This document shows, one piece after another, positions 1-64,000 of a stretch of DNA of 64,000 nucleotides. The DNA lies in NCBI RefSeq assembly GCF_000243235.1, contig NZ_JH594606.1:3042255-3106254 (forward strand). Direction: 5' to 3'. The notes below the pieces were generated by a model. That model was given only the letters and a program-made list of their open reading frames with translations. It had not been told where the DNA came from and did no database searches. Position 1 is the first letter of the stretch; the number at the start of each line of letters is the position of its first letter. This DNA is from Gillisia limnaea DSM 15749 (GTDB lineage Bacteria > Bacteroidota > Bacteroidia > Flavobacteriales > Flavobacteriaceae). Position numbers and translations under genes: made by a program.

Positions 1-1008
1 TTTGTCAACTACTATTTTTTTGGAAAATAGCAGGATCACAGATACCAGGATCGCTACCAAAACTCCCAGACCCAGAACATTCACCGTAGGATAGGAAAAT
101 GCCGGAACTTCAGGCACAAATACTACTGCCACCAGTAAAAGCCCCAGGCAGATGTATATCCCATTAAAAATCTTAGGCAGAAAACTGCTGCTCTGCTTAA
201 TGTTTAAATATACCTCTGAATACTTGCCAAGAAAGGCTCCTGAAATAATGGCGAACAAAACTACGGAATGATTAGAGAACCAGCCTCCACCGGGTTCAAA
301 ATATTGGTTAAAATAACCATCCAGGGAGAATTGTAAAAGGCCAACAGTGATTACATAGAAACTGTAAAACAAAAAACTCCTTTCCCCAAGGGCAAAAAAG
401 AAAAACAGGTAAATAATCGCAGCGATCAATAAAATTCCGAAAAAGATACCAAATACTAATTGCTCGAAATAAGTGATCTTTAAAAGGCTGGAAGCATTAT
501 GTAAATTAAGCGGTAGATTTAAAACTTCCCCGTCGTTCTCATAATGAATATAGATTTCTAGGGTCTCTTCGGAAGGAAGTTGTAATTCGAAAATTGTTTT
601 ACGGTGATCGAAACTGCGATCTGAAAAAGCCATTTTATCCCCGCTTTGCTGTCTTTGAATTTCTCCCGAAGTACCTATACTAAAAAGCTCAACCTTGTCT
701 GTAATAGGACGGGCGGTTTCAAGATAATAGGTAAAATTTTCAGCAGTATTGTTTGTCATTGTAAACTTTACCCAATACTGGTCTTTAGTAAAACCAATAT
801 TCGGGTTTTCAGAACCTATAGGCCTAAAATCAAGGTTTTTAGGATTTTTCCGAACTTCTTCAAGCGTGTAAATTTGCTGTCCTGCATTGGCAAAAACGGC
901 ATATTCATGAAGTGAAATAGTTTCAGAAAGCGGTTGCGCCTGGTAGGAGTTCTGGGCATTTATCTGAAGCGCAAAAAGAATTAAAAACAGAAGGCTGCCA
1001 TAATTCAT
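1..1008 (-). CDS. 7TMR-DISM membrane sensor protein, partial (C-terminus beyond window)
   Basis: The frame is open from an ATG at 1008 through the window edge (336 codons visible). It begins with a signal peptide (LLFLILFALQINAQ). Next comes a periplasmic beta-rich region of about 150 residues, like the 7TMR-DISM extracellular domain (FTKDQYWVKFTMTN, then FELQLPSEETLEIYIHYEN). A run of hydrophobic helices from about residue 180 follows (FGIFFGILLIAAIIYLFFFF, then SFLFYSFYVITVGLLQF), typical of the 7TM-DISM membrane module. In this family the missing C-terminus is usually a histidine kinase, cyclase or LuxR-type domain; which one cannot be told here. No partner gene lies next to it in the window. 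Confidence 0.85.
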   Translation of the reverse strand, partial: MNYGSLLFLILFALQINAQNSYQAQPLSETISLHEYAVFANAGQQIYTLEEVRKNPKNLDFRPIGSENPNIGFTKDQYWVKFTMTNNTAENFTYYLETARPITDKVELFSIGTSGEIQRQQSGDKMAFSDRSFDHRKTIFELQLPSEETLEIYIHYENDGEVLNLPLNLHNASSLLKITYFEQLVFGIFFGILLIAAIIYLFFFFALGERSFLFYSFYVITVGLLQFSLDGYFNQYFEPGGGWFSNHSVVLFAIISGAFLGKYSEVYLNIKQSSSFLPKIFNGIYICLGLLLVAVVFVPEVPAFSYPTVNVLGLGVLVAILVSVILLFSKKIVVDK

Positions 1009-1269
1009 GACCAATTTTGCACCTGAGTAGGGTTGGGGTAGGTATAGGGCCAAAGAAAATAGGTTTATTGGGTTTATTTCTGATTTCTAAGATAGAAATT
1101 AATACTCAAACCAGAAACTTTTTCCTATTGACCATAATCTAAAAAAAACACAGTGCTTTTCCGAAGTAAAATAAGGCTGGAAATTGCAATTATATGGCAT
1201 GTAGGCAGGCACCTTCAATTAAAGCCTATTTTAAAAATCCTAAAGTATTTAAACTGAAGCTCAGCATAT

Positions 1270-2109
1270 TTAGCGTACACTAAAAGTATTTCCCAAACTT
1301 ATATCCCCTGTTTTATAGCCTTTCAGGAACCAGTCCATTCGTTGCTGCGAAGTTCCGTGGGTAAAAGAATCGGGAATTACCCTTCCGGAAGTTTGCTTCT
1401 GTATAGCATCATCACCAACAGCACTCGCCGCGCTTAAGGCTTCCTGAATATCTCCTTCTTCCAAATATTCCCGGTTGTGGTACGCCCATACCCCGGCGTA
1501 AAAATCGGCTTGTAGCTCCAGGGCAACGGACAATTCATTGGCTTCTTTCTGATTCATTCCTTGCTGAAGGTTTCTCACTTCCCCGGCGGTTCCCAGCAAA
1601 TGTTGCACGTGATGCCCTACTTCATGGGCAATTACATAGGCTATGGCAAAATCTCCGCCCTGAGCTCCAAAACGGGTGCGCAGCTCTTCAAAAAATATCA
1701 GGTCCATATAAACTTTTTCATCTCCCGGACAGTAAAATGGGCCGGAGGCAGATGAAGCACTGCCACAGGCTGTACTTACGGCATCGGTGAATAAAACCAT
1801 TCCGGGTTCCCGGTAATCTGCAGAATTTTGCGTGAATATCTCACTCCAGATATCCTCCGTATCTGCCAGCATGGTGGCTGCAAAATCACCCAGTTCTAAT
1901 TCTGCTGCGGTTAATTCCCTTTCTTCCGTAGTTGCGGGAATTTGATCCTGTAGTTGGTTGAGAAATTCTGAAGCATCTCCCCCTCCAAAAATTTGTATCG
2001 CCAAAAAGATGATTGCTATTATTCCACCACCTGCAGCAATTTTCCCTCCGGTAGATTTCCCTCTCCTGTCATCTAAATTGGTGCTTTTTCTTCTGCCTTT
2101 CCATTTCAT
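1270..2109 (-). CDS. Neutral zinc metallopeptidase (YpfJ/KPN_02809 type)
   Basis: 279 residues with a basic N-terminus, one membrane helix at about residues 24-42, and a catalytic domain outside the membrane. The zinc motif HEVGH begins near residue 162 and is followed by a conserved ELQADFYAGVWAY segment, which would supply the third ligand as in other YpfJ-type peptidases. The length fits the family. It is probably an anchored periplasmic peptidase; the substrate is unknown. The upstream neighbour is divergent, so it looks monocistronic. The 260-base spacer between its stop and the sensor gene start shows no clear hairpin. Confidence 0.88.
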   Translation of the reverse strand: MKWKGRRKSTNLDDRRGKSTGGKIAAGGGIIAIIFLAIQIFGGGDASEFLNQLQDQIPATTEERELTAAELELGDFAATMLADTEDIWSEIFTQNSADYREPGMVLFTDAVSTACGSASSASGPFYCPGDEKVYMDLIFFEELRTRFGAQGGDFAIAYVIAHEVGHHVQHLLGTAGEVRNLQQGMNQKEANELSVALELQADFYAGVWAYHNREYLEEGDIQEALSAASAVGDDAIQKQTSGRVIPDSFTHGTSQQRMDWFLKGYKTGDISLGNTFSVR

Positions 2110-2269
2110 GGATTTCCTGATTAAAAATTGTAGGTGAATTTAGATAAAATAGCGATTGCAGGATGTTGGCAATTTCATAAAATTGACCGGAACTTCAATT
2201 TCGCGAAGGAAAAAGGTTTAGATATGGAAAACACAATTTAGGTCAATAAATTTATTTTTAAAATTTACG

Positions 2270-2305
2270 TTAGGATTATTTCCGTTTACTAGGAAATAAT
2301 CCTAA
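2270..2305. repeat. Perfect 14-bp inverted repeat upstream of the exonuclease gene
   Basis: TTAGGATTATTTCC is followed by an 8-base spacer and its exact reverse complement GGAAATAATCCTAA. It ends 43 bases before the ATG of the following gene and lies in the divergent spacer shared with the metallopeptidase. There is no T-run after it, so it does not look like an intrinsic terminator. It could be an operator for a dimeric regulator or a 5' leader hairpin. Confidence 0.75.
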
Positions 2306-2348
2306 TTTTGAATAGTATTGCTACTTGAGCGAATTAGAAAAATTTAGT

Positions 2349-3815
2349 ATGGAAGATCAGTTATTTGCAGTTGTAGATGTGGAAACCACCGGAGGAGGGA
2401 TCAACGGGAACCGGCTTACAGAAATATGTATTGTACGACTTAGGGGCTCGGTGATCTTAGATAAATACACCACGCTTATCAACCCCGAAAAAAATATTCC
2501 ATTGCAAATCACCGCGCTCACCGGGATCGACAACCATCTGGTGGCCAAGGCCCCTAAATTTCATGAAGTAGCCAGAAAGATTGAAGAAATGACCAGGGAT
2601 GCGATCTTTGTGGCCCATAATGTAAGCTTCGATTACAATGTGCTTCGAAATGAATTTAAGGATCTGGGATTCGAATTCACCCGGAAAAAACTTTGTACCG
2701 TAAGACTCTCCCGAAAACTCATTCCAGGTTTATTTTCCTACAGTCTTGGCCGCTTATGTGATTCTATAAATATCCCAATTATCGATCGACACCGTGCCGA
2801 AGGTGATACCGATGCTACTGTGATCCTTTTTCAGCGTATGCTAACTCTGGATGATGATTATAAAGTTTTTCGGTCTTTCCTGCATTCACATTCCAAAGAG
2901 GCCACCCTGCCGCCGCATCTATCTGCAGATCAGATCAACGATTTACCGGATTCTCCCGGTATTTATCTGTTCAAGGATAAACATCATAAAGTACTTTATG
3001 CCGGGAAAGCCGTAAATATCAAAAAACGCGTCCTGTCTCATTTTTACGATAAAATGACCAAGGAATACCGGCTTGGCCAGGAAACCTATTATATAGATCA
3101 CGAAACTACCGGGAATGAACTTACTGCCTTGTTGTTGGAAGCAGATCATATCCGGAGGCATTACCCCAAATATAACCAGGCCCAGAAGCGCCCCGGGCTT
3201 GTTTATCAAATTATTAGCTACATCAATCAGCGCGGGATCATTCAGCTTGCTTTGGGAAAAACCAAACTGACGATGGATTCTGTAGGCACTTTTTATAACC
3301 GGGCAGCAGCTGCTGAAAAACTGGAACAGCTTTGTGAGTTTTTTAAACTTTGCCCCAGGTATTGTACCCTTCAAAGCAAAGTGAATGTATGTTCCCATTA
3401 CCGGATACAGAATTGTGAGGGGATTTGTGAAGGTTCAGAATCTACAGAGAATTATAATGCTAAGGTAAAAGAAGCTATCGCGTCCCTGGGAGAAGAAACT
3501 CCCACTTATGTGATCCGGGAAAAAGGTCGCCATTTCAAGGAAGAAGCTTTTGTGCTGGTTAAGGACGGAAGGTATCAGGGATTTGGATATGTGGATATCG
3601 ATGTTCCCATAACTTCTGTAGATGATTATGAACCTTTCCTAAAGTTGCAGGAAGCCACGTACCATACCCATAAAATTCTGAGTAATTATCTGCGAAAACA
3701 AGGAGCTCCAAAAATGCTGTTTTTTGATGATAAGGCCCTTCGCCCTGGCAATCTCAAAATTCTTCATCCTCAGATATTCGGAAGGAAAATACCCCAGGGA
3801 AGCATGGTCCTCTAA
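2349..3815 (+). CDS. DEDDh exonuclease fused to GIY-YIG (UvrC-N-like) nuclease
   Basis: 489 residues. The N-terminal 165 residues form a DnaQ-like 3'-5' exonuclease: ExoI motif DVETTGG near the start, then FVAHNVSFDYNVLRNEF and HRAEGDTDAT for ExoII and ExoIII with the DEDDh histidine. Near residue 204 a GIY-YIG domain begins (PGIYLFKDKHHKVLYAGKA), as at the UvrC N-terminus or in Cho. A Cys-containing stretch follows around residues 335-365 (CPRYCTL, CSHYRIQNCEGIC). This architecture is known in Bacteroidota and actinobacteria and is assumed to act in DNA repair. I chose ATG 2349 because the exonuclease domain starts right after it; a TTG at 2325 in the same frame would add 8 residues. It converges with the kinase gene, 15 bases away. 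Confidence 0.88.
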   Translation: MEDQLFAVVDVETTGGGINGNRLTEICIVRLRGSVILDKYTTLINPEKNIPLQITALTGIDNHLVAKAPKFHEVARKIEEMTRDAIFVAHNVSFDYNVLRNEFKDLGFEFTRKKLCTVRLSRKLIPGLFSYSLGRLCDSINIPIIDRHRAEGDTDATVILFQRMLTLDDDYKVFRSFLHSHSKEATLPPHLSADQINDLPDSPGIYLFKDKHHKVLYAGKAVNIKKRVLSHFYDKMTKEYRLGQETYYIDHETTGNELTALLLEADHIRRHYPKYNQAQKRPGLVYQIISYINQRGIIQLALGKTKLTMDSVGTFYNRAAAAEKLEQLCEFFKLCPRYCTLQSKVNVCSHYRIQNCEGICEGSESTENYNAKVKEAIASLGEETPTYVIREKGRHFKEEAFVLVKDGRYQGFGYVDIDVPITSVDDYEPFLKLQEATYHTHKILSNYLRKQGAPKMLFFDDKALRPGNLKILHPQIFGRKIPQGSMVL

Positions 3816-3830
3816 AAGTAAAATTTATAA

Positions 3831-5102
3831 TTACGATTTTTCATTGAGTAATGGAATACGGACAGAAACAATAGTTCCCTTGTTTTGCTCACTTTCAATG
3901 CTGATGGTTCCGCGGTGTTTCTTAACGATCTCTTTCACATAACTTAAACCGAGTCCGTAGCCTTTTACCTTGTGCAAATTCCCATTTGGAACCCGGTAGA
4001 ATTTCTTAAAGATCTGATCTTTTTCTTTGGCCGATATGCCCACCCCGTTATCCTTAATGCTGATGACTAATTTTTTATTCTGAAGCGATGCTTTCAGACT
4101 AATTTCAGGTTGATCGGAATATTTTTTAGCATTATCCAGCAGGTTATTGATCGCGTTTTCAAGATGGGAAACTTCAGCTCTCACTGGATATTTTCCCTCC
4201 TGCAGCTCAAAGGAAAATTTTATATCTTCCATTTTAGCCAGCATATTGAAATCTGTACACAGCTGAAGCAGTATCGGGCGGAGATCGGTTTCTTTAAAAT
4301 CAAATATTTTCTTACCTGATTCCAGACTTGCAAGATCGAGCACTTGATCGATATGTTTTTTTAATCGCTCTACCTGCTTACGAATTAAATGGACGATGGG
4401 TTTTTGTCGTTCATCCAGATCATCCTCCAGTATTTTTGTGGCGAGTCCAATAGAAAATACCGGAGTTTTAAGCTCATGTGTAAGGTTGTTTATAAACTCA
4501 TTTGTGGTGGTAATTACATTGCTTTGCCAATAAAAAGACCTTAGGATCCAGATCACTACAAAGATAATAGCAATAATAAATATCAATGCAGGAATGGTAA
4601 GTCCGTTAAGCTGGGAAAGGAAATACTTGTTGAGATCCTGGAATTGTAATTCCAGGATAAGGGGTTTTTCAATAGACTGAGGTAAATATCCCTTCAGTTC
4701 TATTGGATATCTTATAAGGGATTCGTCTTTTTTAAAAACAGTAGGAGATTTTAAATAATCTGTGCTGTCGCGGGTATAAAGCCGGTAGGAAAAATCGGTG
4801 TCTATTCCATTTGATACAAGGCGTTGCTCCAGAAAATCATTCAGAAAAAAGCGGGATGCATCCTCAACGCTGTCAAGGCTTAGTTTAAAATAATTTTCTC
4901 CTGTGATAGCTTTGGCAACTAAAAAGGTGAGCTGGTTTTCAGAATTAAGATCATCCTGTATATCCGTTCCTGCCGTTGCCATTTTCCTGTCAAACTGAAC
5001 CTTCGCAAGATTCAGCCCAACCCTCAGGAACTGGTACTGTACAACGAACAGGCCGAGTACAGAAACTATAAAAACACTTATATATAATTTTTTTCTTCTC
5101 AC
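3831..5102 (-). CDS. Orphan sensor histidine kinase
   Basis: 423 residues. A first membrane helix lies at about residues 6-25, a periplasmic sensor region of about 140 residues follows, and a second helix lies near 172-190 (ALIFIIAIIFVVIWIL). The HisKA box is NLTHELKTPVFSIGLA, with the phospho-acceptor histidine near residue 209. The ATPase domain has the N box (NLLDNAKKYS), G1 (DNGVGIS) and G2 (GYGLGLSYVKEIV). No response regulator lies beside it, so its partner must be elsewhere. The sensor domain is not one I recognise. Confidence 0.9.
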   Translation of the reverse strand: MRRKKLYISVFIVSVLGLFVVQYQFLRVGLNLAKVQFDRKMATAGTDIQDDLNSENQLTFLVAKAITGENYFKLSLDSVEDASRFFLNDFLEQRLVSNGIDTDFSYRLYTRDSTDYLKSPTVFKKDESLIRYPIELKGYLPQSIEKPLILELQFQDLNKYFLSQLNGLTIPALIFIIAIIFVVIWILRSFYWQSNVITTTNEFINNLTHELKTPVFSIGLATKILEDDLDERQKPIVHLIRKQVERLKKHIDQVLDLASLESGKKIFDFKETDLRPILLQLCTDFNMLAKMEDIKFSFELQEGKYPVRAEVSHLENAINNLLDNAKKYSDQPEISLKASLQNKKLVISIKDNGVGISAKEKDQIFKKFYRVPNGNLHKVKGYGLGLSYVKEIVKKHRGTISIESEQNKGTIVSVRIPLLNEKS

Positions 5103-5535
5103 AATTACAGGCCTATATTACAGAAAAATATTATTAAAAACCCATAATTCCCTTTTAATAATTAAGTCAATCTTTTATTGATCTTCGTTGGTTTTTTCTT
5201 ACCGGTTTATGGCAGGTATTAATTCTATATTGGCAGCGTCAATCCTGGAAGTAAATTTAATCCCCCGATGTCTCCCATCCCGTTGGGGCGGTAATTCATC
5301 TCTATTCCGGATATTTATTTCTTTAACATACCTGGTGAACTTGCTATGAAGTTGTTGATTTATGATACGAGATCTCTTAATTCCGAATAAATATCTTTAT
5401 AAAACTCAACAGCAAAAAATAAAAAGAAAGCAAAATTGAAGTTTTGAAAGGTCCACTTTGTTTTAAAAGCAGACTTTTTTTTATTTTACTACCGGTGTTT
5501 TATTCTTATTTTTAACTTCCAAAAATTCAGAAGTT
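5103..5535. other. 433-bp non-coding spacer between divergent genes
   Basis: No open frame with coding character is visible. The spacer must hold the promoters of the kinase (leftward) and the aminopeptidase (rightward), but I could not place convincing -7 boxes. Its middle part, about 5248-5365, resembles the repeats at 9055 and 27590 and is listed separately. Confidence 0.6.
5248..5365 (+). repeat. Degenerate dispersed repeat, copy A
   Basis: About 115 bp alignable by eye with the segments at 9055-9165 (copy B) and 27590-27710 (copy C). Shared blocks are the CCCCCGATGT start, a G-rich GGGGCGG/CGGGCGGG core, and the pattern CTTTAA-ATA...GAACTTGCT. In this copy the reading frame that is open in B and C carries a stop after PLGR. 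It is the most degenerate of the three. Confidence 0.5.
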
Positions 5536-7020
5536 ATGAAACCGGTTATCAGTCTCATTTTTACCATCTTTTATGTCTCCTTCAGCATCGCCCAGAGTGG
5601 TACTCCAACCGATTTTTTATCGGCAGAATTCCACCAGGAAAGGCGTGAGGCACTTCGCGCAAAAATGCCGGATAATAGTGTTGCGGTATTTTTTGCAAAT
5701 GCTGTTCGTAACCGTGCCAATGATGTGGATTACATATATAATCAGGATCCCGATTTTTATTATTTGACCGGATACAGGGAGCCGCATTCGGTTTTGGTTA
5801 TTTTTTCTGAAGACCAGATCAATGCTGATGGAAAATCTTTTAACGAGCTCTTATTTGTTCAGGAAAGAAATGCACAGGCCGAGCAATGGACTGGTTACAG
5901 ACTGGGTACCGAGGGCGCTAAATCAAAACTTGGGTTTGAAATAGCCCAGAACGGAAAGGAATTTTCAAAATCCGGAATTGATTATACCGGATTTAACAAG
6001 GTGTTTTACAAGGATTTTCAGGATGACTACCGGGATAATAAAAGAGATCCTGCAGATCTTTATAGTTTAGTTGAAGCATTTAAGATTCAGGTTGGGTATT
6101 ATCTGGAGGAGGAATTACAGGAAAATGATCCAATAAACAATGAACTCAACGTGAAAAATACCATCTCCTCACAAAAAGCCAAAACCGATACCAGAACACT
6201 CCGGACTTTTATGGCAGGTCTGCGCCAGATAAAAACCGAAGAGGAAATGGTTCTGCTTACCAAAGCTGTTCGTATTTCGGCAATGGGCCAGCGCGAGATC
6301 ATGAAAGCGATGCACTCCGGAATGTCGGAAACTGAAATACAGGGAATTCATGAATATATTTATAAAAAATATGGCAGTGAGTATGAAGGTTATCCTTCAA
6401 TAGTTGGAGCTGGTAACAATGGTTGCGTGTTGCATTATATCGAGAACAATAAAATGAAGGTGGAAAATGATTTGGTATTGATGGACCTGGGTGCCGAATA
6501 TCACGGTTACACGGCAGATGTTACTCGTACCATCCCCGCAAACGGTAAATTCACGCCGGAGCAAAAGGCTATTTATGATCTGGTTTATGAGGCTCAGGAA
6601 GCCGGAATTGCGGCTTCTATTGTGGGAAACGAGTTTCGTTCTCCGGATGCCGCAGCACGAAAAGTGATCAACGAAGGCCTTGTTAAATTGGGGATCGTTG
6701 AAACCGAAGCAGAAGCAAGCCAATACTTCCCGCATGGAACTTCCCATCATATTGGTTTAGACGTTCACGATCCCGGATTGGGAGGTCCTTTTGAAGCCAA
6801 TATGGTAATTACCGTGGAACCCGGGATTTATATTCCCGAAGGAAGCAATTGTGATCCAAAATGGCATGGGATTGCAGTAAGGATTGAAGATGATATTCTT
6901 ATCACCAACAACGGACCGGTAAACTTATCGGGAGAAGCGCCTCGCAGATCTGATGAGATTGAGGAACTAATGAAAGAGAAAAGTGTTCTGGGTAATTTTG
7001 AACTACCTAAACTAGATTAA
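5536..7020 (+). CDS. Secreted Xaa-Pro aminopeptidase (aminopeptidase P, M24B)
   Basis: 494 residues. A signal peptide (PVISLIFTIFYVSFSIAQ) precedes an N-terminal creatinase-like domain with the aminopeptidase P N signature (FFANAVRNRANDVDYIYNQD). The C-terminal pita-bread domain shows the five metal ligands: LMDLGAEYHGYTADVTRT (two Asp), HGTSHHIGLDVHD (His), VEPGIYIPEG (Glu) and VRIEDDILIT (Glu). It removes N-terminal residues before proline. The signal peptide suggests action in the periplasm or outside, in line with peptide scavenging. It appears monocistronic. Confidence 0.92.
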   Translation: MKPVISLIFTIFYVSFSIAQSGTPTDFLSAEFHQERREALRAKMPDNSVAVFFANAVRNRANDVDYIYNQDPDFYYLTGYREPHSVLVIFSEDQINADGKSFNELLFVQERNAQAEQWTGYRLGTEGAKSKLGFEIAQNGKEFSKSGIDYTGFNKVFYKDFQDDYRDNKRDPADLYSLVEAFKIQVGYYLEEELQENDPINNELNVKNTISSQKAKTDTRTLRTFMAGLRQIKTEEEMVLLTKAVRISAMGQREIMKAMHSGMSETEIQGIHEYIYKKYGSEYEGYPSIVGAGNNGCVLHYIENNKMKVENDLVLMDLGAEYHGYTADVTRTIPANGKFTPEQKAIYDLVYEAQEAGIAASIVGNEFRSPDAAARKVINEGLVKLGIVETEAEASQYFPHGTSHHIGLDVHDPGLGGPFEANMVITVEPGIYIPEGSNCDPKWHGIAVRIEDDILITNNGPVNLSGEAPRRSDEIEELMKEKSVLGNFELPKLD

Positions 7021-7058
7021 GTGTAAATGATAAAAGGATCCAAATAAATAAGTCAATT

Positions 7059-7481
7059 TTATTGATCGATTTGTAATTCTCGTTCTCCCGAGATATAATA
7101 TACATGGCAACAATCTGCACCTACCTCGTAATTTGAACTTATTACCTCTACTTCATCTATATACCCTTTGAAATTTATAGTTATTTCCTGCTGCCGGAAT
7201 TCTTCAGAATATAAATCGCTAAAGATTGGATAGATTCCGTTTTCCCTGAAATATTGAAATTCTGAATCATTTATTTCCGTACTAAGTTCATTGCCATTTA
7301 CGGTATTGATAACCCGGTAAGAATCCAATGCCACAGGATTACCTTCTGCATCTTTTATTTCTACTGTAATATTTCTGAATTCTTCAGAACATATTCCCGG
7401 ACACTCATTAACATCATCTCCTTTAATGCAAGATTGAAAAAGGAGCATCACAAATAAACTGATACGGCTGAGGTTTTTCAT
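7059..7481 (-). CDS. Small lipoprotein of unknown function
   Basis: Read from ATG 7481, the product is 140 residues with a lipoprotein signal (MKNLSRISLFVMLLFQSC), the Cys at residue 18. The open frame extends upstream to 7616, but that would add 45 residues before a clear signal peptide, so the inner start is preferred. The mature part contains NECPGICSEEFRNITVEIKD, an Ig-like beta pattern, and a late CC pair. No family is recognised. It lies about 140 bases downstream of the MFS gene on the same strand and could be cotranscribed. Confidence 0.6.
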   Translation of the reverse strand: MKNLSRISLFVMLLFQSCIKGDDVNECPGICSEEFRNITVEIKDAEGNPVALDSYRVINTVNGNELSTEINDSEFQYFRENGIYPIFSDLYSEEFRQQEITINFKGYIDEVEVISSNYEVGADCCHVYYISGERELQIDQ

Positions 7482-7624
7482 AGAAATTCTGTATTTCGTA
7501 AAATTATAATAGAGATTGGGAATTTCGTGATTTATTGATCTAAATATTTCCCTAAAATAATTAAAGGTATTAGAAAATTCTTTTTTCCCGATATATTCAG
7601 GGTTTTTCACGCTCATTCTGAATT

Positions 7625-8806
7625 TTAAACCTTGATTTTTGATTCCGGAATAAAATACAAACTATATAATCCTAAAGCAGGCCCAATGGCCAGGACGGTG
7701 AGGACATAAAATGGACTAAATAGTGTCAATAAAAAAGTAACCAGCTGTATACTGACGATCGTGATTGCAAAACCTACGGAATTTACAATTGTTAGCGCAG
7801 TACCTCTGGATTCTGCAAAAGCATTTTCTGCTACCAGAGTAGAGAAAAGGGGAGAGTCTGCCACCACCATAAGTCCCCAAAAAATGAGGAAGCAAAGGAG
7901 TAAAACTTCGGAATCCTGGAAAAAGATAAGAGGAGAAATAACACAACAGCAACCTGAAAGGAACAGCGTCGCGGAAGCAAGCTTTTTTGTACCCCACTGT
8001 AGTGATAGATAACCTCCTGCAGCACAGGCAAATCCACCGAGTCCAATAATAAGAAAAGAGTACAGCGGAACATTTAGATCGGTTCCCGGATGTAGTAGAT
8101 TATAACTGCTTAAAACAACCGGAACAAAAGCCCAGAATGCATACAACTCCCACATATGTCCAAAATATCCAAAAGCTGCTGCACGAAACTTTCTGTTTTT
8201 AAAGACGTTTAAAAATTCGAAAAAATCTTTTCCGGTTCGGGCTTTTCTAAAGGGACCCACAGGAACCGCCAGCAGGATTAAAACGCCTCCCAAAGTCGCC
8301 ATTACCGAAGTGATTATAAGCACCATTTTCCAGGGAAGATTTTCGGTTCCGGTAAAGCTTTTAAGCAAATGCGGAAAAGCGGTTCCCAAAACGAGTGCCC
8401 CCACAAGGAATCCAAGAGATCTCCCAAGATCCTTTTGATAGTAATCGGCGGCAATTTTCATTCCTACGGGGTAAATACCAGCCAGGGAAAATCCGGTTAG
8501 AAACCGCCACAAGAGCAAACTGCTCAGGGTATTGTTATCCAAAATCACTCCCAGGTTAAAAACCGCTCCAAAAAGTGCACAAATAAAAAATATTTTAGAA
8601 GGTGGAAATCTGTCTGCCAGATTGAGAAATGCGAATAGAAGCGTGCCTGCTATAAAACCTACCTGTACCGCTGAAGTTAAGTGGCCCAGAGCTAAAATAT
8701 CAAGCCCATAGGTTTGCAGGAGATTACTCATAACGCCATTCCCGGCAAACCATAGGGAGGTACAACAGAACTGTGAGAAGACAATGATGGGAAGTGTAAA
8801 TTTCAT
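7625..8806 (-). CDS. MFS transporter
   Basis: 393 residues, almost entirely hydrophobic with about 12 predicted helices. An MFS-like RFPPSKI loop follows helix 2, and the central cytoplasmic loop (PVGPFRKARTGKDFFEFLN) precedes the second half, as in 12-TM major facilitator permeases. FCCTSLWFAGNGV at the N-terminus resembles cyanate/nitrate-type MFS members, but the substrate cannot be read from sequence. The start ATG at 8806 leaves a short cytoplasmic end. The small lipoprotein gene follows. Confidence 0.85.
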   Translation of the reverse strand: MKFTLPIIVFSQFCCTSLWFAGNGVMSNLLQTYGLDILALGHLTSAVQVGFIAGTLLFAFLNLADRFPPSKIFFICALFGAVFNLGVILDNNTLSSLLLWRFLTGFSLAGIYPVGMKIAADYYQKDLGRSLGFLVGALVLGTAFPHLLKSFTGTENLPWKMVLIITSVMATLGGVLILLAVPVGPFRKARTGKDFFEFLNVFKNRKFRAAAFGYFGHMWELYAFWAFVPVVLSSYNLLHPGTDLNVPLYSFLIIGLGGFACAAGGYLSLQWGTKKLASATLFLSGCCCVISPLIFFQDSEVLLLCFLIFWGLMVVADSPLFSTLVAENAFAESRGTALTIVNSVGFAITIVSIQLVTFLLTLFSPFYVLTVLAIGPALGLYSLYFIPESKIKV

Positions 8807-9054
8807 TCAGATATCAAATCTCATTACCATAGTTTATGGATTGGTTTCCTTGTTTGCTGGTGCAATATAAAGTTTCTCGTGTGAACTTCTTTCGTAAAGA
8901 TTTTGATAACGTAAAGATTCTGCATTGTGAACGTTAAAATTGGTAGTTCTTTGTTCATATTAAAGTTCTTATCTGGCTTCCTGAATTCGAAAATTTTTGA
9001 TAAGAGTTTTCTATTAATTTTTTGAATTAAAGGAACAACCGTAAATCCCTGCAA

Positions 9055-9165
9055 TGGGTTTAATTTGCCTATGCCAGACCATCCCCTCGGGCGGGATTTC
9101 GCCGAAATTCTCGACATGTCTTCCTTTAGCATGATACTTGAACCTGCTCTAAAGTAAATGATTTT
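9055..9165 (+). repeat. Degenerate dispersed repeat, copy B
   Basis: It lies in the 421-bp spacer 8807-9227, which otherwise shows nothing I can name. It shares CGGGCGGGATTT, CGAAAT and the following TCTT-TTTA blocks with copy C at 27590. An ATG at 9070 opens a 28-codon frame containing GRDFAEIL and SSF, matching GRDFIEIL and SSF in copy C. A conserved repeat is the simpler reading; a tiny gene is not excluded. Confidence 0.55.
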
Positions 9166-9227
9166 ATTTGTTGGATTTTATTTGCTTTATAAATATGGTG
9201 ATATGCCTCATAAGAAAGATTATTAAA

Positions 9228-9377
9228 TCAGAAACTGTTGGAATTCTTTTCCTTAATTATTTTTAGATCTTCCAGTTCGTTTTTGATAAATTTCTTTTGT
9301 TTCCAGTTGTTTCTATGCAGTATCAACAAGCAAGCAGCGACCAGGATAATCAGGATTCCATATAGTATGTTGATCAT
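9228..9377 (-). CDS. Possible small single-pass membrane protein
   Basis: From the ATG at 9377 the product would be 49 residues: one membrane helix (LYGILIILVAACLLIL) followed by a strongly charged tail (KQKKFIKNELEDLKIIKEK). The frame is open upstream to 9440, but the preceding 21 residues do not look conserved. It sits downstream of the broken universal stress gene on the same strand. A short helix plus charged tail is plausible for a real small protein, but nothing else supports it. Confidence 0.35.
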   Translation of the reverse strand: MINILYGILIILVAACLLILHRNNWKQKKFIKNELEDLKIIKEKNSNSF

Positions 9378-9491
9378 AAGAAAAATTTGGGTTTGTAAAC
9401 ATAGACTAATCCCGAAGATATATTTTACGGGAAACCACAAACTGAGGTTTTTATTTGAATCTTAAAACTTTGAATTTTAACTCTAATATTT

Positions 9492-10309
9492 TTAGTACTT
9501 CTTTTTAAATCTTAATAACGGAACTTTCAGGCAGACTTGCATTCGTTTAACCAGATCCCGGTGTAATAACCTGGTAAATTCGGTTTCCTTACCGCGTTCC
9601 AGCATGGCCACGATGTTTATATCGGCCTCCTGTACATAGGTTTTTAATGAATCAACGATATCGTCAGAATAAATGATTTTGTATTGAATTTTGTTATAGT
9701 TGACTTTTTCTTCTATAAGATCCTTAAACCATGTCTGAAGGTTATTCGTTTTTTCTTGTTTCCCCCCAGATAATGTCATATGGTGATTTCGGCAGAAAAA
9801 GGAGCCAGGATTTTAGCAAGTTCCTTAATGTGGTAAACATCTTCTTCATCAAAATCAGTAGAATACAGGCTTTTTTTGGGATTTTAAATTTGAACTCATG
9901 AGGTACTGCCAAAACCGGAAAAGGGGCTTTAGAGATCATTTCCTTGGTAGTGTCCAGCAACAGTAACTCATTCAATGGATTCGGTTTGCAAGCACCCATT
10001 AGTAAAAGCTTGACATCCAGGTCACGAAAAAAAATTAATGATGTCATGAACTACATCGCTACCATTGATAACAGGTACTAAAAGATCAAGATCATCATAT
10101 TTTTCACCAAGATGCAAACTACAGAAATCTTCCAGTTCCCTTCTTTTATCGATTATTTTAATTTTTTCATCGGAACCCGATCCGGCATCAAAAACGTGTA
10201 AAACTATCACTTCTGCATTATAAAGTTTCCGGATGCCATAGCTATACTTTAAAGCGGCAACCGAATCCTTAGAAAAGTTAGTTGCATAAATTTTTTTTCC
10301 TTCAGGCAA
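9492..10309 (-). pseudogene. Tandem universal stress protein (UspA) gene broken by three frameshifts
   Basis: Three consecutive overlapping frames together give one Usp protein of about 270 residues. Piece 1, from ATG 10309, reads GKKIYATNFSKDSVAALKYS to VVHDIINFF. Piece 2 continues with RDLDVKLLLMGACKPNP and PFPVLAVPHEFKFKIPK. A second-domain start (LYSTDFDEEDVYHIKELAKI) lies in another frame, and piece 3 ends with the Usp-like KTYVQEADINIVAMLERGK. Joining needs one T fewer in a T8 run (near 10024-10031), one A more in an A7 run (near 9880) and one extra base near 9780. Two changes sit in homopolymers, so sequencing error is possible. Usp genes often belong to stress responses and this one flanks the sugar block. 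Confidence 0.8.
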
Positions 10310-10579
10310 AAAATAAGGTCCTCATGGTTTTAAAAATATGATTTTTATCAGGTTACATTTTTTTTAAAAAACTTGGCACCAAATTTTCGGATAATGGGAT
10401 TGCGGAATTTTGAACAATTTCAACCGGTTTTAAAATTAGGGAAATTTATTTAAGGTTGATATTTATCATTGTTAATCAAAGGCTTAGATAGTAAATTTAT
10501 TTAGGAATGCTAAAAATTCCATCCTTAATGATATTGAAAAGAAAGCGAAGTACTTATTTTAAATAAGATCTAAAGAAGC

Positions 10580-11278
10580 ATGGTTGAAAAGGCACAACAC
10601 AAAAAAGGGGCTAAAAATGTAGCGGTTATTGTCGCTCATCCCGATGACGAAACCTTATGGAGTGGTGGAACTATTTTGATGCATCCTTCTTATAACTGGT
10701 TTATTATTTCTCTTTCCCGAAAAAAGGACCCTGACAGAGCTCCTAAATTTTTTAAAGTCATTGAACTATTCAATGCAAAAGGAATCATGGGTGCGCTAGA
10801 TGATGGTCCGGACCAATTTCCACTGGAGGAAGCAATTGTTGAAAAAATGGTATTGGAGCTTTTACCCCGGGATTATTTTGATGTGATAATAACTCATGAT
10901 CCACAGGGAGAATATACCCGACACAGACGGCATGAGGAAGTGAGCCGGGCGGTGATAAAATTATGGTATTTTGAAAAGATCCATGCAGGTGAACTCTGGA
11001 CCTATGCTTATGAGGATGGAAATAAAAAATACTATCCACAGCCGGTGAAGAATACTTCCATTCTAAACAACCTTCATCACAATATCTGGAAGAAGAAATA
11101 TGATATAATTACAAAGGTTTATGGTTTTCAACCTGGAAGTTTTGAAGCTGAAACTACTCCAAAATCCGAAGCGTTCAGAAAGTTCAGAAATCCTGCAGAA
11201 GCATATCGCTGGCTCATTAAAAAAGGAAATCTGGGATCAACAAAGCAGTATGTGAATAATATTTTTGAGAACCAGTGA
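10580..11278 (+). CDS. PIG-L family deacetylase (LmbE-like)
   Basis: 232 residues. The hallmark AHPDDE is at residues 19-24 and supplies metal ligands; THDPQGEYTRHRRHEEV near residue 112 carries the downstream His ligand region. PIG-L enzymes are zinc-dependent and typically remove an acetyl group from an N-acetylglucosamine moiety of a glycoconjugate. It is the first gene of a same-strand run: the glycosyltransferase starts 24 bases after its stop. The context suggests it deacetylates a sugar built by that enzyme, but the substrate is unknown. Confidence 0.88.
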   Translation: MVEKAQHKKGAKNVAVIVAHPDDETLWSGGTILMHPSYNWFIISLSRKKDPDRAPKFFKVIELFNAKGIMGALDDGPDQFPLEEAIVEKMVLELLPRDYFDVIITHDPQGEYTRHRRHEEVSRAVIKLWYFEKIHAGELWTYAYEDGNKKYYPQPVKNTSILNNLHHNIWKKKYDIITKVYGFQPGSFEAETTPKSEAFRKFRNPAEAYRWLIKKGNLGSTKQYVNNIFENQ

Positions 11279-11302
11279 TATTCTTTCAAAAACTAAGATC
11301 CT

Positions 11303-12445
11303 ATGAAAGTATTGGTGCTTTATGATTATCCACCTTCTCCAGGCGGTTTAGCTACTCAGGGAGACCTATTATATAGAGGGTTACGGGAATCGGGAGTAGA
11401 CGCTCATGCAGCACATTTTGAATCTGCCCAGGAAAAGGAATGGTATTACCGTTGGTTTAAGCCGGACGTAGTGGTAGGAGTGGGATATTGGGGGCATACC
11501 CCAGATCTTATTCTTCATCCCCAAAGCTTTGGAATACTTCCTGTACCCTGGTTAGTGGCAGATGGTTATATAGCTAATTATCAAAAAGTTTTAAATGAAC
11601 TTCCTCTTATTTTGGTGACTTCCAATTGGGTAAAGGAAATGTATGTTCGTGATGGTATTAGGGGAGACAATATTTTGGTATTACCCGTTGGTTGCGATAC
11701 AGCGTCTTTTCGTCCATTTGAAAAAAAAGATCCTAAAATCCGGTCGGTTCGTGAAGCATTGGGAATTTCTCCGGACCAGATCATGATCCTTACTGTTGGT
11801 GGCGATGCGGCATCTAAAGGTGCTCAGGAAGTCATGCAAGCACTTGCAATTATTGATGCGAAAGCACCCAAATGGAAATATATTTGTAAAGTTTGGCCCC
11901 AACCCCGAACATTAGCACAAAACATCAAAGACCTTGAGTTGGCAGGGCAGCTTGGAATTGAGAAGAAAATATTTTATGCCACTAATACCGTATCCCGGAA
12001 TTTTATGCCTTATCTCATTGGAGCCTGCGATATTTATGCTGGTCCGTCCAGGCTGGAGGGTTTTGGAATGCCTCAGGTGGAAGCAGGGGCCTGCGGAAAA
12101 CCCGTTATTGGAATCAATGCAATGGGAATGCTGGATACACTTGTCCATGAAAAAACAGCATTGCTTGCCGGAATAGCTAAAAAAATTGATGTTAACCATG
12201 TAATTCTTGGAAAAGAATCTGGCTATGAAAAAAATCACAAAATTATATTTGATCTTCCAAGAACAGTAGATTACCGGGCAAATGTTCAGGATATTGCCCA
12301 GCATCTTCTCCAACTTATGCTGGACGCAGATCTGAGGGATAAAATGGGGAAAGAAGCACGTATACATGTTGAAAGAAATTTCAATTACAAGATGGTAGCA
12401 AAGCGGTTTTTAGATATTATACAGGATAAACTTGGAATTAAATAG
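11303..12445 (+). CDS. GT4 family glycosyltransferase
   Basis: 380 residues with a GT-B fold. The N-terminal domain opens with VLVLYDYPPSPGGLATQG, a typical acceptor-side glycine loop. The C-terminal Glycos_transf_1 domain holds GGDAASKGAQEVMQAL and the donor-binding motif EGFGMPQVE (E-x7-E, residues 252-260), marking a retaining GT4 enzyme using a nucleotide sugar. No membrane segment is seen, so the protein is probably cytosolic. It lies between the deacetylase and the glycosidase genes with short gaps, in a likely operon. Donor and acceptor are unknown. Confidence 0.9.
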   Translation: MKVLVLYDYPPSPGGLATQGDLLYRGLRESGVDAHAAHFESAQEKEWYYRWFKPDVVVGVGYWGHTPDLILHPQSFGILPVPWLVADGYIANYQKVLNELPLILVTSNWVKEMYVRDGIRGDNILVLPVGCDTASFRPFEKKDPKIRSVREALGISPDQIMILTVGGDAASKGAQEVMQALAIIDAKAPKWKYICKVWPQPRTLAQNIKDLELAGQLGIEKKIFYATNTVSRNFMPYLIGACDIYAGPSRLEGFGMPQVEAGACGKPVIGINAMGMLDTLVHEKTALLAGIAKKIDVNHVILGKESGYEKNHKIIFDLPRTVDYRANVQDIAQHLLQLMLDADLRDKMGKEARIHVERNFNYKMVAKRFLDIIQDKLGIK

Positions 12446-12455
12446 GGATTCATCA

Positions 12456-13634
12456 ATGAACTCAGAAAACCTCCTTTTAATAGAATCTGCAAAAAAAGCG
12501 GCTCTGGATGTACTTCTTCATAATTCTGAGGGGGCATATCATGCACTTCCCAGGACTGCCGGCTGGGGATATCCTGAACCTTACACCCGGGATCTTATGA
12601 TTTCTATACTTGGGATAGCGGTAACAGATAATCCTGTTCTTATCAACAGTATCCGAAAAGTTCTTGAAATGCTTGCTAAAACTCAATCTGAAAAAGGGCA
12701 TATTACCTCCTTGGTTCATGATAAGGAGGATAGGGGAGCAAGTGATACTACGCCTTTGTTTTTGGTGGGAGTAGGTATTTTCAGGCAATTAATTGATGAA
12801 CCTGAATTTTTAGCAACCGCTGTATCCAGAGCCCTTTTGTGGATGGAATACCAAAGCCCAACCAATCAGTATTTGGTTGCACAACAACCTACCAGTGATT
12901 GGAGGGATGAACAATGGGTCCTGGGATATGGTTTATTTGTGAATAGTCTGGTATATACTTATTTAAGAATGTTCGGTCAAAATAACAGGGCAGAAAAAGT
13001 CCGTGAGGAGATGGATCTATTTACTATAACCCAAAAAAATATGCATAGGCACGTGCACGAAGGATTAGTATTAAAAAATAAACCTTATTATGCGTTGTGG
13101 TCCTATAAAATCCTTAGTAGTGAGCGCTTTGATCTTTTGGGAAATAGCCTGGCTATTCTCTCCGGCATTTCTTCCCACGAACGCTCAGAGGAAATGATTA
13201 ATTGGATCGAAAAGGAGTGCCTGGCAATGATGGAAAAAAATGAGCTAAAGGTGGATCTTCCCCCAAATTTCTTTCCTTTTGTCAAGCCTGAAGATTCCGA
13301 CTGGAATGAAAGGTATGCTCTTTATAACAAGCCAGGTGAATACCATAATGGCGGAATCTGGCCTTTTGTATCTGGCATTTATATAGCTGCATTGGTTGCC
13401 GCCAAAAACTATAGTCTTGCCGAAGAGAAACTTGTAGCACTCACTCAACTTGTAAAACTTTCTAAAAATGAAAATCTCGAATTTGGCTTCAATGAGTGGC
13501 ATAGACCGGAAAATGGAAAACCTGAAGGGCAGGATTGGCAAACCTGGAGTGCTGCCCTATACCTTTATGCTGCTAAGTGTGTAGAAATGAAAAGTACGCC
13601 CTATTTTGAGGACATACGGAAGTCTTCCCATTAG
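12456..13634 (+). CDS. GH100-like (alpha/alpha six-hairpin) glycosidase
   Basis: 392 residues from ATG 12456, 10 bases after the glycosyltransferase stop (a TTG at 12432 would overlap it). Features recalling GH100 neutral invertases and related (alpha/alpha)6 hydrolases include GYPEPYTRDLM near residue 39, a DTTPLFLVGVGIF segment, DWRDEQWVLGYGLFVN, YHNGGIWPFVSGIY, and the C-terminal EGQDWQTWSAALYLYA. There is no signal peptide, so it should act on an intracellular substrate. Invertase, trehalase-like or debranching activity are all possible; the fold assignment is firmer than the reaction. It converges with the GH130 gene. Confidence 0.75.
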   Translation: MNSENLLLIESAKKAALDVLLHNSEGAYHALPRTAGWGYPEPYTRDLMISILGIAVTDNPVLINSIRKVLEMLAKTQSEKGHITSLVHDKEDRGASDTTPLFLVGVGIFRQLIDEPEFLATAVSRALLWMEYQSPTNQYLVAQQPTSDWRDEQWVLGYGLFVNSLVYTYLRMFGQNNRAEKVREEMDLFTITQKNMHRHVHEGLVLKNKPYYALWSYKILSSERFDLLGNSLAILSGISSHERSEEMINWIEKECLAMMEKNELKVDLPPNFFPFVKPEDSDWNERYALYNKPGEYHNGGIWPFVSGIYIAALVAAKNYSLAEEKLVALTQLVKLSKNENLEFGFNEWHRPENGKPEGQDWQTWSAALYLYAAKCVEMKSTPYFEDIRKSSH

Positions 13635-13679
13635 AGGATCAGTTGGTTGAAAAAGTTTTATATTCCCAGCCTTTTTACT

Positions 13680-15152
13680 CTAGACGCTTTTAGATTTTTT
13701 TAGAACATCCAGTAACTCAGTCATATCCACAACAGCATAGGTAGAAGAATAATCTGAAACGGCATAAGGTAAAATAAGATTGTTATTATGAATAAGCGAT
13801 CCGCAGGAATACACCACATTGGGTACATAGCCTTCTCTTTCATGTTCCATAGGTGCGAGCAGTGGTTCTTCCAGGCGTCCTATTTCTTTTAGAGGGTCAT
13901 CCAGATCGAACAAGGAAGCACCAATGCAATAACGGCGCATAGTTCCAACTCCATGAGTGATGATTAGCCAGCCCTCTTCCGTCCATATGGGGGATCCACA
14001 ATTCCCTAACTGGGTAAACTCCCAGGGATATTTAGGTTGTTGGAGAATTTCAGGATTATTCCAAAGCGTTGTTCTCTCCGAATACATGATATAATTATTT
14101 ACACCATCCACCCGTGCAAGCATAGCATATTTGCCTTTGATTTTTTTTGGAAATAAAGCTAAATTCTTATCTCTGGCACCATTTCCATGTAACGGCATTA
14201 CCCTAAACGTATAAAAATCGTCTGTAGATATCAGCTTTGGAAGGATAGTTTTGCCATCAAAAGCTGTATAGGTTGCAAATATTTTAACACTATTGTCGTC
14301 ATCAATAAAATGCACAAACCTCGCATCTTCTATACCACTCTTTTCAGTACTTGCAATAGGAAAAATCACCCGTTCACTAAGATCGGAATCTTTATGGAAT
14401 TTGATATCGTAGAACGAATCTACAAGCCAGGTCATCTCTTGAAGTGCAACTTGATTATCTGTAGATAAGGTGTTATTATACAAAATTTTTTCTACTTCAT
14501 TCTTCAATAAATAATATTCAAATTTATCGGGAAGATCTCTCATGATATTTTGCGAATATTTCTCGGGAATATTCATTTCCTTCAGCTTGTCACAAAATCG
14601 TTTCTTATCGTATAATTTTTTATGAGAGATAACCGGCACATCGATATTATCTCCAACCCGGCTAATTATTAAGTCATTATTGCCGTCCAGAATAGCTCTT
14701 CTAAAAACCAATGAGGAGATATGGCCTTCTCCGGTAGCTCGAAAGGAAATAATGACTCTCTTTTCTCCTGGTTTTAGATAGTTTTGATCTAAATCTTCTA
14801 TTATGGAAGGATTGAAAATAGCGGCAGATTCTATTGCATATTCGCTGGTACAGTATGCTCCTATCAATAATTTACGTTCTAAAGACAACTCGTCAAAATT
14901 AATTTCCATTCCCTCAATGATGTCCTGTATTTTAATTGCATGATTCATAAAAACCTTGGAGATGTTACGGTGTCGGTTTGCAAATTCCCTTAAGGTTTGT
15001 TCCAGGGCCATGTTAACTTTGCTTTCGGTCAGGTTAAGGACTCTCATAATGAGTTGCTGTGTTCTTAACTCCCCACTCATAAAAAACCTGGCGATGATAC
15101 GACTGGGATCTGGAAGAAATGTGATATTTTTTCGTTTTACAGAAACTCTCAT
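13680..15152 (-). CDS. GH130 family protein (mannoside phosphorylase/hydrolase-like)
   Basis: 490 residues without a signal peptide. The first 180 residues are an extension beginning with the common VKRKNITFLPDPSRIIARFF opening. The five-bladed propeller that follows carries SGIEDARFVHF near residue 272, KNLALFPKKIKGKYAMLARV and NCGSPIWTEEGWLIITHGVG, all typical of GH130. Characterised members act on beta-mannosides by phosphorolysis or hydrolysis; this long subgroup is, as far as I know, poorly characterised. It converges with the three-gene run and diverges from the glucokinase gene, suggesting separate control within one metabolic block. Confidence 0.85.
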   Translation of the reverse strand: MRVSVKRKNITFLPDPSRIIARFFMSGELRTQQLIMRVLNLTESKVNMALEQTLREFANRHRNISKVFMNHAIKIQDIIEGMEINFDELSLERKLLIGAYCTSEYAIESAAIFNPSIIEDLDQNYLKPGEKRVIISFRATGEGHISSLVFRRAILDGNNDLIISRVGDNIDVPVISHKKLYDKKRFCDKLKEMNIPEKYSQNIMRDLPDKFEYYLLKNEVEKILYNNTLSTDNQVALQEMTWLVDSFYDIKFHKDSDLSERVIFPIASTEKSGIEDARFVHFIDDDNSVKIFATYTAFDGKTILPKLISTDDFYTFRVMPLHGNGARDKNLALFPKKIKGKYAMLARVDGVNNYIMYSERTTLWNNPEILQQPKYPWEFTQLGNCGSPIWTEEGWLIITHGVGTMRRYCIGASLFDLDDPLKEIGRLEEPLLAPMEHEREGYVPNVVYSCGSLIHNNNLILPYAVSDYSSTYAVVDMTELLDVLKKSKSV

Positions 15153-15419
15153 AAATTAATTTTTAAAAACCTAAACCTCTTAAAGATACTAAATTAACAG
15201 TAGTGTTTAATCGTTTAAAAAAAAAATATTTATCATCTTAAGGAATTGTAATTTCCTCTCATTCCTGTTTTTGGCGAAGCATAATTGCACTGCTATTAGT
15301 GCTTTTCACGCTTTTTTTCAAGCTGCAGTATTCCAATTATAATCCCTGTAGGTTTTCACTGTTTAGGTGATTTTATTGTACATTTAAACGGTATTCTCTG
15401 AAATTTTTAGTCAATATTT
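15153..15419. promoter_or_regulatory. Divergent promoter region of GH130 and glucokinase genes
   Basis: This 267-bp AT-rich spacer separates the divergent starts. About 45 bases before the glucokinase ATG lies TTGTACATTTAAAC (15371-15384), containing TACATTTA, one mismatch from the Bacteroidota -7 consensus TAnnTTTG. The same 14-mer occurs at 28217, upstream of a putative RNA gene. The leftward promoter could not be placed. Confidence 0.4.
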
Positions 15420-16490
15420 ATGGAACGATCAATAAGTTTTAAATATAACCTTCAAGGAAACTATAAATTCCCGCTTGCTTTTCCGAAGCAAAAAGATCTC
15501 AAAGAATTATCAGGCAATGTATTGGCAGCCGATGTTGGAGGTACCAAGACCAATTTATCGCTTTATCAGGTAAGTGATGGAATGCTTCAACCCTTAAAAC
15601 AAAAATCCTATGTCACTAAAGATCACTCCTCTTTTCAGGAAATTGTTAAGAAATTTAAAAATGAGGACCTTCCGGAAATAGATAGTTTATGTCTTGGGGT
15701 TGCCGGGCCGGTTAATGAGGGTGTTGTAAAAGGGACAAATTTTCCCTGGATAATCGATAAAAAAGAAATCGGTAAAGAACTTTCTATTAAGAATGTTGAG
15801 ATTATAAATGATATGGAAGCCAATGCTTTTGGTCTGGGAGCGCTGGATGATTCCGATTTTGTGGAAATAAGAAAAGGATCAGAAGTAGCCGGGAATGCCG
15901 TTATCATTTCCCCGGGTACAGGGCTTGGCGAAGCAGGATTATTTTGGGATGCCAGGGCGTATCATCCATTTGCAACCGAAGGCGGACACTCTGAATTTAG
16001 TCCCCGAAATGAATTTGACGCCGATTTATGGCGTTTCTTGCAAGGAAAATATGGATTGGTAAGCTGGGAAAGAATCATCTCCGGTTCCGGAATTTATGAC
16101 ATCTACCAATTCCTGATAATTACCAGGGGAATAAGGGAACCAACCTGGTTTAAAGAGCGAATTTTACAAGAAGATCCTGCAGCTCTTATAAGTGCTTCTG
16201 CTATAGCGGGAAATTACCATGTTTGTAAAGAAAGCATCGATCTTTTTGTTAGATACCTGGCAATTGAGTCCAATCAATTTGCATTAAAAACAAAAGCTAC
16301 CGGCGGAATTTTTATAGGTGGCGGAATTGTACCTAAAATTATTAAAACCATCGATAAGGAGATTTTTAATGAAAATTTTATTAAATCAGACAGAATGGAG
16401 CATCTGCTTGAACTTATGCCGGTTAAGGCTATTCTTAATGAGAAAACCGCAACATATGGAGCCGCGCTTTATGGGGCGATGATGTTATAA
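15420..16490 (+). CDS. glk: Glucokinase (Glk family)
   Basis: 356 residues. The phosphate-1 loop DVGGTKTNLSLY begins at residue 38, then GVAGPVNEGVVKGTNFPW, the sugar-binding INDMEANAFG, and the adenosine-side ISPGTGLGEAGLFW and HSEFSPRNEFDADLWRFL. This is the ATP-dependent glucokinase fold (PF02685) rather than ROK: there is no ROK zinc Cys cluster. The N-terminal 35 residues are an extension. It would phosphorylate glucose released by the neighbouring glycosidase; specificity for glucose rather than another hexose is inferred. It converges with the PhzF gene, 15 bases apart. Confidence 0.82.
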   Translation: MERSISFKYNLQGNYKFPLAFPKQKDLKELSGNVLAADVGGTKTNLSLYQVSDGMLQPLKQKSYVTKDHSSFQEIVKKFKNEDLPEIDSLCLGVAGPVNEGVVKGTNFPWIIDKKEIGKELSIKNVEIINDMEANAFGLGALDDSDFVEIRKGSEVAGNAVIISPGTGLGEAGLFWDARAYHPFATEGGHSEFSPRNEFDADLWRFLQGKYGLVSWERIISGSGIYDIYQFLIITRGIREPTWFKERILQEDPAALISASAIAGNYHVCKESIDLFVRYLAIESNQFALKTKATGGIFIGGGIVPKIIKTIDKEIFNENFIKSDRMEHLLELMPVKAILNEKTATYGAALYGAMML

Positions 16491-16505
16491 GAATTGAAAA
16501 TAAAC

Positions 16506-17294
16506 TTAATCAGTCCAAAGAAATCCTTTTGAATAGGTCTTTGCTTTTCCGCTAATAAGAATACGTTCCCCTTTATTTTCACAAATAAGACTTCCTCCCC
16601 GATTTGAAATTTGTTTTGCATTCATCTTGGTTTTATTTAGCTTTTCACTCCAATAAGGAATTAGCGAACAATGTGCTGATCCGGTTACCGGATCTTCAAA
16701 AACAGAAGCTCCCGGGGTAAAAAATCTGGACACAAAATCACAGTCGGTTCCACTGGCAGTAAAGATGACCCCTCCGGTTCCAAGGTCCAGTTGATCAAAA
16801 TATAACCTGTTAATCTCTATATTCCGAATATCTTCCTCTGATGAGTAGACCAAAACAAAATCCCGTGCCTTCAGCACTTCAGCAGGTTTTAAATTTATGG
16901 CTTTGTCCATAGGTTCTGGCAAAGGAGTTGGCAGTGGTTTTCTGGAAGGGAAATCCAGAGTATAGATATCATTTTCTATAGAAACCTTCAAATCGCCACT
17001 TTTGGTGGTGAAAACCAAATTTTTCTTATGATATTCGAGAATTGAATGTAGCGCATGAGCTGTGGCAAGGGTTGCATGGCCACAAAGGTCCATTTCGGTT
17101 TCAGGCGTGAACCATCTCAAATGAATTTTATCACCTTCATCAACAAAAAATGCGGTTTCGGCTACCGCATTTTCCCCGGCTATTTTCAGCAGTAATATAT
17201 CTGGGATCCATTCCTGAAGTGGAACAACGCAAGCGGGATTTCCGGCAAAAATTTCATCGGTAAAAGCATCAATTTGATAGAGCGGTAATTTCAT
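16506..17294 (-). CDS. PhzF family epimerase/isomerase
   Basis: 262 residues. Family hallmarks are QIDAFTDEIFAGNPACVVPL at the start, an ENAVAETAFF segment carrying the catalytic-type Glu, MDLCGHATLATAHAL in the first half and the mirrored DPVTGSAHCSLIPYW in the second half, reflecting the two-lobed fold. Members catalyse proton shifts or cyclisation; most, as here, have no phenazine genes nearby and an unknown natural substrate. It is cytosolic and monocistronic. Confidence 0.9.
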   Translation of the reverse strand: MKLPLYQIDAFTDEIFAGNPACVVPLQEWIPDILLLKIAGENAVAETAFFVDEGDKIHLRWFTPETEMDLCGHATLATAHALHSILEYHKKNLVFTTKSGDLKVSIENDIYTLDFPSRKPLPTPLPEPMDKAINLKPAEVLKARDFVLVYSSEEDIRNIEINRLYFDQLDLGTGGVIFTASGTDCDFVSRFFTPGASVFEDPVTGSAHCSLIPYWSEKLNKTKMNAKQISNRGGSLICENKGERILISGKAKTYSKGFLWTD

Positions 17295-17441
17295 GATTCT
17301 GGTTTAACGCTAAATTACTTAAAGAAAGCAGAACTGACAATTATTATAAAAATAGTGATTATAAGGTTTATAAATTCTTCTTCAGAATACATTAAACAGG
17401 TGCTTAAAAGTTTTTAAAGCCGTGTATCAAAATCTAAATTC

Positions 17442-18527
17442 TTAGATCAGGGAAATTCTTTTCCCCCCTGTTGCTGCAGATTCGTATATTTTTTCCAAAA
17501 TCACAATGTCTTTTAATCCGTCAGTTCCGGGAACCAAAACCGGAGTGTCATTAATAATGGCCATCGCATCGTCATCCATTTGAACCGCCTGCTGATTCTT
17601 TCCAAAAGGTTTCAAAACAGTTCCGTCGCTGGCTTTTCCCTTAACCCCGGAGTAGGACTGAAACGGACGCAAATAATACCATCCATTCCTACAATTTATC
17701 TCAAGATTATTGAGGCTTTCTCCAAAACTTGTTTTGCAATTGGCAACAATCCCTTCCGGAAATTCGAGTTGGAAGATGGTGGTTTCATCAACTTCAGTAA
17801 ATAGTTCCGGGCGGTTGGTGGTATGGGTAGCACTTACGGCTATAGGCTCCAGGCCGGTGGAATAGCGCGCAGCGTTCAAGGGATATACCCCCATATCATA
17901 CATAGCACCACCTCCCATTTTCTTTTTCAATTTCCATGGATTCATCGGGTTGCCATAATAACCCGCTTCGGCTTTTAGATATTTTATGGTTCCAAAAGGT
18001 TTGGTTTTTGCCCATTTCATAATGGTTTGGGTGTTATCCTCATGCTGCATCCGGTATCCAATGGAAAGTTTCACGTTATTTTGATCACAAGCCTGGATGA
18101 TCTGCCTGCATTCTTCTGCAGTTCTGGCCATGGGCTTCTCACACCATACATGTTTACCTGTATTGGCAGCTTTAATGGCATACTGTGCGTGTAAACCTGT
18201 AGGCAGAACTATGTAAATCACATCAATCTCCGGATTGTTGGCTATGGAGTCCATATTTTCATAGTTGTAAATATTGGAGTCTTTAATCCCATACTTTTTT
18301 TGCCAAACAGGTATCTTTTCAGGACTTCCAGTCACGATTCCCCGAAGTTCACAGTGTTTGGTTTTCAACATGGCCGGAGCAAGTTGAGTGCTGCTGTAAT
18401 TTCCCAATCCTACCAGAGCTACCCCTAATTTTCTATTTCCCTTTGGAAGAAGAAAACCATAGGACGGAATAGAAGCTGCAGCCAGGAATAAGCCCGATTT
18501 TTTAATAAAAGTCCTTCTGTTATTCAT
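17442..18527 (-). CDS. Tat-exported Gfo/Idh/MocA family oxidoreductase
   Basis: 361 residues. The N-terminus MNNRRTFIKKSGLFLAAAS is a twin-arginine signal. The Rossmann domain starts with LGVALVGLGNYSS and continues through YIVLPTGLHAQYAIKA and GKHVWCEKPMA, the EKP motif being diagnostic. The C-terminal domain has GGGAMYDMGVYPLNAARY. NAD(P)-dependent, probably acting on a sugar or its derivative in the periplasm with preloaded cofactor. The nearby sugar genes make a glycan link conceivable but not shown. Confidence 0.9.
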   Translation of the reverse strand: MNNRRTFIKKSGLFLAAASIPSYGFLLPKGNRKLGVALVGLGNYSSTQLAPAMLKTKHCELRGIVTGSPEKIPVWQKKYGIKDSNIYNYENMDSIANNPEIDVIYIVLPTGLHAQYAIKAANTGKHVWCEKPMARTAEECRQIIQACDQNNVKLSIGYRMQHEDNTQTIMKWAKTKPFGTIKYLKAEAGYYGNPMNPWKLKKKMGGGAMYDMGVYPLNAARYSTGLEPIAVSATHTTNRPELFTEVDETTIFQLEFPEGIVANCKTSFGESLNNLEINCRNGWYYLRPFQSYSGVKGKASDGTVLKPFGKNQQAVQMDDDAMAIINDTPVLVPGTDGLKDIVILEKIYESAATGGKRISLI

Positions 18528-18724
18528 AATTTCTGAAATTAAGCAACTTAAAGATAACTCAAATTATTTTTTTTAGCTCCGTTCTATTAAACCTAAATAT
18601 GAAATATGTGGTTTTTAATATCCGAAACATCAGTATGTTCAAGGATTCTTGCTCTGTTGATGCAGGCTGAAAAAGCCTTCTAAAATTCCCATGGAGGCAA
18701 GAATCAAATTCAATTAAAAAGCGC

Positions 18725-18732
18725 TATTTTTG
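18725..18732 (+). promoter_or_regulatory. -7 box of der promoter
   Basis: TATTTTTG matches the Bacteroidota sigma-70 -7 consensus TAnnTTTG exactly and lies 27 bases before the der ATG, giving a short leader. A good -33 TTTG was not found at the usual distance. Confidence 0.55.
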
Positions 18733-18758
18733 CACATTAATAAAAGAATAAAGTTGAT

Positions 18759-20066
18759 ATGGGCAATATTGTAGCCATTGTAGGAAGACCGAATGTAGGG
18801 AAATCCACTTTTTTTAACCGTCTTATCCAACGCCGGGAGGCAATTGTGGATGCGGTAAGTGGGGTTACCCGCGATAGACATTACGGGAAATCTGACTGGA
18901 ATGGTCAAACCTTTTCGCTTATAGATACTGGTGGGTATGTAAAAGGGAGTGATGATGTTTTTGAAGCTGAAATAGATAAGCAGGTAGAACTTGCTATTGA
19001 TGAAGCCGATGCTATTATTTTTATGGTAGACGTTGAAAGCGGGATTACCGGAATGGATGAAGATGTTGCCACGCTGCTGCGAAAAATTGAAAAGCCTGTT
19101 TTCCTGGTAGTGAACAAGGTTGACAATGCAAAACGACTTGAAAATGCCGTGGAATTTTATTCCTTAGGGCTGGGAGATTATTTTCCCATTGCCAGTACCA
19201 GCGGAAGCGGAACTGGAGAATTGCTGGATGCGCTTATAAAGGCCCTTCCCGAATTGGAAGATGAAGAAGAAACCGAATTGCCAAGGTTTGCCGTTGTAGG
19301 AAGACCAAATGCAGGAAAATCATCTTTCATAAATGCCCTTATAGGGGAAGATCGTTACATAGTGCACGATGTTGCAGGAACTACTCGTGATTCCATAGAT
19401 ACAAAATACGACCGTTTTGGCTTTGAATTTAACCTGGTAGATACTGCCGGAATTCGAAGAAAATCAAAAGTTAAGGAAGATCTCGAGTTTTACTCGGTAA
19501 TGCGATCTGTACGTGCGATAGAAAATTCAGATGTTTGTTTGATTATACTGGATGCCACCCGTGGATTTGACGGACAGGTACAAAATATTTTTTGGCTTGC
19601 CCAGCGCAACCGCAAAGGGATCGTTATCCTGGTAAACAAATGGGATCTTTTAGAAGATAAAGAGACCAATACCTTAAAGGAATATGAAAAAGTTATAAGG
19701 CGAGAGATTGAACCTTTTACCGATGTGCCAATCGTATTTATCTCGGTGTTGACAAAACAAAGGATCTTTAAGGCCATTGAAACTGCCGTGGAGGTATATA
19801 AAAACCGAAGCAAGAAAATCAAGACCAGCGAACTCAATGAACGTATGTTGCCAATAATAGAACATTATCCGCCACCGGCCTGGAAGGGAAAGTACGTGAA
19901 GATAAAATTCTGTATGCAACTTCCAACTCCACAGCCTCAATTTGCATTTTTCTGTAATTTGCCTCAGTATGTCCGGGAACCCTATAAACGTTATCTGGAG
20001 AATAAATTGAGAGAGGAATTTGACTTTAAAGGAGTTCCGGTTTCAGTTTATTTCAGAAAAAAATAA
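18759..20066 (+). CDS. der: Ribosome biogenesis GTPase Der (EngA)
   Basis: 435 residues with two tandem GTPase domains and a KH-like C-terminus, the diagnostic Der layout. Domain 1: P-loop GRPNVGKS at 9-16, DTGGY switch II, NKVD. Domain 2: GRPNAGKS near residue 180, [24 protein letters not shown]. The C-terminal KH-like part starts around residue 350 ([14 protein letters not shown]). Der is required for 50S subunit maturation. Followed by a strong terminator. Confidence 0.97.
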
Positions 20067-20092
20067 GATTGGTTTAAACCATAGTTAATTAT

Positions 20093-20138
20093 AATGGTCT
20101 TAACAGGATATAAAATTCTGTTAAGACCATTTTTTTTA
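20093..20138 (+). terminator. Intrinsic terminator of der
   Basis: A perfect 14-bp stem AATGGTCTTAACAG / CTGTTAAGACCATT with an 11-base loop, followed by seven more T. It starts 27 bases after the der stop. Confidence 0.9.
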
Positions 20139-20158
20139 ACCAATAAATAACCTCCCGT

Positions 20159-20522
20159 ATGAGATCCGTATTTTTCTCTTCACCTTTTTTACCTTTCAAT
20201 TTTCTGCCCAGGATTTTAAAATTTCAGGTAATATCCTGAATAAGGAATCCAATCAACCTTTGGAAGCTGCAACTATTTATGTAGAGAAATCTACAGATAG
20301 TAGTTTGGTAAGTTATACGATATCAGAAAAAGATGGGGATTTTGTACTTAGCGGAAATTCTTCAGCAAAAAAATGAATTTATTTTTTTCATTTACAGGAT
20401 TTCAAACCTACCGGCGAAGCGTTTCTTTGGAGGAAAATGTTACTTATACCTAAGGAACCATCCAAATGGAAACCGAAGATAATGGGCTGGGGAGAGTATC
20501 GTGCCTGGTCTTCACCAGATAA
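20159..20522 (+). pseudogene. Remnant of a TonB-dependent receptor N-terminus
   Basis: Translated in shifting frames, this stretch reads as the start of an outer-membrane receptor. From ATG 20159 and a frameshift comes a signal peptide end (FTFFTFQFSAQ). Then the carboxypeptidase-regulatory-like domain follows: DFKISGNILNKESNQPLEAA, TIYVEKSTDSSLV, SEKDGDFVLSGNSSAK. After a frameshift in an A7/T7 stretch comes FTGFQTYRRSVSLEENVTY, a stop, then GTIQMETEDNGLGRV. This is the usual order before the plug domain. No plug or barrel sequence follows: the TPM gene end lies 85 bases on. It is a truncated, decayed gene. Confidence 0.75.
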
Positions 20523-20606
20523 ATAAAAGAGCTGAAGCCCCCATCATTTCAATTCTTTATCCTAATCTCAAGTCTTTGGGTGAGTGATATTGGGGGTGAG
20601 CCTTTA

Positions 20607-21410
20607 TTACCAGCTTCCACCGGCTCCACCGCCGCCAAATCCGCCGCCGCCAAAACCTCCACCGAAGCCTCCGCCGCCACCGCCAAAGCCACCACTTGAG
20701 CTACCTCCGCCAAAACCACCACGGCCTAAACTGCTTAAAATGATTACATCCAATAAAGAACCACCAAAGCCGCGTTTGCTTCCGGGGCCACCATTATTAC
20801 CTTTATTTTTGCGCACAAGGGAAACTATGAATACAAGGAATATTACCCCAAGGATTAATACCTGAAACGGAATTCCCTGTGATCCTTGTCGTTGCTTAGG
20901 GGAACCCTGAAAAGTGCCGCTCAATACCTCGAATATGGCAGAAGTGCCTTTGTCCAGTCCACTGTAATAATCGTTGTTTCTAAATTCTGGAAGGATAATA
21001 TTCTCAATAATATCTTTGGTATTGGCATCGGTTAAATATTCTTCCAGCCCATACCCGGTGGTGATCCATATTTTTTTGTCTTTTTCAGACATCAGGATCA
21101 AGAGGCCATTATCTTCTTTTTCCTGGCCAATTCCCCATTCCTGCGCCCATTCCGGAGCATAAAGACCAATATATTCCCCTTCCAGGGATTCTATGGTTGC
21201 AATTACTATTTGAATAGAAGTAGTGTCGGCGTAATTGATAAGCTTTTGTTCCAGCCTTTGTTCATCAGTAGCAGAAAAAATATCGGCTTCATCATAAACG
21301 CTGGTTTCAAGTTTTGGCTTTGCTGGAATATCCCTTTGTGCAAATCCAGATAAAGAAAAGGCTGCTATTAATAGAAATGTAACTAGAAAGTTTCTTTGAA
21401 ATTGTAGCAT
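20607..21410 (-). CDS. TPM domain membrane protein with glycine-rich tail (YgcG-like)
   Basis: 267 residues. A signal peptide (FLVTFLLIAAFSLSGFAQ) precedes a TPM domain from about residue 35 (VYDEADIFSATDEQRLEQKL, then WGIGQEKEDNGLLILMSEKD and ITTGYGLEEYLTD). One membrane helix follows near 187-206. The tail after about residue 228 is nearly all Gly, Ser and Phe and ends GGGAGGSW. TPM domains often accompany LemA, as here; some plant and bacterial members have phosphatase or membrane-maintenance roles. It abuts the preceding TPM gene without a gap. The Gly-rich end is encoded by a repetitive GGN tract at 20610-20720. Confidence 0.88.
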   Translation of the reverse strand: MLQFQRNFLVTFLLIAAFSLSGFAQRDIPAKPKLETSVYDEADIFSATDEQRLEQKLINYADTTSIQIVIATIESLEGEYIGLYAPEWAQEWGIGQEKEDNGLLILMSEKDKKIWITTGYGLEEYLTDANTKDIIENIILPEFRNNDYYSGLDKGTSAIFEVLSGTFQGSPKQRQGSQGIPFQVLILGVIFLVFIVSLVRKNKGNNGGPGSKRGFGGSLLDVIILSSLGRGGFGGGSSSGGFGGGGGGFGGGFGGGGFGGGGAGGSW

Positions 21411-21851
21411 TTATTCTTTTGAAATATTATTGGGAAGTTCATTTTTATTGCCTTCACTCCAGGGGAAATGAGTTTGTAACTGTCCCCCGGCTTTTAGAAT
21501 ACCATCTATGAGCCCCTGTTTGTAATTGCCAGCCTTAAATTGAGCAACAATCGCGTCTTTGGTGCTTTCCCAAAAATCTGCCGGAACTACCTCATTGATA
21601 CCCCTGTCTCCGTATATCACGAAATCCCGGTCTTCTACAGCAACATAGATCAATACTCCATTATCCAGTTTGGTGTTGTCCATTTTCAAAAGGTGGAATA
21701 CTTCCATAGCACGTTCAAAAATATCCTGCTCTCCGTGCGTTTTTTCTATATGAACCCTTATTTCTCCTGAAGTAGATTTTTCAGCCATTCTTATAGCTTC
21801 AACAACTTCCTCTTCTCCTTTTTTAGATAAGAAATCTTCAATTTTGCTCAT
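21411..21851 (-). CDS. Soluble TPM domain protein
   Basis: 146 residues, no signal peptide or membrane helix. It carries a single TPM domain with IRMAEKSTSGEIRVHIEK near residue 20, LDNGVLIYVAVEDRDFVIYG and GDRGINEVVPADFW. It is paired with a second, membrane-anchored TPM protein directly downstream and with LemA 18 bases upstream. The three are probably translated from one mRNA; the biochemical role is unknown. Confidence 0.86.
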   Translation of the reverse strand: MSKIEDFLSKKGEEEVVEAIRMAEKSTSGEIRVHIEKTHGEQDIFERAMEVFHLLKMDNTKLDNGVLIYVAVEDRDFVIYGDRGINEVVPADFWESTKDAIVAQFKAGNYKQGLIDGILKAGGQLQTHFPWSEGNKNELPNNISKE

Positions 21852-21869
21852 AATTTTTGTTTTTTTCTT

Positions 21870-22466
21870 TTAAAAATCGAAATCAACATCGGGTGCATCC
21901 TCAGAACCTGCGTCGGCTTCAAAACGTACCATTTGATCAAATCCAAACCATCCTGCAAAAATCGAATTAGGGAAGGTCCGGATGTAGGTATTATAATCTG
22001 TAACTGCTTCATTATATCTGTTTCGAGCTACATTTATCCGATTCTCGGTGCCTTCCAGTTGTGATTGTAACTGAAGGAAGTTTTGATTAGCTTTAATATC
22101 AGGATAGCGCTCCACGGTAACCAATAATCTGGATAGCGCAGAAGAAACCTGCCCCTGTGCCTGTTGGAATTGTTGCATTTGTTCCGGCGTGATGTTGGAA
22201 GGATCTATTGTAATACCTGTAGCTTTTGATCTTGCTTCAATGACATCGGTAAGTGTACCTCTTTCAAAATCGGCTGCGCCCTGGACGGTTTTTACCAGAT
22301 TAGTGATTAGATCATTCCTCCTTTGGTAAGAGCTTTCCACATTAGACCACGTTAACCGGGCATTTTCCTGTTTGGTGATTGCAGTATTGTTAAATCCTAC
22401 TGTAAGACTGTAAATAATGATCCCTAATACAGCGATCGCGATTACGGGAATAAGCCATTTTTTCAT
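21870..22466 (-). CDS. LemA family protein
   Basis: 198 residues from ATG 22466; the frame is open to 22532 but that would overlap the MerR gene. An N-terminal membrane helix (WLIPVIAIAVLGIIIYSL) is followed by the LemA helical domain: NVESSYQRRNDLITNLVKTV, ARSKATGI, LLVTVERYPDIKANQNFL, ARNRYNEAVTDYNTYIRTFP. The helix-out topology and the NARLTW...YQRR pattern are typical. It starts one base after the MerR stop, so translational coupling is likely. The function is unknown despite wide distribution. Confidence 0.92.
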   Translation of the reverse strand: MKKWLIPVIAIAVLGIIIYSLTVGFNNTAITKQENARLTWSNVESSYQRRNDLITNLVKTVQGAADFERGTLTDVIEARSKATGITIDPSNITPEQMQQFQQAQGQVSSALSRLLVTVERYPDIKANQNFLQLQSQLEGTENRINVARNRYNEAVTDYNTYIRTFPNSIFAGWFGFDQMVRFEADAGSEDAPDVDFDF

Positions 22467-22467
22467 G

Positions 22468-22797
22468 TTATAATTGGTTTTTGATGTTGGTGAGTTCAGC
22501 TTTAATGCTTTGCAGTTTTCGAATAATTTCAAAGTTAGTAAGAGTTTTTTTCTTTTCCTCTTTTAAATGGATTTTTGCACCTTCCAGAGTGAAACCACGT
22601 TCCTTCACAAGATGAAAGATAAGTTCCAGGTTCCTGATATCCTGAGGAGTAAATAAGCGATTGCCTTTGGCATTTTTTTTTGGCTTTAAGGCATCAAATT
22701 CCTTTTCCCAAAAGCGGATTAGAGATGTGTTAACGCCAAAAGCCTCGGCTACCTCACCAATTGCATAATAGCGTTTTTCGGGAAGATTTATATACAT
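22468..22797 (-). CDS. MerR family transcriptional regulator (short)
   Basis: 109 residues. The winged helix-turn-helix is at residues 7-75: YYAIGEVAEAFGVNTSLIRF, WEKEFDALKPKKNAKGNRLF, TPQDIRNLELI. Only a short coiled-coil tail follows, with no effector domain or metal-binding Cys, so the signal is unclear. Its start codon overlaps the M23 gene stop in a TAATG junction. It may regulate this operon, or an unlinked gene such as those controlled by cell-envelope state. Confidence 0.88.
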   Translation of the reverse strand: MYINLPEKRYYAIGEVAEAFGVNTSLIRFWEKEFDALKPKKNAKGNRLFTPQDIRNLELIFHLVKERGFTLEGAKIHLKEEKKKTLTNFEIIRKLQSIKAELTNIKNQL

Positions 22798-23774
22798 TAA
22801 TCCAAAGATTGGTTTTCCTGCTGTGATTTTTCCAGTACCTCATCAAACTCTTCAGGAGAAAGGTTTCCGTAGTAAAAGTTAATAGGATTGATACGGTCTT
22901 CATCTTTAAAGATTTCATAATGGAGATGAGGAGCTTCAGACCTTCCTGTACTACCAACAAAACCTATGACATCGCCACGTTTAACCCTTTGCCCAACCCG
23001 CACATTATATTTATATAAATGCGCATAAAGACTGGTATACCCATATCCATGATCTATCCGGATGTGATTACCATATCCTGTAGAACGGTTATCTGCCCGC
23101 TCAATTCTCCCATTTCCTGTAGCATATATAGGTGTACCACGGGGCGCGCTAAAATCCATGCCGTAATGGAATTTTCTCACCTTGGTGAATGGGTCACTTC
23201 TCCAACCATAGCCGGAGGCGATCCTTTTTAAATTTTCATTTTTCACAGGTTGAATTGCAGGAATGGATGCGAGTAAATTTTCCTTTTCCTTTGCTAGGAC
23301 AGCGATTTCATCCAGGGACTTGGACTGAACCACTATTTGTTTGGAAAGAATATCCATTCTTTTATTGGTTTCAGTGATGAGCTTCGAATTTTCAAATCCT
23401 TCCAGGTTTCTGTATCTGTTAATACCTCCAAAACCTGCTTTTCTTTGTTCTTCAGGGATAGGGTTTGCTTCAAAATACAGCCTGTAAATATTATTATCCC
23501 GGTCCTCTACATTGGAGAGCACATCCTGGATTTGATCCATTTTTTTATTGAGCATTCCGTATTGAAGTTGCATATTTTCCAACTCCCGTTTCAGTGCTTT
23601 TTCCTTTGGAGTTTCAATAAGCGGTATATTCAGGTAGATTACCAATAAGACAAAACCTGCTAAAAAAGTTCCAACAATACCAAGGAATACAATTCCCAGC
23701 CTTCGGCCTTTCTTTTGCTCAATTTTTTGGTAAGAAAGCGTTTCGCTATCGTAATAATATTTAACCTTCGCCAT
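22797..23774 (-). CDS. M23 family metallopeptidase (membrane-anchored)
   Basis: 325 residues. A basic N-terminus, one membrane helix at about 28-50 (GIVFLGIVGTFLAGFVLLVI), then a coiled coil of about 110 residues. The peptidase M23 (LytM) domain begins near residue 200: HYGMDFSAPRGTPIYATGNG provides the first His and Asp ligands and HLHYEIFKDEDRINP the catalytic HLH. It should cleave peptidoglycan cross-bridge peptides or activate a hydrolase. It leads an operon through MerR, LemA and two TPM genes and is divergent from alaS. Confidence 0.92.
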   Translation of the reverse strand: MAKVKYYYDSETLSYQKIEQKKGRRLGIVFLGIVGTFLAGFVLLVIYLNIPLIETPKEKALKRELENMQLQYGMLNKKMDQIQDVLSNVEDRDNNIYRLYFEANPIPEEQRKAGFGGINRYRNLEGFENSKLITETNKRMDILSKQIVVQSKSLDEIAVLAKEKENLLASIPAIQPVKNENLKRIASGYGWRSDPFTKVRKFHYGMDFSAPRGTPIYATGNGRIERADNRSTGYGNHIRIDHGYGYTSLYAHLYKYNVRVGQRVKRGDVIGFVGSTGRSEAPHLHYEIFKDEDRINPINFYYGNLSPEEFDEVLEKSQQENQSLD

Positions 23775-23908
23775 AAATTAAAAATATACTATTTTTGCTG
23801 ATATAATCTTGTGCAAAAACCTTGCAGAAGTTTAAGAGAAACGAACAAATATAAAAATTGTTTTCTCAACCTACACAATTTAATAATTTTTAGACCTTTT
23901 CCGGCCAT

Positions 23909-26554
23909 ATGAAATCTAAAGAGATACGATCTACATACCTCGAATTTTTTAAATCCAAATCACACGTACTTGTTCCATCTGCACCTATGGTTATTAAGGA
24001 TGATCCCAGCCTTATGTTTACCAATGCAGGGATGAACCAATTTAAGGAATATTTTTTAGGAAATACTACACCAAAATTTTCCAGAGCAACCGATACCCAA
24101 AAATGTTTACGGGTAAGCGGAAAACATAATGATCTGGAAGAAGTAGGGATGGATACGTATCACCATACCATGTTTGAAATGCTGGGCAACTGGAGTTTTG
24201 GTAATCCTGAAGGAAAACAGATCAACGGAGTTGGGGGTTATTTTAAGAAAGAAGCCATTCATTGGGCATGGGAGTTGTTGACCGAGGTTTTTAAGATAGA
24301 TAAAAGTATTTTATATGTTTCGGTTTTTGAAGGAAGCGAGGATGATAAACTCGAAATGGATAGTGAAGCGCTGGATCTTTGGAAGGCTATAGTTCCGGAA
24401 GATCGTATCATTTATGGTAATAAAAAGGATAATTTCTGGGAAATGGGCGATCAGGGTCCGTGCGGGCCAAGTTCAGAAATCCACGTAGATATCCGATCGG
24501 ATGCTGAAAAAGCCAGGGTACCGGGAAGGGACCTTGTAAATGCAGATCATCCCCAGGTTGTAGAGATCTGGAATTTGGTTTTTATAGAATTTAACAGAAA
24601 AGCCGATGCTTCTCTTGAAAAACTCCCTGCAAGACACGTTGATACGGGCATGGGTTTTGAGCGGTTGTGTATGGTGTTACAGAATAAAAAATCCAATTAC
24701 GATACCGATGTTTTTACTCCGCTCATTCAGCAAATTGAAAAAGTAACAAATTCCCAATACGGAAAAAACGATAAAACAGATATCGCAATTCGTGTAATCG
24801 CGGATCATGTAAGAGCGGTAACTTTCTCTATCGCCGATGGACAATTACCCAGCAATACAGGAGCAGGCTATGTAATAAGAAGAATATTACGTAGAGCTAT
24901 TCGCTACGGATTCACATTTTTGGACACTAAAGAACCTTTCATTTATAAGCTTATAGAAACTTTAAGCTCCCAAATGGGGGAGGCGTTTCCCGAACTTATG
25001 TCTCAAAAGACGCTTTGCGAAAATGTGATTCGGGAAGAAGAGCAATCCTTTTTAAGAACGCTGGATCTGGGGCTTGTTTTGCTTGATAATATTATAGAAG
25101 TTACCCCGGGAAAAACCGTTTCCGGAAAAAAGGCTTTTGAATTATATGATACTTTTGGTTTTCCAATAGATCTTACTGCACTTATCCTACGGGAACGTGG
25201 ATATTATCTAGATGAAAAAGAATTCAATGCCGAATTGCAAAAGCAAAAAGTAAGATCCCGTGCGGCATCTGTGGTTATTTCCGGTGACTGGCAAATCCTT
25301 GGTAAGGAGGAAGGAGTGCCTTTTATTGGTTATGATGCAATGGAAGCTGATGTAAAAATTACCCGTATTAGGAAGGTGGAAAGCAAAAAAGAAGGTGAAT
25401 TATATCAGTTGGTATTTAATAAAACTCCGTTTTATCCCGAAGGGGGAGGACAGGTAGGAGATAAAGGTTCTCTAATAGCTCCCGATGAAAAGATTATTAA
25501 GATCCTTGATACCAGAAAGGAAAACAACCTGATTATTCATTTTACTAAAAAATTACCTTCAGATACTTCTGCAATTTTAAAAACTCAGGTAAATAAAACA
25601 AAGCGACTTCAAACGCAGGCAAATCATTCTGCAACACATTTATTGCACCAGGCATTAAGAATTTTCCTTGGCGACCATGTGGAGCAAAAAGGTTCTATGG
25701 TGAGTAGTGATCATTTAAGATTTGACTTTTCTCATTTCAGCAAACTTTCTTCGGAAGAATTAAAACAGGTGGAGGATTTTGTGAATGACAAGATACGCGA
25801 GCAACTCCCGCTTATAGAACAACGAAATATGGCTTTTCAGGAAGCGCTGGATCAGGGAGCTATTGCTTTATTTGGTGAAAAATACGGAGATTCTGTAAGA
25901 GCGATAAAATTTGGGGACTCCATGGAACTTTGTGGAGGAACCCATGTTCAAAACACCGGTGATATCTGGTTTTTCAAAATTATTTCAGAAGGTGCTGTTG
26001 CAGCTGGTATTAGAAGAATTGAAGCTATTACCGGAGATGCCGTAAAAGAACATTTTACAGAACAAACCGAAACATTAAATAAAATTAAGGCAGAATTAAA
26101 AAATGCCAGCGAACCGGTAAAAGCGATTAGTTCTTTACAGAATGAAAACGTCAACCTTAAAAAGCAGGTAGAGTCTTTGATGCGGGACAAAGCGAAAAAT
26201 CTTAAAGCTGAATTGCAAGAGGAGTTAACAGAGGTGAATGGAATTTCTTTCCTGGCTAAAAAAGTGGATATCGATGCCGGAGGGATAAAAGATCTTGCTT
26301 TTCAATTAGGGGAAAAAACAAATAACCTATTTTTACTACTGGCTTCAGAACAGGATGGGAAAGCTGTGCTTTCCTGCTATATTTCCAAAGAACTCGTTGT
26401 AGAAAAAGGATTAAATGCAGGAAAAGTGGTAAAAGATCTTGGGAAATACATTCAGGGTGGTGGTGGTGGCCAGCCATTTTTTGCTACGGCAGGCGGGAAA
26501 AATCCATCCGGAATCCAGGATGCATTGGATAAGGCAAAATCTTTTATAGAATAA
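23909..26554 (+). CDS. alaS: Alanine-tRNA ligase
   Basis: 881 residues, the usual length. Class II catalytic core with [17 protein letters not shown] and [20 protein letters not shown] near residue 67; the editing domain has [11 protein letters not shown] and the second zinc-type motif CGGTHV; the C-terminal C-Ala domain ends in [15 protein letters not shown]. It charges tRNA-Ala and hydrolyses mischarged Ser and Gly. The promoter lies in the 134-bp divergent spacer with the M23 gene. Confidence 0.98.
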
Positions 26555-26613
26555 GGTAGAACAAAACCTCAATGTCCTGCAAATTTGGGATTGTGTGGTT
26601 TAATTAATTTTCA

Positions 26614-27570
26614 ATGCAGTTTAGAACCCAGTTTTCAATAGATTCTCAGGAACCAAAAATAGATCATACATCCAGGATCTTTTTGACCGGATCCTGTTTT
26701 GTGGAGAACATTGGGGCAAAGCTGGATTATTACAAATTTCAAAATCTTCAGAATCCTTTCGGAATATTATTTCACCCCGCAGCGATTGAAAAATTTATTA
26801 CCAATGCGGTAAACGAAAATCAATACAGCCGGGAGGACATTTTTTTCCATAATGAACGCTGGCATTGTTTTGATGCCCATTCGGCCCTTAGCAGTCCGGA
26901 TGAAGTAGCTTTGCTGAAAAGCCTCAATAGGAACCTTCAGAAAACACGGGAGTATCTTCAGGAATCCACTCATGTAATCATAACTCTTGGAACGTCCTGG
27001 GTTTATAGAAATATGAGTTCAGCTGAAACCGTTGCAAATTGCCATAAACTTCCGCAGAAAAATTTTTCCAAAGAGATCACGGGAGTGGAACAAATTTACA
27101 ATCACTTGAAATCAACAATTTCGGCAATTAAGCGTGTGAATTCTCAAGCAGAAATCGTATTCACAATTTCACCGGTACGGCACCTTAAGGATGGCGTAAT
27201 TCAAAACCAGCGCAGTAAAGCACATTTGATTGCGGCTTTACATAAAGTAATGGAAACACAGGGAAAATATGGTTTGGCAAGTTATTTTCCGGCTTATGAA
27301 CTAATGATGGACGATTTAAGGGATTATAGATTCTATACTGAGGATATGTTGCACCCCAATGATACCGCTATTGAATATATATGGCAGAAATTTGTTGATT
27401 CCCGAATTTCTCCTGAAAGCGTTCCTCTTTTAAAAGAAATTGAATCTATTCAAAAAAGCCTGAAACACAAGGCTTTTAATAGCGACTCTGAATCTCATAA
27501 AAATTTTCGGAAGTCTCTTGAAACAAAGATTCACCAACTTCAAAAAAAATATCCTCATTTAAATTTTTAA
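26614..27570 (+). CDS. GSCFA domain protein
   Basis: 318 residues. The eponymous motif is seen as LTGSCFVENIGAKLDYYKF near residue 26, followed by NPFGILFHPAA and a late HPNDTAIEYIWQKF, the DxxH-type end of an SGNH-like hydrolase fold. The family is common in Bacteroidota, often beside alaS or acyl-chain genes, and may be a lipase or esterase of cell-envelope substrates. There is no signal peptide. It follows alaS by 59 bases on the same strand. Confidence 0.9.
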   Translation: MQFRTQFSIDSQEPKIDHTSRIFLTGSCFVENIGAKLDYYKFQNLQNPFGILFHPAAIEKFITNAVNENQYSREDIFFHNERWHCFDAHSALSSPDEVALLKSLNRNLQKTREYLQESTHVIITLGTSWVYRNMSSAETVANCHKLPQKNFSKEITGVEQIYNHLKSTISAIKRVNSQAEIVFTISPVRHLKDGVIQNQRSKAHLIAALHKVMETQGKYGLASYFPAYELMMDDLRDYRFYTEDMLHPNDTAIEYIWQKFVDSRISPESVPLLKEIESIQKSLKHKAFNSDSESHKNFRKSLETKIHQLQKKYPHLNF

Positions 27571-27589
27571 AACCACCAATGTATTGAAT

Positions 27590-27710
27590 TCCCCCCGATG
27601 TGCCGGACCGTCCTGTTCGGGCGGGATTTTATCGAAATCCTGCATATATCTTCTTTTAATATAGCTCCTGAGCTTGCTCCGAGTCGATTTAATATCCGGG
27701 GTTTCAAATA
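27590..27710 (+). repeat. Degenerate dispersed repeat, copy C
   Basis: The best preserved of the three copies: it starts CCCCCCGATGTGCCGGACC, contains CGGGCGGGATTTTATCGAAA, then CTTCTTTTAATATAGCTCC and GAGCTTGCTCCGAGTCGATT. It reads as GRDFIEIL...SSFNIAPELAPSR in one frame. It lies 20 bases after the GSCFA gene. See copies A (5248) and B (9055). Confidence 0.6.
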
Positions 27711-27789
27711 TTTTTGTCTCTACTTATTAAACTTTGTAATCTTTTTGGCTATCCTTAAAGCTATGAGGATAGATTTATTGGTTAATTAA

Positions 27790-28232
27790 ACAAGAAAAAT
27801 TGACGGCCAGACCGTCTATTACGATATTTTTTCTTAAAATTTTAGGTTGATAATTTTCACAATTATTTATAGGTCAGATATTTACGTTTTTAAAAATATA
27901 ATTATAATACCATTAGTTTACCTTTAATGCTAAAATTTAAATAAAACTAAACTTGGAATTATTAACAAATTGTTTATAAGTTAGGTGTATAAGGGAGGAA
28001 AATTATACAATATGAATAATTAAATGTGTTTAAATGCGTATTGTTTATTATTTTTGGATTTTATTATATTTTTAATATAATAATGTATTTACTGTTAATG
28101 TATGTTAATGTTCATATTTTGGCAAAATAATTGATAAAATGAAATGTATAAGTGTTATGCGTACTATTATGTATTATTTAAAATATGTAAAAATTTGTTG
28201 CACGTGAAGAATTTTTTTGTACATTTAAACTT
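27790..28232. other. Very AT-rich gene-free stretch
   Basis: Apart from GACGG-CCAGA-CCGTC near 27803, a weak hairpin, this 440-bp stretch is almost entirely A and T, with repeated TATTA/TAATG words (28030-28190) and no open frame of coding character. It precedes RNA element 1. It may act as an UP-type promoter region or a site for a nucleoid protein. No origin-type boxes were recognised. Confidence 0.5.
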
Positions 28233-28362
28233 GTTATGAAACTATAAGCAAAATCAATTAGTTGGATTTGAATAAAAGTCATAACAAAGTTTCTAAAATT
28301 TGTTGGGGTAGATTTTAGAAGAAATGACAAATGGACGGGTGGGGCCGTCCATTTGTGCGTTT
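28233..28362 (+). ncRNA. Putative structured small RNA, element 1
   Basis: Two hairpins with a defined order. The first, 28291-28320, has stem TTCTAAAAT/ATTTTAGAA and a 12-base loop TTGTTGGGGTAG. The second, 28327-28356, has stem ACAAATGGACG/CGTCCATTTGT and loop GGTGGGGC, followed by a short T tract, like an intrinsic terminator. A promoter-like TTTG (28194) and TACATTTA (28220) would start transcription near 28233; this 5' end is a guess. A paralogous element lies at 29327. No ORF is present. It may be one of the known Flavobacteria intergenic RNA motifs; I cannot name it. Confidence 0.6.
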
Positions 28363-28416
28363 TAAAGTTAAGGTTTTCATCAATTCTTTTAAACTTTCAC
28401 CTTTTATTTGAATTCG

Positions 28417-28424
28417 TATCTTTG
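28417..28424 (+). promoter_or_regulatory. -7 box of the DUF4230 gene
   Basis: TATCTTTG is an exact TAnnTTTG match, 16 bases before the ATG, implying a very short leader. The DUF4230 gene thus probably has its own promoter downstream of RNA element 1. Confidence 0.5.
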
Positions 28425-28439
28425 CTTAAAATTTGAACT

Positions 28440-29054
28440 ATGAGGAAGCTTCTTCCTGTTGTTCTTTTGGGCTTAGTGATCTTTTTTGCCTGGAAGTATT
28501 TTGAGAATAAAAGTATAGAAAGGGATCGGCTTGAGGAAAGTACGGACCTCATCCAGAAACAGATAAGAAACGTTGGAAAGCTTGTAGTTACAGAAGGTAA
28601 TTTTGCTCAGGTATTTTCTTATAATGACTCTAAAAAGTTTTATCTGGATGTTTTTTCAGCTAGAAAAAAGGCGCTTATTATCGTTAATGCAGATGTAACT
28701 GTGGCTTACGATTTAAGTAAACTAAAAACCCGGGTAAATCCGGAAACCAAAACGGTAACCATTACTTACATTCCTGAGGAGGAGATTTCAATCAATCCTA
28801 ATATCCAGTATTATGATGTTACCCAGGATTATTTAAACCAGTTTGAAGCCAAAGATTATAATAAAATTCAGGAACGAATTAAAAAATCATTGATGGGTAA
28901 GATCGAAAATTCCTCTTTAAAGTCCAATGCAAAAAACCGATTGATAAGCGAGCTTCAAAAAATTTATATTCTTACAAATTCTATGGGATGGACCCTTGAA
29001 TATGAAGGCAATCAAATTGAGAGTTCAGACGCATTGGAATCGATCAAACTATAA
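28440..29054 (+). CDS. DUF4230 domain protein
   Basis: 204 residues. One N-terminal membrane helix (LLPVVLLGLVIFFAWKYF), then the DUF4230 domain: VVTEGNFAQVFSYNDSKKFY, KALIIVNADVTVAYDLSKLK, VTITYIPEEEISINPNIQYY, DVTQDYLNQFEAKDYNKI. An anchored protein facing the periplasm, of unknown function. It stands alone between two paralogous RNA elements. Confidence 0.88.
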   Translation: MRKLLPVVLLGLVIFFAWKYFENKSIERDRLEESTDLIQKQIRNVGKLVVTEGNFAQVFSYNDSKKFYLDVFSARKKALIIVNADVTVAYDLSKLKTRVNPETKTVTITYIPEEEISINPNIQYYDVTQDYLNQFEAKDYNKIQERIKKSLMGKIENSSLKSNAKNRLISELQKIYILTNSMGWTLEYEGNQIESSDALESIKL

Positions 29055-29326
29055 TTCTGGTTTGGTTCTATTAATTTCCTGCCAGTCTTATATATTTTTC
29101 TTAGAAAAGCGCATTTGCTGAGAATTCAATTAAGTGACCTTTTTGCACTTAAATTGATAATAACGCTTATAATCATATAATATTTAACAGTATTATTTCT
29201 AGAGTATTTAAATTAACACGGAATTTACATTAAAATAATTTCAATTGAGTTCAATTATTTCCGAATTTATTTATTTTTATACCGATTCTAAAGTATCATT
29301 ATATGATTATTGGTTTTATTTGAGAA

Positions 29327-29408
29327 TCAGTTTTCTGAAATTTATTGGGGTAGATTTTAGAATTAAAAAGTAAATGGACGGGTGGGGCCGTCCATTTACT
29401 TTTTTTTA
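29327..29408 (+). ncRNA. Putative structured small RNA, element 2 (paralogue of element 1)
   Basis: The same two-hairpin arrangement as at 28291. Hairpin 1, 29333-29362: TTCTGAAAT/ATTTTAGAA (one G-U pair) with a 12-base loop TTATTGGGGTAG. Hairpin 2, 29365-29404: a 16-bp stem AAAAAGTAAATGGACG/CGTCCATTTACTTTTT with the identical loop GGTGGGGC, running into T. Relative to element 1, the lower stem changes on both sides together (CA/TG to GT/AC type), so pairing is preserved. The 5' end is not defined; the AT-rich 29055-29326 region upstream holds no gene and presumably the promoter. Confidence 0.62.
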
Positions 29409-29471
29409 TTTTTAGGTTTTTCTTCCTGATTTTATCCGTTTAATAAACCAGTAGTTATTACCGGTTAGAAA

Positions 29472-31229
29472 TTAATGGGTTAGTAATTTGGATTCTATCA
29501 TTTCAATCCCGCCATATATTAAATGGGCTATTTTGGGCCGTGAAGCTTTTACCCTACTCAGATGTTCTTTTATTTCGGTTGCAAATTTTGGATCCCTGTC
29601 TGCTACCAATTCATAGACTTCTATGGCAAGCAGCCAGTCCTTTGGGTGGTGTTTTTTTGCAATATCAAAAGCAGCTTGCAGGGAGAACTTTGTATTCTCT
29701 CCATTTCGGATATTTTTTACCGAAAGATATAGTGATTCCAATTCTTCCTTTTCTGCAGTTTTCTTACTTTTAATAGTTGTACTTGAAGGCTTATGGGTAA
29801 TCAAGTCAAAGGATTTAGGATCTGCAGGTCCTGCAAATGCTGAAATGATAGATTTCCCAATCGCCATATCATAGTTTCCCCATTCGGGTTTAAATAAAAT
29901 TTCGTCCTTGTACTGCACTGTGCAGTTTTTAAGACTTATCAAAATGATTTTTCCCTGCAGGTTTCTGCTTCCGGTAATTATCTCTCCTTTTACTGTCACG
30001 CCCCCTTCAAATTCAAAAGTGATATTCTCTCCTTCGTAGATGTCGTAAGCGCGTAAATCCCGCGGGCTCATATCTTCTATTGAGAGGTTGATCCCTTTAA
30101 GTTTGCCAAGAGGAGAACCAAAACCATCCGGATGATTATGAATACCGTGCCCTACAAGCTCTTTTTCCCGGGAAGAAAGTGCGGTTTTTCCTTTAGTTTG
30201 AAAATAAACAGGATGACCATGGTCTATCAGGACTCTTGAGAATTCCCCGGATATTTGTATTCCTGTACTCAACTCTATAGTGCCTAGATTTTTTGAATTA
30301 ACGAGTTTTTGAAGTCCTTCCAATCCACCGGTTCGCAAGGCCATTGTATTGGCGAATTCTTCCAGAACCAGGCTTAAATGGGCAAAATCCGGAGTGACAT
30401 ATAATTGCGGTTGTGGTTTTGTAATGTCAAAATCCTGTGTTGATGCCTCCAGGGTATAAGGGATTTTCTTAACTTTATTTGTCATGCACCATGCGCTTTC
30501 CCCTATAGAAGACAGTAAGCCGGCTCCATAAATTTTTGGATCATCAAGAGTTCCAATCAAACCATATTCCACCGTCCACCAGTGGAGATTTCTAATTTGA
30601 GCCATCTCACTTTGTTCTCCCATGTTATTCTGAAGAAAATCGACTCTTTCTTCAGCTTTGCTTATCTCTTCATCCGGTGTATCTTCAGCCTCCTTTATTA
30701 TGGATAAATGCCTGATGGCTTCATACATCTCATAATCTCTTGCGCTGGAAATTGCTTTGCAGCCTATCTCTCCAAATCTCCGCAGATATTCGGCGTATTC
30801 AGGGTTAGCGATAATAGGAGCGTGTCCTGCGCCTTCATGAATAATATCCGGGGCAGGTGTATATTCAATATGATCCAACTGTCGAATATCACTTGCTATA
30901 ACTAAAACATTATACGCCTGAAATTCCATAAATGCTGCCGGCGGAATAAAACCGTCAACCGCTACAGCTGACCAGCCAATTTCTTTTAAAATTCGGTTCA
31001 TCCCATACATATTGGGGATGCTGTCAATGGAAATTCCTGTTTGTTTTAGCCCTTCTAAATAAGACTTATGTGCCACCTTGCTCAGGTACTCCACATTTTT
31101 GCGCATTACATAGCGCCAAACGGCCTGATTTATGGCGTTGTACTCGTCGTAATTTTGCGGTTTGATGAATTGTTTTAAATGGGCTGGCAGCCTGTCTAAA
31201 ATTTCATTTGATTCTATATTTTCTAACAT
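29472..31229 (-). CDS. Biopterin-dependent aromatic amino acid hydroxylase (phenylalanine 4-monooxygenase)
   Basis: 585 residues. The catalytic domain in the first 320 residues shows iron ligands His131 and His136 in HEGAGHAPIIANPEYAEYL and Glu221 in WWTVEYGLIG, with TPAPDIIHEG before. A C-terminal part of about 260 residues (GIQISGEFSRVLIDHGHPVY, SREKELVGHGIHNHPDGFGS) is much longer than in the small proteobacterial PhhA. The Bacteroidota form commonly has such an extension. It converts phenylalanine to tyrosine using tetrahydrobiopterin. It has no pterin recycling gene beside it. Confidence 0.9.
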   Translation of the reverse strand: MLENIESNEILDRLPAHLKQFIKPQNYDEYNAINQAVWRYVMRKNVEYLSKVAHKSYLEGLKQTGISIDSIPNMYGMNRILKEIGWSAVAVDGFIPPAAFMEFQAYNVLVIASDIRQLDHIEYTPAPDIIHEGAGHAPIIANPEYAEYLRRFGEIGCKAISSARDYEMYEAIRHLSIIKEAEDTPDEEISKAEERVDFLQNNMGEQSEMAQIRNLHWWTVEYGLIGTLDDPKIYGAGLLSSIGESAWCMTNKVKKIPYTLEASTQDFDITKPQPQLYVTPDFAHLSLVLEEFANTMALRTGGLEGLQKLVNSKNLGTIELSTGIQISGEFSRVLIDHGHPVYFQTKGKTALSSREKELVGHGIHNHPDGFGSPLGKLKGINLSIEDMSPRDLRAYDIYEGENITFEFEGGVTVKGEIITGSRNLQGKIILISLKNCTVQYKDEILFKPEWGNYDMAIGKSIISAFAGPADPKSFDLITHKPSSTTIKSKKTAEKEELESLYLSVKNIRNGENTKFSLQAAFDIAKKHHPKDWLLAIEVYELVADRDPKFATEIKEHLSRVKASRPKIAHLIYGGIEMIESKLLTH

Positions 31230-31322
31230 AATTAAAAGGTCTTATCCAATTCATAAAGATACAAAACAGGAAGGAAATTTTTTAAAATCAAAGAGATCCG
31301 ATTTAGCAGAGTTTCTGAGCAT

Positions 31323-31348
31323 AAAAAAAACCTCCCGAAGGAGGCTTT
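31323..31348 (-). terminator. Intrinsic terminator after the DUF4136 gene
   Basis: On the minus strand: AAGCCTCC, a TTCG tetraloop, GGAGG and then eight T. It lies just after the stop at 31356 and would end the hutU-DUF4136 transcript before the hydroxylase gene. Confidence 0.85.
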
Positions 31349-31355
31349 GAAATTC

Positions 31356-31895
31356 TTATTTTTCTGCTCCCGGAGGGTATTTTTCCATTATTTTACCTAC
31401 AATTTCATTGATACGCTCCTGTTTGCGATTCACATCTTTTGCAAGGGCTGCAGTTCCCATTCCCTGCCATACAAGTTCCTTTCCTTCTGCATCTATAAGG
31501 TCAAGATATAATGTTCCTTCACTGGTGGTGCTAACAGTATTCCTTCCAGCTCCCCAGTACCAAGGGTTCCATCCCCAACCATAATAACCAAACATATTGT
31601 CCTGATAGATATTTATATTCTCGTTTGTTTTGGTGAAAATACTCACCAAAAGATCAGGATCTTCAGATTTTACAAAACCTTTGGCCATCATTTCACTTTC
31701 GATAGCGCGTAGGATCCTTTTTTTATCCAGATCGGAAATTTCTGCCTTGTCAATTCCCGGTTTAAAGAATGCAAAGGATTTGTATTTGCCAAAATCGACT
31801 GTCTGGTCATAATCTGATGCAACCTGAACAGTGCTACAGGAAGTGATTACAACTGATAGCAGAAGAAGCACGGACGTGATTTTAAAGATTTTCAT
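31356..31895 (-). CDS. DUF4136 lipoprotein
   Basis: 179 residues with a lipoprotein signal (LLLLSVVITSC, Cys near residue 20). The mature part fits DUF4136: VASDYDQTVDFGKYKSFAFF, ILRAIESEMMAKGFVKSEDP, DLLVSIFTKTNENINIYQDN and a YYGWGWNPWYWG aromatic stretch, then GTLYLDLIDAEGKELVWQG. It begins 24 bases after the urocanate hydratase stop and is probably cotranscribed with it. The role is unknown. Confidence 0.88.
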   Translation of the reverse strand: MKIFKITSVLLLLSVVITSCSTVQVASDYDQTVDFGKYKSFAFFKPGIDKAEISDLDKKRILRAIESEMMAKGFVKSEDPDLLVSIFTKTNENINIYQDNMFGYYGWGWNPWYWGAGRNTVSTTSEGTLYLDLIDAEGKELVWQGMGTAALAKDVNRKQERINEIVGKIMEKYPPGAEK

Positions 31896-31919
31896 AAATA
31901 TTTGTTTTAGGTTTATAGT

Positions 31920-33947
31920 CTAATCTAAAAATAAGGAATCTTCAACAATATTAGGCATTGTGATTTTAAGTTTCTGCTCAATTTCCATTGCACGATTCGC
32001 CGAGAAAATAGCCTCTTTATTTCGGGCCCAGGAACGTCTGGCCAAACCATTGGTCACATCCCAAAATAACATAGAACGCAACTTATCTTCAGATGCTTTA
32101 GAGCCATCAAGAACCATACCGAATCCCCCATTAATAACCTCTCCCCAGCCAACGCCACCGCCATTATGAATGCTCACCCAGGTAGCTCCGCGAAAGCTGT
32201 CCCCAATAACGTTCTGTATAGCCATATCGGCTGTAAATTGGGAGCCGTCATAAATATTGGAGGTTTCTCTGTAGGGAGAATCGGTTCCGGAAACATCATG
32301 GTGATCTCTTCCAAGGATCACAGGACCCGCAAAAGAACCATTAGCTATGGCATCGTTAAATGCCTTTGCGATTTCAATTCTTCCAACAGCATCCGCATAT
32401 AAGATCCTGGCTTTGGAACCAACGACCAGTTTGTTGTGTTTAGCATTTTTTATCCAGTGGATATTATCCTGAAGCTGGGACTGGATCTCTGCCGGTGCAT
32501 TTTCTTTAAGCTTTTGCAAAACCCCGGCAGCAATAGCATCGGTTTTATCGAGATCTTCCTCCAAACCTGAAGCGCAAACCCATCTAAAAGGACCAAAACC
32601 ATAATCAAAACACATTGGTCCCATAATATCCTGTACATAGGAAGGATATGCCCAATTTGTATTGTCTTCATCTACTTCCGTGGAACTTACAAACTCTCCA
32701 TTCTTATCTTTAAAAATTTTGGATCCAGCCCGTGAGGCCTCCAGTAAAAAGGCATTTCCATAATCAAAGAAATAGGTACCTTTTTTAGAATGTTTATTTA
32801 TTGCCTCGGTTTGTCGCCGGAGACTTTCCTGCACTTTCTTTTTAAATTTATCCGGATTCTTCGCCATCATTTCATTGGATTCCTCGAGACTCATTCCCAT
32901 AGGATAATATCCGCCTGCCCAAGGGTTATGAAGGGAGGTCTGGTCACTTCCCAAATCTATATAAATATCTTCTTTGTCAAAATGTTCCCATATTTCGACT
33001 ATATTCCCTTGATAGGCCAGGGAAACCGATTCCTTATTTGCTATGGCAATTTTAACCCTTTGAGTAAGTTGGTCTAGATCTGTAAATACTTCATCTACCC
33101 AGCCCTGACTATTTCTTGTGTTCACCGCCTTGGGATTAACTTCGGCACAAACAGTTATACATCCTGCAATATTTCCGGCTTTAGGTTGTGCTCCGCTCAT
33201 TCCCCCAAGTCCGGAAGTGACAAAAAGTGCCCCGTCTTCCTGTTTTTTGGAGATTTTCCTCAAAGCATTTAATACCGTTATAGTCGTTCCATGAACGATT
33301 CCCTGCGGGCCGATATACATATAACTTCCTGCGGTCATTTGTCCATATTGGGTAACCCCAAGCGCATTGAATTTTTCCCAGTCGTCCGGTTTTGAGTAAT
33401 TAGGGATCATCATACCGTTGGTAACCACAACCCTGGGCGCATTGGTGTGTGAAGGAAAAAGTCCCATAGGATGCCCGGAATAAATTACCAGAGTTTGGTC
33501 ATCTTCCATATCTGATAAATATTTCATCACCAGTAAATACTGAGCCCAGTTTTGAAATACCGCTCCGTTACCGCCATAAGTAATCAATTCTTCCGGATGT
33601 TGCGCAACATTGGGATCCAGGTTATTCTGGATCATAAGCATTATGGCCTTTGCCTGAATACACTTCCCTGGATATTCCTCTATTGGCCGGGCGTAGATCT
33701 TATAACCGGGCATAAAACGATACATATAGATTCTTCCGTAGGTTTCCAGTTCATTTCTAAATTCCGGAAGAAGTACAGGATGATGTTTTGGATCAAAATA
33801 GCGCAGCGCATTTTTTAGGGCAAGGATTTTTTCCTTTTTGGTGAGAATATCTTTCCGTTTAGGAGCGTGATTAACGGAGGTGTCGTATGGTTTTATGGTT
33901 GGTAATTCATCAGGAATTCCCTGTGAAAACTGTTCTTTAAAATTCAT
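31920..33947 (-). CDS. hutU: Urocanate hydratase
   Basis: 675 residues. Diagnostic segments: QYGQMTAGSYMYIGPQGIVH, TSGLGGMSGAQPKAG for NAD binding, RNSQGWVDEV, FDYGFGPFRWVCASG and GRDHHDVSGTDSPYRETSNI. It converts urocanate to imidazolonepropionate, step two of histidine degradation. It exceeds the usual 550-residue proteobacterial form, as is common in Bacteroidota. hutH, hutI and hutG are not in the window, so the pathway, if complete, is split. Confidence 0.95.
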   Translation of the reverse strand: MNFKEQFSQGIPDELPTIKPYDTSVNHAPKRKDILTKKEKILALKNALRYFDPKHHPVLLPEFRNELETYGRIYMYRFMPGYKIYARPIEEYPGKCIQAKAIMLMIQNNLDPNVAQHPEELITYGGNGAVFQNWAQYLLVMKYLSDMEDDQTLVIYSGHPMGLFPSHTNAPRVVVTNGMMIPNYSKPDDWEKFNALGVTQYGQMTAGSYMYIGPQGIVHGTTITVLNALRKISKKQEDGALFVTSGLGGMSGAQPKAGNIAGCITVCAEVNPKAVNTRNSQGWVDEVFTDLDQLTQRVKIAIANKESVSLAYQGNIVEIWEHFDKEDIYIDLGSDQTSLHNPWAGGYYPMGMSLEESNEMMAKNPDKFKKKVQESLRRQTEAINKHSKKGTYFFDYGNAFLLEASRAGSKIFKDKNGEFVSSTEVDEDNTNWAYPSYVQDIMGPMCFDYGFGPFRWVCASGLEEDLDKTDAIAAGVLQKLKENAPAEIQSQLQDNIHWIKNAKHNKLVVGSKARILYADAVGRIEIAKAFNDAIANGSFAGPVILGRDHHDVSGTDSPYRETSNIYDGSQFTADMAIQNVIGDSFRGATWVSIHNGGGVGWGEVINGGFGMVLDGSKASEDKLRSMLFWDVTNGLARRSWARNKEAIFSANRAMEIEQKLKITMPNIVEDSLFLD

Positions 33948-34055
33948 GAATTATGTTTTGGTTAGATCTTTTTTAAAGTACTATAAAATTAAGATACTTT
34001 CATATATTTAGAACTTGTTTTATAAATTAACTTCAGAAAATTAAACCCCTTTAAA

Positions 34056-34535
34056 ATGATAAAATCAACGCTGTACCTAATGATACTCTTAAGTATTCTT
34101 TCATGTAAAGAGGAGACAGAAGCTTCAGAAACAATTGAAAATACCACTAAATCTCAATCGGAAATCCCTTCCGAAGAAATACATTCTATTCCTGATGCTC
34201 ATACTTCTAAAAATTCTCTGGATTGGGAAGGAGCTTATTCGGGAGTGCTTCCCTGCAAAAATTGTGATGGGATAGATACGCGTCTAATTCTCAATAAAGA
34301 CCAAACGTATCAATTAGTGCTTCGTTATTTGGGAATTCCTGAAAAAGAAAGTCGGGATTTTATTTCTGAAGGTGAATTTACCTGGGAGGCTAATGGGAAC
34401 ACTATACTACTTGAAGGTGAAAAAGCGGATTTTCAAAAATTTAAGGTTGGAGAGTTGTTCCTTATGCCATTGGACAAAAATGGAAATGAAATTAAAAGGG
34501 TACCGGGCAATAATTTTAAATTATTAAAGGGATAG
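34056..34535 (+). CDS. NlpE N-terminal domain lipoprotein
   Basis: 159 residues. Lipoprotein signal MILLSILSC, a Ser/Thr/Glu-rich linker to about residue 60, then the NlpE-N barrel: WEGAYSGVLPCKNCDGIDTR, TYQLVLRYLG, GEFTWEANGNTILLEGE. The CKNC pair is the conserved CxxC of this family, which in E. coli senses envelope and copper stress. Signalling has not been shown for flavobacterial copies, which lack the C-terminal domain. Confidence 0.88.
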   Translation: MIKSTLYLMILLSILSCKEETEASETIENTTKSQSEIPSEEIHSIPDAHTSKNSLDWEGAYSGVLPCKNCDGIDTRLILNKDQTYQLVLRYLGIPEKESRDFISEGEFTWEANGNTILLEGEKADFQKFKVGELFLMPLDKNGNEIKRVPGNNFKLLKG

Positions 34536-34550
34536 GCGCGCGTAGTAAAC

Positions 34551-34721
34551 CTATTTAATAGTCCCTGTATTTTTATCGAAACCGTAAGGACAATGCCTGC
34601 ATCCGCTTTGGCAGCAATGACCTCGCTTCAAGTGGTATTGTTCTGTGAAACATTTATATCCCTCTGGGGTAAGATAATAATCTCCTTCTTCCAGATCGAT
34701 TTTTTTATTGTAAAAACTCAT
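34551..34721 (-). CDS. DUF5522 small cysteine-rich protein
   Basis: 56 residues, ATG at 34721, stop TAG at 34553. The product contains YYLTPEGYKCFTEQYHLKRG and the diagnostic CCQSGCRHCPYGF, four Cys that could bind a metal or an iron-sulfur cluster. The CxxxCxxCPYGF pattern is strongly conserved in this family. It is divergent from the HExxH gene with a 32-bp gap, so promoters overlap. Function unknown. Confidence 0.85.
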   Translation of the reverse strand: MSFYNKKIDLEEGDYYLTPEGYKCFTEQYHLKRGHCCQSGCRHCPYGFDKNTGTIK

Positions 34722-34753
34722 ACCGCAAAATTACAAATTCTTACTTTGAAACT

Positions 34754-35101
34754 GTGATCCTAATCGTAAACAAATATTTACTAAGTAATAAATTTAGAGG
34801 TATAAGTCTATGGCCTTTTGTGATTATACGGGATAAGAAAGACGCCAGGGATCTTGTTTTATTAAATCATGAGCGAATTCACCTGAAACAACAACTAGAA
34901 TTATTCATTATTCCCTTTTACGGATGGTATCTCACAGAATTTATTATAAGATACTTTCAAACCAGAGATTTTAAGCGTGCATACCGCAATATTTCATTTG
35001 AGCGGGAAGCTTATGTCAATGAAAGTAACCTGAAATATTGTATTTCGAGAAAGCGATGGAATTTTACAGAGTACTTAAATTTGAAAAATAAAGAAAATTA
35101 G
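34754..35101 (+). CDS. Conserved protein with an HExxH motif
   Basis: 115 residues read from GTG 34754, the only plausible start because a TGA overlaps just upstream. The sequence has LLNHERIHLKQQLELF, an HERIH zinc-type motif, a hydrophobic stretch IIPFYGWYLTEFIIRYF, then AYRNISFEREAYVNE, where Glu could be the third ligand. This pattern recalls a minimal gluzincin or M56-type fragment; the conserved FEREAY supports a functional site. I do not recognise a named family. Confidence 0.75.
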   Translation: MILIVNKYLLSNKFRGISLWPFVIIRDKKDARDLVLLNHERIHLKQQLELFIIPFYGWYLTEFIIRYFQTRDFKRAYRNISFEREAYVNESNLKYCISRKRWNFTEYLNLKNKEN

Positions 35102-35148
35102 GCATCAGGGATTTCATAATCCGGCTGGTTTTTTTGAACCTTTGTAGC

Positions 35149-36099
35149 ATGAGCGAACCACTGAATTTTAATTTAAAAAATTCTCCAAATCAACTAATCC
35201 GGAAATTTGATATTTCCAATTGTTCGCTTTTCTTAAAACGAGAAGATCTTCTACATTCTGAAGTTTCAGGGAATAAATTCAGAAAATTAAAATACAATTT
35301 ACAGGAAGCCAAAAATCAGAAAAAGCGATTATTACTCACTTTTGGCGGAGCCTTTTCAAATCATATTTCGGCAGTAGCTGCTGCGGGGAAAATGATGGGT
35401 TTTGAAACCATCGGAATCATAAGGGGAGAGGAATTGGGGAAGGATCCAGAAAACACTTTTAGGGAAAACCCAACTTTAAGATTTGCAGCGAGCCAGGGAA
35501 TGGAGCTGCGTTTTGTGTCCAGGGATGAATACAGGGAGAAGGATAGGGAGCATTACATCGAGAAATTAAAGGATCAATTTGGTGATTTTTATCTGCTTCC
35601 GGAAGGCGGAACCAACGCTTTTGCAATCCAAGGCTGCCAGGAGATCCTTTCAGAATCTGATAAAAATTTCGACTTTATTTGCTGTCCGGTAGGCACGGGA
35701 GGCACCATTTCAGGAATAATTAATTCCTCAGAAATCTCTCAGAAAGTACTCGGATTCCCTGCATTAAAGGGCGATTTTTTAAGAGCTGAAATTTCCGGAT
35801 TTACCTCTAAAACCAACTGGGAGCTTATTGAGGATTACCATTTTGGCGGGTATGCTAAAATTTCTTCAGAATTGATCACATTTATAAATGAATTTCACCA
35901 GAAAACCAACATAGCGCTGGATCCGGTTTATACCGGAAAGATGATTTTTGGTATTTTTGATATGATTGAAAGATCTGCATTTCCTGAAAATTCCCGTATT
36001 TTAGCCATTCATACGGGAGGATTGCAAGGTATAGCCGGAATGAACATGGTATTATTAAAGAAAAACCTACCCCTAATCGATGTTTGGAATGAAATTTAG
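35149..36099 (+). CDS. PLP-dependent D-cysteine desulfhydrase / ACC deaminase family
   Basis: 316 residues from ATG 35149 (a TTG at 35134 is an unlikely start). The PLP lysine lies in VSGNKFRKLKYNL near residue 43, the AFSNHISAVAAAGKMMGF stretch follows, and the cofactor phosphate loop is in PVGTGGTISGI. Members remove sulfide from D-cysteine or open the ACC ring; which one cannot be decided from sequence alone. It slightly overlaps or abuts the next gene. Confidence 0.9.
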   Translation: MSEPLNFNLKNSPNQLIRKFDISNCSLFLKREDLLHSEVSGNKFRKLKYNLQEAKNQKKRLLLTFGGAFSNHISAVAAAGKMMGFETIGIIRGEELGKDPENTFRENPTLRFAASQGMELRFVSRDEYREKDREHYIEKLKDQFGDFYLLPEGGTNAFAIQGCQEILSESDKNFDFICCPVGTGGTISGIINSSEISQKVLGFPALKGDFLRAEISGFTSKTNWELIEDYHFGGYAKISSELITFINEFHQKTNIALDPVYTGKMIFGIFDMIERSAFPENSRILAIHTGGLQGIAGMNMVLLKKNLPLIDVWNEI

Positions 36100-36874
36100 T
36101 CGCTTTTTTATGCTGATAGCAATTTTGGTTTTTGTTGCTTCCTGCGGAAGTAAGAAAAAGGCTGTTTCCGCTAAAACCGAACGAGAACAGGCAGGTTCCG
36201 AAGTGTCGGTAGGAGAAAGAAAGGAGCTTCCTCAAAAACGTTATGCTGATGTAGTTGAGGAATATATCTCAGAATTTTCAGTAATCGCCCAGGAAGAAAT
36301 GCGACTCTATAAAATACCTGCCAGCATTACGCTTGCACAAGGGATCCTGGAATCGGGTGCTGGAAGAGGAGAACTTACCAGGCGCGCGAACAACCATTTT
36401 GGGATCAAATGTCATAATTGGAATGGCGATAAAGTCTACCACGATGACGATCTCTCCCAGGAATGTTTTAGAAAATACAATGATCCAAAATTTTCCTACC
36501 GCGATCATTCCTTGTTTTTAAGTGAGCGATTGCGCTACGCAAAATTATTTGAACTTGATCAAGATGATTACGAGGGCTGGGCAAAAGGTTTGAGAGCTGC
36601 CGGATATGCTACAGATAGGTTATATCCCACGAAACTGATTAGTTTGATAGAGCGGTATGAATTATATAATTACGATGCGGAAGTACTTGGGAAAAAAACC
36701 AGAAGAACGTCCGTTGCTGAAAAAGGCGGGAGTACACACTATGTGAGGAAAGGAGATACCTTATATTCAATTGCGAAACGCTATAATACGACGGTAGAAA
36801 CGCTGCAGAAAAATAATAATTTAAGGGGAACGGAAATTTCCATAGGACAGGAATTAACTGTGGAATCCAATTAA
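36089..36874 (+). CDS. Glucosaminidase lipoprotein with C-terminal LysM
   Basis: 261 residues from ATG 36089, which overlaps the upstream gene by 11 bases; ATG 36080 would add three residues. Lipoprotein signal [11 protein letters not shown]. The glucosaminidase domain is at about 55-190: [59 protein letters not shown]; the Glu of ILESG is the likely catalytic acid. One LysM repeat ([20 protein letters not shown]) ends the protein. It should cut peptidoglycan glycan strands from the inner face of the outer membrane. Confidence 0.92.
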
Positions 36875-36890
36875 AAAGAGTTTAAAAGAT

Positions 36891-38177
36891 ATGAATTATA
36901 AAAGAAGTAGCGCTTTGTTTGAAGCGGCACAAAAAGTGATCCCGGGTGGAGTGAATTCTCCGGTTCGTGCATTTACGGCGGTAGGAGGAGACCCCGTTTT
37001 TATTGAAAGGGCAGAAGGGGCTTATCTTTTTGATGCAGATGGGAACAAGTATATAGATTATATCAATTCCTGGGGTCCCATGATCCTGGGCCATGCACAT
37101 AAACCGGTGGTAGATGCGATCATTGAAAAAACCAAAATGGGAACTTCCTTTGGAACTCCTACTGAAATTGAAACAAAAATCGCCGAACTGGCGGTAAAAA
37201 TGGTTCCTAATATTGATAAGATCCGTTTTGTGAATTCCGGTACCGAAGCTTGTATGAGTGCGGTAAGACTTGCAAGGGGATATACTTCAAAAGAGAAGAT
37301 CATTAAATTTGCGGGTTGTTATCACGGGCACAGCGATTCTTTTTTGATTCAGGCCGGAAGTGGTGCCATGACTTTTGGTACGCCTAATAGTCCCGGGGTT
37401 ACCCAGGGCACGGCAAAGGATACCCTGCTGGCAAAATACAACGATTTGAAAAGTGTTGTGGAACTGGTTGAATCCAATTCTGGAGAGATCGCCTGTATCA
37501 TCCTCGAGCCGGTAGCTGGAAATATGGGGTGTATCCCACCTCAAAATGGATTTCTGGAAGGCCTTCGGAGATTATGCGATGAAAATGATATTTTACTGAT
37601 ATTTGATGAAGTGATGACCGGGTTTAGACTGGCTCCGGGCGGAGTTCAGGAACGACTTGGAGTAAAAGCAGATCTTGTGACTTTCGGGAAAGTGATTGGC
37701 GGTGGATTGCCGGTAGGAGCCTTTGCAGGCCGTTCCGGGATCATGGATTATCTTGCCCCAATCGGGCCGGTTTATCAGGCAGGAACTTTGAGTGGAAACC
37801 CACTTGCAATGGCCGCCGGACTTGCGATGCTTACCGAACTAGATGAAAACCGTAGTATTTTTGAGAGTATAGATAAAAAAACGGCTTATTTGCATATGGG
37901 GATGGAATCCGTTCTCAAATCCAATAATGTAGCTCATACCATCAACAGGATAGGATCTATGATCTCTGTTCATTTTTCAGAACAACCAGTAACCGATTTT
38001 GAATCGGCAGCGCACGGGAATAATCATTTATTTAAGGAGTTTTTCCGGGGAATGCTGGATAACGGAATCTATATTGCACCAAGTGCTTTTGAAACCTGGT
38101 TTATAACAGATGCCCTTTCTTACGAAGATCTTGACAGGACTATAGCGGTGGTGGAGAAAATAACCCGGGATTTTTAG
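36891..38177 (+). CDS. hemL: Glutamate-1-semialdehyde 2,1-aminomutase
   Basis: 428 residues. Typical [20 protein letters not shown] at the start, [29 protein letters not shown] and the PLP lysine at K267 in [18 protein letters not shown]. It makes 5-aminolevulinate for haem synthesis by the C5 pathway. It follows the glucosaminidase gene by 16 bases on the same strand. Confidence 0.97.
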
Positions 38178-38242
38178 TCCCGCTGAAGACTTAAGTTTTT
38201 AGACTGAAAGTTTCTTATTCAGTGAATATTTTGGCTATAAAA

Positions 38243-38287
38243 AAAAGTTAGGATCGAAGTTATTTTCTTCGATCCTGACTTTTTTAT
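38243..38287. terminator. Bidirectional terminator between hemL and the thioesterase pseudogene
   Basis: Stem AGGATCGAAG/CTTCGATCCT with a 7-base loop, flanked by A-rich and T-rich sides (AAAAAAGT...ACTTTTTT). It can end transcription from both converging genes. Confidence 0.88.
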
Positions 38288-38337
38288 TTTATGTGATTTT
38301 TATTTGATTGAAATTGGACTATCCCCGGGACCATTTT

Positions 38338-38742
38338 TTACGTATAAAACACCCGGACCATCTCCTCTGAAATTTTTACCGGCTTTTTGCTTTTATAATC
38401 CATCAAACACCAGGTGGATTTTGCCTTTATAATAATTTTCCTGGTTTTCTTGCTTAAAATAGTTACCAGGCGCTGTGAGGTAACATGAGTGTGTTCCCCA
38501 ACTTAGGTTTGCAATAATAATTCATCATCTAAAAATGCCTGTCCTTTATAATCGATCTCGTGGCGTATCACCACCCAGAAATAATTTTCCCTGATTTCGT
38601 CACCTGCGCGTGCGTTCCAGTGTGCTTTTGCAACATCTTCCATCCATTGCACATACCGCACATTGTTTACATGCTGTAGTTCATCAAGATCTGCTTCTGA
38701 AACCTTTATTGTTTGTTGAAAAATTTCCGGGGTGAGGCTCAT
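38338..38742 (-). pseudogene. Acyl-CoA thioesterase (4HBT hotdog) interrupted by an in-frame stop
   Basis: From ATG 38742 the frame reads QTIKVSEADLDELQHVNNVR and YVQWMEDVAKAHW, a 4HBT start with the DxxxHVNN catalytic-type motif. It then meets TAA at 38505-38503 after DDELLLQT. The same frame continues without another stop for 54 codons (VGEHTHVTSQRLVTILSKK, AKSTWCLMDYKSKKPVKISE) to a TAA at 38340. The full reading is 134 codons, the usual 4HBT length, so a single nonsense change has cut the gene. Its start overlaps the cyclotransferase stop by 4 bases. Confidence 0.85.
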
Positions 38743-39791
38743 TTTTTTATAATTTCAACTTCAAATAATTTATCCCAGTTCTTTCCGGTCACATAGATTT
38801 TTTTGTTGTTAGGGTTATATGCGATTCCGTTTAAAACATCCAGGTCAGGATGTTGTGTCACCTTGTCGCGAAGCCCCTTAAAATTGATAAGGCCTTCTAT
38901 TGCTCCATTTTTGGGGTTAATAATTGCCACTCCGTCTTTTTGATAAGTGTTTGCATAGATTTTTCCCTCTATCCATTCCAGTTCATTTAATTGAGTGGAT
39001 ATTGAACGGTGCGTAGTGGGTTGGATAAAACTTTCTTCTGCTAAAGTAGTGCCATTTAAAATCCATATTTTTTCGGTTCCATCGCTTTTATAAAACTTCT
39101 CTCCATCATTGGTTAGTCCCCAGCCTTCTTTACTTTGATTGTATTTAAAACTCGTAATTTGGTTCAAATCAGCAATATCATAGATCAAACCTTCACCTTC
39201 ATTCCAGGTAAGTTGGTAGATCTTATCGTTCAAAATAGAAATACCTTCTCCAAAATATCTGTCGGCCAGATCGACCTTTTTCAGGATTTCCCCGGTTTCA
39301 AAATTGGTCTTTCGCAACGATGAATTCCCGTATTGTCCGGTGCTTTCATATAAAGTGTCCTTATAAAATTCTAAACCCTGTGTATAGGCATTTTGGTCAT
39401 GGGGATAGGTATTGATTATTTTATAGGTATAAATTTCCGGCGGGTTATTGTTAAAAACCTTTAAAGAGATCTGTATACTGTCTGTTTTTCCTTCGGAATA
39501 AACCAAAGCCTGAATATTTTGATTCCCGAGTTTCTGATCTTTTAACTGAAGGCTGGCAGAAGTTTTATCTGATTTTTCCAGCAAATGATCTTCAAAATAA
39601 AATTGAACAGAATCGATTTCCCTGTTTTTTGGATTTTTTACAGCCACTTCCAGGGTCTCACCAAGTTGAAATTCGGCATTAGAATCTATAAGACTCAAAG
39701 AAAAATCACTGATTTTTTTTCCGGAATTACTTCCGCAGGAAATCAGGGTGAGGCTTAAAAGAAACAGTAACAGGAGGTTAAGATTTTTCAT
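38739..39791 (-). CDS. Glutaminyl-peptide cyclotransferase (lipoprotein)
   Basis: 350 residues. Lipoprotein signal LLLFLLSLTLISC. An Ig-like N-terminal part to about residue 110 is followed by the glutamine cyclotransferase propeller: YPHDQNAYTQGLEFYKDTLY, ESTGQYGNSSLRK, GEGISILNDKIYQLTWNEGE, GWGLTNDGEKFYKSDGT, ELEWIEGKIYANTYQ. It converts N-terminal Gln to pyroglutamate on exported proteins. Followed, with a 4-base overlap, by the thioesterase pseudogene. Confidence 0.92.
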   Translation of the reverse strand: MKNLNLLLLFLLSLTLISCGSNSGKKISDFSLSLIDSNAEFQLGETLEVAVKNPKNREIDSVQFYFEDHLLEKSDKTSASLQLKDQKLGNQNIQALVYSEGKTDSIQISLKVFNNNPPEIYTYKIINTYPHDQNAYTQGLEFYKDTLYESTGQYGNSSLRKTNFETGEILKKVDLADRYFGEGISILNDKIYQLTWNEGEGLIYDIADLNQITSFKYNQSKEGWGLTNDGEKFYKSDGTEKIWILNGTTLAEESFIQPTTHRSISTQLNELEWIEGKIYANTYQKDGVAIINPKNGAIEGLINFKGLRDKVTQHPDLDVLNGIAYNPNNKKIYVTGKNWDKLFEVEIIKK

Positions 39792-39867
39792 GAAAATGTG
39801 AGTATTTACTAAGGGCTAAATTAATTAAATCAATCTAAAAAATGCTTGTAAAATGTATCAAAGATTG

Positions 39868-39875
39868 TATATTTG
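39868..39875 (+). promoter_or_regulatory. Promoter (-7 box) of the SRP RNA
   Basis: TATATTTG is an exact TAnnTTTG box; a TTG at 39846-39848 lies 19 bases upstream as the -33 element. Transcription would start at about 39880, exactly where the RNA's closing stem begins. Confidence 0.7.
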
Positions 39876-39879
39876 CCCC

Positions 39880-39973
39880 GGCAAGTCCCACACAACCAGC
39901 TCCTGCTGAATCCCCCAGGGCGGGAACGCAGCAAGGGTAAGTGGTCGTAGCGGTGTGATGTGGGTCGCTTGCC
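39880..39973 (+). ncRNA. ffs: Small SRP RNA (4.5S)
   Basis: The core GCTGAATCCCCCAGGGCGGG and AACGCAGCAAGGGTAAG is the conserved SRP domain IV loop region bound by Ffh. The ends pair: GGCAAG (39880-39885) with CTTGCC (39968-39973), and CCCACAC near the start with GTGTGATGTGGG near the end. A T6 run follows for termination. Length about 94 nt suits the bacterial small type without an Alu domain. It precedes the SDR gene on the same strand. Confidence 0.93.
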
Positions 39974-40018
39974 ATTTTTTGTATCTGATATTTAATTTTT
40001 ATCGCATCTTTGTGATCT

Positions 40019-40837
40019 ATGAAAACAGATACTTCTTCAAAAGTTGTCCTTATCACAGGTGGTTCTTCAGGAATTGGAAAATCCGTAGGTGAATTTCTAA
40101 AAAGCAAAAATTTTATTGTTTACGGTACCAGCAGAAATCCTGGTAAGATCGTTAATTTTCCTTTTTCTCTTGTAGCTCTTGATGTTACCAGGAAAGAGAC
40201 TATTACTTCTGCAATTTCAGAAATTATTAAAAAGGAGGGACGTATAGATGTTCTAATCAATAATGCGGGAATTGGGATTACGGGTCCTATTGAGGAAACT
40301 CCGGAAGAGGAGATCAAAAAAGCCTTTGACACCAATTATTTTGGCCCTTTAAATGTTATAAAAGCAGTTTTGCCACATATGCGAAAGCAGGGGGAAGGAC
40401 TTGTCATCAATATTACTTCCATTGCAGGATATATGGGATTGCCTTACCGCGGAATATATTCTGCCACCAAAGGTGCTTTGGAATTAACAACGGAAGCATT
40501 CAGGATGGAACTAAAAGACTTTAATATAAAAATGACCAATGTTGCGCCGGGAGATTTTGCAACTAATATTGCTGCCGGAAGATATCATGCACCGGTTCTG
40601 GAAACTTCACCTTATAAAAAGGCTTACAGCAATACACTGGATTTGATGAACCAACACGTTGCATCCGGAAAAGATCCTCAAGTTATGGCGAATGCGATTT
40701 ATAAAATCATTCATACAAAAGATCCCAGAGGGCATTATAAAGTAGGGGAACCTTTGCAAAAATTTTCCATTGCACTCAAGCGTATTTTACCGGATAAAGT
40801 ATATGAGAAAATGCTGCTTAAACATTATAAATTGTAA
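40019..40837 (+). CDS. SDR family oxidoreductase
   Basis: 272 residues. Classical short-chain dehydrogenase: cofactor loop TGGSSGIGKSV at residue 14, YGTSRNP, NNAGIG, catalytic NITSIAG and YSATKGALE (Tyr and Lys). The ITGGSSGIGK/TSRNP pattern suggests NADP preference. Substrate unknown. It starts 46 bases after the SRP RNA. Confidence 0.92.
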   Translation: MKTDTSSKVVLITGGSSGIGKSVGEFLKSKNFIVYGTSRNPGKIVNFPFSLVALDVTRKETITSAISEIIKKEGRIDVLINNAGIGITGPIEETPEEEIKKAFDTNYFGPLNVIKAVLPHMRKQGEGLVINITSIAGYMGLPYRGIYSATKGALELTTEAFRMELKDFNIKMTNVAPGDFATNIAAGRYHAPVLETSPYKKAYSNTLDLMNQHVASGKDPQVMANAIYKIIHTKDPRGHYKVGEPLQKFSIALKRILPDKVYEKMLLKHYKL

Positions 40838-40910
40838 TTTCGCGAAAAATAGCTTTCCTGTTATTTTGGGAACTGCTTAATATAAAAGTAAAACCATTAA
40901 ATACATACCT

Positions 40911-41564
40911 ATGAAATTTTTTATTGATACAGCAAATCTTGACCAAATAAAGGAAGCCCAGGAACTTGGAGTTCTTGATGGGGTTACTACAAACCCTTCT
41001 CTTATGGCCAAGGAAGGGATTACTGGAAGGGAAAATATCATCAATCATTACAAAAAAATATGTGAGATCGTAGATGGAGATGTGAGCGCAGAGGTAATCG
41101 CTACAGATTTTGACGGGATTGTGAAAGAAGGAGAAGAACTTGCAAAATTGCATAAACAAATAGTTGTAAAAGTTCCAATGATAAAAGAAGGGATTAAGGC
41201 TATTAAATATTTTAGCGATAAAGGGATCCGTACCAACTGTACGCTGGTTTTTTCTGCAGGACAGGCATTACTGGCTGCAAAAGCAGGAGCTACCTATGTT
41301 TCTCCTTTTATAGGAAGATTGGATGATATTTCAACAGACGGTTTAAACCTTATTGCAGACATTCGGTTGATCTATGATAATTATGGATTTGAAACCCAGA
41401 TTCTTGCGGCTTCAGTAAGACACAGTATGCATATCCTGGAGTGTGCAAAAATTGGTGCCGATGTAATGACGGGCCCGCTTTCTTCTATTGAAGGTCTTTT
41501 AAATCACCCGCTAACCGATAGTGGACTCGCAAAATTCCTTGCAGATTATAATAAAGGGAACTAA
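40911..41564 (+). CDS. Transaldolase-like fructose-6-phosphate aldolase family (TalC/FSA type)
   Basis: 217 residues, the short transaldolase form. [20 protein letters not shown] and [15 protein letters not shown] open the barrel; the Schiff-base lysine is in [13 protein letters not shown] near residue 87; later [14 protein letters not shown] and [14 protein letters not shown]. Could be a transaldolase in the pentose phosphate pathway or an FSA; short-form members vary. Followed by a strong terminator. Confidence 0.93.
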
Positions 41565-41580
41565 AAACTCAGTATCCTTA

Positions 41581-41625
41581 AAAACACAACCCCCGAAAAT
41601 ATATTTCGGGGGTTGTGTTTTTTTA
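41581..41625 (+). terminator. Terminator after the transaldolase gene
   Basis: Long perfect stem with AACACAACCCCCGAAA on one side and TTTCGGGGGTTGTGTT on the other, then T5. With A on the other side it also serves the leftward gene. Confidence 0.92.
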
Positions 41626-41635
41626 ATTTATAATG

Positions 41636-43066
41636 TTACCTATTCCTTTGGCTTATAAATTCAAGGATGATGGTTTCCAGATCGGGTGCGTTCAATTGAA
41701 CGTCCCCTTTAATTATTTCACCGGAAGCATTCATAAAGATCATTTTATTTAAATAATTTTTCAATAAACTCTCTTTCACTCTCACCGTATCGAGTTTATA
41801 TTCAAATTCCGGTTCATAAGAATTATTTTTAGTCACCCTTTTCCAAATTTCGTTTTGACCCTTATCTACATTGACACCTATAAAATTGATTTCCGGATAT
41901 TTAAATCTAAGATCTGTAATGAGCTTATGCGCCAATTTGTGATGTACTTGCTCTTTGATAGACCAATGGAAGGTAATTATAGGTTTTTTGGAAATATTTT
42001 TTAATTGCACGGTTTCCCCATTCGTGTGGACTAATTTTAACTCTCCAATCTTATTCCCAGGAAGTAAACTTCCTTGGATATCTGCCATCTGTTTTAAATC
42101 TGGCAGAGCATTTCCTTCATAGTTTATTTCTTCAATCAGTTTTAAAATGGATTCGATTTCCTCCAGGTTATTAGAAAAAATTATTCCCTGAGCAGCAAGC
42201 TTTTCAAGAAAAGGATTTTTAATATTTTTATTCTGAATTAGGGAATCCGTTATTAAAATCCTTCTTTTGATGTTTTCAACGCTCATTAGGTTTGAGCAGG
42301 AGTCCCGCGAAATGTTATTTTCATTGCAGTATTCCACAGATATGGTTCTTACATAATCGTCAATTAGGTTTAAGTACACGTAGTAATCCTGAAACTGTTC
42401 ATCATTAAAATTGATGTTCTCCCTATAATCATGAAAATCACCTGGAATCTTATCAATATATTCTCTTTGGTATTTATGGATTAAAAGGGCATATCGTTCT
42501 CTTAAGTCGTAATACTCGTAATCGATACTGGTTTTTGCCAGTTGATAGAATTCCTCTGATAAATCTTTTTTCTGATTTAATTGATCCAGTTCTTGAAGTC
42601 GTACTTCTCTTATAGAATCTGTCTTCTGTGCAAATTCTATAGGTTCTACTTTATAATAGGAAAGAATGAGATCGTTATTTTTCTGATTTAAAAGATAAAT
42701 ATTAGTGATAAAATTACTTTTATACGCACCTTTCCCACTAAAATTTATAGATTCATCAAATGCCAAAGTATTTACCCAAATCAAAGCGCTATCACCCGGT
42801 TCCAGGTACATCACTTGATTTTCGGGAGGATGCCGGAAAACATACAATCCAGGTTCTATATTTTTAAGACTTCCGCTAAACCTGTTATTTTCATTTAAAT
42901 AAAGGGTGTCAAGGTCTTTATCGTTTTTAGAGATAATAACATATTCACTGCCTGGATTGACAACTTGTCCTCCTATGTAGACATCGTCCAGGCTATTTGT
43001 TTCCTTTTTACAGGAAAGAAATGTGAGAATCGCTAAAAATACTATAAGAGGTGATTTTATATTCAT
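41636..43066 (-). CDS. Thioredoxin-fold lipoprotein without the redox cysteines
   Basis: 476 residues from ATG 43066, with lipoprotein signal IVFLAILTFLSC. About 330 residues of helical and beta sequence of the DUF4369/TlpA-associated kind follow (IGGQVVNPGSEYVIIS, YVFRHPPENQVMYLEPGDSA). The C-terminus from about residue 340 looks like a TlpA/ResA thioredoxin domain (GNKIGELKLVHTNGETVQLK, PIITFHWSIKEQ, INFIGVNVDKGQ), but FHWSIKE replaces the expected WCxxC. It is therefore probably not an oxidoreductase. Terminator at 41581 serves both converging genes. Confidence 0.75.
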   Translation of the reverse strand: MNIKSPLIVFLAILTFLSCKKETNSLDDVYIGGQVVNPGSEYVIISKNDKDLDTLYLNENNRFSGSLKNIEPGLYVFRHPPENQVMYLEPGDSALIWVNTLAFDESINFSGKGAYKSNFITNIYLLNQKNNDLILSYYKVEPIEFAQKTDSIREVRLQELDQLNQKKDLSEEFYQLAKTSIDYEYYDLRERYALLIHKYQREYIDKIPGDFHDYRENINFNDEQFQDYYVYLNLIDDYVRTISVEYCNENNISRDSCSNLMSVENIKRRILITDSLIQNKNIKNPFLEKLAAQGIIFSNNLEEIESILKLIEEINYEGNALPDLKQMADIQGSLLPGNKIGELKLVHTNGETVQLKNISKKPIITFHWSIKEQVHHKLAHKLITDLRFKYPEINFIGVNVDKGQNEIWKRVTKNNSYEPEFEYKLDTVRVKESLLKNYLNKMIFMNASGEIIKGDVQLNAPDLETIILEFISQRNR

Positions 43067-43211
43067 AATATGTTTTAAGAACAAGTGGGATTGATCCTAA
43101 ACTTCAGGGTATTTGTTGCAAATGTAATTTTTGCCTGTCCCGAGCGATGTTAACTACACGTTAAAAGGGTTATTTAAAACGTTAATCTTTTATCAAGTGA
43201 GCAATATTAGC

Positions 43212-43219
43212 TACTTTTG
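43212..43219 (+). promoter_or_regulatory. -7 box of the ABC-F gene
   Basis: TACTTTTG matches TAnnTTTG; TTTA at 43189-43192 is 19 bases upstream as a weak -33. The ATG is 30 bases downstream. Confidence 0.55.
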
Positions 43220-43243
43220 CAAAAATTTATTAGTAGAAAATAA

Positions 43244-44881
<1,638 letters not shown>

Positions 44882-44888
44882 TTCAAAT

Positions 44889-44961
44889 CATCCAATAATT
44901 TCAATAAAAAAGCGGGAATTCCAGTTAGGAACTCCCGCTTTTTAGTTGAAATTATTGGATG
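44889..44961. terminator. Nested palindrome / bidirectional terminator
   Basis: Inner hairpin AAAAAGCGGGA...TCCCGCTTTTT is a good intrinsic terminator for both converging genes. Outside it, CATCCAATAATTTCAA (44889-44904) and TTGAAATTATTGGATG (44946-44961) are a perfect 16-bp inverted repeat, so nearly the whole 73 bp can fold into a single long stem. Ordinary terminators rarely need the outer arms. Confidence 0.85.
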
Positions 44962-44981
44962 TTAATTGATTAAGAACTTTG

Positions 44982-45182
44982 TTAAAGGCCTTTGTTATAT
45001 TTCCAGAGATCATATAAGCCAAAGGCTATAAATCCTATTGCAAGGATGAGTCCAAGGGTGTCATCCTGAAAATTATTTTCGGAAAGAACATATAGCCTGT
45101 AGCTTCCATAGATCAAAAAAAGAAATCCTAATACCAGGTTCCATATATTCTTTTTCTTTGGGACTTCGTTTCTATTCTCCAT
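44982..45182 (-). CDS. Small two-helix membrane protein
   Basis: 66 residues with two hydrophobic helices (IWNLVLGFLFLIYGSYRLYV and LILAIGFIAFGLYDLW) and a basic N-terminus. The start overlaps the DUF2007 gene end by 11 bases, so translational coupling is likely. No family recognised. Confidence 0.75.
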   Translation of the reverse strand: MENRNEVPKKKNIWNLVLGFLFLIYGSYRLYVLSENNFQDDTLGLILAIGFIAFGLYDLWKYNKGL

Positions 45183-45420
45183 CTACATAGTCTTCTGGAA
45201 AGGTTGTTTTGGATATTTTTAAAGCTTCGTCAAAATGCGATTTCATTGCGAATAACTGAACCTGTCCGGGCAAACCTCCACCAAAACCTGCTCTTAACCC
45301 GGAGTCGAAATCATTTCTAACCCTGGATGCAATCCCTGCTTTTTCAAAAAGTTCCTGCAGGTATTGAACATTTGTATCAGAGCCCGTATAAACCCGTTCG
45401 TAACTATCGTCTGTACTCAT
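45172..45420 (-). CDS. DUF2007 family putative signalling protein
   Basis: 82 residues. YERVYTGSDTNVQYLQELFE and GIASRVRNDFDSG, then GLPGQVQLFAM match the small DUF2007 fold, which is thought to bind proteins in signalling. No membrane segment. Overlaps the following membrane protein gene. Confidence 0.85.
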   Translation of the reverse strand: MSTDDSYERVYTGSDTNVQYLQELFEKAGIASRVRNDFDSGLRAGFGGGLPGQVQLFAMKSHFDEALKISKTTFPEDYVDGE

Positions 45421-45492
45421 AATTCTTGATTTTCGAACTAAGATACACAGAACAAAATAAATCGGTATGCCTTTTTAAAAGAGTTTAACGCA

Positions 45493-46221
45493 TCAGGCGT
45501 TATAAAATCTACTTCTCCAAATGGCAGAACTAAAATTCTTCCCCATTTTGACTCCGTAAAATATTGAAATTCCCCCAACCCATTTAATCATGAAGAAGAA
45601 GACCATAAAAAATTCGGAGGTGGTTTGCTGCTTGGAAAATAATCCTTCGGGTACCATAGCGGTTAATATCAGGCTTATAAAAATTACAGCCACAATGAAA
45701 TTTTCCAGGTTTTTGAATGGCCACATCATTACTTTCCTTAATGGATGTAAATCCGTACCCCAGGAATGTATAAGATAATAATATTGATTTCCTATAGGAG
45801 CAAACAGTAAGGGGTCATCTGCATTCTTTAATTTAAACACTTTGGCTGGAGCCATGATCTTAAAACCCTTCAGGCTTGTGTTATGGATTTTTTCAAAATG
45901 TTTTATTTTTGAGATCGCTTCATAAGGTAATTCCCCTTTAAAGATGGCGCTACTCAAAAATCGAAGGCGGTAGTCAATACAAATGCGTTCTATGTCTGAA
46001 AGGTGATAAATGTTAACTCCTTCCAGGAGATTAAAATCAAAATTATTGGACTCCTCAACTTCGGAATCATCGTTGAGGCTATCCAAAATTACACGATCCT
46101 TTTGGCTTTCCTCTTCAAAAATTCTCCAGACTTGTTCCATTAAATTTTCCTGGGAAATTCTTTTGTTTCTATAATTTAGAATTTTTTCGGGAATGTGAGT
46201 TCTTTTTATTTTCATCTTCAT
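45493..46221 (-). CDS. Hypothetical membrane protein
   Basis: 242 residues, unrecognised. The first 150 residues are soluble with an acidic stretch (LDSLNDDSEVEESNNFDFNL). Two membrane helices follow near 175-193 (FIVAVIFISLILTAMV) and 205-225. The sequence FKIMAPAKVFKLKNADDPLLFA suggests a folded domain. The gene is isolated, with terminator-free spacers on either side. Confidence 0.75.
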   Translation of the reverse strand: MKMKIKRTHIPEKILNYRNKRISQENLMEQVWRIFEEESQKDRVILDSLNDDSEVEESNNFDFNLLEGVNIYHLSDIERICIDYRLRFLSSAIFKGELPYEAISKIKHFEKIHNTSLKGFKIMAPAKVFKLKNADDPLLFAPIGNQYYYLIHSWGTDLHPLRKVMMWPFKNLENFIVAVIFISLILTAMVPEGLFSKQQTTSEFFMVFFFMIKWVGGISIFYGVKMGKNFSSAIWRSRFYNA

Positions 46222-46410
46222 CGACTTAACCTGATACTAATTTAAACAATTGATCCTTAACGAACAACGCTTTACTAAAAATAAGATTTCAAGCTCTAAT
46301 TTACTTTTTGATTCCTAAAACGTATGTTAATTTCATATTAATTCTACTAAAATTAAGAACCGTCCAAGTCATTACTACGTTAATTTGATTGTAATAAAAA
46401 AAAACAAATT

Positions 46411-46983
46411 ATGAAAAAGTTGAAATTTTTTGCAATGGCTTTTTTTACAGCCACTTTCTTAATGAGCGGATCACTTACTGCTCAAAACATGAAAAAAGAT
46501 ACTAAAATGGTAGGTGGTGCAGAAATGTACCCAAGCAAGAACATCATTGAAAACGCTGTAAACTCCAAAAATCACACAACGCTTGTTGCTGCCGTAACCG
46601 CTGCAGAATTGGTTGAGGTTTTACAGGGGGAAGGGCCTTTTACCGTTTTTGCTCCTACAAACGCAGCTTTCGAAAAACTGCCTGCCGGAACTGTAGAGAC
46701 TTTATTGAAACCTGAAAACAAAGAAGCCTTACAAGGGGTGTTGACGTACCACGTTATTGCCGGTGACTTTAAAGCTGCTGATGTTCTTGCCGCCATTAAA
46801 AGCGGAAATGGGACAGCGACTTTTAAAACTGTTAATGGTGTTGAGTTGAGTGCAATGTTAGATGGTGGCAATGTTAAGTTGAAGGATGCTGCTGGAAACG
46901 TAGCAACTGTTACTATAGCTGATGTAAACCAGTCTAATGGAGTAATTCACGTTATCGATACAGTGCTTTTGCCAGGGAAATAG
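46411..46983 (+). CDS. Secreted fasciclin domain protein
   Basis: 190 residues. Signal peptide (FFAMAFFTATFLMSGSLTAQ) and one FAS1 domain: IENAVNSKNHTTLVAAVTAA, GPFTVFAPTNAAFEKLPAGT, LTYHVIAGDFKAADVL, the final NGVIHVIDTVLLPGK. Adhesion-type domain, presumably exported to the surface or matrix; the binding partner is unknown. Codon use around 46600-46950 is more GC-rich than its surroundings, typical of a highly expressed gene. Confidence 0.93.
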   Translation: MKKLKFFAMAFFTATFLMSGSLTAQNMKKDTKMVGGAEMYPSKNIIENAVNSKNHTTLVAAVTAAELVEVLQGEGPFTVFAPTNAAFEKLPAGTVETLLKPENKEALQGVLTYHVIAGDFKAADVLAAIKSGNGTATFKTVNGVELSAMLDGGNVKLKDAAGNVATVTIADVNQSNGVIHVIDTVLLPGK

Positions 46984-47017
46984 ATTTTTATCTTTTCCAG
47001 ATAAATTTATAGAATCT

Positions 47018-47055
47018 AAAAAGTCCTTTTCGGAATTTCCAAAAAGGACTTTTTT
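47018..47055. terminator. Terminator between fasciclin gene and pheT
   Basis: AAAAAGTCCTTTT and AAAAGGACTTTTTT flank a short loop. It can serve the fasciclin gene and, on the other strand, pheT. Confidence 0.85.
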
Positions 47056-47137
47056 ATTAAAAACGTGAATTTTTGGATATTCTTTTCTTTTACATACTTA
47101 ATAAGTTGTTCAGGTTAATTGAATTATTTAAAATCTA

Positions 47138-49564
47138 TTACCTTAATTCCGCCTTGAGTTCTTCCTCAAAGCGCTGTTTTAATTTTTTCATAACCTTATC
47201 AACCTGCTTGTCGGTAAGGGTTTTGTAATCATCCTGAAACATAAAGCTTACCGCATAGCTCTTTTTGCCTTCAGGCAAATTGTTACCCTGATAGACATCA
47301 AATAAATTTACCGATTTAAGCAGCTTTTTCTCGGTTTGTAATGCGATTTCTTCCACTTGCTGATACCTGACAGAATCATCCAGCAGCAAGGCAAAATCTC
47401 TTCGTACTGCAGGGAATTTTGGAATGTCGGTAAATTTGTTCTTTTGTGATTTGGTTATTTCAATGATTAGATCCCAGTTAAAATCGGCGTAAATAACTTC
47501 CTGAGTGACATCAAAATGTTTTAAAACCGATTTTTTTAGAACCCCGAATTCTACAAGTTTAGACTTTCCCAAACTCAGGATTAATCCTTCAGAAAAAACA
47601 TCCGATTTGAATGATCCAGTGTTTAAATCTTTGATCCCTAATCGTTCAAAAACACCTGAAATAATTCCTTTCATAAAGAAAAAACTCCCTCCGTTTTTAG
47701 AAATGGTCCAACTCTCTGGAAATCTGTTCCCTGAAATAATCAAACTTAAATGCTTGGTCTCTTCTCTTCCGGATGGGTATTGGTGATAGGTTTTTCCAAA
47801 CTCAAATAATTTAAGATCGGTTCGCTTTCTGTTGATGTTATAGCTTATCGCTTCCAGACCTGAAAACAGTAAAGATTGTCGCATTACCGAGAGATCCTGA
47901 CTTAAAGGATTCAGTATTTTTACATCGTTTTCTTCCTTTAAATTTTCGGTTAATCGTGTATAAACAGAGGAAGTAAGGGAATTGGCCATGGTTTCATAAA
48001 AGCCTTGACCTACTAATTGGTTCGCAATATGATTCTGAAGTTTATAATCTTCAAATTTTGTTGAGTTTGCAATGGAAGCATTAAATTTTGTCCCAAATTC
48101 AATATTGTTGTATCCGTAAACCCGCAATATTTCCTCAATAACATCAGCTTCACGCTGCACATCTACTCTATAAGAGGGAATAGTGAGCCCCATTCCTGAT
48201 TCGGTAACATTGTTTACGCGAATCTCCAGGGAAGCCAGAATAGATTTTATCGTTTCTTCAGCAAGATTCTGTCCAATTAATTTATTTACTTTTTCAAAGG
48301 TGAGGAATACCTGAAAGTCTTCTATTTTTTTGAAATATAAATCGTCTATATCGCTGGTGATCTCACCTCCGGCTAGTTCGAGGATAAGCAGGGCAGCACG
48401 TTTTAATGCATATTCGGTAATAGTTGGGTCTATTCCTCTTTCGTATCTAAAGGAAGCATCGGTGCTTAGGCCATGTCTCTTAGCGGTTTTACGCACACTA
48501 ATAGGATTGAAATAGGCACTTTCAATAAATATTTTTGTTGTATCTTTTGATACCGCACTATGTAATCCACCAAAGATTCCGGCAATAGCCAGGGGTTTTT
48601 CAGCATCGCAAATCATGAGGTCTTCTTCGTGAAGTTCACGTTCAACTTCGTCTAAGGTTATGAATTTTGTTCCTTTGGGCAAAGTTTTCACATTGATCTC
48701 ATTACCGGCAATTTTATCGGCATCAAAAAAATGTAGAGGTTGTCCCAGCTCGTGCATCACATAATTGGAAATATCTACGAGGTTATTTTTAGGTTTGATC
48801 CCAATGGCCTTTAACCTATTCTGCAGCCATTTTGGAGATTCTTTCACTTGTATCCCGGAAAGGGTAATTCCGCAATATCTTGGTGCCAGGGCAGAATCCT
48901 CTACCTTTATTGGAATTCTAAAACTCCGACTGTCTACATGAAAAGCACCTACAGAAGGGGTGATTAGCTCCAGGCTGATATCCTGTTGCTGATATCCTGC
49001 CTTAAGATCCCTCGCAACGCCCCAATGGCTCATCGCATCGGCACGGTTAGGGGTAAGTCCTATTTCAAAAACATGATCATTTTCAATGTCGAATATCTCA
49101 GAAACAGGCTTTCCGGGAATAAGATCGGCTTTCATTACCATAATCCCTTCGTGGCTATCTCCCAGGCCTAGTTCCTTTTCTGAACATACCATTCCTGCAC
49201 TTGCTTCCCCCCGAATCTTTCCTTTTTTAATTTCCCAGACTTCTCCTTTTTCATCATACAGGGTGGTTCCTATAGTCGCTACCGGAACTTTTTGCCCTTC
49301 CGCAATATTTGGGGCGCCACATACAATTTGAAGGATTTCTCCATTCCCTATATCAATTTTGCAAAGTTGTAATTTGTCGGCATTGGGATGAGAAACACAA
49401 CTTAAAACATGACCTGTAAGAATTCCTTTCAGACCACCTTTTACACTTTGAAAATTTTTAATTCCTTCAACCTCCAGGCCAAGATCTGTAAGTAAATGAC
49501 CCGTTTCTTCGGGGTTGTTTGGTAGTTTTATAAATTGCTTAAGCCAATTGTATGAAATTTTCAT
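47138..49564 (-). CDS. pheT: Phenylalanine-tRNA ligase beta subunit
   Basis: 808 residues, the usual long form. An EMAP-like tRNA-binding domain comes first (VLSCVSHPNADKLQLCKID), then the B3/B4 editing domain (NYVMHELGQPLHFFDADKI, GIFGGLHSAVSK), a B5 domain and a catalytic-like core (SMRQSLLFSGLEAISYNI-like segment), and the C-terminal anticodon-type ferredoxin fold (AVRRDFALLLDDSVRYQQ). It pairs with PheS, encoded elsewhere. Monocistronic here. Confidence 0.97.
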   Translation of the reverse strand: MKISYNWLKQFIKLPNNPEETGHLLTDLGLEVEGIKNFQSVKGGLKGILTGHVLSCVSHPNADKLQLCKIDIGNGEILQIVCGAPNIAEGQKVPVATIGTTLYDEKGEVWEIKKGKIRGEASAGMVCSEKELGLGDSHEGIMVMKADLIPGKPVSEIFDIENDHVFEIGLTPNRADAMSHWGVARDLKAGYQQQDISLELITPSVGAFHVDSRSFRIPIKVEDSALAPRYCGITLSGIQVKESPKWLQNRLKAIGIKPKNNLVDISNYVMHELGQPLHFFDADKIAGNEINVKTLPKGTKFITLDEVERELHEEDLMICDAEKPLAIAGIFGGLHSAVSKDTTKIFIESAYFNPISVRKTAKRHGLSTDASFRYERGIDPTITEYALKRAALLILELAGGEITSDIDDLYFKKIEDFQVFLTFEKVNKLIGQNLAEETIKSILASLEIRVNNVTESGMGLTIPSYRVDVQREADVIEEILRVYGYNNIEFGTKFNASIANSTKFEDYKLQNHIANQLVGQGFYETMANSLTSSVYTRLTENLKEENDVKILNPLSQDLSVMRQSLLFSGLEAISYNINRKRTDLKLFEFGKTYHQYPSGREETKHLSLIISGNRFPESWTISKNGGSFFFMKGIISGVFERLGIKDLNTGSFKSDVFSEGLILSLGKSKLVEFGVLKKSVLKHFDVTQEVIYADFNWDLIIEITKSQKNKFTDIPKFPAVRRDFALLLDDSVRYQQVEEIALQTEKKLLKSVNLFDVYQGNNLPEGKKSYAVSFMFQDDYKTLTDKQVDKVMKKLKQRFEEELKAELR

Positions 49565-49650
49565 AGGTGTTTTTTTTCCGATGGTAAAGATAGTATTACT
49601 AATAGTTTTGGCATAATTTGAAATTTATTTTTACAGGATAACCTGAGAAA

Positions 49651-49680
49651 AAAAATGAGAGCCATTTGGCTCTCATTTTT
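49651..49680. terminator. Bidirectional terminator between pheT and the TPR gene
   Basis: AAAAATGAGAGCC, ATTT loop, GGCTCTCATTTTT: a clean symmetric stem. It lies just downstream of the TPR gene stop, on the leftward path. Confidence 0.85.
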
Positions 49681-49698
49681 AATGAGGTAAAGGGAACT

Positions 49699-50625
49699 TT
49701 AATTCTTTTTTTCCATTTTCATTGCATACACCTTTTTCCACTCCTGCCCTTTTGCTCCGGGTTCAAATATCACCCAGTCTAATTTATTAGTATCATTTTT
49801 ATTTATTTCGTGTTTCATTTTTTTCTTTTCTCCCTTTTGGTTATTATAGGTTTCCATTAATTCCAGTTTATTATCTCCCACTTCATTTATTTTGATAAAG
49901 GAGGTTTCAATTCCCATTGGCGCTAATGTGTTGATATAAGCCATATCATAACCTTCATCTATAGGATCGTAAACCATCATTCTTTTCGCTGTAATTTCTC
50001 CATTGCTGTTCTTATGATTAATGGTAATAAGGGAAGATGCTTCATCATATACAACTTCATCTGTCCCGGTATTTTTACCTGCTTCTACACCATTGGTGAA
50101 ATTTGTGGAATTGAGACTCCAGTTTCCAACAAGAAAATTTAGCTGTTTGTGCTTGTTCTCCAGCTGTGCTAGTTTAGCTTTGGAGCCCTGTAGAATACGG
50201 GTTTGTTCATCTTCATTATCGCTTTTCTCTGCGATGGCTATAGATTCCTTTAAATACTTTTTGGCGCCTTCAGGATCTCCTTTTTCTATAAGGTAATCGG
50301 CATAAGAGTCCCGGGGATTCGCTGCCTGGGGATATTCCTTCATATTAAGGCTAAAGATCTTTTCTGCCGACACTAAATCCTTATCATCCATCATTATCTG
50401 GTACCCAATCCTGTTGAGTTCCCACTCGGTTAAGTTGTACTCGCCGGTTTTTGATTTAAGTTGGCTGTATGTTTTAAGGGCGCTGTCAGTTCCATTTTGT
50501 TTGTATTCCTGGTACACAGCATCCCCTATAGATTTTTTGGTTTGGGTGTCCTGTGCGAAGGCCGTAACCGAAAAACACAAAAGGAAAAGTCCAATAAGCC
50601 GCGGAAGGTTAAAATTTGTTCTCAT
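49699..50625 (-). CDS. Secreted TPR protein with lipocalin-like tail
   Basis: 308 residues. Signal peptide (IGLFLLCFSVTAFAQ). A helical TPR-like half (ALKTYSQLKSKTGEYNLTEW, EKIFSLNMKEYPQAANPRDS, EKGDPEGAKKYLKESIAIAE) precedes a beta half beginning LNFLVGNWSLNSTNFTNG, which recalls DUF1579-type lipocalin folds. The combination is frequent in flavobacterial secreted proteins, with unknown roles. Confidence 0.78.
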   Translation of the reverse strand: MRTNFNLPRLIGLFLLCFSVTAFAQDTQTKKSIGDAVYQEYKQNGTDSALKTYSQLKSKTGEYNLTEWELNRIGYQIMMDDKDLVSAEKIFSLNMKEYPQAANPRDSYADYLIEKGDPEGAKKYLKESIAIAEKSDNEDEQTRILQGSKAKLAQLENKHKQLNFLVGNWSLNSTNFTNGVEAGKNTGTDEVVYDEASSLITINHKNSNGEITAKRMMVYDPIDEGYDMAYINTLAPMGIETSFIKINEVGDNKLELMETYNNQKGEKKKMKHEINKNDTNKLDWVIFEPGAKGQEWKKVYAMKMEKKN

Positions 50626-51046
50626 AACTGTGATATTTAGATGGTTAATCTTTAAAAATAATAAATAAATACCTGAATATTTGCCGAGTTATGTTAGGAA
50701 TGGAGAAGCTTAAAAATATAGATTTCTTAGGTAAATGCAGATTTAAAGAAGTAAACCTATGATATAATTAAAAATCATCTAGATTACAAAGCGTAAATTA
50801 GCGAAAATTCAAAAAATTAAGAATCTATATAAAGTGAAAAATACTAAGTATAAATACAAAAACGGGTGAAATCCATTAAAGTTTGATCTTAATAAAGGAA
50901 GAGCCTGTCTGCCCTTTGAATGGTTATATTAGACTAATTTTACTAATAATTGAGGTTTTAATTCGCTTCCTGTCCGTTTGGGAATAATTTTTAAATTTTC
51001 CAATTTAGTGTAAGTAATAATTCCTAAACTCAGAAGTGAATTGCGT
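50626..51046. other. 421-bp gene-free AT-rich spacer
   Basis: It lies between recG (leftward, stop side) and the TPR gene start. Only the leftward promoter of the TPR gene is expected. A few short A/T repeats and no hairpin with a T-run were seen. Nothing else is recognised. Confidence 0.5.
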
Positions 51047-53152
51047 TTAGCTTATATAATTCCAGATATTTTTATGAACTCCCAATTGCTCAAAAGTATA
51101 TCCAATCATTTTATTTTCAGGCAATTTCATTTCGGGATCTTCAGCCAACAATTTTTTCGCATAAAACCTTGCCGACTTTAATATCTGATTGTCCTGTACA
51201 ATATCGGCTATTTTGAGGTTGAGCACTCCGCTTTGCTGGGTTCCCATAAGATCCCCGGGCCCCCGTAATTTTAGGTCCACCTCTGCAATTTCAAATCCGT
51301 CGCTGGTAGAAACCATGGTTTCCAATCGAGTTTTAGCATCTGAAGAGAGTTTATGGCTGGTCATTAGGATGCAATAACTCTGTTCGGCTCCCCGGCCAAC
51401 CCGTCCTCTCAACTGGTGCAATTGCGATAATCCAAATCTTTCGGCACTTTCAATAATCATTACACTTGCGTTTGGAACATTTACCCCAACTTCAATTACC
51501 GTAGTGGCTACCATGATTTGTGTTTCGCCTTTAACAAAACGTTGCATTTCAAACTCCTTATCGGTAGGTTTCATCTGCCCGTGAACAATGGAAATTTGAT
51601 ATTCCGGCATTGGAAATTCCCTCGCGATACTCTCATATCCGTCCATAAGATCCTTATAATCCATGGTCGCCGATTCCTGGATTAAAGGATAAACAATATA
51701 AATTTGTCGTCCTTTTTGGATCTCATCCCTAATAAATTTGAAGACTTTTAATCGATTGCTATCGTACCTGTGTACGGTTTTTATTTCCTGTCTTCCGGGA
51801 GGTAATTCATCTATTACAGAAACGTCCAGATCTCCATACAAACTCATTGCGAGGGTTCTTGGAATTGGGGTAGCGGTCATCACTAAAATATGTGGAGGCA
51901 AATGATTTTTCTGCCATAATTTTGATCGTTGTGCTACTCCAAAACGATGTTGCTCATCGATGATTGCAAGGCCTAAATTCTTGAATTTTACCTTATCTTC
52001 AAGTAGCGCGTGAGTACCAATTAAGATATTTATTTCCCCGTTTTCCAGTTTTTCGTGAATTTCTCTTCTCTTTGAAGTTTTGCTTGAGCCAGTGAGTAGG
52101 TAGATACTGGTTTTCAATTCTTTACATAATTCAACTAAACCGTTGTAGTGCTGTACTGACAAAATTTCAGTAGGGGCCATTAAACAGGCTTGAAAACCGT
52201 TGTCAAGTGCTATTAGCATTGACATGAGTGCCACAATGGTCTTCCCGGATCCTACATCTCCCTGAAGTAAACGATTCATTTGTGCCCCGCTTCCCAAATC
52301 GCTCCTTATTTCCTTGACCACCCGCTTTTGTGCCCCGGTTAATTCGAAGGGTAAATGTTCCTGATAGAACTCCCCAAAATTTTCTCCCACCTGTTCAAAA
52401 ACGAATCCTTTTATTTTTTGTTTATGGATCATATTCTTGATAAGAAGCTGAAGCTGAATGTAAAATAATTCTTCAAATTTCAACCTGAATTGTGCCCTTG
52501 CAAGCAACTCCTGGCTCTTGGGAAAATGAATATTAAACATGGCTTCTGCCCGGGAAATGAGTTTCAATTCTTCCTTTATATCTTTAGATAAAGTATCGTA
52601 AAATCTTCCGCCGGTTTCTATAAAAAGTTGTTGCATCAACTTATTTATAACCCGGTTTGTAATTCCTGCTTTGGTGAGCTTTTCTGTAGAAGGATAAACC
52701 GGCTGCATAGCCGTACGTAAATTCTTTTGGTGTTCCTCCAGCAATTCCATTTCCGGATGCGGCATATTGAACATTCCGTTAAACCAGTTTGTTTTTCCAA
52801 AGATCACATACGGAGTGTTGATCTTTATATTTTCCCGGATCCATTTTTGACCGCGAAACCATACCAATTCCATTTTTCCGCTATCATCAATAAATTCAGC
52901 CACCATCCGGCTGCCCCTTTTTTGATCTACGGTTTTAATATTGATGATCTTTCCCACTACCTGGACTTCAGCCGTATTTTGCTGGAGTTCGTTGATCTTG
53001 TAAAATCTGGTTTTATCAATATAGCGGTTGGGGAAAAAGTTGATAAGATCCTGGTAGGTATGAATGCCTAATTCCTTCCGGAGCAACTCTGCCCGGTTGG
53101 GACCAACGCCTTTTAAATAATCAATGGGGGTTTGTAGCAGGTTTGCATTCAT
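51047..53152 (-). CDS. recG: ATP-dependent DNA helicase RecG
   Basis: 701 residues. The wedge domain opens near residue 60 (VQVVGKIINIKTVDQKRGSR), then helicase motifs: Walker A GDVGSGKTIVAL, DEQH (IIDEQHRFGV), TATPIPRTLAMSLYGD and the C-terminal VATTVIEVGVNVPNAS, HQLRGRVGRG. It remodels stalled replication forks and Holliday junctions. Monocistronic. Confidence 0.97.
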   Translation of the reverse strand: MNANLLQTPIDYLKGVGPNRAELLRKELGIHTYQDLINFFPNRYIDKTRFYKINELQQNTAEVQVVGKIINIKTVDQKRGSRMVAEFIDDSGKMELVWFRGQKWIRENIKINTPYVIFGKTNWFNGMFNMPHPEMELLEEHQKNLRTAMQPVYPSTEKLTKAGITNRVINKLMQQLFIETGGRFYDTLSKDIKEELKLISRAEAMFNIHFPKSQELLARAQFRLKFEELFYIQLQLLIKNMIHKQKIKGFVFEQVGENFGEFYQEHLPFELTGAQKRVVKEIRSDLGSGAQMNRLLQGDVGSGKTIVALMSMLIALDNGFQACLMAPTEILSVQHYNGLVELCKELKTSIYLLTGSSKTSKRREIHEKLENGEINILIGTHALLEDKVKFKNLGLAIIDEQHRFGVAQRSKLWQKNHLPPHILVMTATPIPRTLAMSLYGDLDVSVIDELPPGRQEIKTVHRYDSNRLKVFKFIRDEIQKGRQIYIVYPLIQESATMDYKDLMDGYESIAREFPMPEYQISIVHGQMKPTDKEFEMQRFVKGETQIMVATTVIEVGVNVPNASVMIIESAERFGLSQLHQLRGRVGRGAEQSYCILMTSHKLSSDAKTRLETMVSTSDGFEIAEVDLKLRGPGDLMGTQQSGVLNLKIADIVQDNQILKSARFYAKKLLAEDPEMKLPENKMIGYTFEQLGVHKNIWNYIS

Positions 53153-53302
53153 AAAACGAAGATATTAAATACTCTATTAATCTTCCCCAATGTTGAAATT
53201 TATATTGTCATTAGCCATTTCTATCAGTATTCAAATTCCGGTAAGGCTGCAATTATAATGGCTGGATTTTGTAATTTGCCTGAATTAAGACCAACTATTT
53301 TT

Positions 53303-55420
53303 ATGAGATCTAAATTTCTTCTACTATTCCTGCTTTTAACCATTCCGGGATTTGCGCAATATGATGCTTCCCGGGATCAAAATAAGGTGGTGGATTTTAA
53401 AGATGTTCTTGCTGAAGTTTCTATATTTCCTGCGGAAGAAAGGGTAGAAGGAACTGTAGATTTTAGCTTTGATATCCTTCAGAAGGTGGATTCTATCTTC
53501 ATAGATGCCAAAAACATGGAATTTGAAAATGTGGTTTTCAATGGAAAACCTGTGAAATTTCACAATGATACCTCCCGGCTTTGGTTGATCTCCAATTTTG
53601 AGGCTTCAGAAGAAAACAGTTTAGAATTCAGTTATTCTGCACAACCAAAGCAGGCGATGTATTTTATAAACTGGAATTTCCCCGGGAAACCAGAAGTTTT
53701 AAAGCAAGTGTGGACCCAGGGACAAGGAAGAAATACCTCCAATTGGCTGCCCAGTTTCGATGATATGAGGGAGAAGTTAGTATTCGATTTGAAAATTAAT
53801 TTTAGCTCAGGTTACGACGTGATCGCGAATGGAAAATTAATTGAAACCAAAATTTTAAACGATTCTATAACCCAATGGAACTATGACATGCTGCAACCAA
53901 TGAGCAGTTATCTGGTTGCGGTTGCTGCAGGAGATTATGAGCATAAAAAAATTGAATCGGTTACGGGAACACCAATTTCGCTATATTATAATGCAAGTGA
54001 TGAGGACAAGGTGGAACCAACGTACCGGTACTCAAAAGAAATTTTTGAATTTTTAGAAAAGGAAATCGGGGTTCCGTACCCATGGCAAAATTACAAGCAA
54101 ATTCCGGTACAGGATTTTTTATATGCCGGGATGGAAAACACGGGAACAACTATTTTTTCTAATTCCATGATGGTAGATTCCATCGCTTTTAATGATCGTA
54201 GCTATGTGAATGTGAATGCGCACGAATTGGCTCATCAATGGTTTGGGAATTTAATAACCGAAACCAATGGTTCAAATCACTGGCTACACGAGGGGTTTGC
54301 AACTTATTATGCGCTGCTGGCGGAAAAGGAGCTTTTTGGAGAAGATCATTTCTATTGGAAACTTTATGAAACTGCAGAGCAGCTAAAGGAATTAAGTGAT
54401 TCCGGGAAAGGAGAAGCCCTGTTAAAAGTTGGCGCCGGTTCTTTAACTTATTACCAAAAAGGAGCGTGGGCATTGCATATTTTGAAAGAAAAGCTGGGAG
54501 AAGAAGCTTTTAAGATGGGGGTGAAAAACTATTTAGAAAAATATGCATATAAAAACGTTACCACAGATGAATTTCTTTTAGAAATGGAAAATTCCTCAGG
54601 GACGGATCTATCTCAATTTAAAAAAGAATGGTTACTACAGTCTGCCTTTCAGGGAACCCAGGCTTTAAATTCTTTGAGAAATTCAGAATTCATCACCGCT
54701 TATTTGGAAATAGCTGCTTTGAGAGAATTCCCTTTATCCAGTAAAGCTGAACGCTTATTTACGGCGCTGGATTTTCCTGTAAATGATTATATTGGGATGG
54801 AAGCTATTTACCAACTTGCCGGAGAGCAAAATGCAGAAGCGCTTAAACTTTACAAGAAAGCTTTTAGCAGTGGAAATCTTTATGTAAGACAAGCAATTGC
54901 TTTAAGTTTACAGCCCATTCCAGCAGAATTAAAATCGGATTTTAGTAGTCTTTTAGATGATAACTCTTACCTCACTATTGAAAATACACTTTTGAAATTG
55001 TGGATGCAATTTCCGGAACAGGCAGATGAGTTTCTGGAAAAAACAAAGGATATGGAAGGCTTTTCAAACAAAAATATCCGTATGTTATGGTTGGTTCTTA
55101 ATTTGGTTAGCCCGGAAGTAAATCCAGAGCACACTGGTGATTATTACAAAGAACTATCCGGATATACCGGGGAATATTTTCCATTTGAAGTACGGGAAAA
55201 TGCTTTTGGATACCTGTATCAGTTAAATGCATTCAGCGATCAGAATTTGCTGGATTTGATAAACGCCACGCAGCATCACACCTACAAATTCCGAGATTTC
55301 AGCAGAAAATTATTAGACACCTTGTTGAAAGAAGAAGAATATCGTAAAAGTTATGTAGCTTTAAAGCAGCGAATTTCGGGAAGAGAACTTGAATTTTTAA
55401 ATACTAAGCTTAACTTGTAG
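53303..55420 (+). CDS. M1 family aminopeptidase
   Basis: 705 residues from ATG 53303, the start that begins a signal peptide (FLLLFLLLTIPGFAQ); the open frame extends 15 codons upstream. GXMEN-type motif (DFLYAGMENTGTT) and the zinc motif HELAHQWFG at His307, His311 with Glu330 in WLHEGFATYYALL. The C-terminal 250 residues are helical repeats. Exported metallo-aminopeptidase of gluzincin type. Its stop directly abuts the first patatin gene. Confidence 0.93.
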   Translation: MRSKFLLLFLLLTIPGFAQYDASRDQNKVVDFKDVLAEVSIFPAEERVEGTVDFSFDILQKVDSIFIDAKNMEFENVVFNGKPVKFHNDTSRLWLISNFEASEENSLEFSYSAQPKQAMYFINWNFPGKPEVLKQVWTQGQGRNTSNWLPSFDDMREKLVFDLKINFSSGYDVIANGKLIETKILNDSITQWNYDMLQPMSSYLVAVAAGDYEHKKIESVTGTPISLYYNASDEDKVEPTYRYSKEIFEFLEKEIGVPYPWQNYKQIPVQDFLYAGMENTGTTIFSNSMMVDSIAFNDRSYVNVNAHELAHQWFGNLITETNGSNHWLHEGFATYYALLAEKELFGEDHFYWKLYETAEQLKELSDSGKGEALLKVGAGSLTYYQKGAWALHILKEKLGEEAFKMGVKNYLEKYAYKNVTTDEFLLEMENSSGTDLSQFKKEWLLQSAFQGTQALNSLRNSEFITAYLEIAALREFPLSSKAERLFTALDFPVNDYIGMEAIYQLAGEQNAEALKLYKKAFSSGNLYVRQAIALSLQPIPAELKSDFSSLLDDNSYLTIENTLLKLWMQFPEQADEFLEKTKDMEGFSNKNIRMLWLVLNLVSPEVNPEHTGDYYKELSGYTGEYFPFEVRENAFGYLYQLNAFSDQNLLDLINATQHHTYKFRDFSRKLLDTLLKEEEYRKSYVALKQRISGRELEFLNTKLNL

Positions 55421-56323
55421 ATGCGGGCACTTGTAATTTCAGGAGGAGGCAGTAAAGGCGCATTTGCCGGAGGTGTAGCTCAATATTTGCGGGAAGTTCA
55501 GGGTAAAGAGTATGATCTTTATTTGGGGACTTCAACAGGAAGTTTGCTCATCTCACATTTAGCACTGGATAAAACTAAAAAGATAAAAGAAGTATTTACT
55601 TCGGTTACTCAAAAAAGCATCTTTAACAGCCTTCCATTTGTGATTAAACGCGTCCATGGACAGGATCAAATTAGTATTGATCACTTCAATGTGGTGCGGA
55701 ATTTTATTAAGGGTAAAAAAACCTTCGGCGAAAGCCTGAATCTGAAAAAACTTATCCGTGAAACTTTAAGTCCGGAGGAATTTGAGGAACTGAAAGCTTC
55801 TCAAAAAGATATTGTAATAACGGTTTCCAATTTATCGTTGAACGAAGTAGAATATAAGTCGATTAAGGATTATGGATATGAGGATTTTTGTGAATGGATC
55901 TGGATTTCATGTAATTATACGCCATTTATGAGTTTGGTTAAAAAAAATGGTTGTGAATATGCCGATGGTGGTTTGGGGTCCATGGTGCCAATAGAGGAAG
56001 CGATTAAGAGGGGTGCGACTCAAATTGACGCGATTGTGCTTCAAACAGAAGTTACTTATTTTAACAGGATGCCTTCAAAAAATGTTTTTGCGCTTATAAT
56101 TAATCTGTTTAGTTTTATGTTGGACAGAATTGAAAAACAGAACATACGAATAGGGAAATTTGCAGCTGCAAATAAGAACGTGATCATTAATTTTTATTAT
56201 ACCCCCACGGTTTTAACAACCAATTCTCTTATTTTTGATAAAATAAAGATGGAACGATGGTGGGAAAGCGGATTTAGTTTTGCTAAATTTAAGAATGAAG
56301 AATTAAACCAAATAGAACCTTAA
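55421..56323 (+). CDS. Patatin-like phospholipase (first of a tandem pair)
   Basis: 300 residues. The oxyanion loop GGGSKGAFAGG at 8-18, the nucleophile motif GTSTG with Ser38, and the Asp dyad partner in YADGG (Asp182). It hydrolyses acyl chains from lipids or glycerides. It starts at the base after the M1 peptidase stop. Its paralogue follows with a 1-base TAATG overlap, so the three genes form an operon. Confidence 0.93.
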   Translation: MRALVISGGGSKGAFAGGVAQYLREVQGKEYDLYLGTSTGSLLISHLALDKTKKIKEVFTSVTQKSIFNSLPFVIKRVHGQDQISIDHFNVVRNFIKGKKTFGESLNLKKLIRETLSPEEFEELKASQKDIVITVSNLSLNEVEYKSIKDYGYEDFCEWIWISCNYTPFMSLVKKNGCEYADGGLGSMVPIEEAIKRGATQIDAIVLQTEVTYFNRMPSKNVFALIINLFSFMLDRIEKQNIRIGKFAAANKNVIINFYYTPTVLTTNSLIFDKIKMERWWESGFSFAKFKNEELNQIEP

Positions 56324-57246
56324 TGCGAGCATTGGTGATTTCAGGTGGTGGCAGTAAAGGAGCCTTTGCAGGCGGTGTCGCTCAATACCTGATGGAAGAA
56401 GAAGGCAAAAAATATGATCTTTTCCTGGGAACTTCAACCGGAGGGCTTTTGATCCCGCATTTGGCCGAAGGAAATATTACCAAGATTCACGATATTTATA
56501 CCAATGTTACCCAGCAAAAAATTTTTAGCGTTAATCCCTTTATTGTAAAAAAGAAGGATGGACGCGAATATGTTTCCATCAATTATTTTAATACGTTTTG
56601 GCAATTTATCAAGCAGAAGAGAACCTTTGGGGAAAGTAAAAATTTGCAAAAGGAGATCCGGAAACATTTTAGCGAAGAGGATTTTTTATCGGTAAAAAAC
56701 GGCGATAAAGATGTAATTGTCACTGTTTCCAACCTTTCCAAAAACCGTGTAGAATATAAATCGATAAAGGATTTTGATTACGATGATTTTTGTGAATGGA
56801 TCTGGATTTCTTGTAACTATATTCCCTTTATGAGTCTGGTTACCAAAAACGGATGCGAATATGCCGATGGAGGTTTGGGATGTGTTGTGCCTATACGTGA
56901 AGCTATACGCCGCGGTGCTACAGAAGTAGATGCAATAGTGCTGGAAGCTGAAAATATGGAATATAATAAAGTCCTGGGGAAAAATCCATTTTCATTGATG
57001 ATCAACCTTTTTGGATTTCTCCTGGACCAGGTGGAATATCACGATGTAGTGGAAGGAAGGCTTGCTGCTTTAAATAAAAAGGTAAAATTAAACACTTATT
57101 TCACCCCGGTTCAACTCACTGAAAATTCCCTGATCTTCAATAAAATCGCCATGACACAATGGTGGCAGCAAGGTTTTGAGTATGCAAAAGAAAAATCTTT
57201 GAAACAGAAGGCTGAAGCCGGATTTTTTAAACGTTACTTCTTTTGA
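56323..57246 (+). CDS. Patatin-like phospholipase (second of a tandem pair)
   Basis: 307 residues, the same architecture: GGGSKGAFAGG, GTSTG with Ser38, and YADGG. It is clearly a duplicate of the preceding gene (SIKDFDYDDFCEWIWISCNY against SIKDYGYEDFCEWIWISCNY). The divergence over the rest suggests an old duplication with different substrates. Ends in a Lys-rich tail with KRYFF. Confidence 0.93.
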   Translation: MRALVISGGGSKGAFAGGVAQYLMEEEGKKYDLFLGTSTGGLLIPHLAEGNITKIHDIYTNVTQQKIFSVNPFIVKKKDGREYVSINYFNTFWQFIKQKRTFGESKNLQKEIRKHFSEEDFLSVKNGDKDVIVTVSNLSKNRVEYKSIKDFDYDDFCEWIWISCNYIPFMSLVTKNGCEYADGGLGCVVPIREAIRRGATEVDAIVLEAENMEYNKVLGKNPFSLMINLFGFLLDQVEYHDVVEGRLAALNKKVKLNTYFTPVQLTENSLIFNKIAMTQWWQQGFEYAKEKSLKQKAEAGFFKRYFF

Positions 57247-57354
57247 AACAATCCCTTGAAGCGAGATCACTTTTATATAAAAGGAAAGAAATTATAAGTT
57301 CGATAAAACCCTGCCTGAGTGGCGGGCATCAGGGTATTAAAATCACTCTTGGGA

Positions 57355-57876
57355 TTAAATAGTATTTCTCACTTCTTTTTTAATAAATTCCAGTGCTGCA
57401 TCTGTAGGCGAAGTTTGATCTATGGAGCTGGTAAGGATCACCTCCCGTAATTTTTCTGCAGAATCTATGTCTTCACTCATTCCGGTTTTACGAATAATCC
57501 CAATAGTTGCATTTTTAGCTGTTTTTACCACGTTCCAACATTCTGCAGAAAGATATATTTGCTGCGCCAAATTATGTTCAAATTCCTGATCTATATTACG
57601 GATAAGAAGTTGTTCATACTCTTCCTTAGAGAAATTGGATGGCTTGATTCTTAAAAGCAGTTTTCCCGGAGATATTCGCTCCAGGAGTAAAGCCATTCTT
57701 TCAAAAGCCTGTAATTTAATTGGCAGCGAGGTTTTTTGATTTTCCTGTCTCAGTAAAAATCTTCTTAGTTTTTCTTCGTTATCCACATGCATTTTAAAAA
57801 AGTAATAGGAGATAGCACCTACTATTACTGCGGGTAAAAGGAAAAAAAATAACTGTATAATATTAATCTCGTCCAT
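57355..57876 (-). CDS. Conserved hypothetical membrane-anchored protein
   Basis: 173 residues. One N-terminal helix (IIQLFFFLLPAVIVGAISYY), then a helical soluble region (LPIKLQAFERMALLLERISP, NIDQEFEHNLAQQIYLSAEC). No enzyme motif. I do not recognise a named family with confidence; it looks like the conserved small anchored proteins seen in other flavobacteria. Confidence 0.8.
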   Translation of the reverse strand: MDEINIIQLFFFLLPAVIVGAISYYFFKMHVDNEEKLRRFLLRQENQKTSLPIKLQAFERMALLLERISPGKLLLRIKPSNFSKEEYEQLLIRNIDQEFEHNLAQQIYLSAECWNVVKTAKNATIGIIRKTGMSEDIDSAEKLREVILTSSIDQTSPTDAALEFIKKEVRNTI

Positions 57877-58019
57877 GGGCGATAATTGGAAACTGTTTTT
57901 TTCCAGTTTTGATTGCTGAAATTTTTAAAAAGCAAATATAAGATCTAAATACAAAGTATTTGTTGAATAGTACAGGGAACTAATTTTTTTTTAGCTCCCC
58001 GTTTAGAATAAATAATCGC

Positions 58020-59315
58020 TTATAAATTCAAATAATCCAGCGCGATTTGAGACATTACCTTTACTCCAAGCAACATTCCGCTTTCATCTATAAAAAAATC
58101 GGGGGTATGATGCGGTGCAGCTTCCGAAGTTCCTAAGGGCTGGCCTCCCAAAAAGAAGTAAAACCCTGGAATTTCTTCCTGAAAAAAGGAAAAATCTTCT
58201 CCTCCTGTTGTGGCTTTCACCAATTCCACTTTTTCCGGTCCTGCAACCTTTTGAAGCGTAGGCAGCATTTTAGCGGTTAGTTCCGGATCATTAAAAGTAA
58301 TCGCGGTGTTGTTTTGAATCTCAATTGTTGCTGTTCCGCCAAATGCTTCGGCAATAGCAGGAACCATTTCCCTCATTCTCCGAAGGATCATTTCCTTCAT
58401 ATCCGGGTCCAGAGTACGCACTGTTCCAATCATTTCAGCCGTTTCAGGAATTATATTGAACCGGACACCGCTTGTTATTTTTCCTACAGTGATCACTGCT
58501 GCCGCATCTACCAGTCTGGATTCCCGACTGATTATGGTTTGTAAGCCGTCGATAATTTTCGCAGAAATTAGAATAGGATCTACGCCACTCCAGGGTGCCG
58601 ATCCATGAGTTTGCTTTCCTTTAACATTTATTACGAAACGCTCTACAGCTGCCATAGTGCCTTCCGGCTTATAACGAATAGTTCCGACCGGTGTTCCGGA
58701 ATTGATGTGTAACCCAAAAATTGCGTCTACATCCGGGTTTTTTAACACCCCTTCCTTGATCATTACCGATGCTCCACCTTCTTCCCCTGGAGGCGGACCT
58801 TCTTCTGCCGGTTGAAAAATAAATTTCACCGTTCCATTGATCTTGTCTTTGTTTTTTGAAAGGATCTCTGCAACGCCCATTAAAATAGCCGTGTGAGTAT
58901 CGTGGCCACAGGCGTGCATTACACCGGTTTTGGTCCCAAGAAATTCGGTTTCTACCGTGGATTTGAAAGGAAGATCATTTCTTTCAGTCACCGGCAAAGC
59001 ATCTATATCGGCTCTTAAAGCGACTACTTTCCCCGGATTATCACCTTTTAAAACTCCAACAACCCCGGTAATAGCAACTCCGGTTTGAACTTCCATGCCC
59101 AAACTTTTAAGATGCGCTGCTATTTTTTCAGCGGTTTTAAACTCGCGGTTAGATAATTCAGGGTTTTGGTGAAAATCCCTTCGCCATTCTATTACTTTTT
59201 GTTCCAGGTCTTCTGCTGCCAGACTTATTTCAGGATCTATTTGCTGTGCGTTTAGCGTGAAGCAAAAAAGAGTGGTTAAAAAAGTAGCGACTAAAGTTGA
59301 TAATTTATTTTTCAT
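58020..59315 (-). CDS. M20D amidohydrolase (exported)
   Basis: 431 residues from ATG 59315; the open frame to 59384 would place 23 residues before a clear signal peptide (LSTLVATFLTTLFCFTLNAQ). HACGHDTHTAI carries the first metal ligands, EEGPPPGEEGGASVMI the Glu pair, and the C-terminal GGEDFSFFQEEIPGFYFFLG is the family signature. It should deacylate N-acyl amino acids or hippurate-like compounds in the periplasm. It lies downstream of the DsrE gene on the same strand. Confidence 0.93.
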   Translation of the reverse strand: MKNKLSTLVATFLTTLFCFTLNAQQIDPEISLAAEDLEQKVIEWRRDFHQNPELSNREFKTAEKIAAHLKSLGMEVQTGVAITGVVGVLKGDNPGKVVALRADIDALPVTERNDLPFKSTVETEFLGTKTGVMHACGHDTHTAILMGVAEILSKNKDKINGTVKFIFQPAEEGPPPGEEGGASVMIKEGVLKNPDVDAIFGLHINSGTPVGTIRYKPEGTMAAVERFVINVKGKQTHGSAPWSGVDPILISAKIIDGLQTIISRESRLVDAAAVITVGKITSGVRFNIIPETAEMIGTVRTLDPDMKEMILRRMREMVPAIAEAFGGTATIEIQNNTAITFNDPELTAKMLPTLQKVAGPEKVELVKATTGGEDFSFFQEEIPGFYFFLGGQPLGTSEAAPHHTPDFFIDESGMLLGVKVMSQIALDYLNL

Positions 59316-59355
59316 CTGTAGATATTTTTTTTGGTGTTTATTGTAAGATATAATC

Positions 59356-59904
59356 TTATAGCCGGATAAGCCTGTATCCGTCATTTTGAAGCTGGATCAA
59401 TGCCGTCATCGCAGATAGTGAAATCTTTGCTTCCGGTATCCTTCTTTCTTCTGAAATATTTCTGGCTTTAGAGGTTTGTCCGCACAAAATAATTTCAACT
59501 CCATGATCGCTTAAAGCCTCAAAAAGAGCAATATTTGGATTGTCTGTATTATAAAGCTCGTTGTAGAATTGATTTTTGAGGAGCGTTTGCGCAGCCCCAC
59601 CGTGCATTACAACGTAGACATCCATCGTATTTAAAGGTTTTCCGGCTTCGGCATGCATATTTAAAAACCTGGCTATGGCTTCCACATATTTGTTGAGTTG
59701 GGAAGGATCTTCAGAAGCCTTGGTGATGTCAAAAACAACTTTATATTCTTCGGAAAGTGAAGTTTTATAATCCGGGTTTTCAATAGGATAGGTTGGTCCA
59801 AAATTGGAAATTGGTTTCTCTATGGCAACCTGGTCCTGAGCAAAACTTTCGGAAAAAATAAAAAGGATACTCAGGGAAAACAAGAGTTGAAGATTTTTGA
59901 TCAT
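59356..59904 (-). CDS. DsrE family protein, exported
   Basis: 182 residues. Signal peptide (LLFSLSILFIFSESFAQ), then the DsrE fold: YKVVFDITKASEDPSQLNKY, VYVVMHGGAAQTLLKNQFYN and GVEIILCGQTSKARNISEER with a single Cys. Sulfur-relay family; periplasmic members are of unknown function. It begins the two-gene leftward unit with the M20 gene. Confidence 0.85.
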   Translation of the reverse strand: MIKNLQLLFSLSILFIFSESFAQDQVAIEKPISNFGPTYPIENPDYKTSLSEEYKVVFDITKASEDPSQLNKYVEAIARFLNMHAEAGKPLNTMDVYVVMHGGAAQTLLKNQFYNELYNTDNPNIALFEALSDHGVEIILCGQTSKARNISEERRIPEAKISLSAMTALIQLQNDGYRLIRL

Positions 59905-60055
59905 AAATGCTTAAATTAAAATGAAGAAGCTAAAAGTATTTAAAATATCGGTAGTGGCATAATTTAAGATTCGTTTGTTTAAAAGTAACCTTGATTGAGG
60001 TTTTCAGTTAAGGGGTTTTTTGGTTAAATTCACAGCTTAAAACAAAGAAGAAATA

Positions 60056-62377
60056 TTGGAATCTTATTTAGCAGAATTAAATGATGCTCAACGGGCACCT
60101 GTTCTTCAAAAAGACGGTGCGATGATTGTGATAGCGGGGGCGGGCTCCGGGAAAACCAGGGTGCTTACTTACAGGATTGCCTATTTGATGAGCAAAGGGG
60201 TAGATCCTTTTAACATCCTCTCACTCACCTTTACCAACAAAGCGGCAAAGGAAATGAAGAAACGTATTTCCCAGATAGTGGGAAGCAGCGAGGCTAAGAA
60301 CCTATGGATGGGTACGTTTCACTCCATATTTGCTAAAATGTTGCGTTTTGAGGCAGATAAATTGGGATATCCATCAAATTTCACCATTTATGATACGCAG
60401 GATTCCCAGCGACTTATTTCGGCTATTATCAAGGAAATGGGGCTCGATAAGGATATTTATAAATATAAACAGGTGTATTCCAGGATCTCGTCCTATAAAA
60501 ACAGCCTTATCACGGTAAAAGCTTATTTCCAGAACCCCGAACTAAAGGAAGCCGATGCGATGTCTAAAAAACCTCGTTTAGGGGATATCTATAAAAATTA
60601 TGTAGACCGCTGTTTTAAAGCTGGTGCGATGGATTTTGATGATTTGTTGCTGAAAACAAACGAACTTTTAAACCGGTTCCCGGAAGTGCTTCAGAAATAT
60701 CAAAATCGCTTCAGGTATATTCTCGTGGATGAGTACCAGGATACCAATCATTCCCAATATTTGATTGTAAAAGCACTTTCAGATAAATTTCAAAATATAT
60801 GTGTGGTAGGTGATGATGCACAAAGTATTTATGCCTTTCGTGGCGCGAACATCAATAACATTTTGAATTTTCAGAAAGATTATGACAATGTTCAACTTTA
60901 CAGACTGGAACAAAATTACCGTTCTACAAAGAACATCGTGAATGCCGCCAACTCCATCATAGAAAAAAATAAAACCAAACTGGAAAAAGTGGTATGGACT
61001 GCAAATGAAGACGGGCCAAAGATCATTGTAAACCGTTTATTAACCGATGGGGAAGAAGGCAGGTTTGTGGCGAGTTCAATTTTTGAGAACAAGATGCAAA
61101 ATCAGTTGGATAATGGGAGTTTTGCTATTTTATACCGAACTAATGCCCAAAGCCGGGCGATGGAAGATGCCTTGAGAAAGCGCGAAATCCCTTATAGGAT
61201 CTACGGCGGACTTTCATTTTACCAGCGTAAGGAGATAAAGGATGTACTTTCATATTTGCGATTACTTATAAATCCCAATGACGAAGCGGCTTTGAAAAGG
61301 GTGATTAATTATCCCGCCCGTGGAATAGGGCAAACCACCATCGATAAGCTTACCATTGCTGCAAATACCTATGGAAAATCTATCTTCGAGGTCATTGAAA
61401 ATTTAGATCATATAGATTTAAAGGTAAATTCCGGAACCAGGAACAAGCTTACAAATTTCGTGAATATGATTAAGAGCTTTAGCATTTTGAACGAAAATGC
61501 CGATGCTTTTACAGTAGCCGATACGGTTGCAAAAAAAACAGGACTTGTTCAGGATTTGAAGAAAGATGGAACTCCGGAAGGGGTCGCCAAAATTGAAAAT
61601 ATTGAAGAGTTGCTGAATGGAATTCGGGATTTTGTAGAAGGGCAGAAAGAACTGGCTGATGCTACAGGGTCGTTAGCCGAATTCCTGGAAGATGTAGCGC
61701 TTGCCACCGATATGGATAAGGAAACCGGGGATGATCACGTGGCCCTTATGACCATTCACCTGGCTAAGGGACTTGAATTTCCCTACGTATATATTGTTGG
61801 GATGGAAGAAGACTTATTCCCTTCCGGAATGAGTATGAACACCAGAAGTGAACTGGAAGAGGAACGACGACTTTTTTATGTTGCACTAACCCGGGCTGAG
61901 AAACAGGCTTATCTTACCTATACCCAATCGCGCTACCGCTGGGGGAAATTGGTGGATGCAGAACCCAGCCGTTTTATAGATGAAATTGAAGGAAAGTTCC
62001 TGGATTATATGATACCGCAGGACGATTATAAGTACAAACCATTGATAGATACCGATATTTTTGGGGATGTAGACAAAAGCAAATTACGGCAAACTAAACC
62101 CACAGCCGGATCCCCACCACCAGCTCATAAGCCAAGTGAAGAGCAACTTCGGAAACTTAGAAAGTTAAGACCAGCTTTAGATCACACAGGACAGGCATCT
62201 ATTAAAGATGTGGTGAAGCTTGAAGAAGGTAATGAAGTGGAGCATATTCGTTTCGGAAAAGGGAAGGTCCTCAAAATTGATGGAATAGGACAGGATAAAA
62301 AGGCAGAGATCAATTTTGAAAATGGCGGCATCAAAAAGTTGTTGCTCCGGTTTGCAAAGCTAAAGTTACTTTCATAA
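60056..62377 (+). CDS. uvrD: UvrD/PcrA-type DNA helicase
   Basis: 773 residues with a TTG start at 60056; AAAGAAG lies about 5 bases upstream and no in-frame ATG precedes the N-terminal domain. Walker A GAGSGKT at 28-34, DEYQDTN, GDDAQSIYAFRGA, YRLEQNYRS, AIYLAKGLEFPYVYI-like motif and ALTRAE. The C-terminal tail has the conserved VEHIRFGKGKVLKIDG Tudor-like segment of PcrA/UvrD. Superfamily 1A helicase for repair and replication. Confidence 0.96.
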   Translation: MESYLAELNDAQRAPVLQKDGAMIVIAGAGSGKTRVLTYRIAYLMSKGVDPFNILSLTFTNKAAKEMKKRISQIVGSSEAKNLWMGTFHSIFAKMLRFEADKLGYPSNFTIYDTQDSQRLISAIIKEMGLDKDIYKYKQVYSRISSYKNSLITVKAYFQNPELKEADAMSKKPRLGDIYKNYVDRCFKAGAMDFDDLLLKTNELLNRFPEVLQKYQNRFRYILVDEYQDTNHSQYLIVKALSDKFQNICVVGDDAQSIYAFRGANINNILNFQKDYDNVQLYRLEQNYRSTKNIVNAANSIIEKNKTKLEKVVWTANEDGPKIIVNRLLTDGEEGRFVASSIFENKMQNQLDNGSFAILYRTNAQSRAMEDALRKREIPYRIYGGLSFYQRKEIKDVLSYLRLLINPNDEAALKRVINYPARGIGQTTIDKLTIAANTYGKSIFEVIENLDHIDLKVNSGTRNKLTNFVNMIKSFSILNENADAFTVADTVAKKTGLVQDLKKDGTPEGVAKIENIEELLNGIRDFVEGQKELADATGSLAEFLEDVALATDMDKETGDDHVALMTIHLAKGLEFPYVYIVGMEEDLFPSGMSMNTRSELEEERRLFYVALTRAEKQAYLTYTQSRYRWGKLVDAEPSRFIDEIEGKFLDYMIPQDDYKYKPLIDTDIFGDVDKSKLRQTKPTAGSPPPAHKPSEEQLRKLRKLRPALDHTGQASIKDVVKLEEGNEVEHIRFGKGKVLKIDGIGQDKKAEINFENGGIKKLLLRFAKLKLLS

Positions 62378-62582
62378 TTTTTTTGAGTTAGGTTAGTAGA
62401 TTTATCCGGTGCATTTATATTTTATCGTCGAGTAAATTTTTTCTTATCTCGTCACCCATAATAAACGCTGGAATTTTACAGCATATTAGTTTTTTACCTT
62501 CTCTGGATAATTTTTTATTCATTTTTAAAGGTAAAAACTTTAAAAATTTGTAAATTCTCTTAGTTTTAAAAATAAGACAGCT

Positions 62583-63203
62583 ATGGCAGAATTAATACGT
62601 ATTTACGAAGAAAACCCAAATCCAAAAGATATTAAAAAAGTAGTGGATGTACTGCGTAAAGGCGGTTTGGTGATCTATCCAACCGATACCGTTTATGGGC
62701 TGGGTTGTGATATTACAAATACTTCAGCATTGGAGCGCATAGCTCTAATAAAACAAGTGAAACTGGATAAAGCAAATTTCTCATTTATATGTGAAGATCT
62801 CAGCAATCTTTCAGATTATGTAAAACAAATAGACACACAAACTTTTAAGATCTTAAAACGAAATCTTCCCGGGCCGTATACCTTTATATTACCTGGAAAT
62901 AATAATTTGCCTAATGTTTTCAAAAAGAAAAAAACAGTCGGAATCAGGGTGCCCGATAATAATATTTGCAGGGCAATCGTTCGTGAACTCGGAAACCCGA
63001 TAGTTTCTACCTCGATACGCGATGAAGATGAAGTGATTGAATACACCACAGATCCGGAACTGATTCATGAAAAATGGGATAAATTGGTGGATATAGTTAT
63101 TGATGGTGGTTATGGAGATAATATTCCTTCCACTGTGATAGACCTTACAAATGCCCAGCCTGAAGTATTGAGAGAAGGAAAAGGAAGTATAGAGATTATT
63201 TAA
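62583..63203 (+). CDS. L-threonylcarbamoyladenylate synthase (TsaC/Sua5/YrdC)
   Basis: 206 residues. GGLVIYPTDTVYGLGCD holds the substrate-binding P-loop-like KxR region; TVGIRVPDNNICRAIVRELG and GNPIVSTSIRDEDE follow. Makes the activated intermediate for t6A37 in ANN-decoding tRNAs. There is no Sua5 C-terminal extension, so it is of the short TsaC type. A bidirectional terminator follows. Confidence 0.93.
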   Translation: MAELIRIYEENPNPKDIKKVVDVLRKGGLVIYPTDTVYGLGCDITNTSALERIALIKQVKLDKANFSFICEDLSNLSDYVKQIDTQTFKILKRNLPGPYTFILPGNNNLPNVFKKKKTVGIRVPDNNICRAIVRELGNPIVSTSIRDEDEVIEYTTDPELIHEKWDKLVDIVIDGGYGDNIPSTVIDLTNAQPEVLREGKGSIEII

Positions 63204-63251
63204 TTGAGTGTAACAGATTGTTCATTCACTTGAAATATTAATTTGAAATAA

Positions 63252-63285
63252 TAAAAAAAGCCCCGCAACGCGAGGCTTTTTAGTT
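63252..63285. terminator. Bidirectional terminator between TsaC and the OmpA gene
   Basis: AAAAAAGCCCCGC, AAC loop, GCGAGGCTTTTT: stem with A and T tracts on both sides. Confidence 0.88.
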
Positions 63286-63303
63286 ATATATGTTTTTTGC
63301 TAA

Positions 63304-64000
63304 TTATTTAGCGTCTCCCATACCTTCTTCAATCAAACTGTAGAACTGATCTAATTTTGGTAAGATTACAATTCTTGTCCTTCTGTTTTTAGCACGACCT
63401 TCCGCATCTGCATTGGTTGCAAGTGGAATATAGTAACTTCTTCCAGCGGCAGTCATTCTTTCCGGTGGTACACCAAATTCGTTTTGAAGTATTCTCACAA
63501 CTGAAGTTGCACGTTTCACGCTCAAATCCCAGTTATCTTCAATCACAGCAGTTTTTATAGCCTGATCATCTGTATGACCTTCAACCATAAATTCAATTTC
63601 CGGTCTGTTTTTTACAACAGTAGCAACTTTACCAAGTACTTCTTTAGCACGGTTGGTAACGTTCCAACGACCACTGTCAAATAACATTTTATCTGAAATG
63701 GATACATACACAACACCTTTTTCAACATTAATTTGGATGTCTTCATCGCTCATGTTTCCAAGAACACCTTTAAGACTAGTTACCAAAGCAAGAGTTACAG
63801 AATCCTTTTTAGTGATTGCATCCTGCATACGCTGAATCTTCAAATCTTTTTCTTTAATACTTTCCAAAGATTTTTCAAGATTTTGAGCTTCTTTCACTGA
63901 AAGAGTCGCTAAGTCTCCTACATTATTAAGCAACGCAGCATTTTGATTGTTTAAAGTGTTGATTTGTTGTCCCAACCTGTCTTTTTCGTCTAAACAAGAA
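63304..64000 (-). CDS. OmpA family protein, partial (N-terminus beyond window)
   Basis: The frame stays open to the window end; the visible 5' part reads SCLDEKDRLGQQINTLNNQN. A coiled-coil linker runs over about 70 residues, then an OmpA C-like peptidoglycan-binding domain: VYVSISDKMLFDSGRWNVTN, FMVEGHTDDQAIKT, WDLSVKRATSVVRILQNEFG and AKNRRTRIVILPK. Expected to bind peptidoglycan via diaminopimelate and anchor the envelope. The start lies outside the window. Confidence 0.93.
   Translation of the reverse strand, partial: SCLDEKDRLGQQINTLNNQNAALLNNVGDLATLSVKEAQNLEKSLESIKEKDLKIQRMQDAITKKDSVTLALVTSLKGVLGNMSDEDIQINVEKGVVYVSISDKMLFDSGRWNVTNRAKEVLGKVATVVKNRPEIEFMVEGHTDDQAIKTAVIEDNWDLSVKRATSVVRILQNEFGVPPERMTAAGRSYYIPLATNADAEGRAKNRRTRIVILPKLDQFYSLIEEGMGDAK

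Follow-up and report, generated by a model that had tools for sequence, protein, structure and literature searches.

The closest described systems are outlined first. LhrC of Listeria monocytogenes is a multicopy small RNA in which UCCC, present in an internal loop, in a linker and in the terminator loop, provides redundant contact sites; its stem A opens upon binding, and the UCCC pairs with the G-rich Shine-Dalgarno region (PMC4132741). In Helicobacter pylori, the C/U-rich terminator loop of RepG binds a G-repeat (PMC8295292). FopS is a Bacteroides member of a paralogous sRNA family, and such a family is bound by RbpB, an RRM protein of that genus (PMC11697453). Among flavobacteria, Rfp18 of Flavobacterium psychrophilum is a strongly structured sRNA with several mRNAs as predicted pairing partners of its third stem-loop (PMC9723704), and Flavo-1 is an RNA motif whose function is not known (PMC2864571).

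The predicted RNA described here lies, in two copies, in a 64,000-nucleotide stretch of the genome of Gillisia limnaea DSM 15749 (the window). It resembles LhrC in having several gene copies and one short motif shared by an internal loop and the terminator loop; the motif is GGGG against the UCCC of LhrC, i.e. of complementary polarity, and the likeness drawn here is one of design. As in RepG, the terminator loop would make a contact of homopolymer type, with a G-rich loop in the window's RNA and a C/U-rich one in RepG. Like FopS it belongs to a paralogous sRNA family of Bacteroidota, and like Flavo-1 it is flavobacterial and without known function. Rfp18, compared by description and not by sequence, is also flavobacterial and strongly structured; of the studied flavobacterial sRNAs that we found it comes nearest, and it might belong to a wider family of G-loop RNAs. 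No description of the window's RNA was found in the titles and abstract openings of the open-licence literature or in the available parts of PMC11697453, PMC9723704, PMC2864571 and PMC7247131.

A covariance search against Rfam 15, which a preliminary description of the locus had proposed, returned no family at gathering score for either copy or for the elements of relatives that were scanned. The same description had offered Flavo-1 or a new motif as possible identities; the second is borne out as far as Rfam 15 goes, while Flavo-1 (RF01705) is not among the matches with E<=10 in 28000-29600. FopS (RF04319), whose gathering score is 56, scored 20.6 bits on copy 2, and the source genome has no FopS match over the cut-off. 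For the ohsC RNA (RF02495; gathering score 50) copy 2 gave 31.9 bits and the opposite strand 25 bits; both families were rejected.

Features of the two RNA copies and their surroundings in the window
Feature	Position	Strand	Basis
Terminator-like hairpins after the GSCFA gene	27608-27643		
Copy 1, promoter-like -7 box TACATTTA, preceded by TTTTTTTG	28220-28227	+	sequence; alignment with relatives
Copy 1, hairpin 1, arms TTGTTATGA / TCATAACAA	28231-28287	+	folds; arm-pairing test
Copy 1, hairpin 2, loop TTGTTGGGGTAG	28291-28320	+	fold, alignment, covariation
Copy 1, hairpin 3, terminator-like, loop GTGGGG within GGACGGGTGGGGCCGTCC, then GCGTTTT	28327-28356	+	fold, covariation
Separate promoter-like box TATCTTTG, 3' of copy 1 and 5' of DUF4230	28417-28424	+	by eye
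DUF4230 gene, between the RNA copies	28440-29054	+	Pfam PF14014, E 1.1e-23
Copy 2, promoter-like box TATTTTTA	29272-29279	+	sequence, by eye
Copy 2, hairpin 1, arms CCGATTCT / AGAATCAG	29282-29330	+	folds
Copy 2, hairpin 2, loop TTATTGGGGTAG	29333-29362	+	fold, model R3 match
Copy 2, hairpin 3, terminator with T-run, loop GTGGGG	~29366-29404	+	fold, R3, terminator scan
Small SRP RNA, Rfam RF04183	39872-39978		103.8 bits

Each unit consists of a promoter-like box, a 5' hairpin, a near-invariant hairpin 2 with the loop UUGUUGGGGUAG, and a terminator-like hairpin with the loop GUGGGG, and would yield an RNA of ~130 nt with three hairpins. The unit begins ~55 bases further upstream than the preliminary description had placed it, because the 5' hairpin and the promoter-like box belong to it. 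The paired hairpins proposed at both sites do fold as claimed: minimum free energies are -33.3 and -34.7 kcal/mol for copies 1 and 2 (z -6.92 and -6.41), and 0 of 200 dinucleotide shuffles matched the native stability of either copy. The box of copy 1 is presumably of the Bacteroidota TAnnTTTG promoter type; a G precedes it, and is absent before the box of copy 2. A sigma-70 scan is ill-suited to the promoters of this phylum, and nothing was drawn from its output. The terminator scan listed hairpin 3 of copy 2 on the + strand, with 17 pairs counted, and hairpin 3 of copy 1 on the - strand only, because its + strand tail is a weak GCGTTTT.

The two copies differ in ways that preserve their pairing, as had been noted before. 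In hairpin 2 a stem A>G change turns an A-U into a G-U pair and a loop-adjacent G becomes A; in the terminator stem two neighbouring pairs are changed on both sides (A-U/G-C and C-G/U-A). The hairpin 2 loop is almost the same in both copies, and the upper terminator stem with its loop, GGACGGGTGGGGCCGTCC, has the same letters. A search of the source genome gave two strong matches to the RNA. On the window, model R3 (see below) matched copies 1 and 2 on the + strand, and two weaker matches, of 32.8 and 25.2 bits, fall on the reverse strand at the copy sites, the former at the terminator of copy 2.

Of 15 relatives of the same genus, 14 carry the exact loop pattern, once each; none of 44 relatives further away has it. 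When 84,980 species were scanned, each represented by one genome, 40 stretches came up, of which 38 belong to four flavobacterial genera, Gillisia, Christiangramia/Gramella, Salegentibacter and Zunongwangia. The two unrelated stretches, one alphaproteobacterial (L061) and one planctomycete (L078), have none of the neighbour genes and were dropped as chance matches. A GSCFA gene lies upstream on the same strand at 36 of the 38 loci, the remaining two beginning too near to tell, and DUF4230 lies downstream at 35. Two further loci end too near, and in Zunongwangia pacifica (L085) the RNA is intact and a large unrelated reading frame is next to it in place of DUF4230. The preliminary description had the copies flanking DUF4230, which holds in the window but not in the relatives, where the upstream copy alone recurs. 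Copy 2, which is 3' of DUF4230 and faces the 3' end of a Biopterin_H gene on the opposite strand, was found in the window's genome only: inspection by eye revealed none in 8 named Gillisia loci, and model R2 detected no counterpart in the relatives' loci searched. At L058 and L073 a hairpin with ACCCCTATCAA / TTGATAGGGG is present in the gap between DUF4230 and phhA, where the window has copy 2.

Alignment with related genomes, suggested earlier as a check, shows the hairpins to be conserved in the four genera. Across 44 sequences, 34 of them distinct, standard pairs occupy 98.9% of pair cells, and the terminator stem carries double changes at 6 of its 12 pairs. In hairpin 2, 8 of 12 pairs are invariant, 4 vary on one side and none has double changes. 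None of 500 shuffles scored as high for cells paired, double-change cells or the covariation score, and 3 and 12 of 500 did so for the two remaining measures. Hairpin 2 is therefore held by sequence and the lower terminator stem by structure. The arms of hairpin 1 were compared in 43 of the 44 sequences (L064 was omitted, as it was from the -7 box set), with shuffles that preserve single-base composition only. Pairing with the own 3' arm averages -10.9 kcal/mol against -6.0 kcal/mol with foreign 3' arms, and a mean of 11% of foreign 3' arms pair as well as the own one; the sequence of hairpin 1 is free to drift and its structure is kept.

A box TAnnTT(T/C)A, mostly preceded by TTTTG, lies 73-102 bases 5' of the first TGGGG in the relatives, and its conservation is partly by construction because the box was located with a pattern, one that favours a G directly before it. 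Likewise, the loop invariance in the species-wide set is partly due to selection, because the search pattern itself contained part of each loop; evidence free of this selection comes from the flanking bases, from the family search with model R1 and from the paralogs. A coding sequence was rejected, as the spacer between hairpins 2 and 3 varies by single bases and the Zunongwangia loop has one additional base. The earlier view of a conserved, non-coding, paralogous structured RNA is thus upheld by the relatives, by compensatory changes, by indels of lengths not divisible by three and by extra paralogs.

These paralogs came from two covariance models, R2 built from the 44 aligned sequences and R3 additionally including paralogs; the structure in alignment A6 was assigned manually, and hairpin 2 is not perfectly aligned there. 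R2 revealed four further members in the Gillisia genome G010, one of them ~350 bases 5' of the main copy, a divergent member in G011, the relative without the exact loop pattern, and upstream tandem members at L021 (G013), L011 (G002) and, weakly, L070 (G007). With R3, at least one member was found in all 16 Gillisia genomes searched. The LhrC-like combination of GGGG in both loops with several gene copies occurs in 6 of the 16, namely the source genome, G002, G006, G007, G010 and G013 (more than one copy at >=43 bits). The other 10, together with five genomes of three sister genera, gave a single copy at >=40 bits, and multicopy redundancy is therefore not general. The paralogs of G002, G007, G010, G011 and G013 and one G209 member were used to train R3 and match it by construction; what R3 added is a second locus in each of G002 (579975), G006 and G209, together with the elements of G383, G433, G264 and G418. 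Stems differ among the Gillisia paralogs, while the hairpin 2 loop is UGGGG (AGGGG in two members) and the hairpin 3 loop is GUGGGG, UGGGGG, UUGGGG or similar.

A second subfamily, with 8 elements in 5 genomes of the genera g191 and g246 (two each in G209, G264 and G418, one each in G383 and G433), possesses the near-invariant hairpin GTAGGT(A/T)AATTGTT(C/T)GTGGGGAACAATTTAAAT. Its terminator stem varies, GGGAAG/CTTCCC versus GGATGG/CCATCC, around a constant UGGGG loop whose final G is able to pair in predicted folds. The first member found scored 41.8 bits with R1 and 39.7 bits with R2, models that hold no such member; R1 did not reach the elements of G383 and G433, and R3, with one such member among its sequences, brought in the others. 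Among 394 further genomes sampled across the class, some from the same family, the sole match at E<=0.001 had 36.8 bits (L300), and matches above ~40 bits therefore look specific. The R1, second-subfamily and class-wide searches, each over more than 40 genomes, were made with stricter filters and scored no more than 12 candidates per genome. R3 matches below 39 bits (L243-L248, L251) resemble ordinary terminators and were rejected. Two loci may be remote relatives: L249 (G278) has a TTTGGGGGAG loop on a AGGTCTAAAAT stem and a different terminator loop, and L250 (G262) has CATAAGTAG in common and a GGATGGTGGGGCCATCC terminator. Both common descent and convergence could account for the two subfamilies. 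Since two GGGG loops are kept on different stems in the paralogs and the second subfamily, the loops are the constant part of the design.

What emerges is a real predicted small RNA family, of a known kind and absent from Rfam, whose twin G-loop design is unusual and which is duplicated in the window. Our analysis favours, at about even probability, an independent trans-acting sRNA with two redundant G-rich loops that most likely acts by base-pairing, as a mirror image of LhrC. Each copy would be a small RNA gene of its own, with its promoter, hairpin 1, hairpin 2 and terminator hairpin. Hairpin 1, free in sequence, may serve for protection or spacing, and hairpins 2 and 3 would each expose a GGGG loop, usually UGGGG. 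Either loop could make the first contact, antisense and in trans, with a C-rich stretch of the CCCCA type in target mRNAs, after which the hairpin 2 stem might open and lengthen the duplex; translation or stability of the target mRNA would change as a result. The two loops, and the extra gene copies in some species, would provide redundancy and dose.

That the G-rich loops could pair with C-rich targets had been suggested before; this is plausible, but our searches found no target. After removal of self-matches, exact antisense 10-11-mers in 10 genomes numbered 29 for loop 1 against 18 in the reversed control, and 18 for loop 2 against 49, one of those 18 being itself a paralog (L162/L196). 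Among 59 of 66 loop-complement matches inspected (30 of 37 and 29 of 29), none lies convincingly at a start codon; a frame of at least 60 aa starts within 120 bases downstream at 5 of the 59 loci, and all five are enclosed by longer frames on the opposite strand. The gene starts of 107 ortholog pairs shared no antisense 7-mer in a comparison that was underpowered. These null results count against the pairing reading, as do the weak + strand terminator tail of copy 1 and the fact that multicopy is not general. So does the shortness of the GGGG seed, which need not fix the whole hairpin 2 stem; the invariance of hairpin 2 exceeds what a seed needs, and recognition by a protein also fits it.

The main rival, possible though on balance doubtful, is a protein sponge, in which the two GGGG loops bind an RNA-binding protein and the RNA titrates it. 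The presence of one short motif in two adjacent hairpin loops, on stems that otherwise vary in the paralogs, agrees with this, as do the almost unchanged hairpin 2, stem included, of the four genera, the failure of the antisense searches to find a target, and the binding of a paralogous sRNA family by RbpB in Bacteroides (PMC11697453). It is harder to reconcile with a binding site inside a terminator hairpin, which would be unusual, and with the number of sites, as typical protein sponges have more than two. The model for such a sponge is found in RsmY, RsmZ and CsrB, whose GGA loops bind CsrA/RsmA. We know of no G-loop-binding protein in Bacteroidota, which also weighs against it. A flavobacterial counterpart of the CsrA/Rsm systems, with twin GGGG hairpins that are multicopy in some genomes, that titrate a G-loop-binding regulator and that are kept in both subfamilies for the display of the site, is a tentative and rather speculative proposal. 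Alternatively, the RNA might be a decoy whose G-rich loops pair with a second small RNA, or with a terminator, that has a C-rich loop, and so neutralise this partner. The source genome does hold a terminator-like hairpin (L153, G000:C2 ~1423388) whose loop is a perfect 10-base complement of the hairpin 3 loop, but among 10 genomes such a C-loop hairpin was seen in the source genome only, and we regard the decoy as unlikely.

An element acting only in cis, as terminator of GSCFA or attenuator of DUF4230, is suggested by the constant site just 5' of DUF4230 on the same strand, and is in our view improbable. Termination would not require hairpins 1 and 2, and other terminator-like hairpins follow GSCFA. 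Moreover, a separate promoter-like box stands between the hairpin and DUF4230, copy 2 is not 5' of DUF4230, paralogs are placed at other genome sites, and in L085 the RNA is intact without an adjoining DUF4230. These positions argue for an independent transcription unit, and DUF4230 is probably a neighbour and not part of the mechanism of the RNA. That the element is a chance or functionless mobile repeat is scarcely credible: copy 2 is indeed found in a single genome, but synteny, covariation and near-invariant loops over four genera speak against it, as does the lack of any type I exact-pattern match in viral contigs. Carriage by phages was rejected as well, as none of the 4 viral loci given by the type II pattern matched model R3.

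The region between GSCFA and DUF4230 was also viewed in 30 DUF4230 loci, from the source genome and 29 other genomes of the family. At six of them (L091, L111, L113, L116, L118, L119) there is no room for the RNA, because GSCFA ends less than 100 bases before DUF4230. Loci of other genera (L098-L101, L103-L110, L114) contain a different candidate small RNA up to 603 bases upstream of the DUF4230 start. It has the 5' motif GCTATTA(A/T)TC in 9 of the 30 loci and a terminator-like hairpin CATTRGTT..TCGAAG in 10, is present as two tandem units in L108, and has no Rfam match at gathering score.

Small-RNA regulation in Bacteroidota outside Bacteroides is, to our knowledge, little studied. The phylum uses little Shine-Dalgarno pairing, and the C-rich-loop strategy of other phyla would therefore not serve it. 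A conserved RNA whose internal and terminator loops are, conversely, rich in G gives a handle on the RNA or protein that reads such loops. The RNA is compact and is found in culturable marine genera, which makes it amenable to deletion and pull-down.
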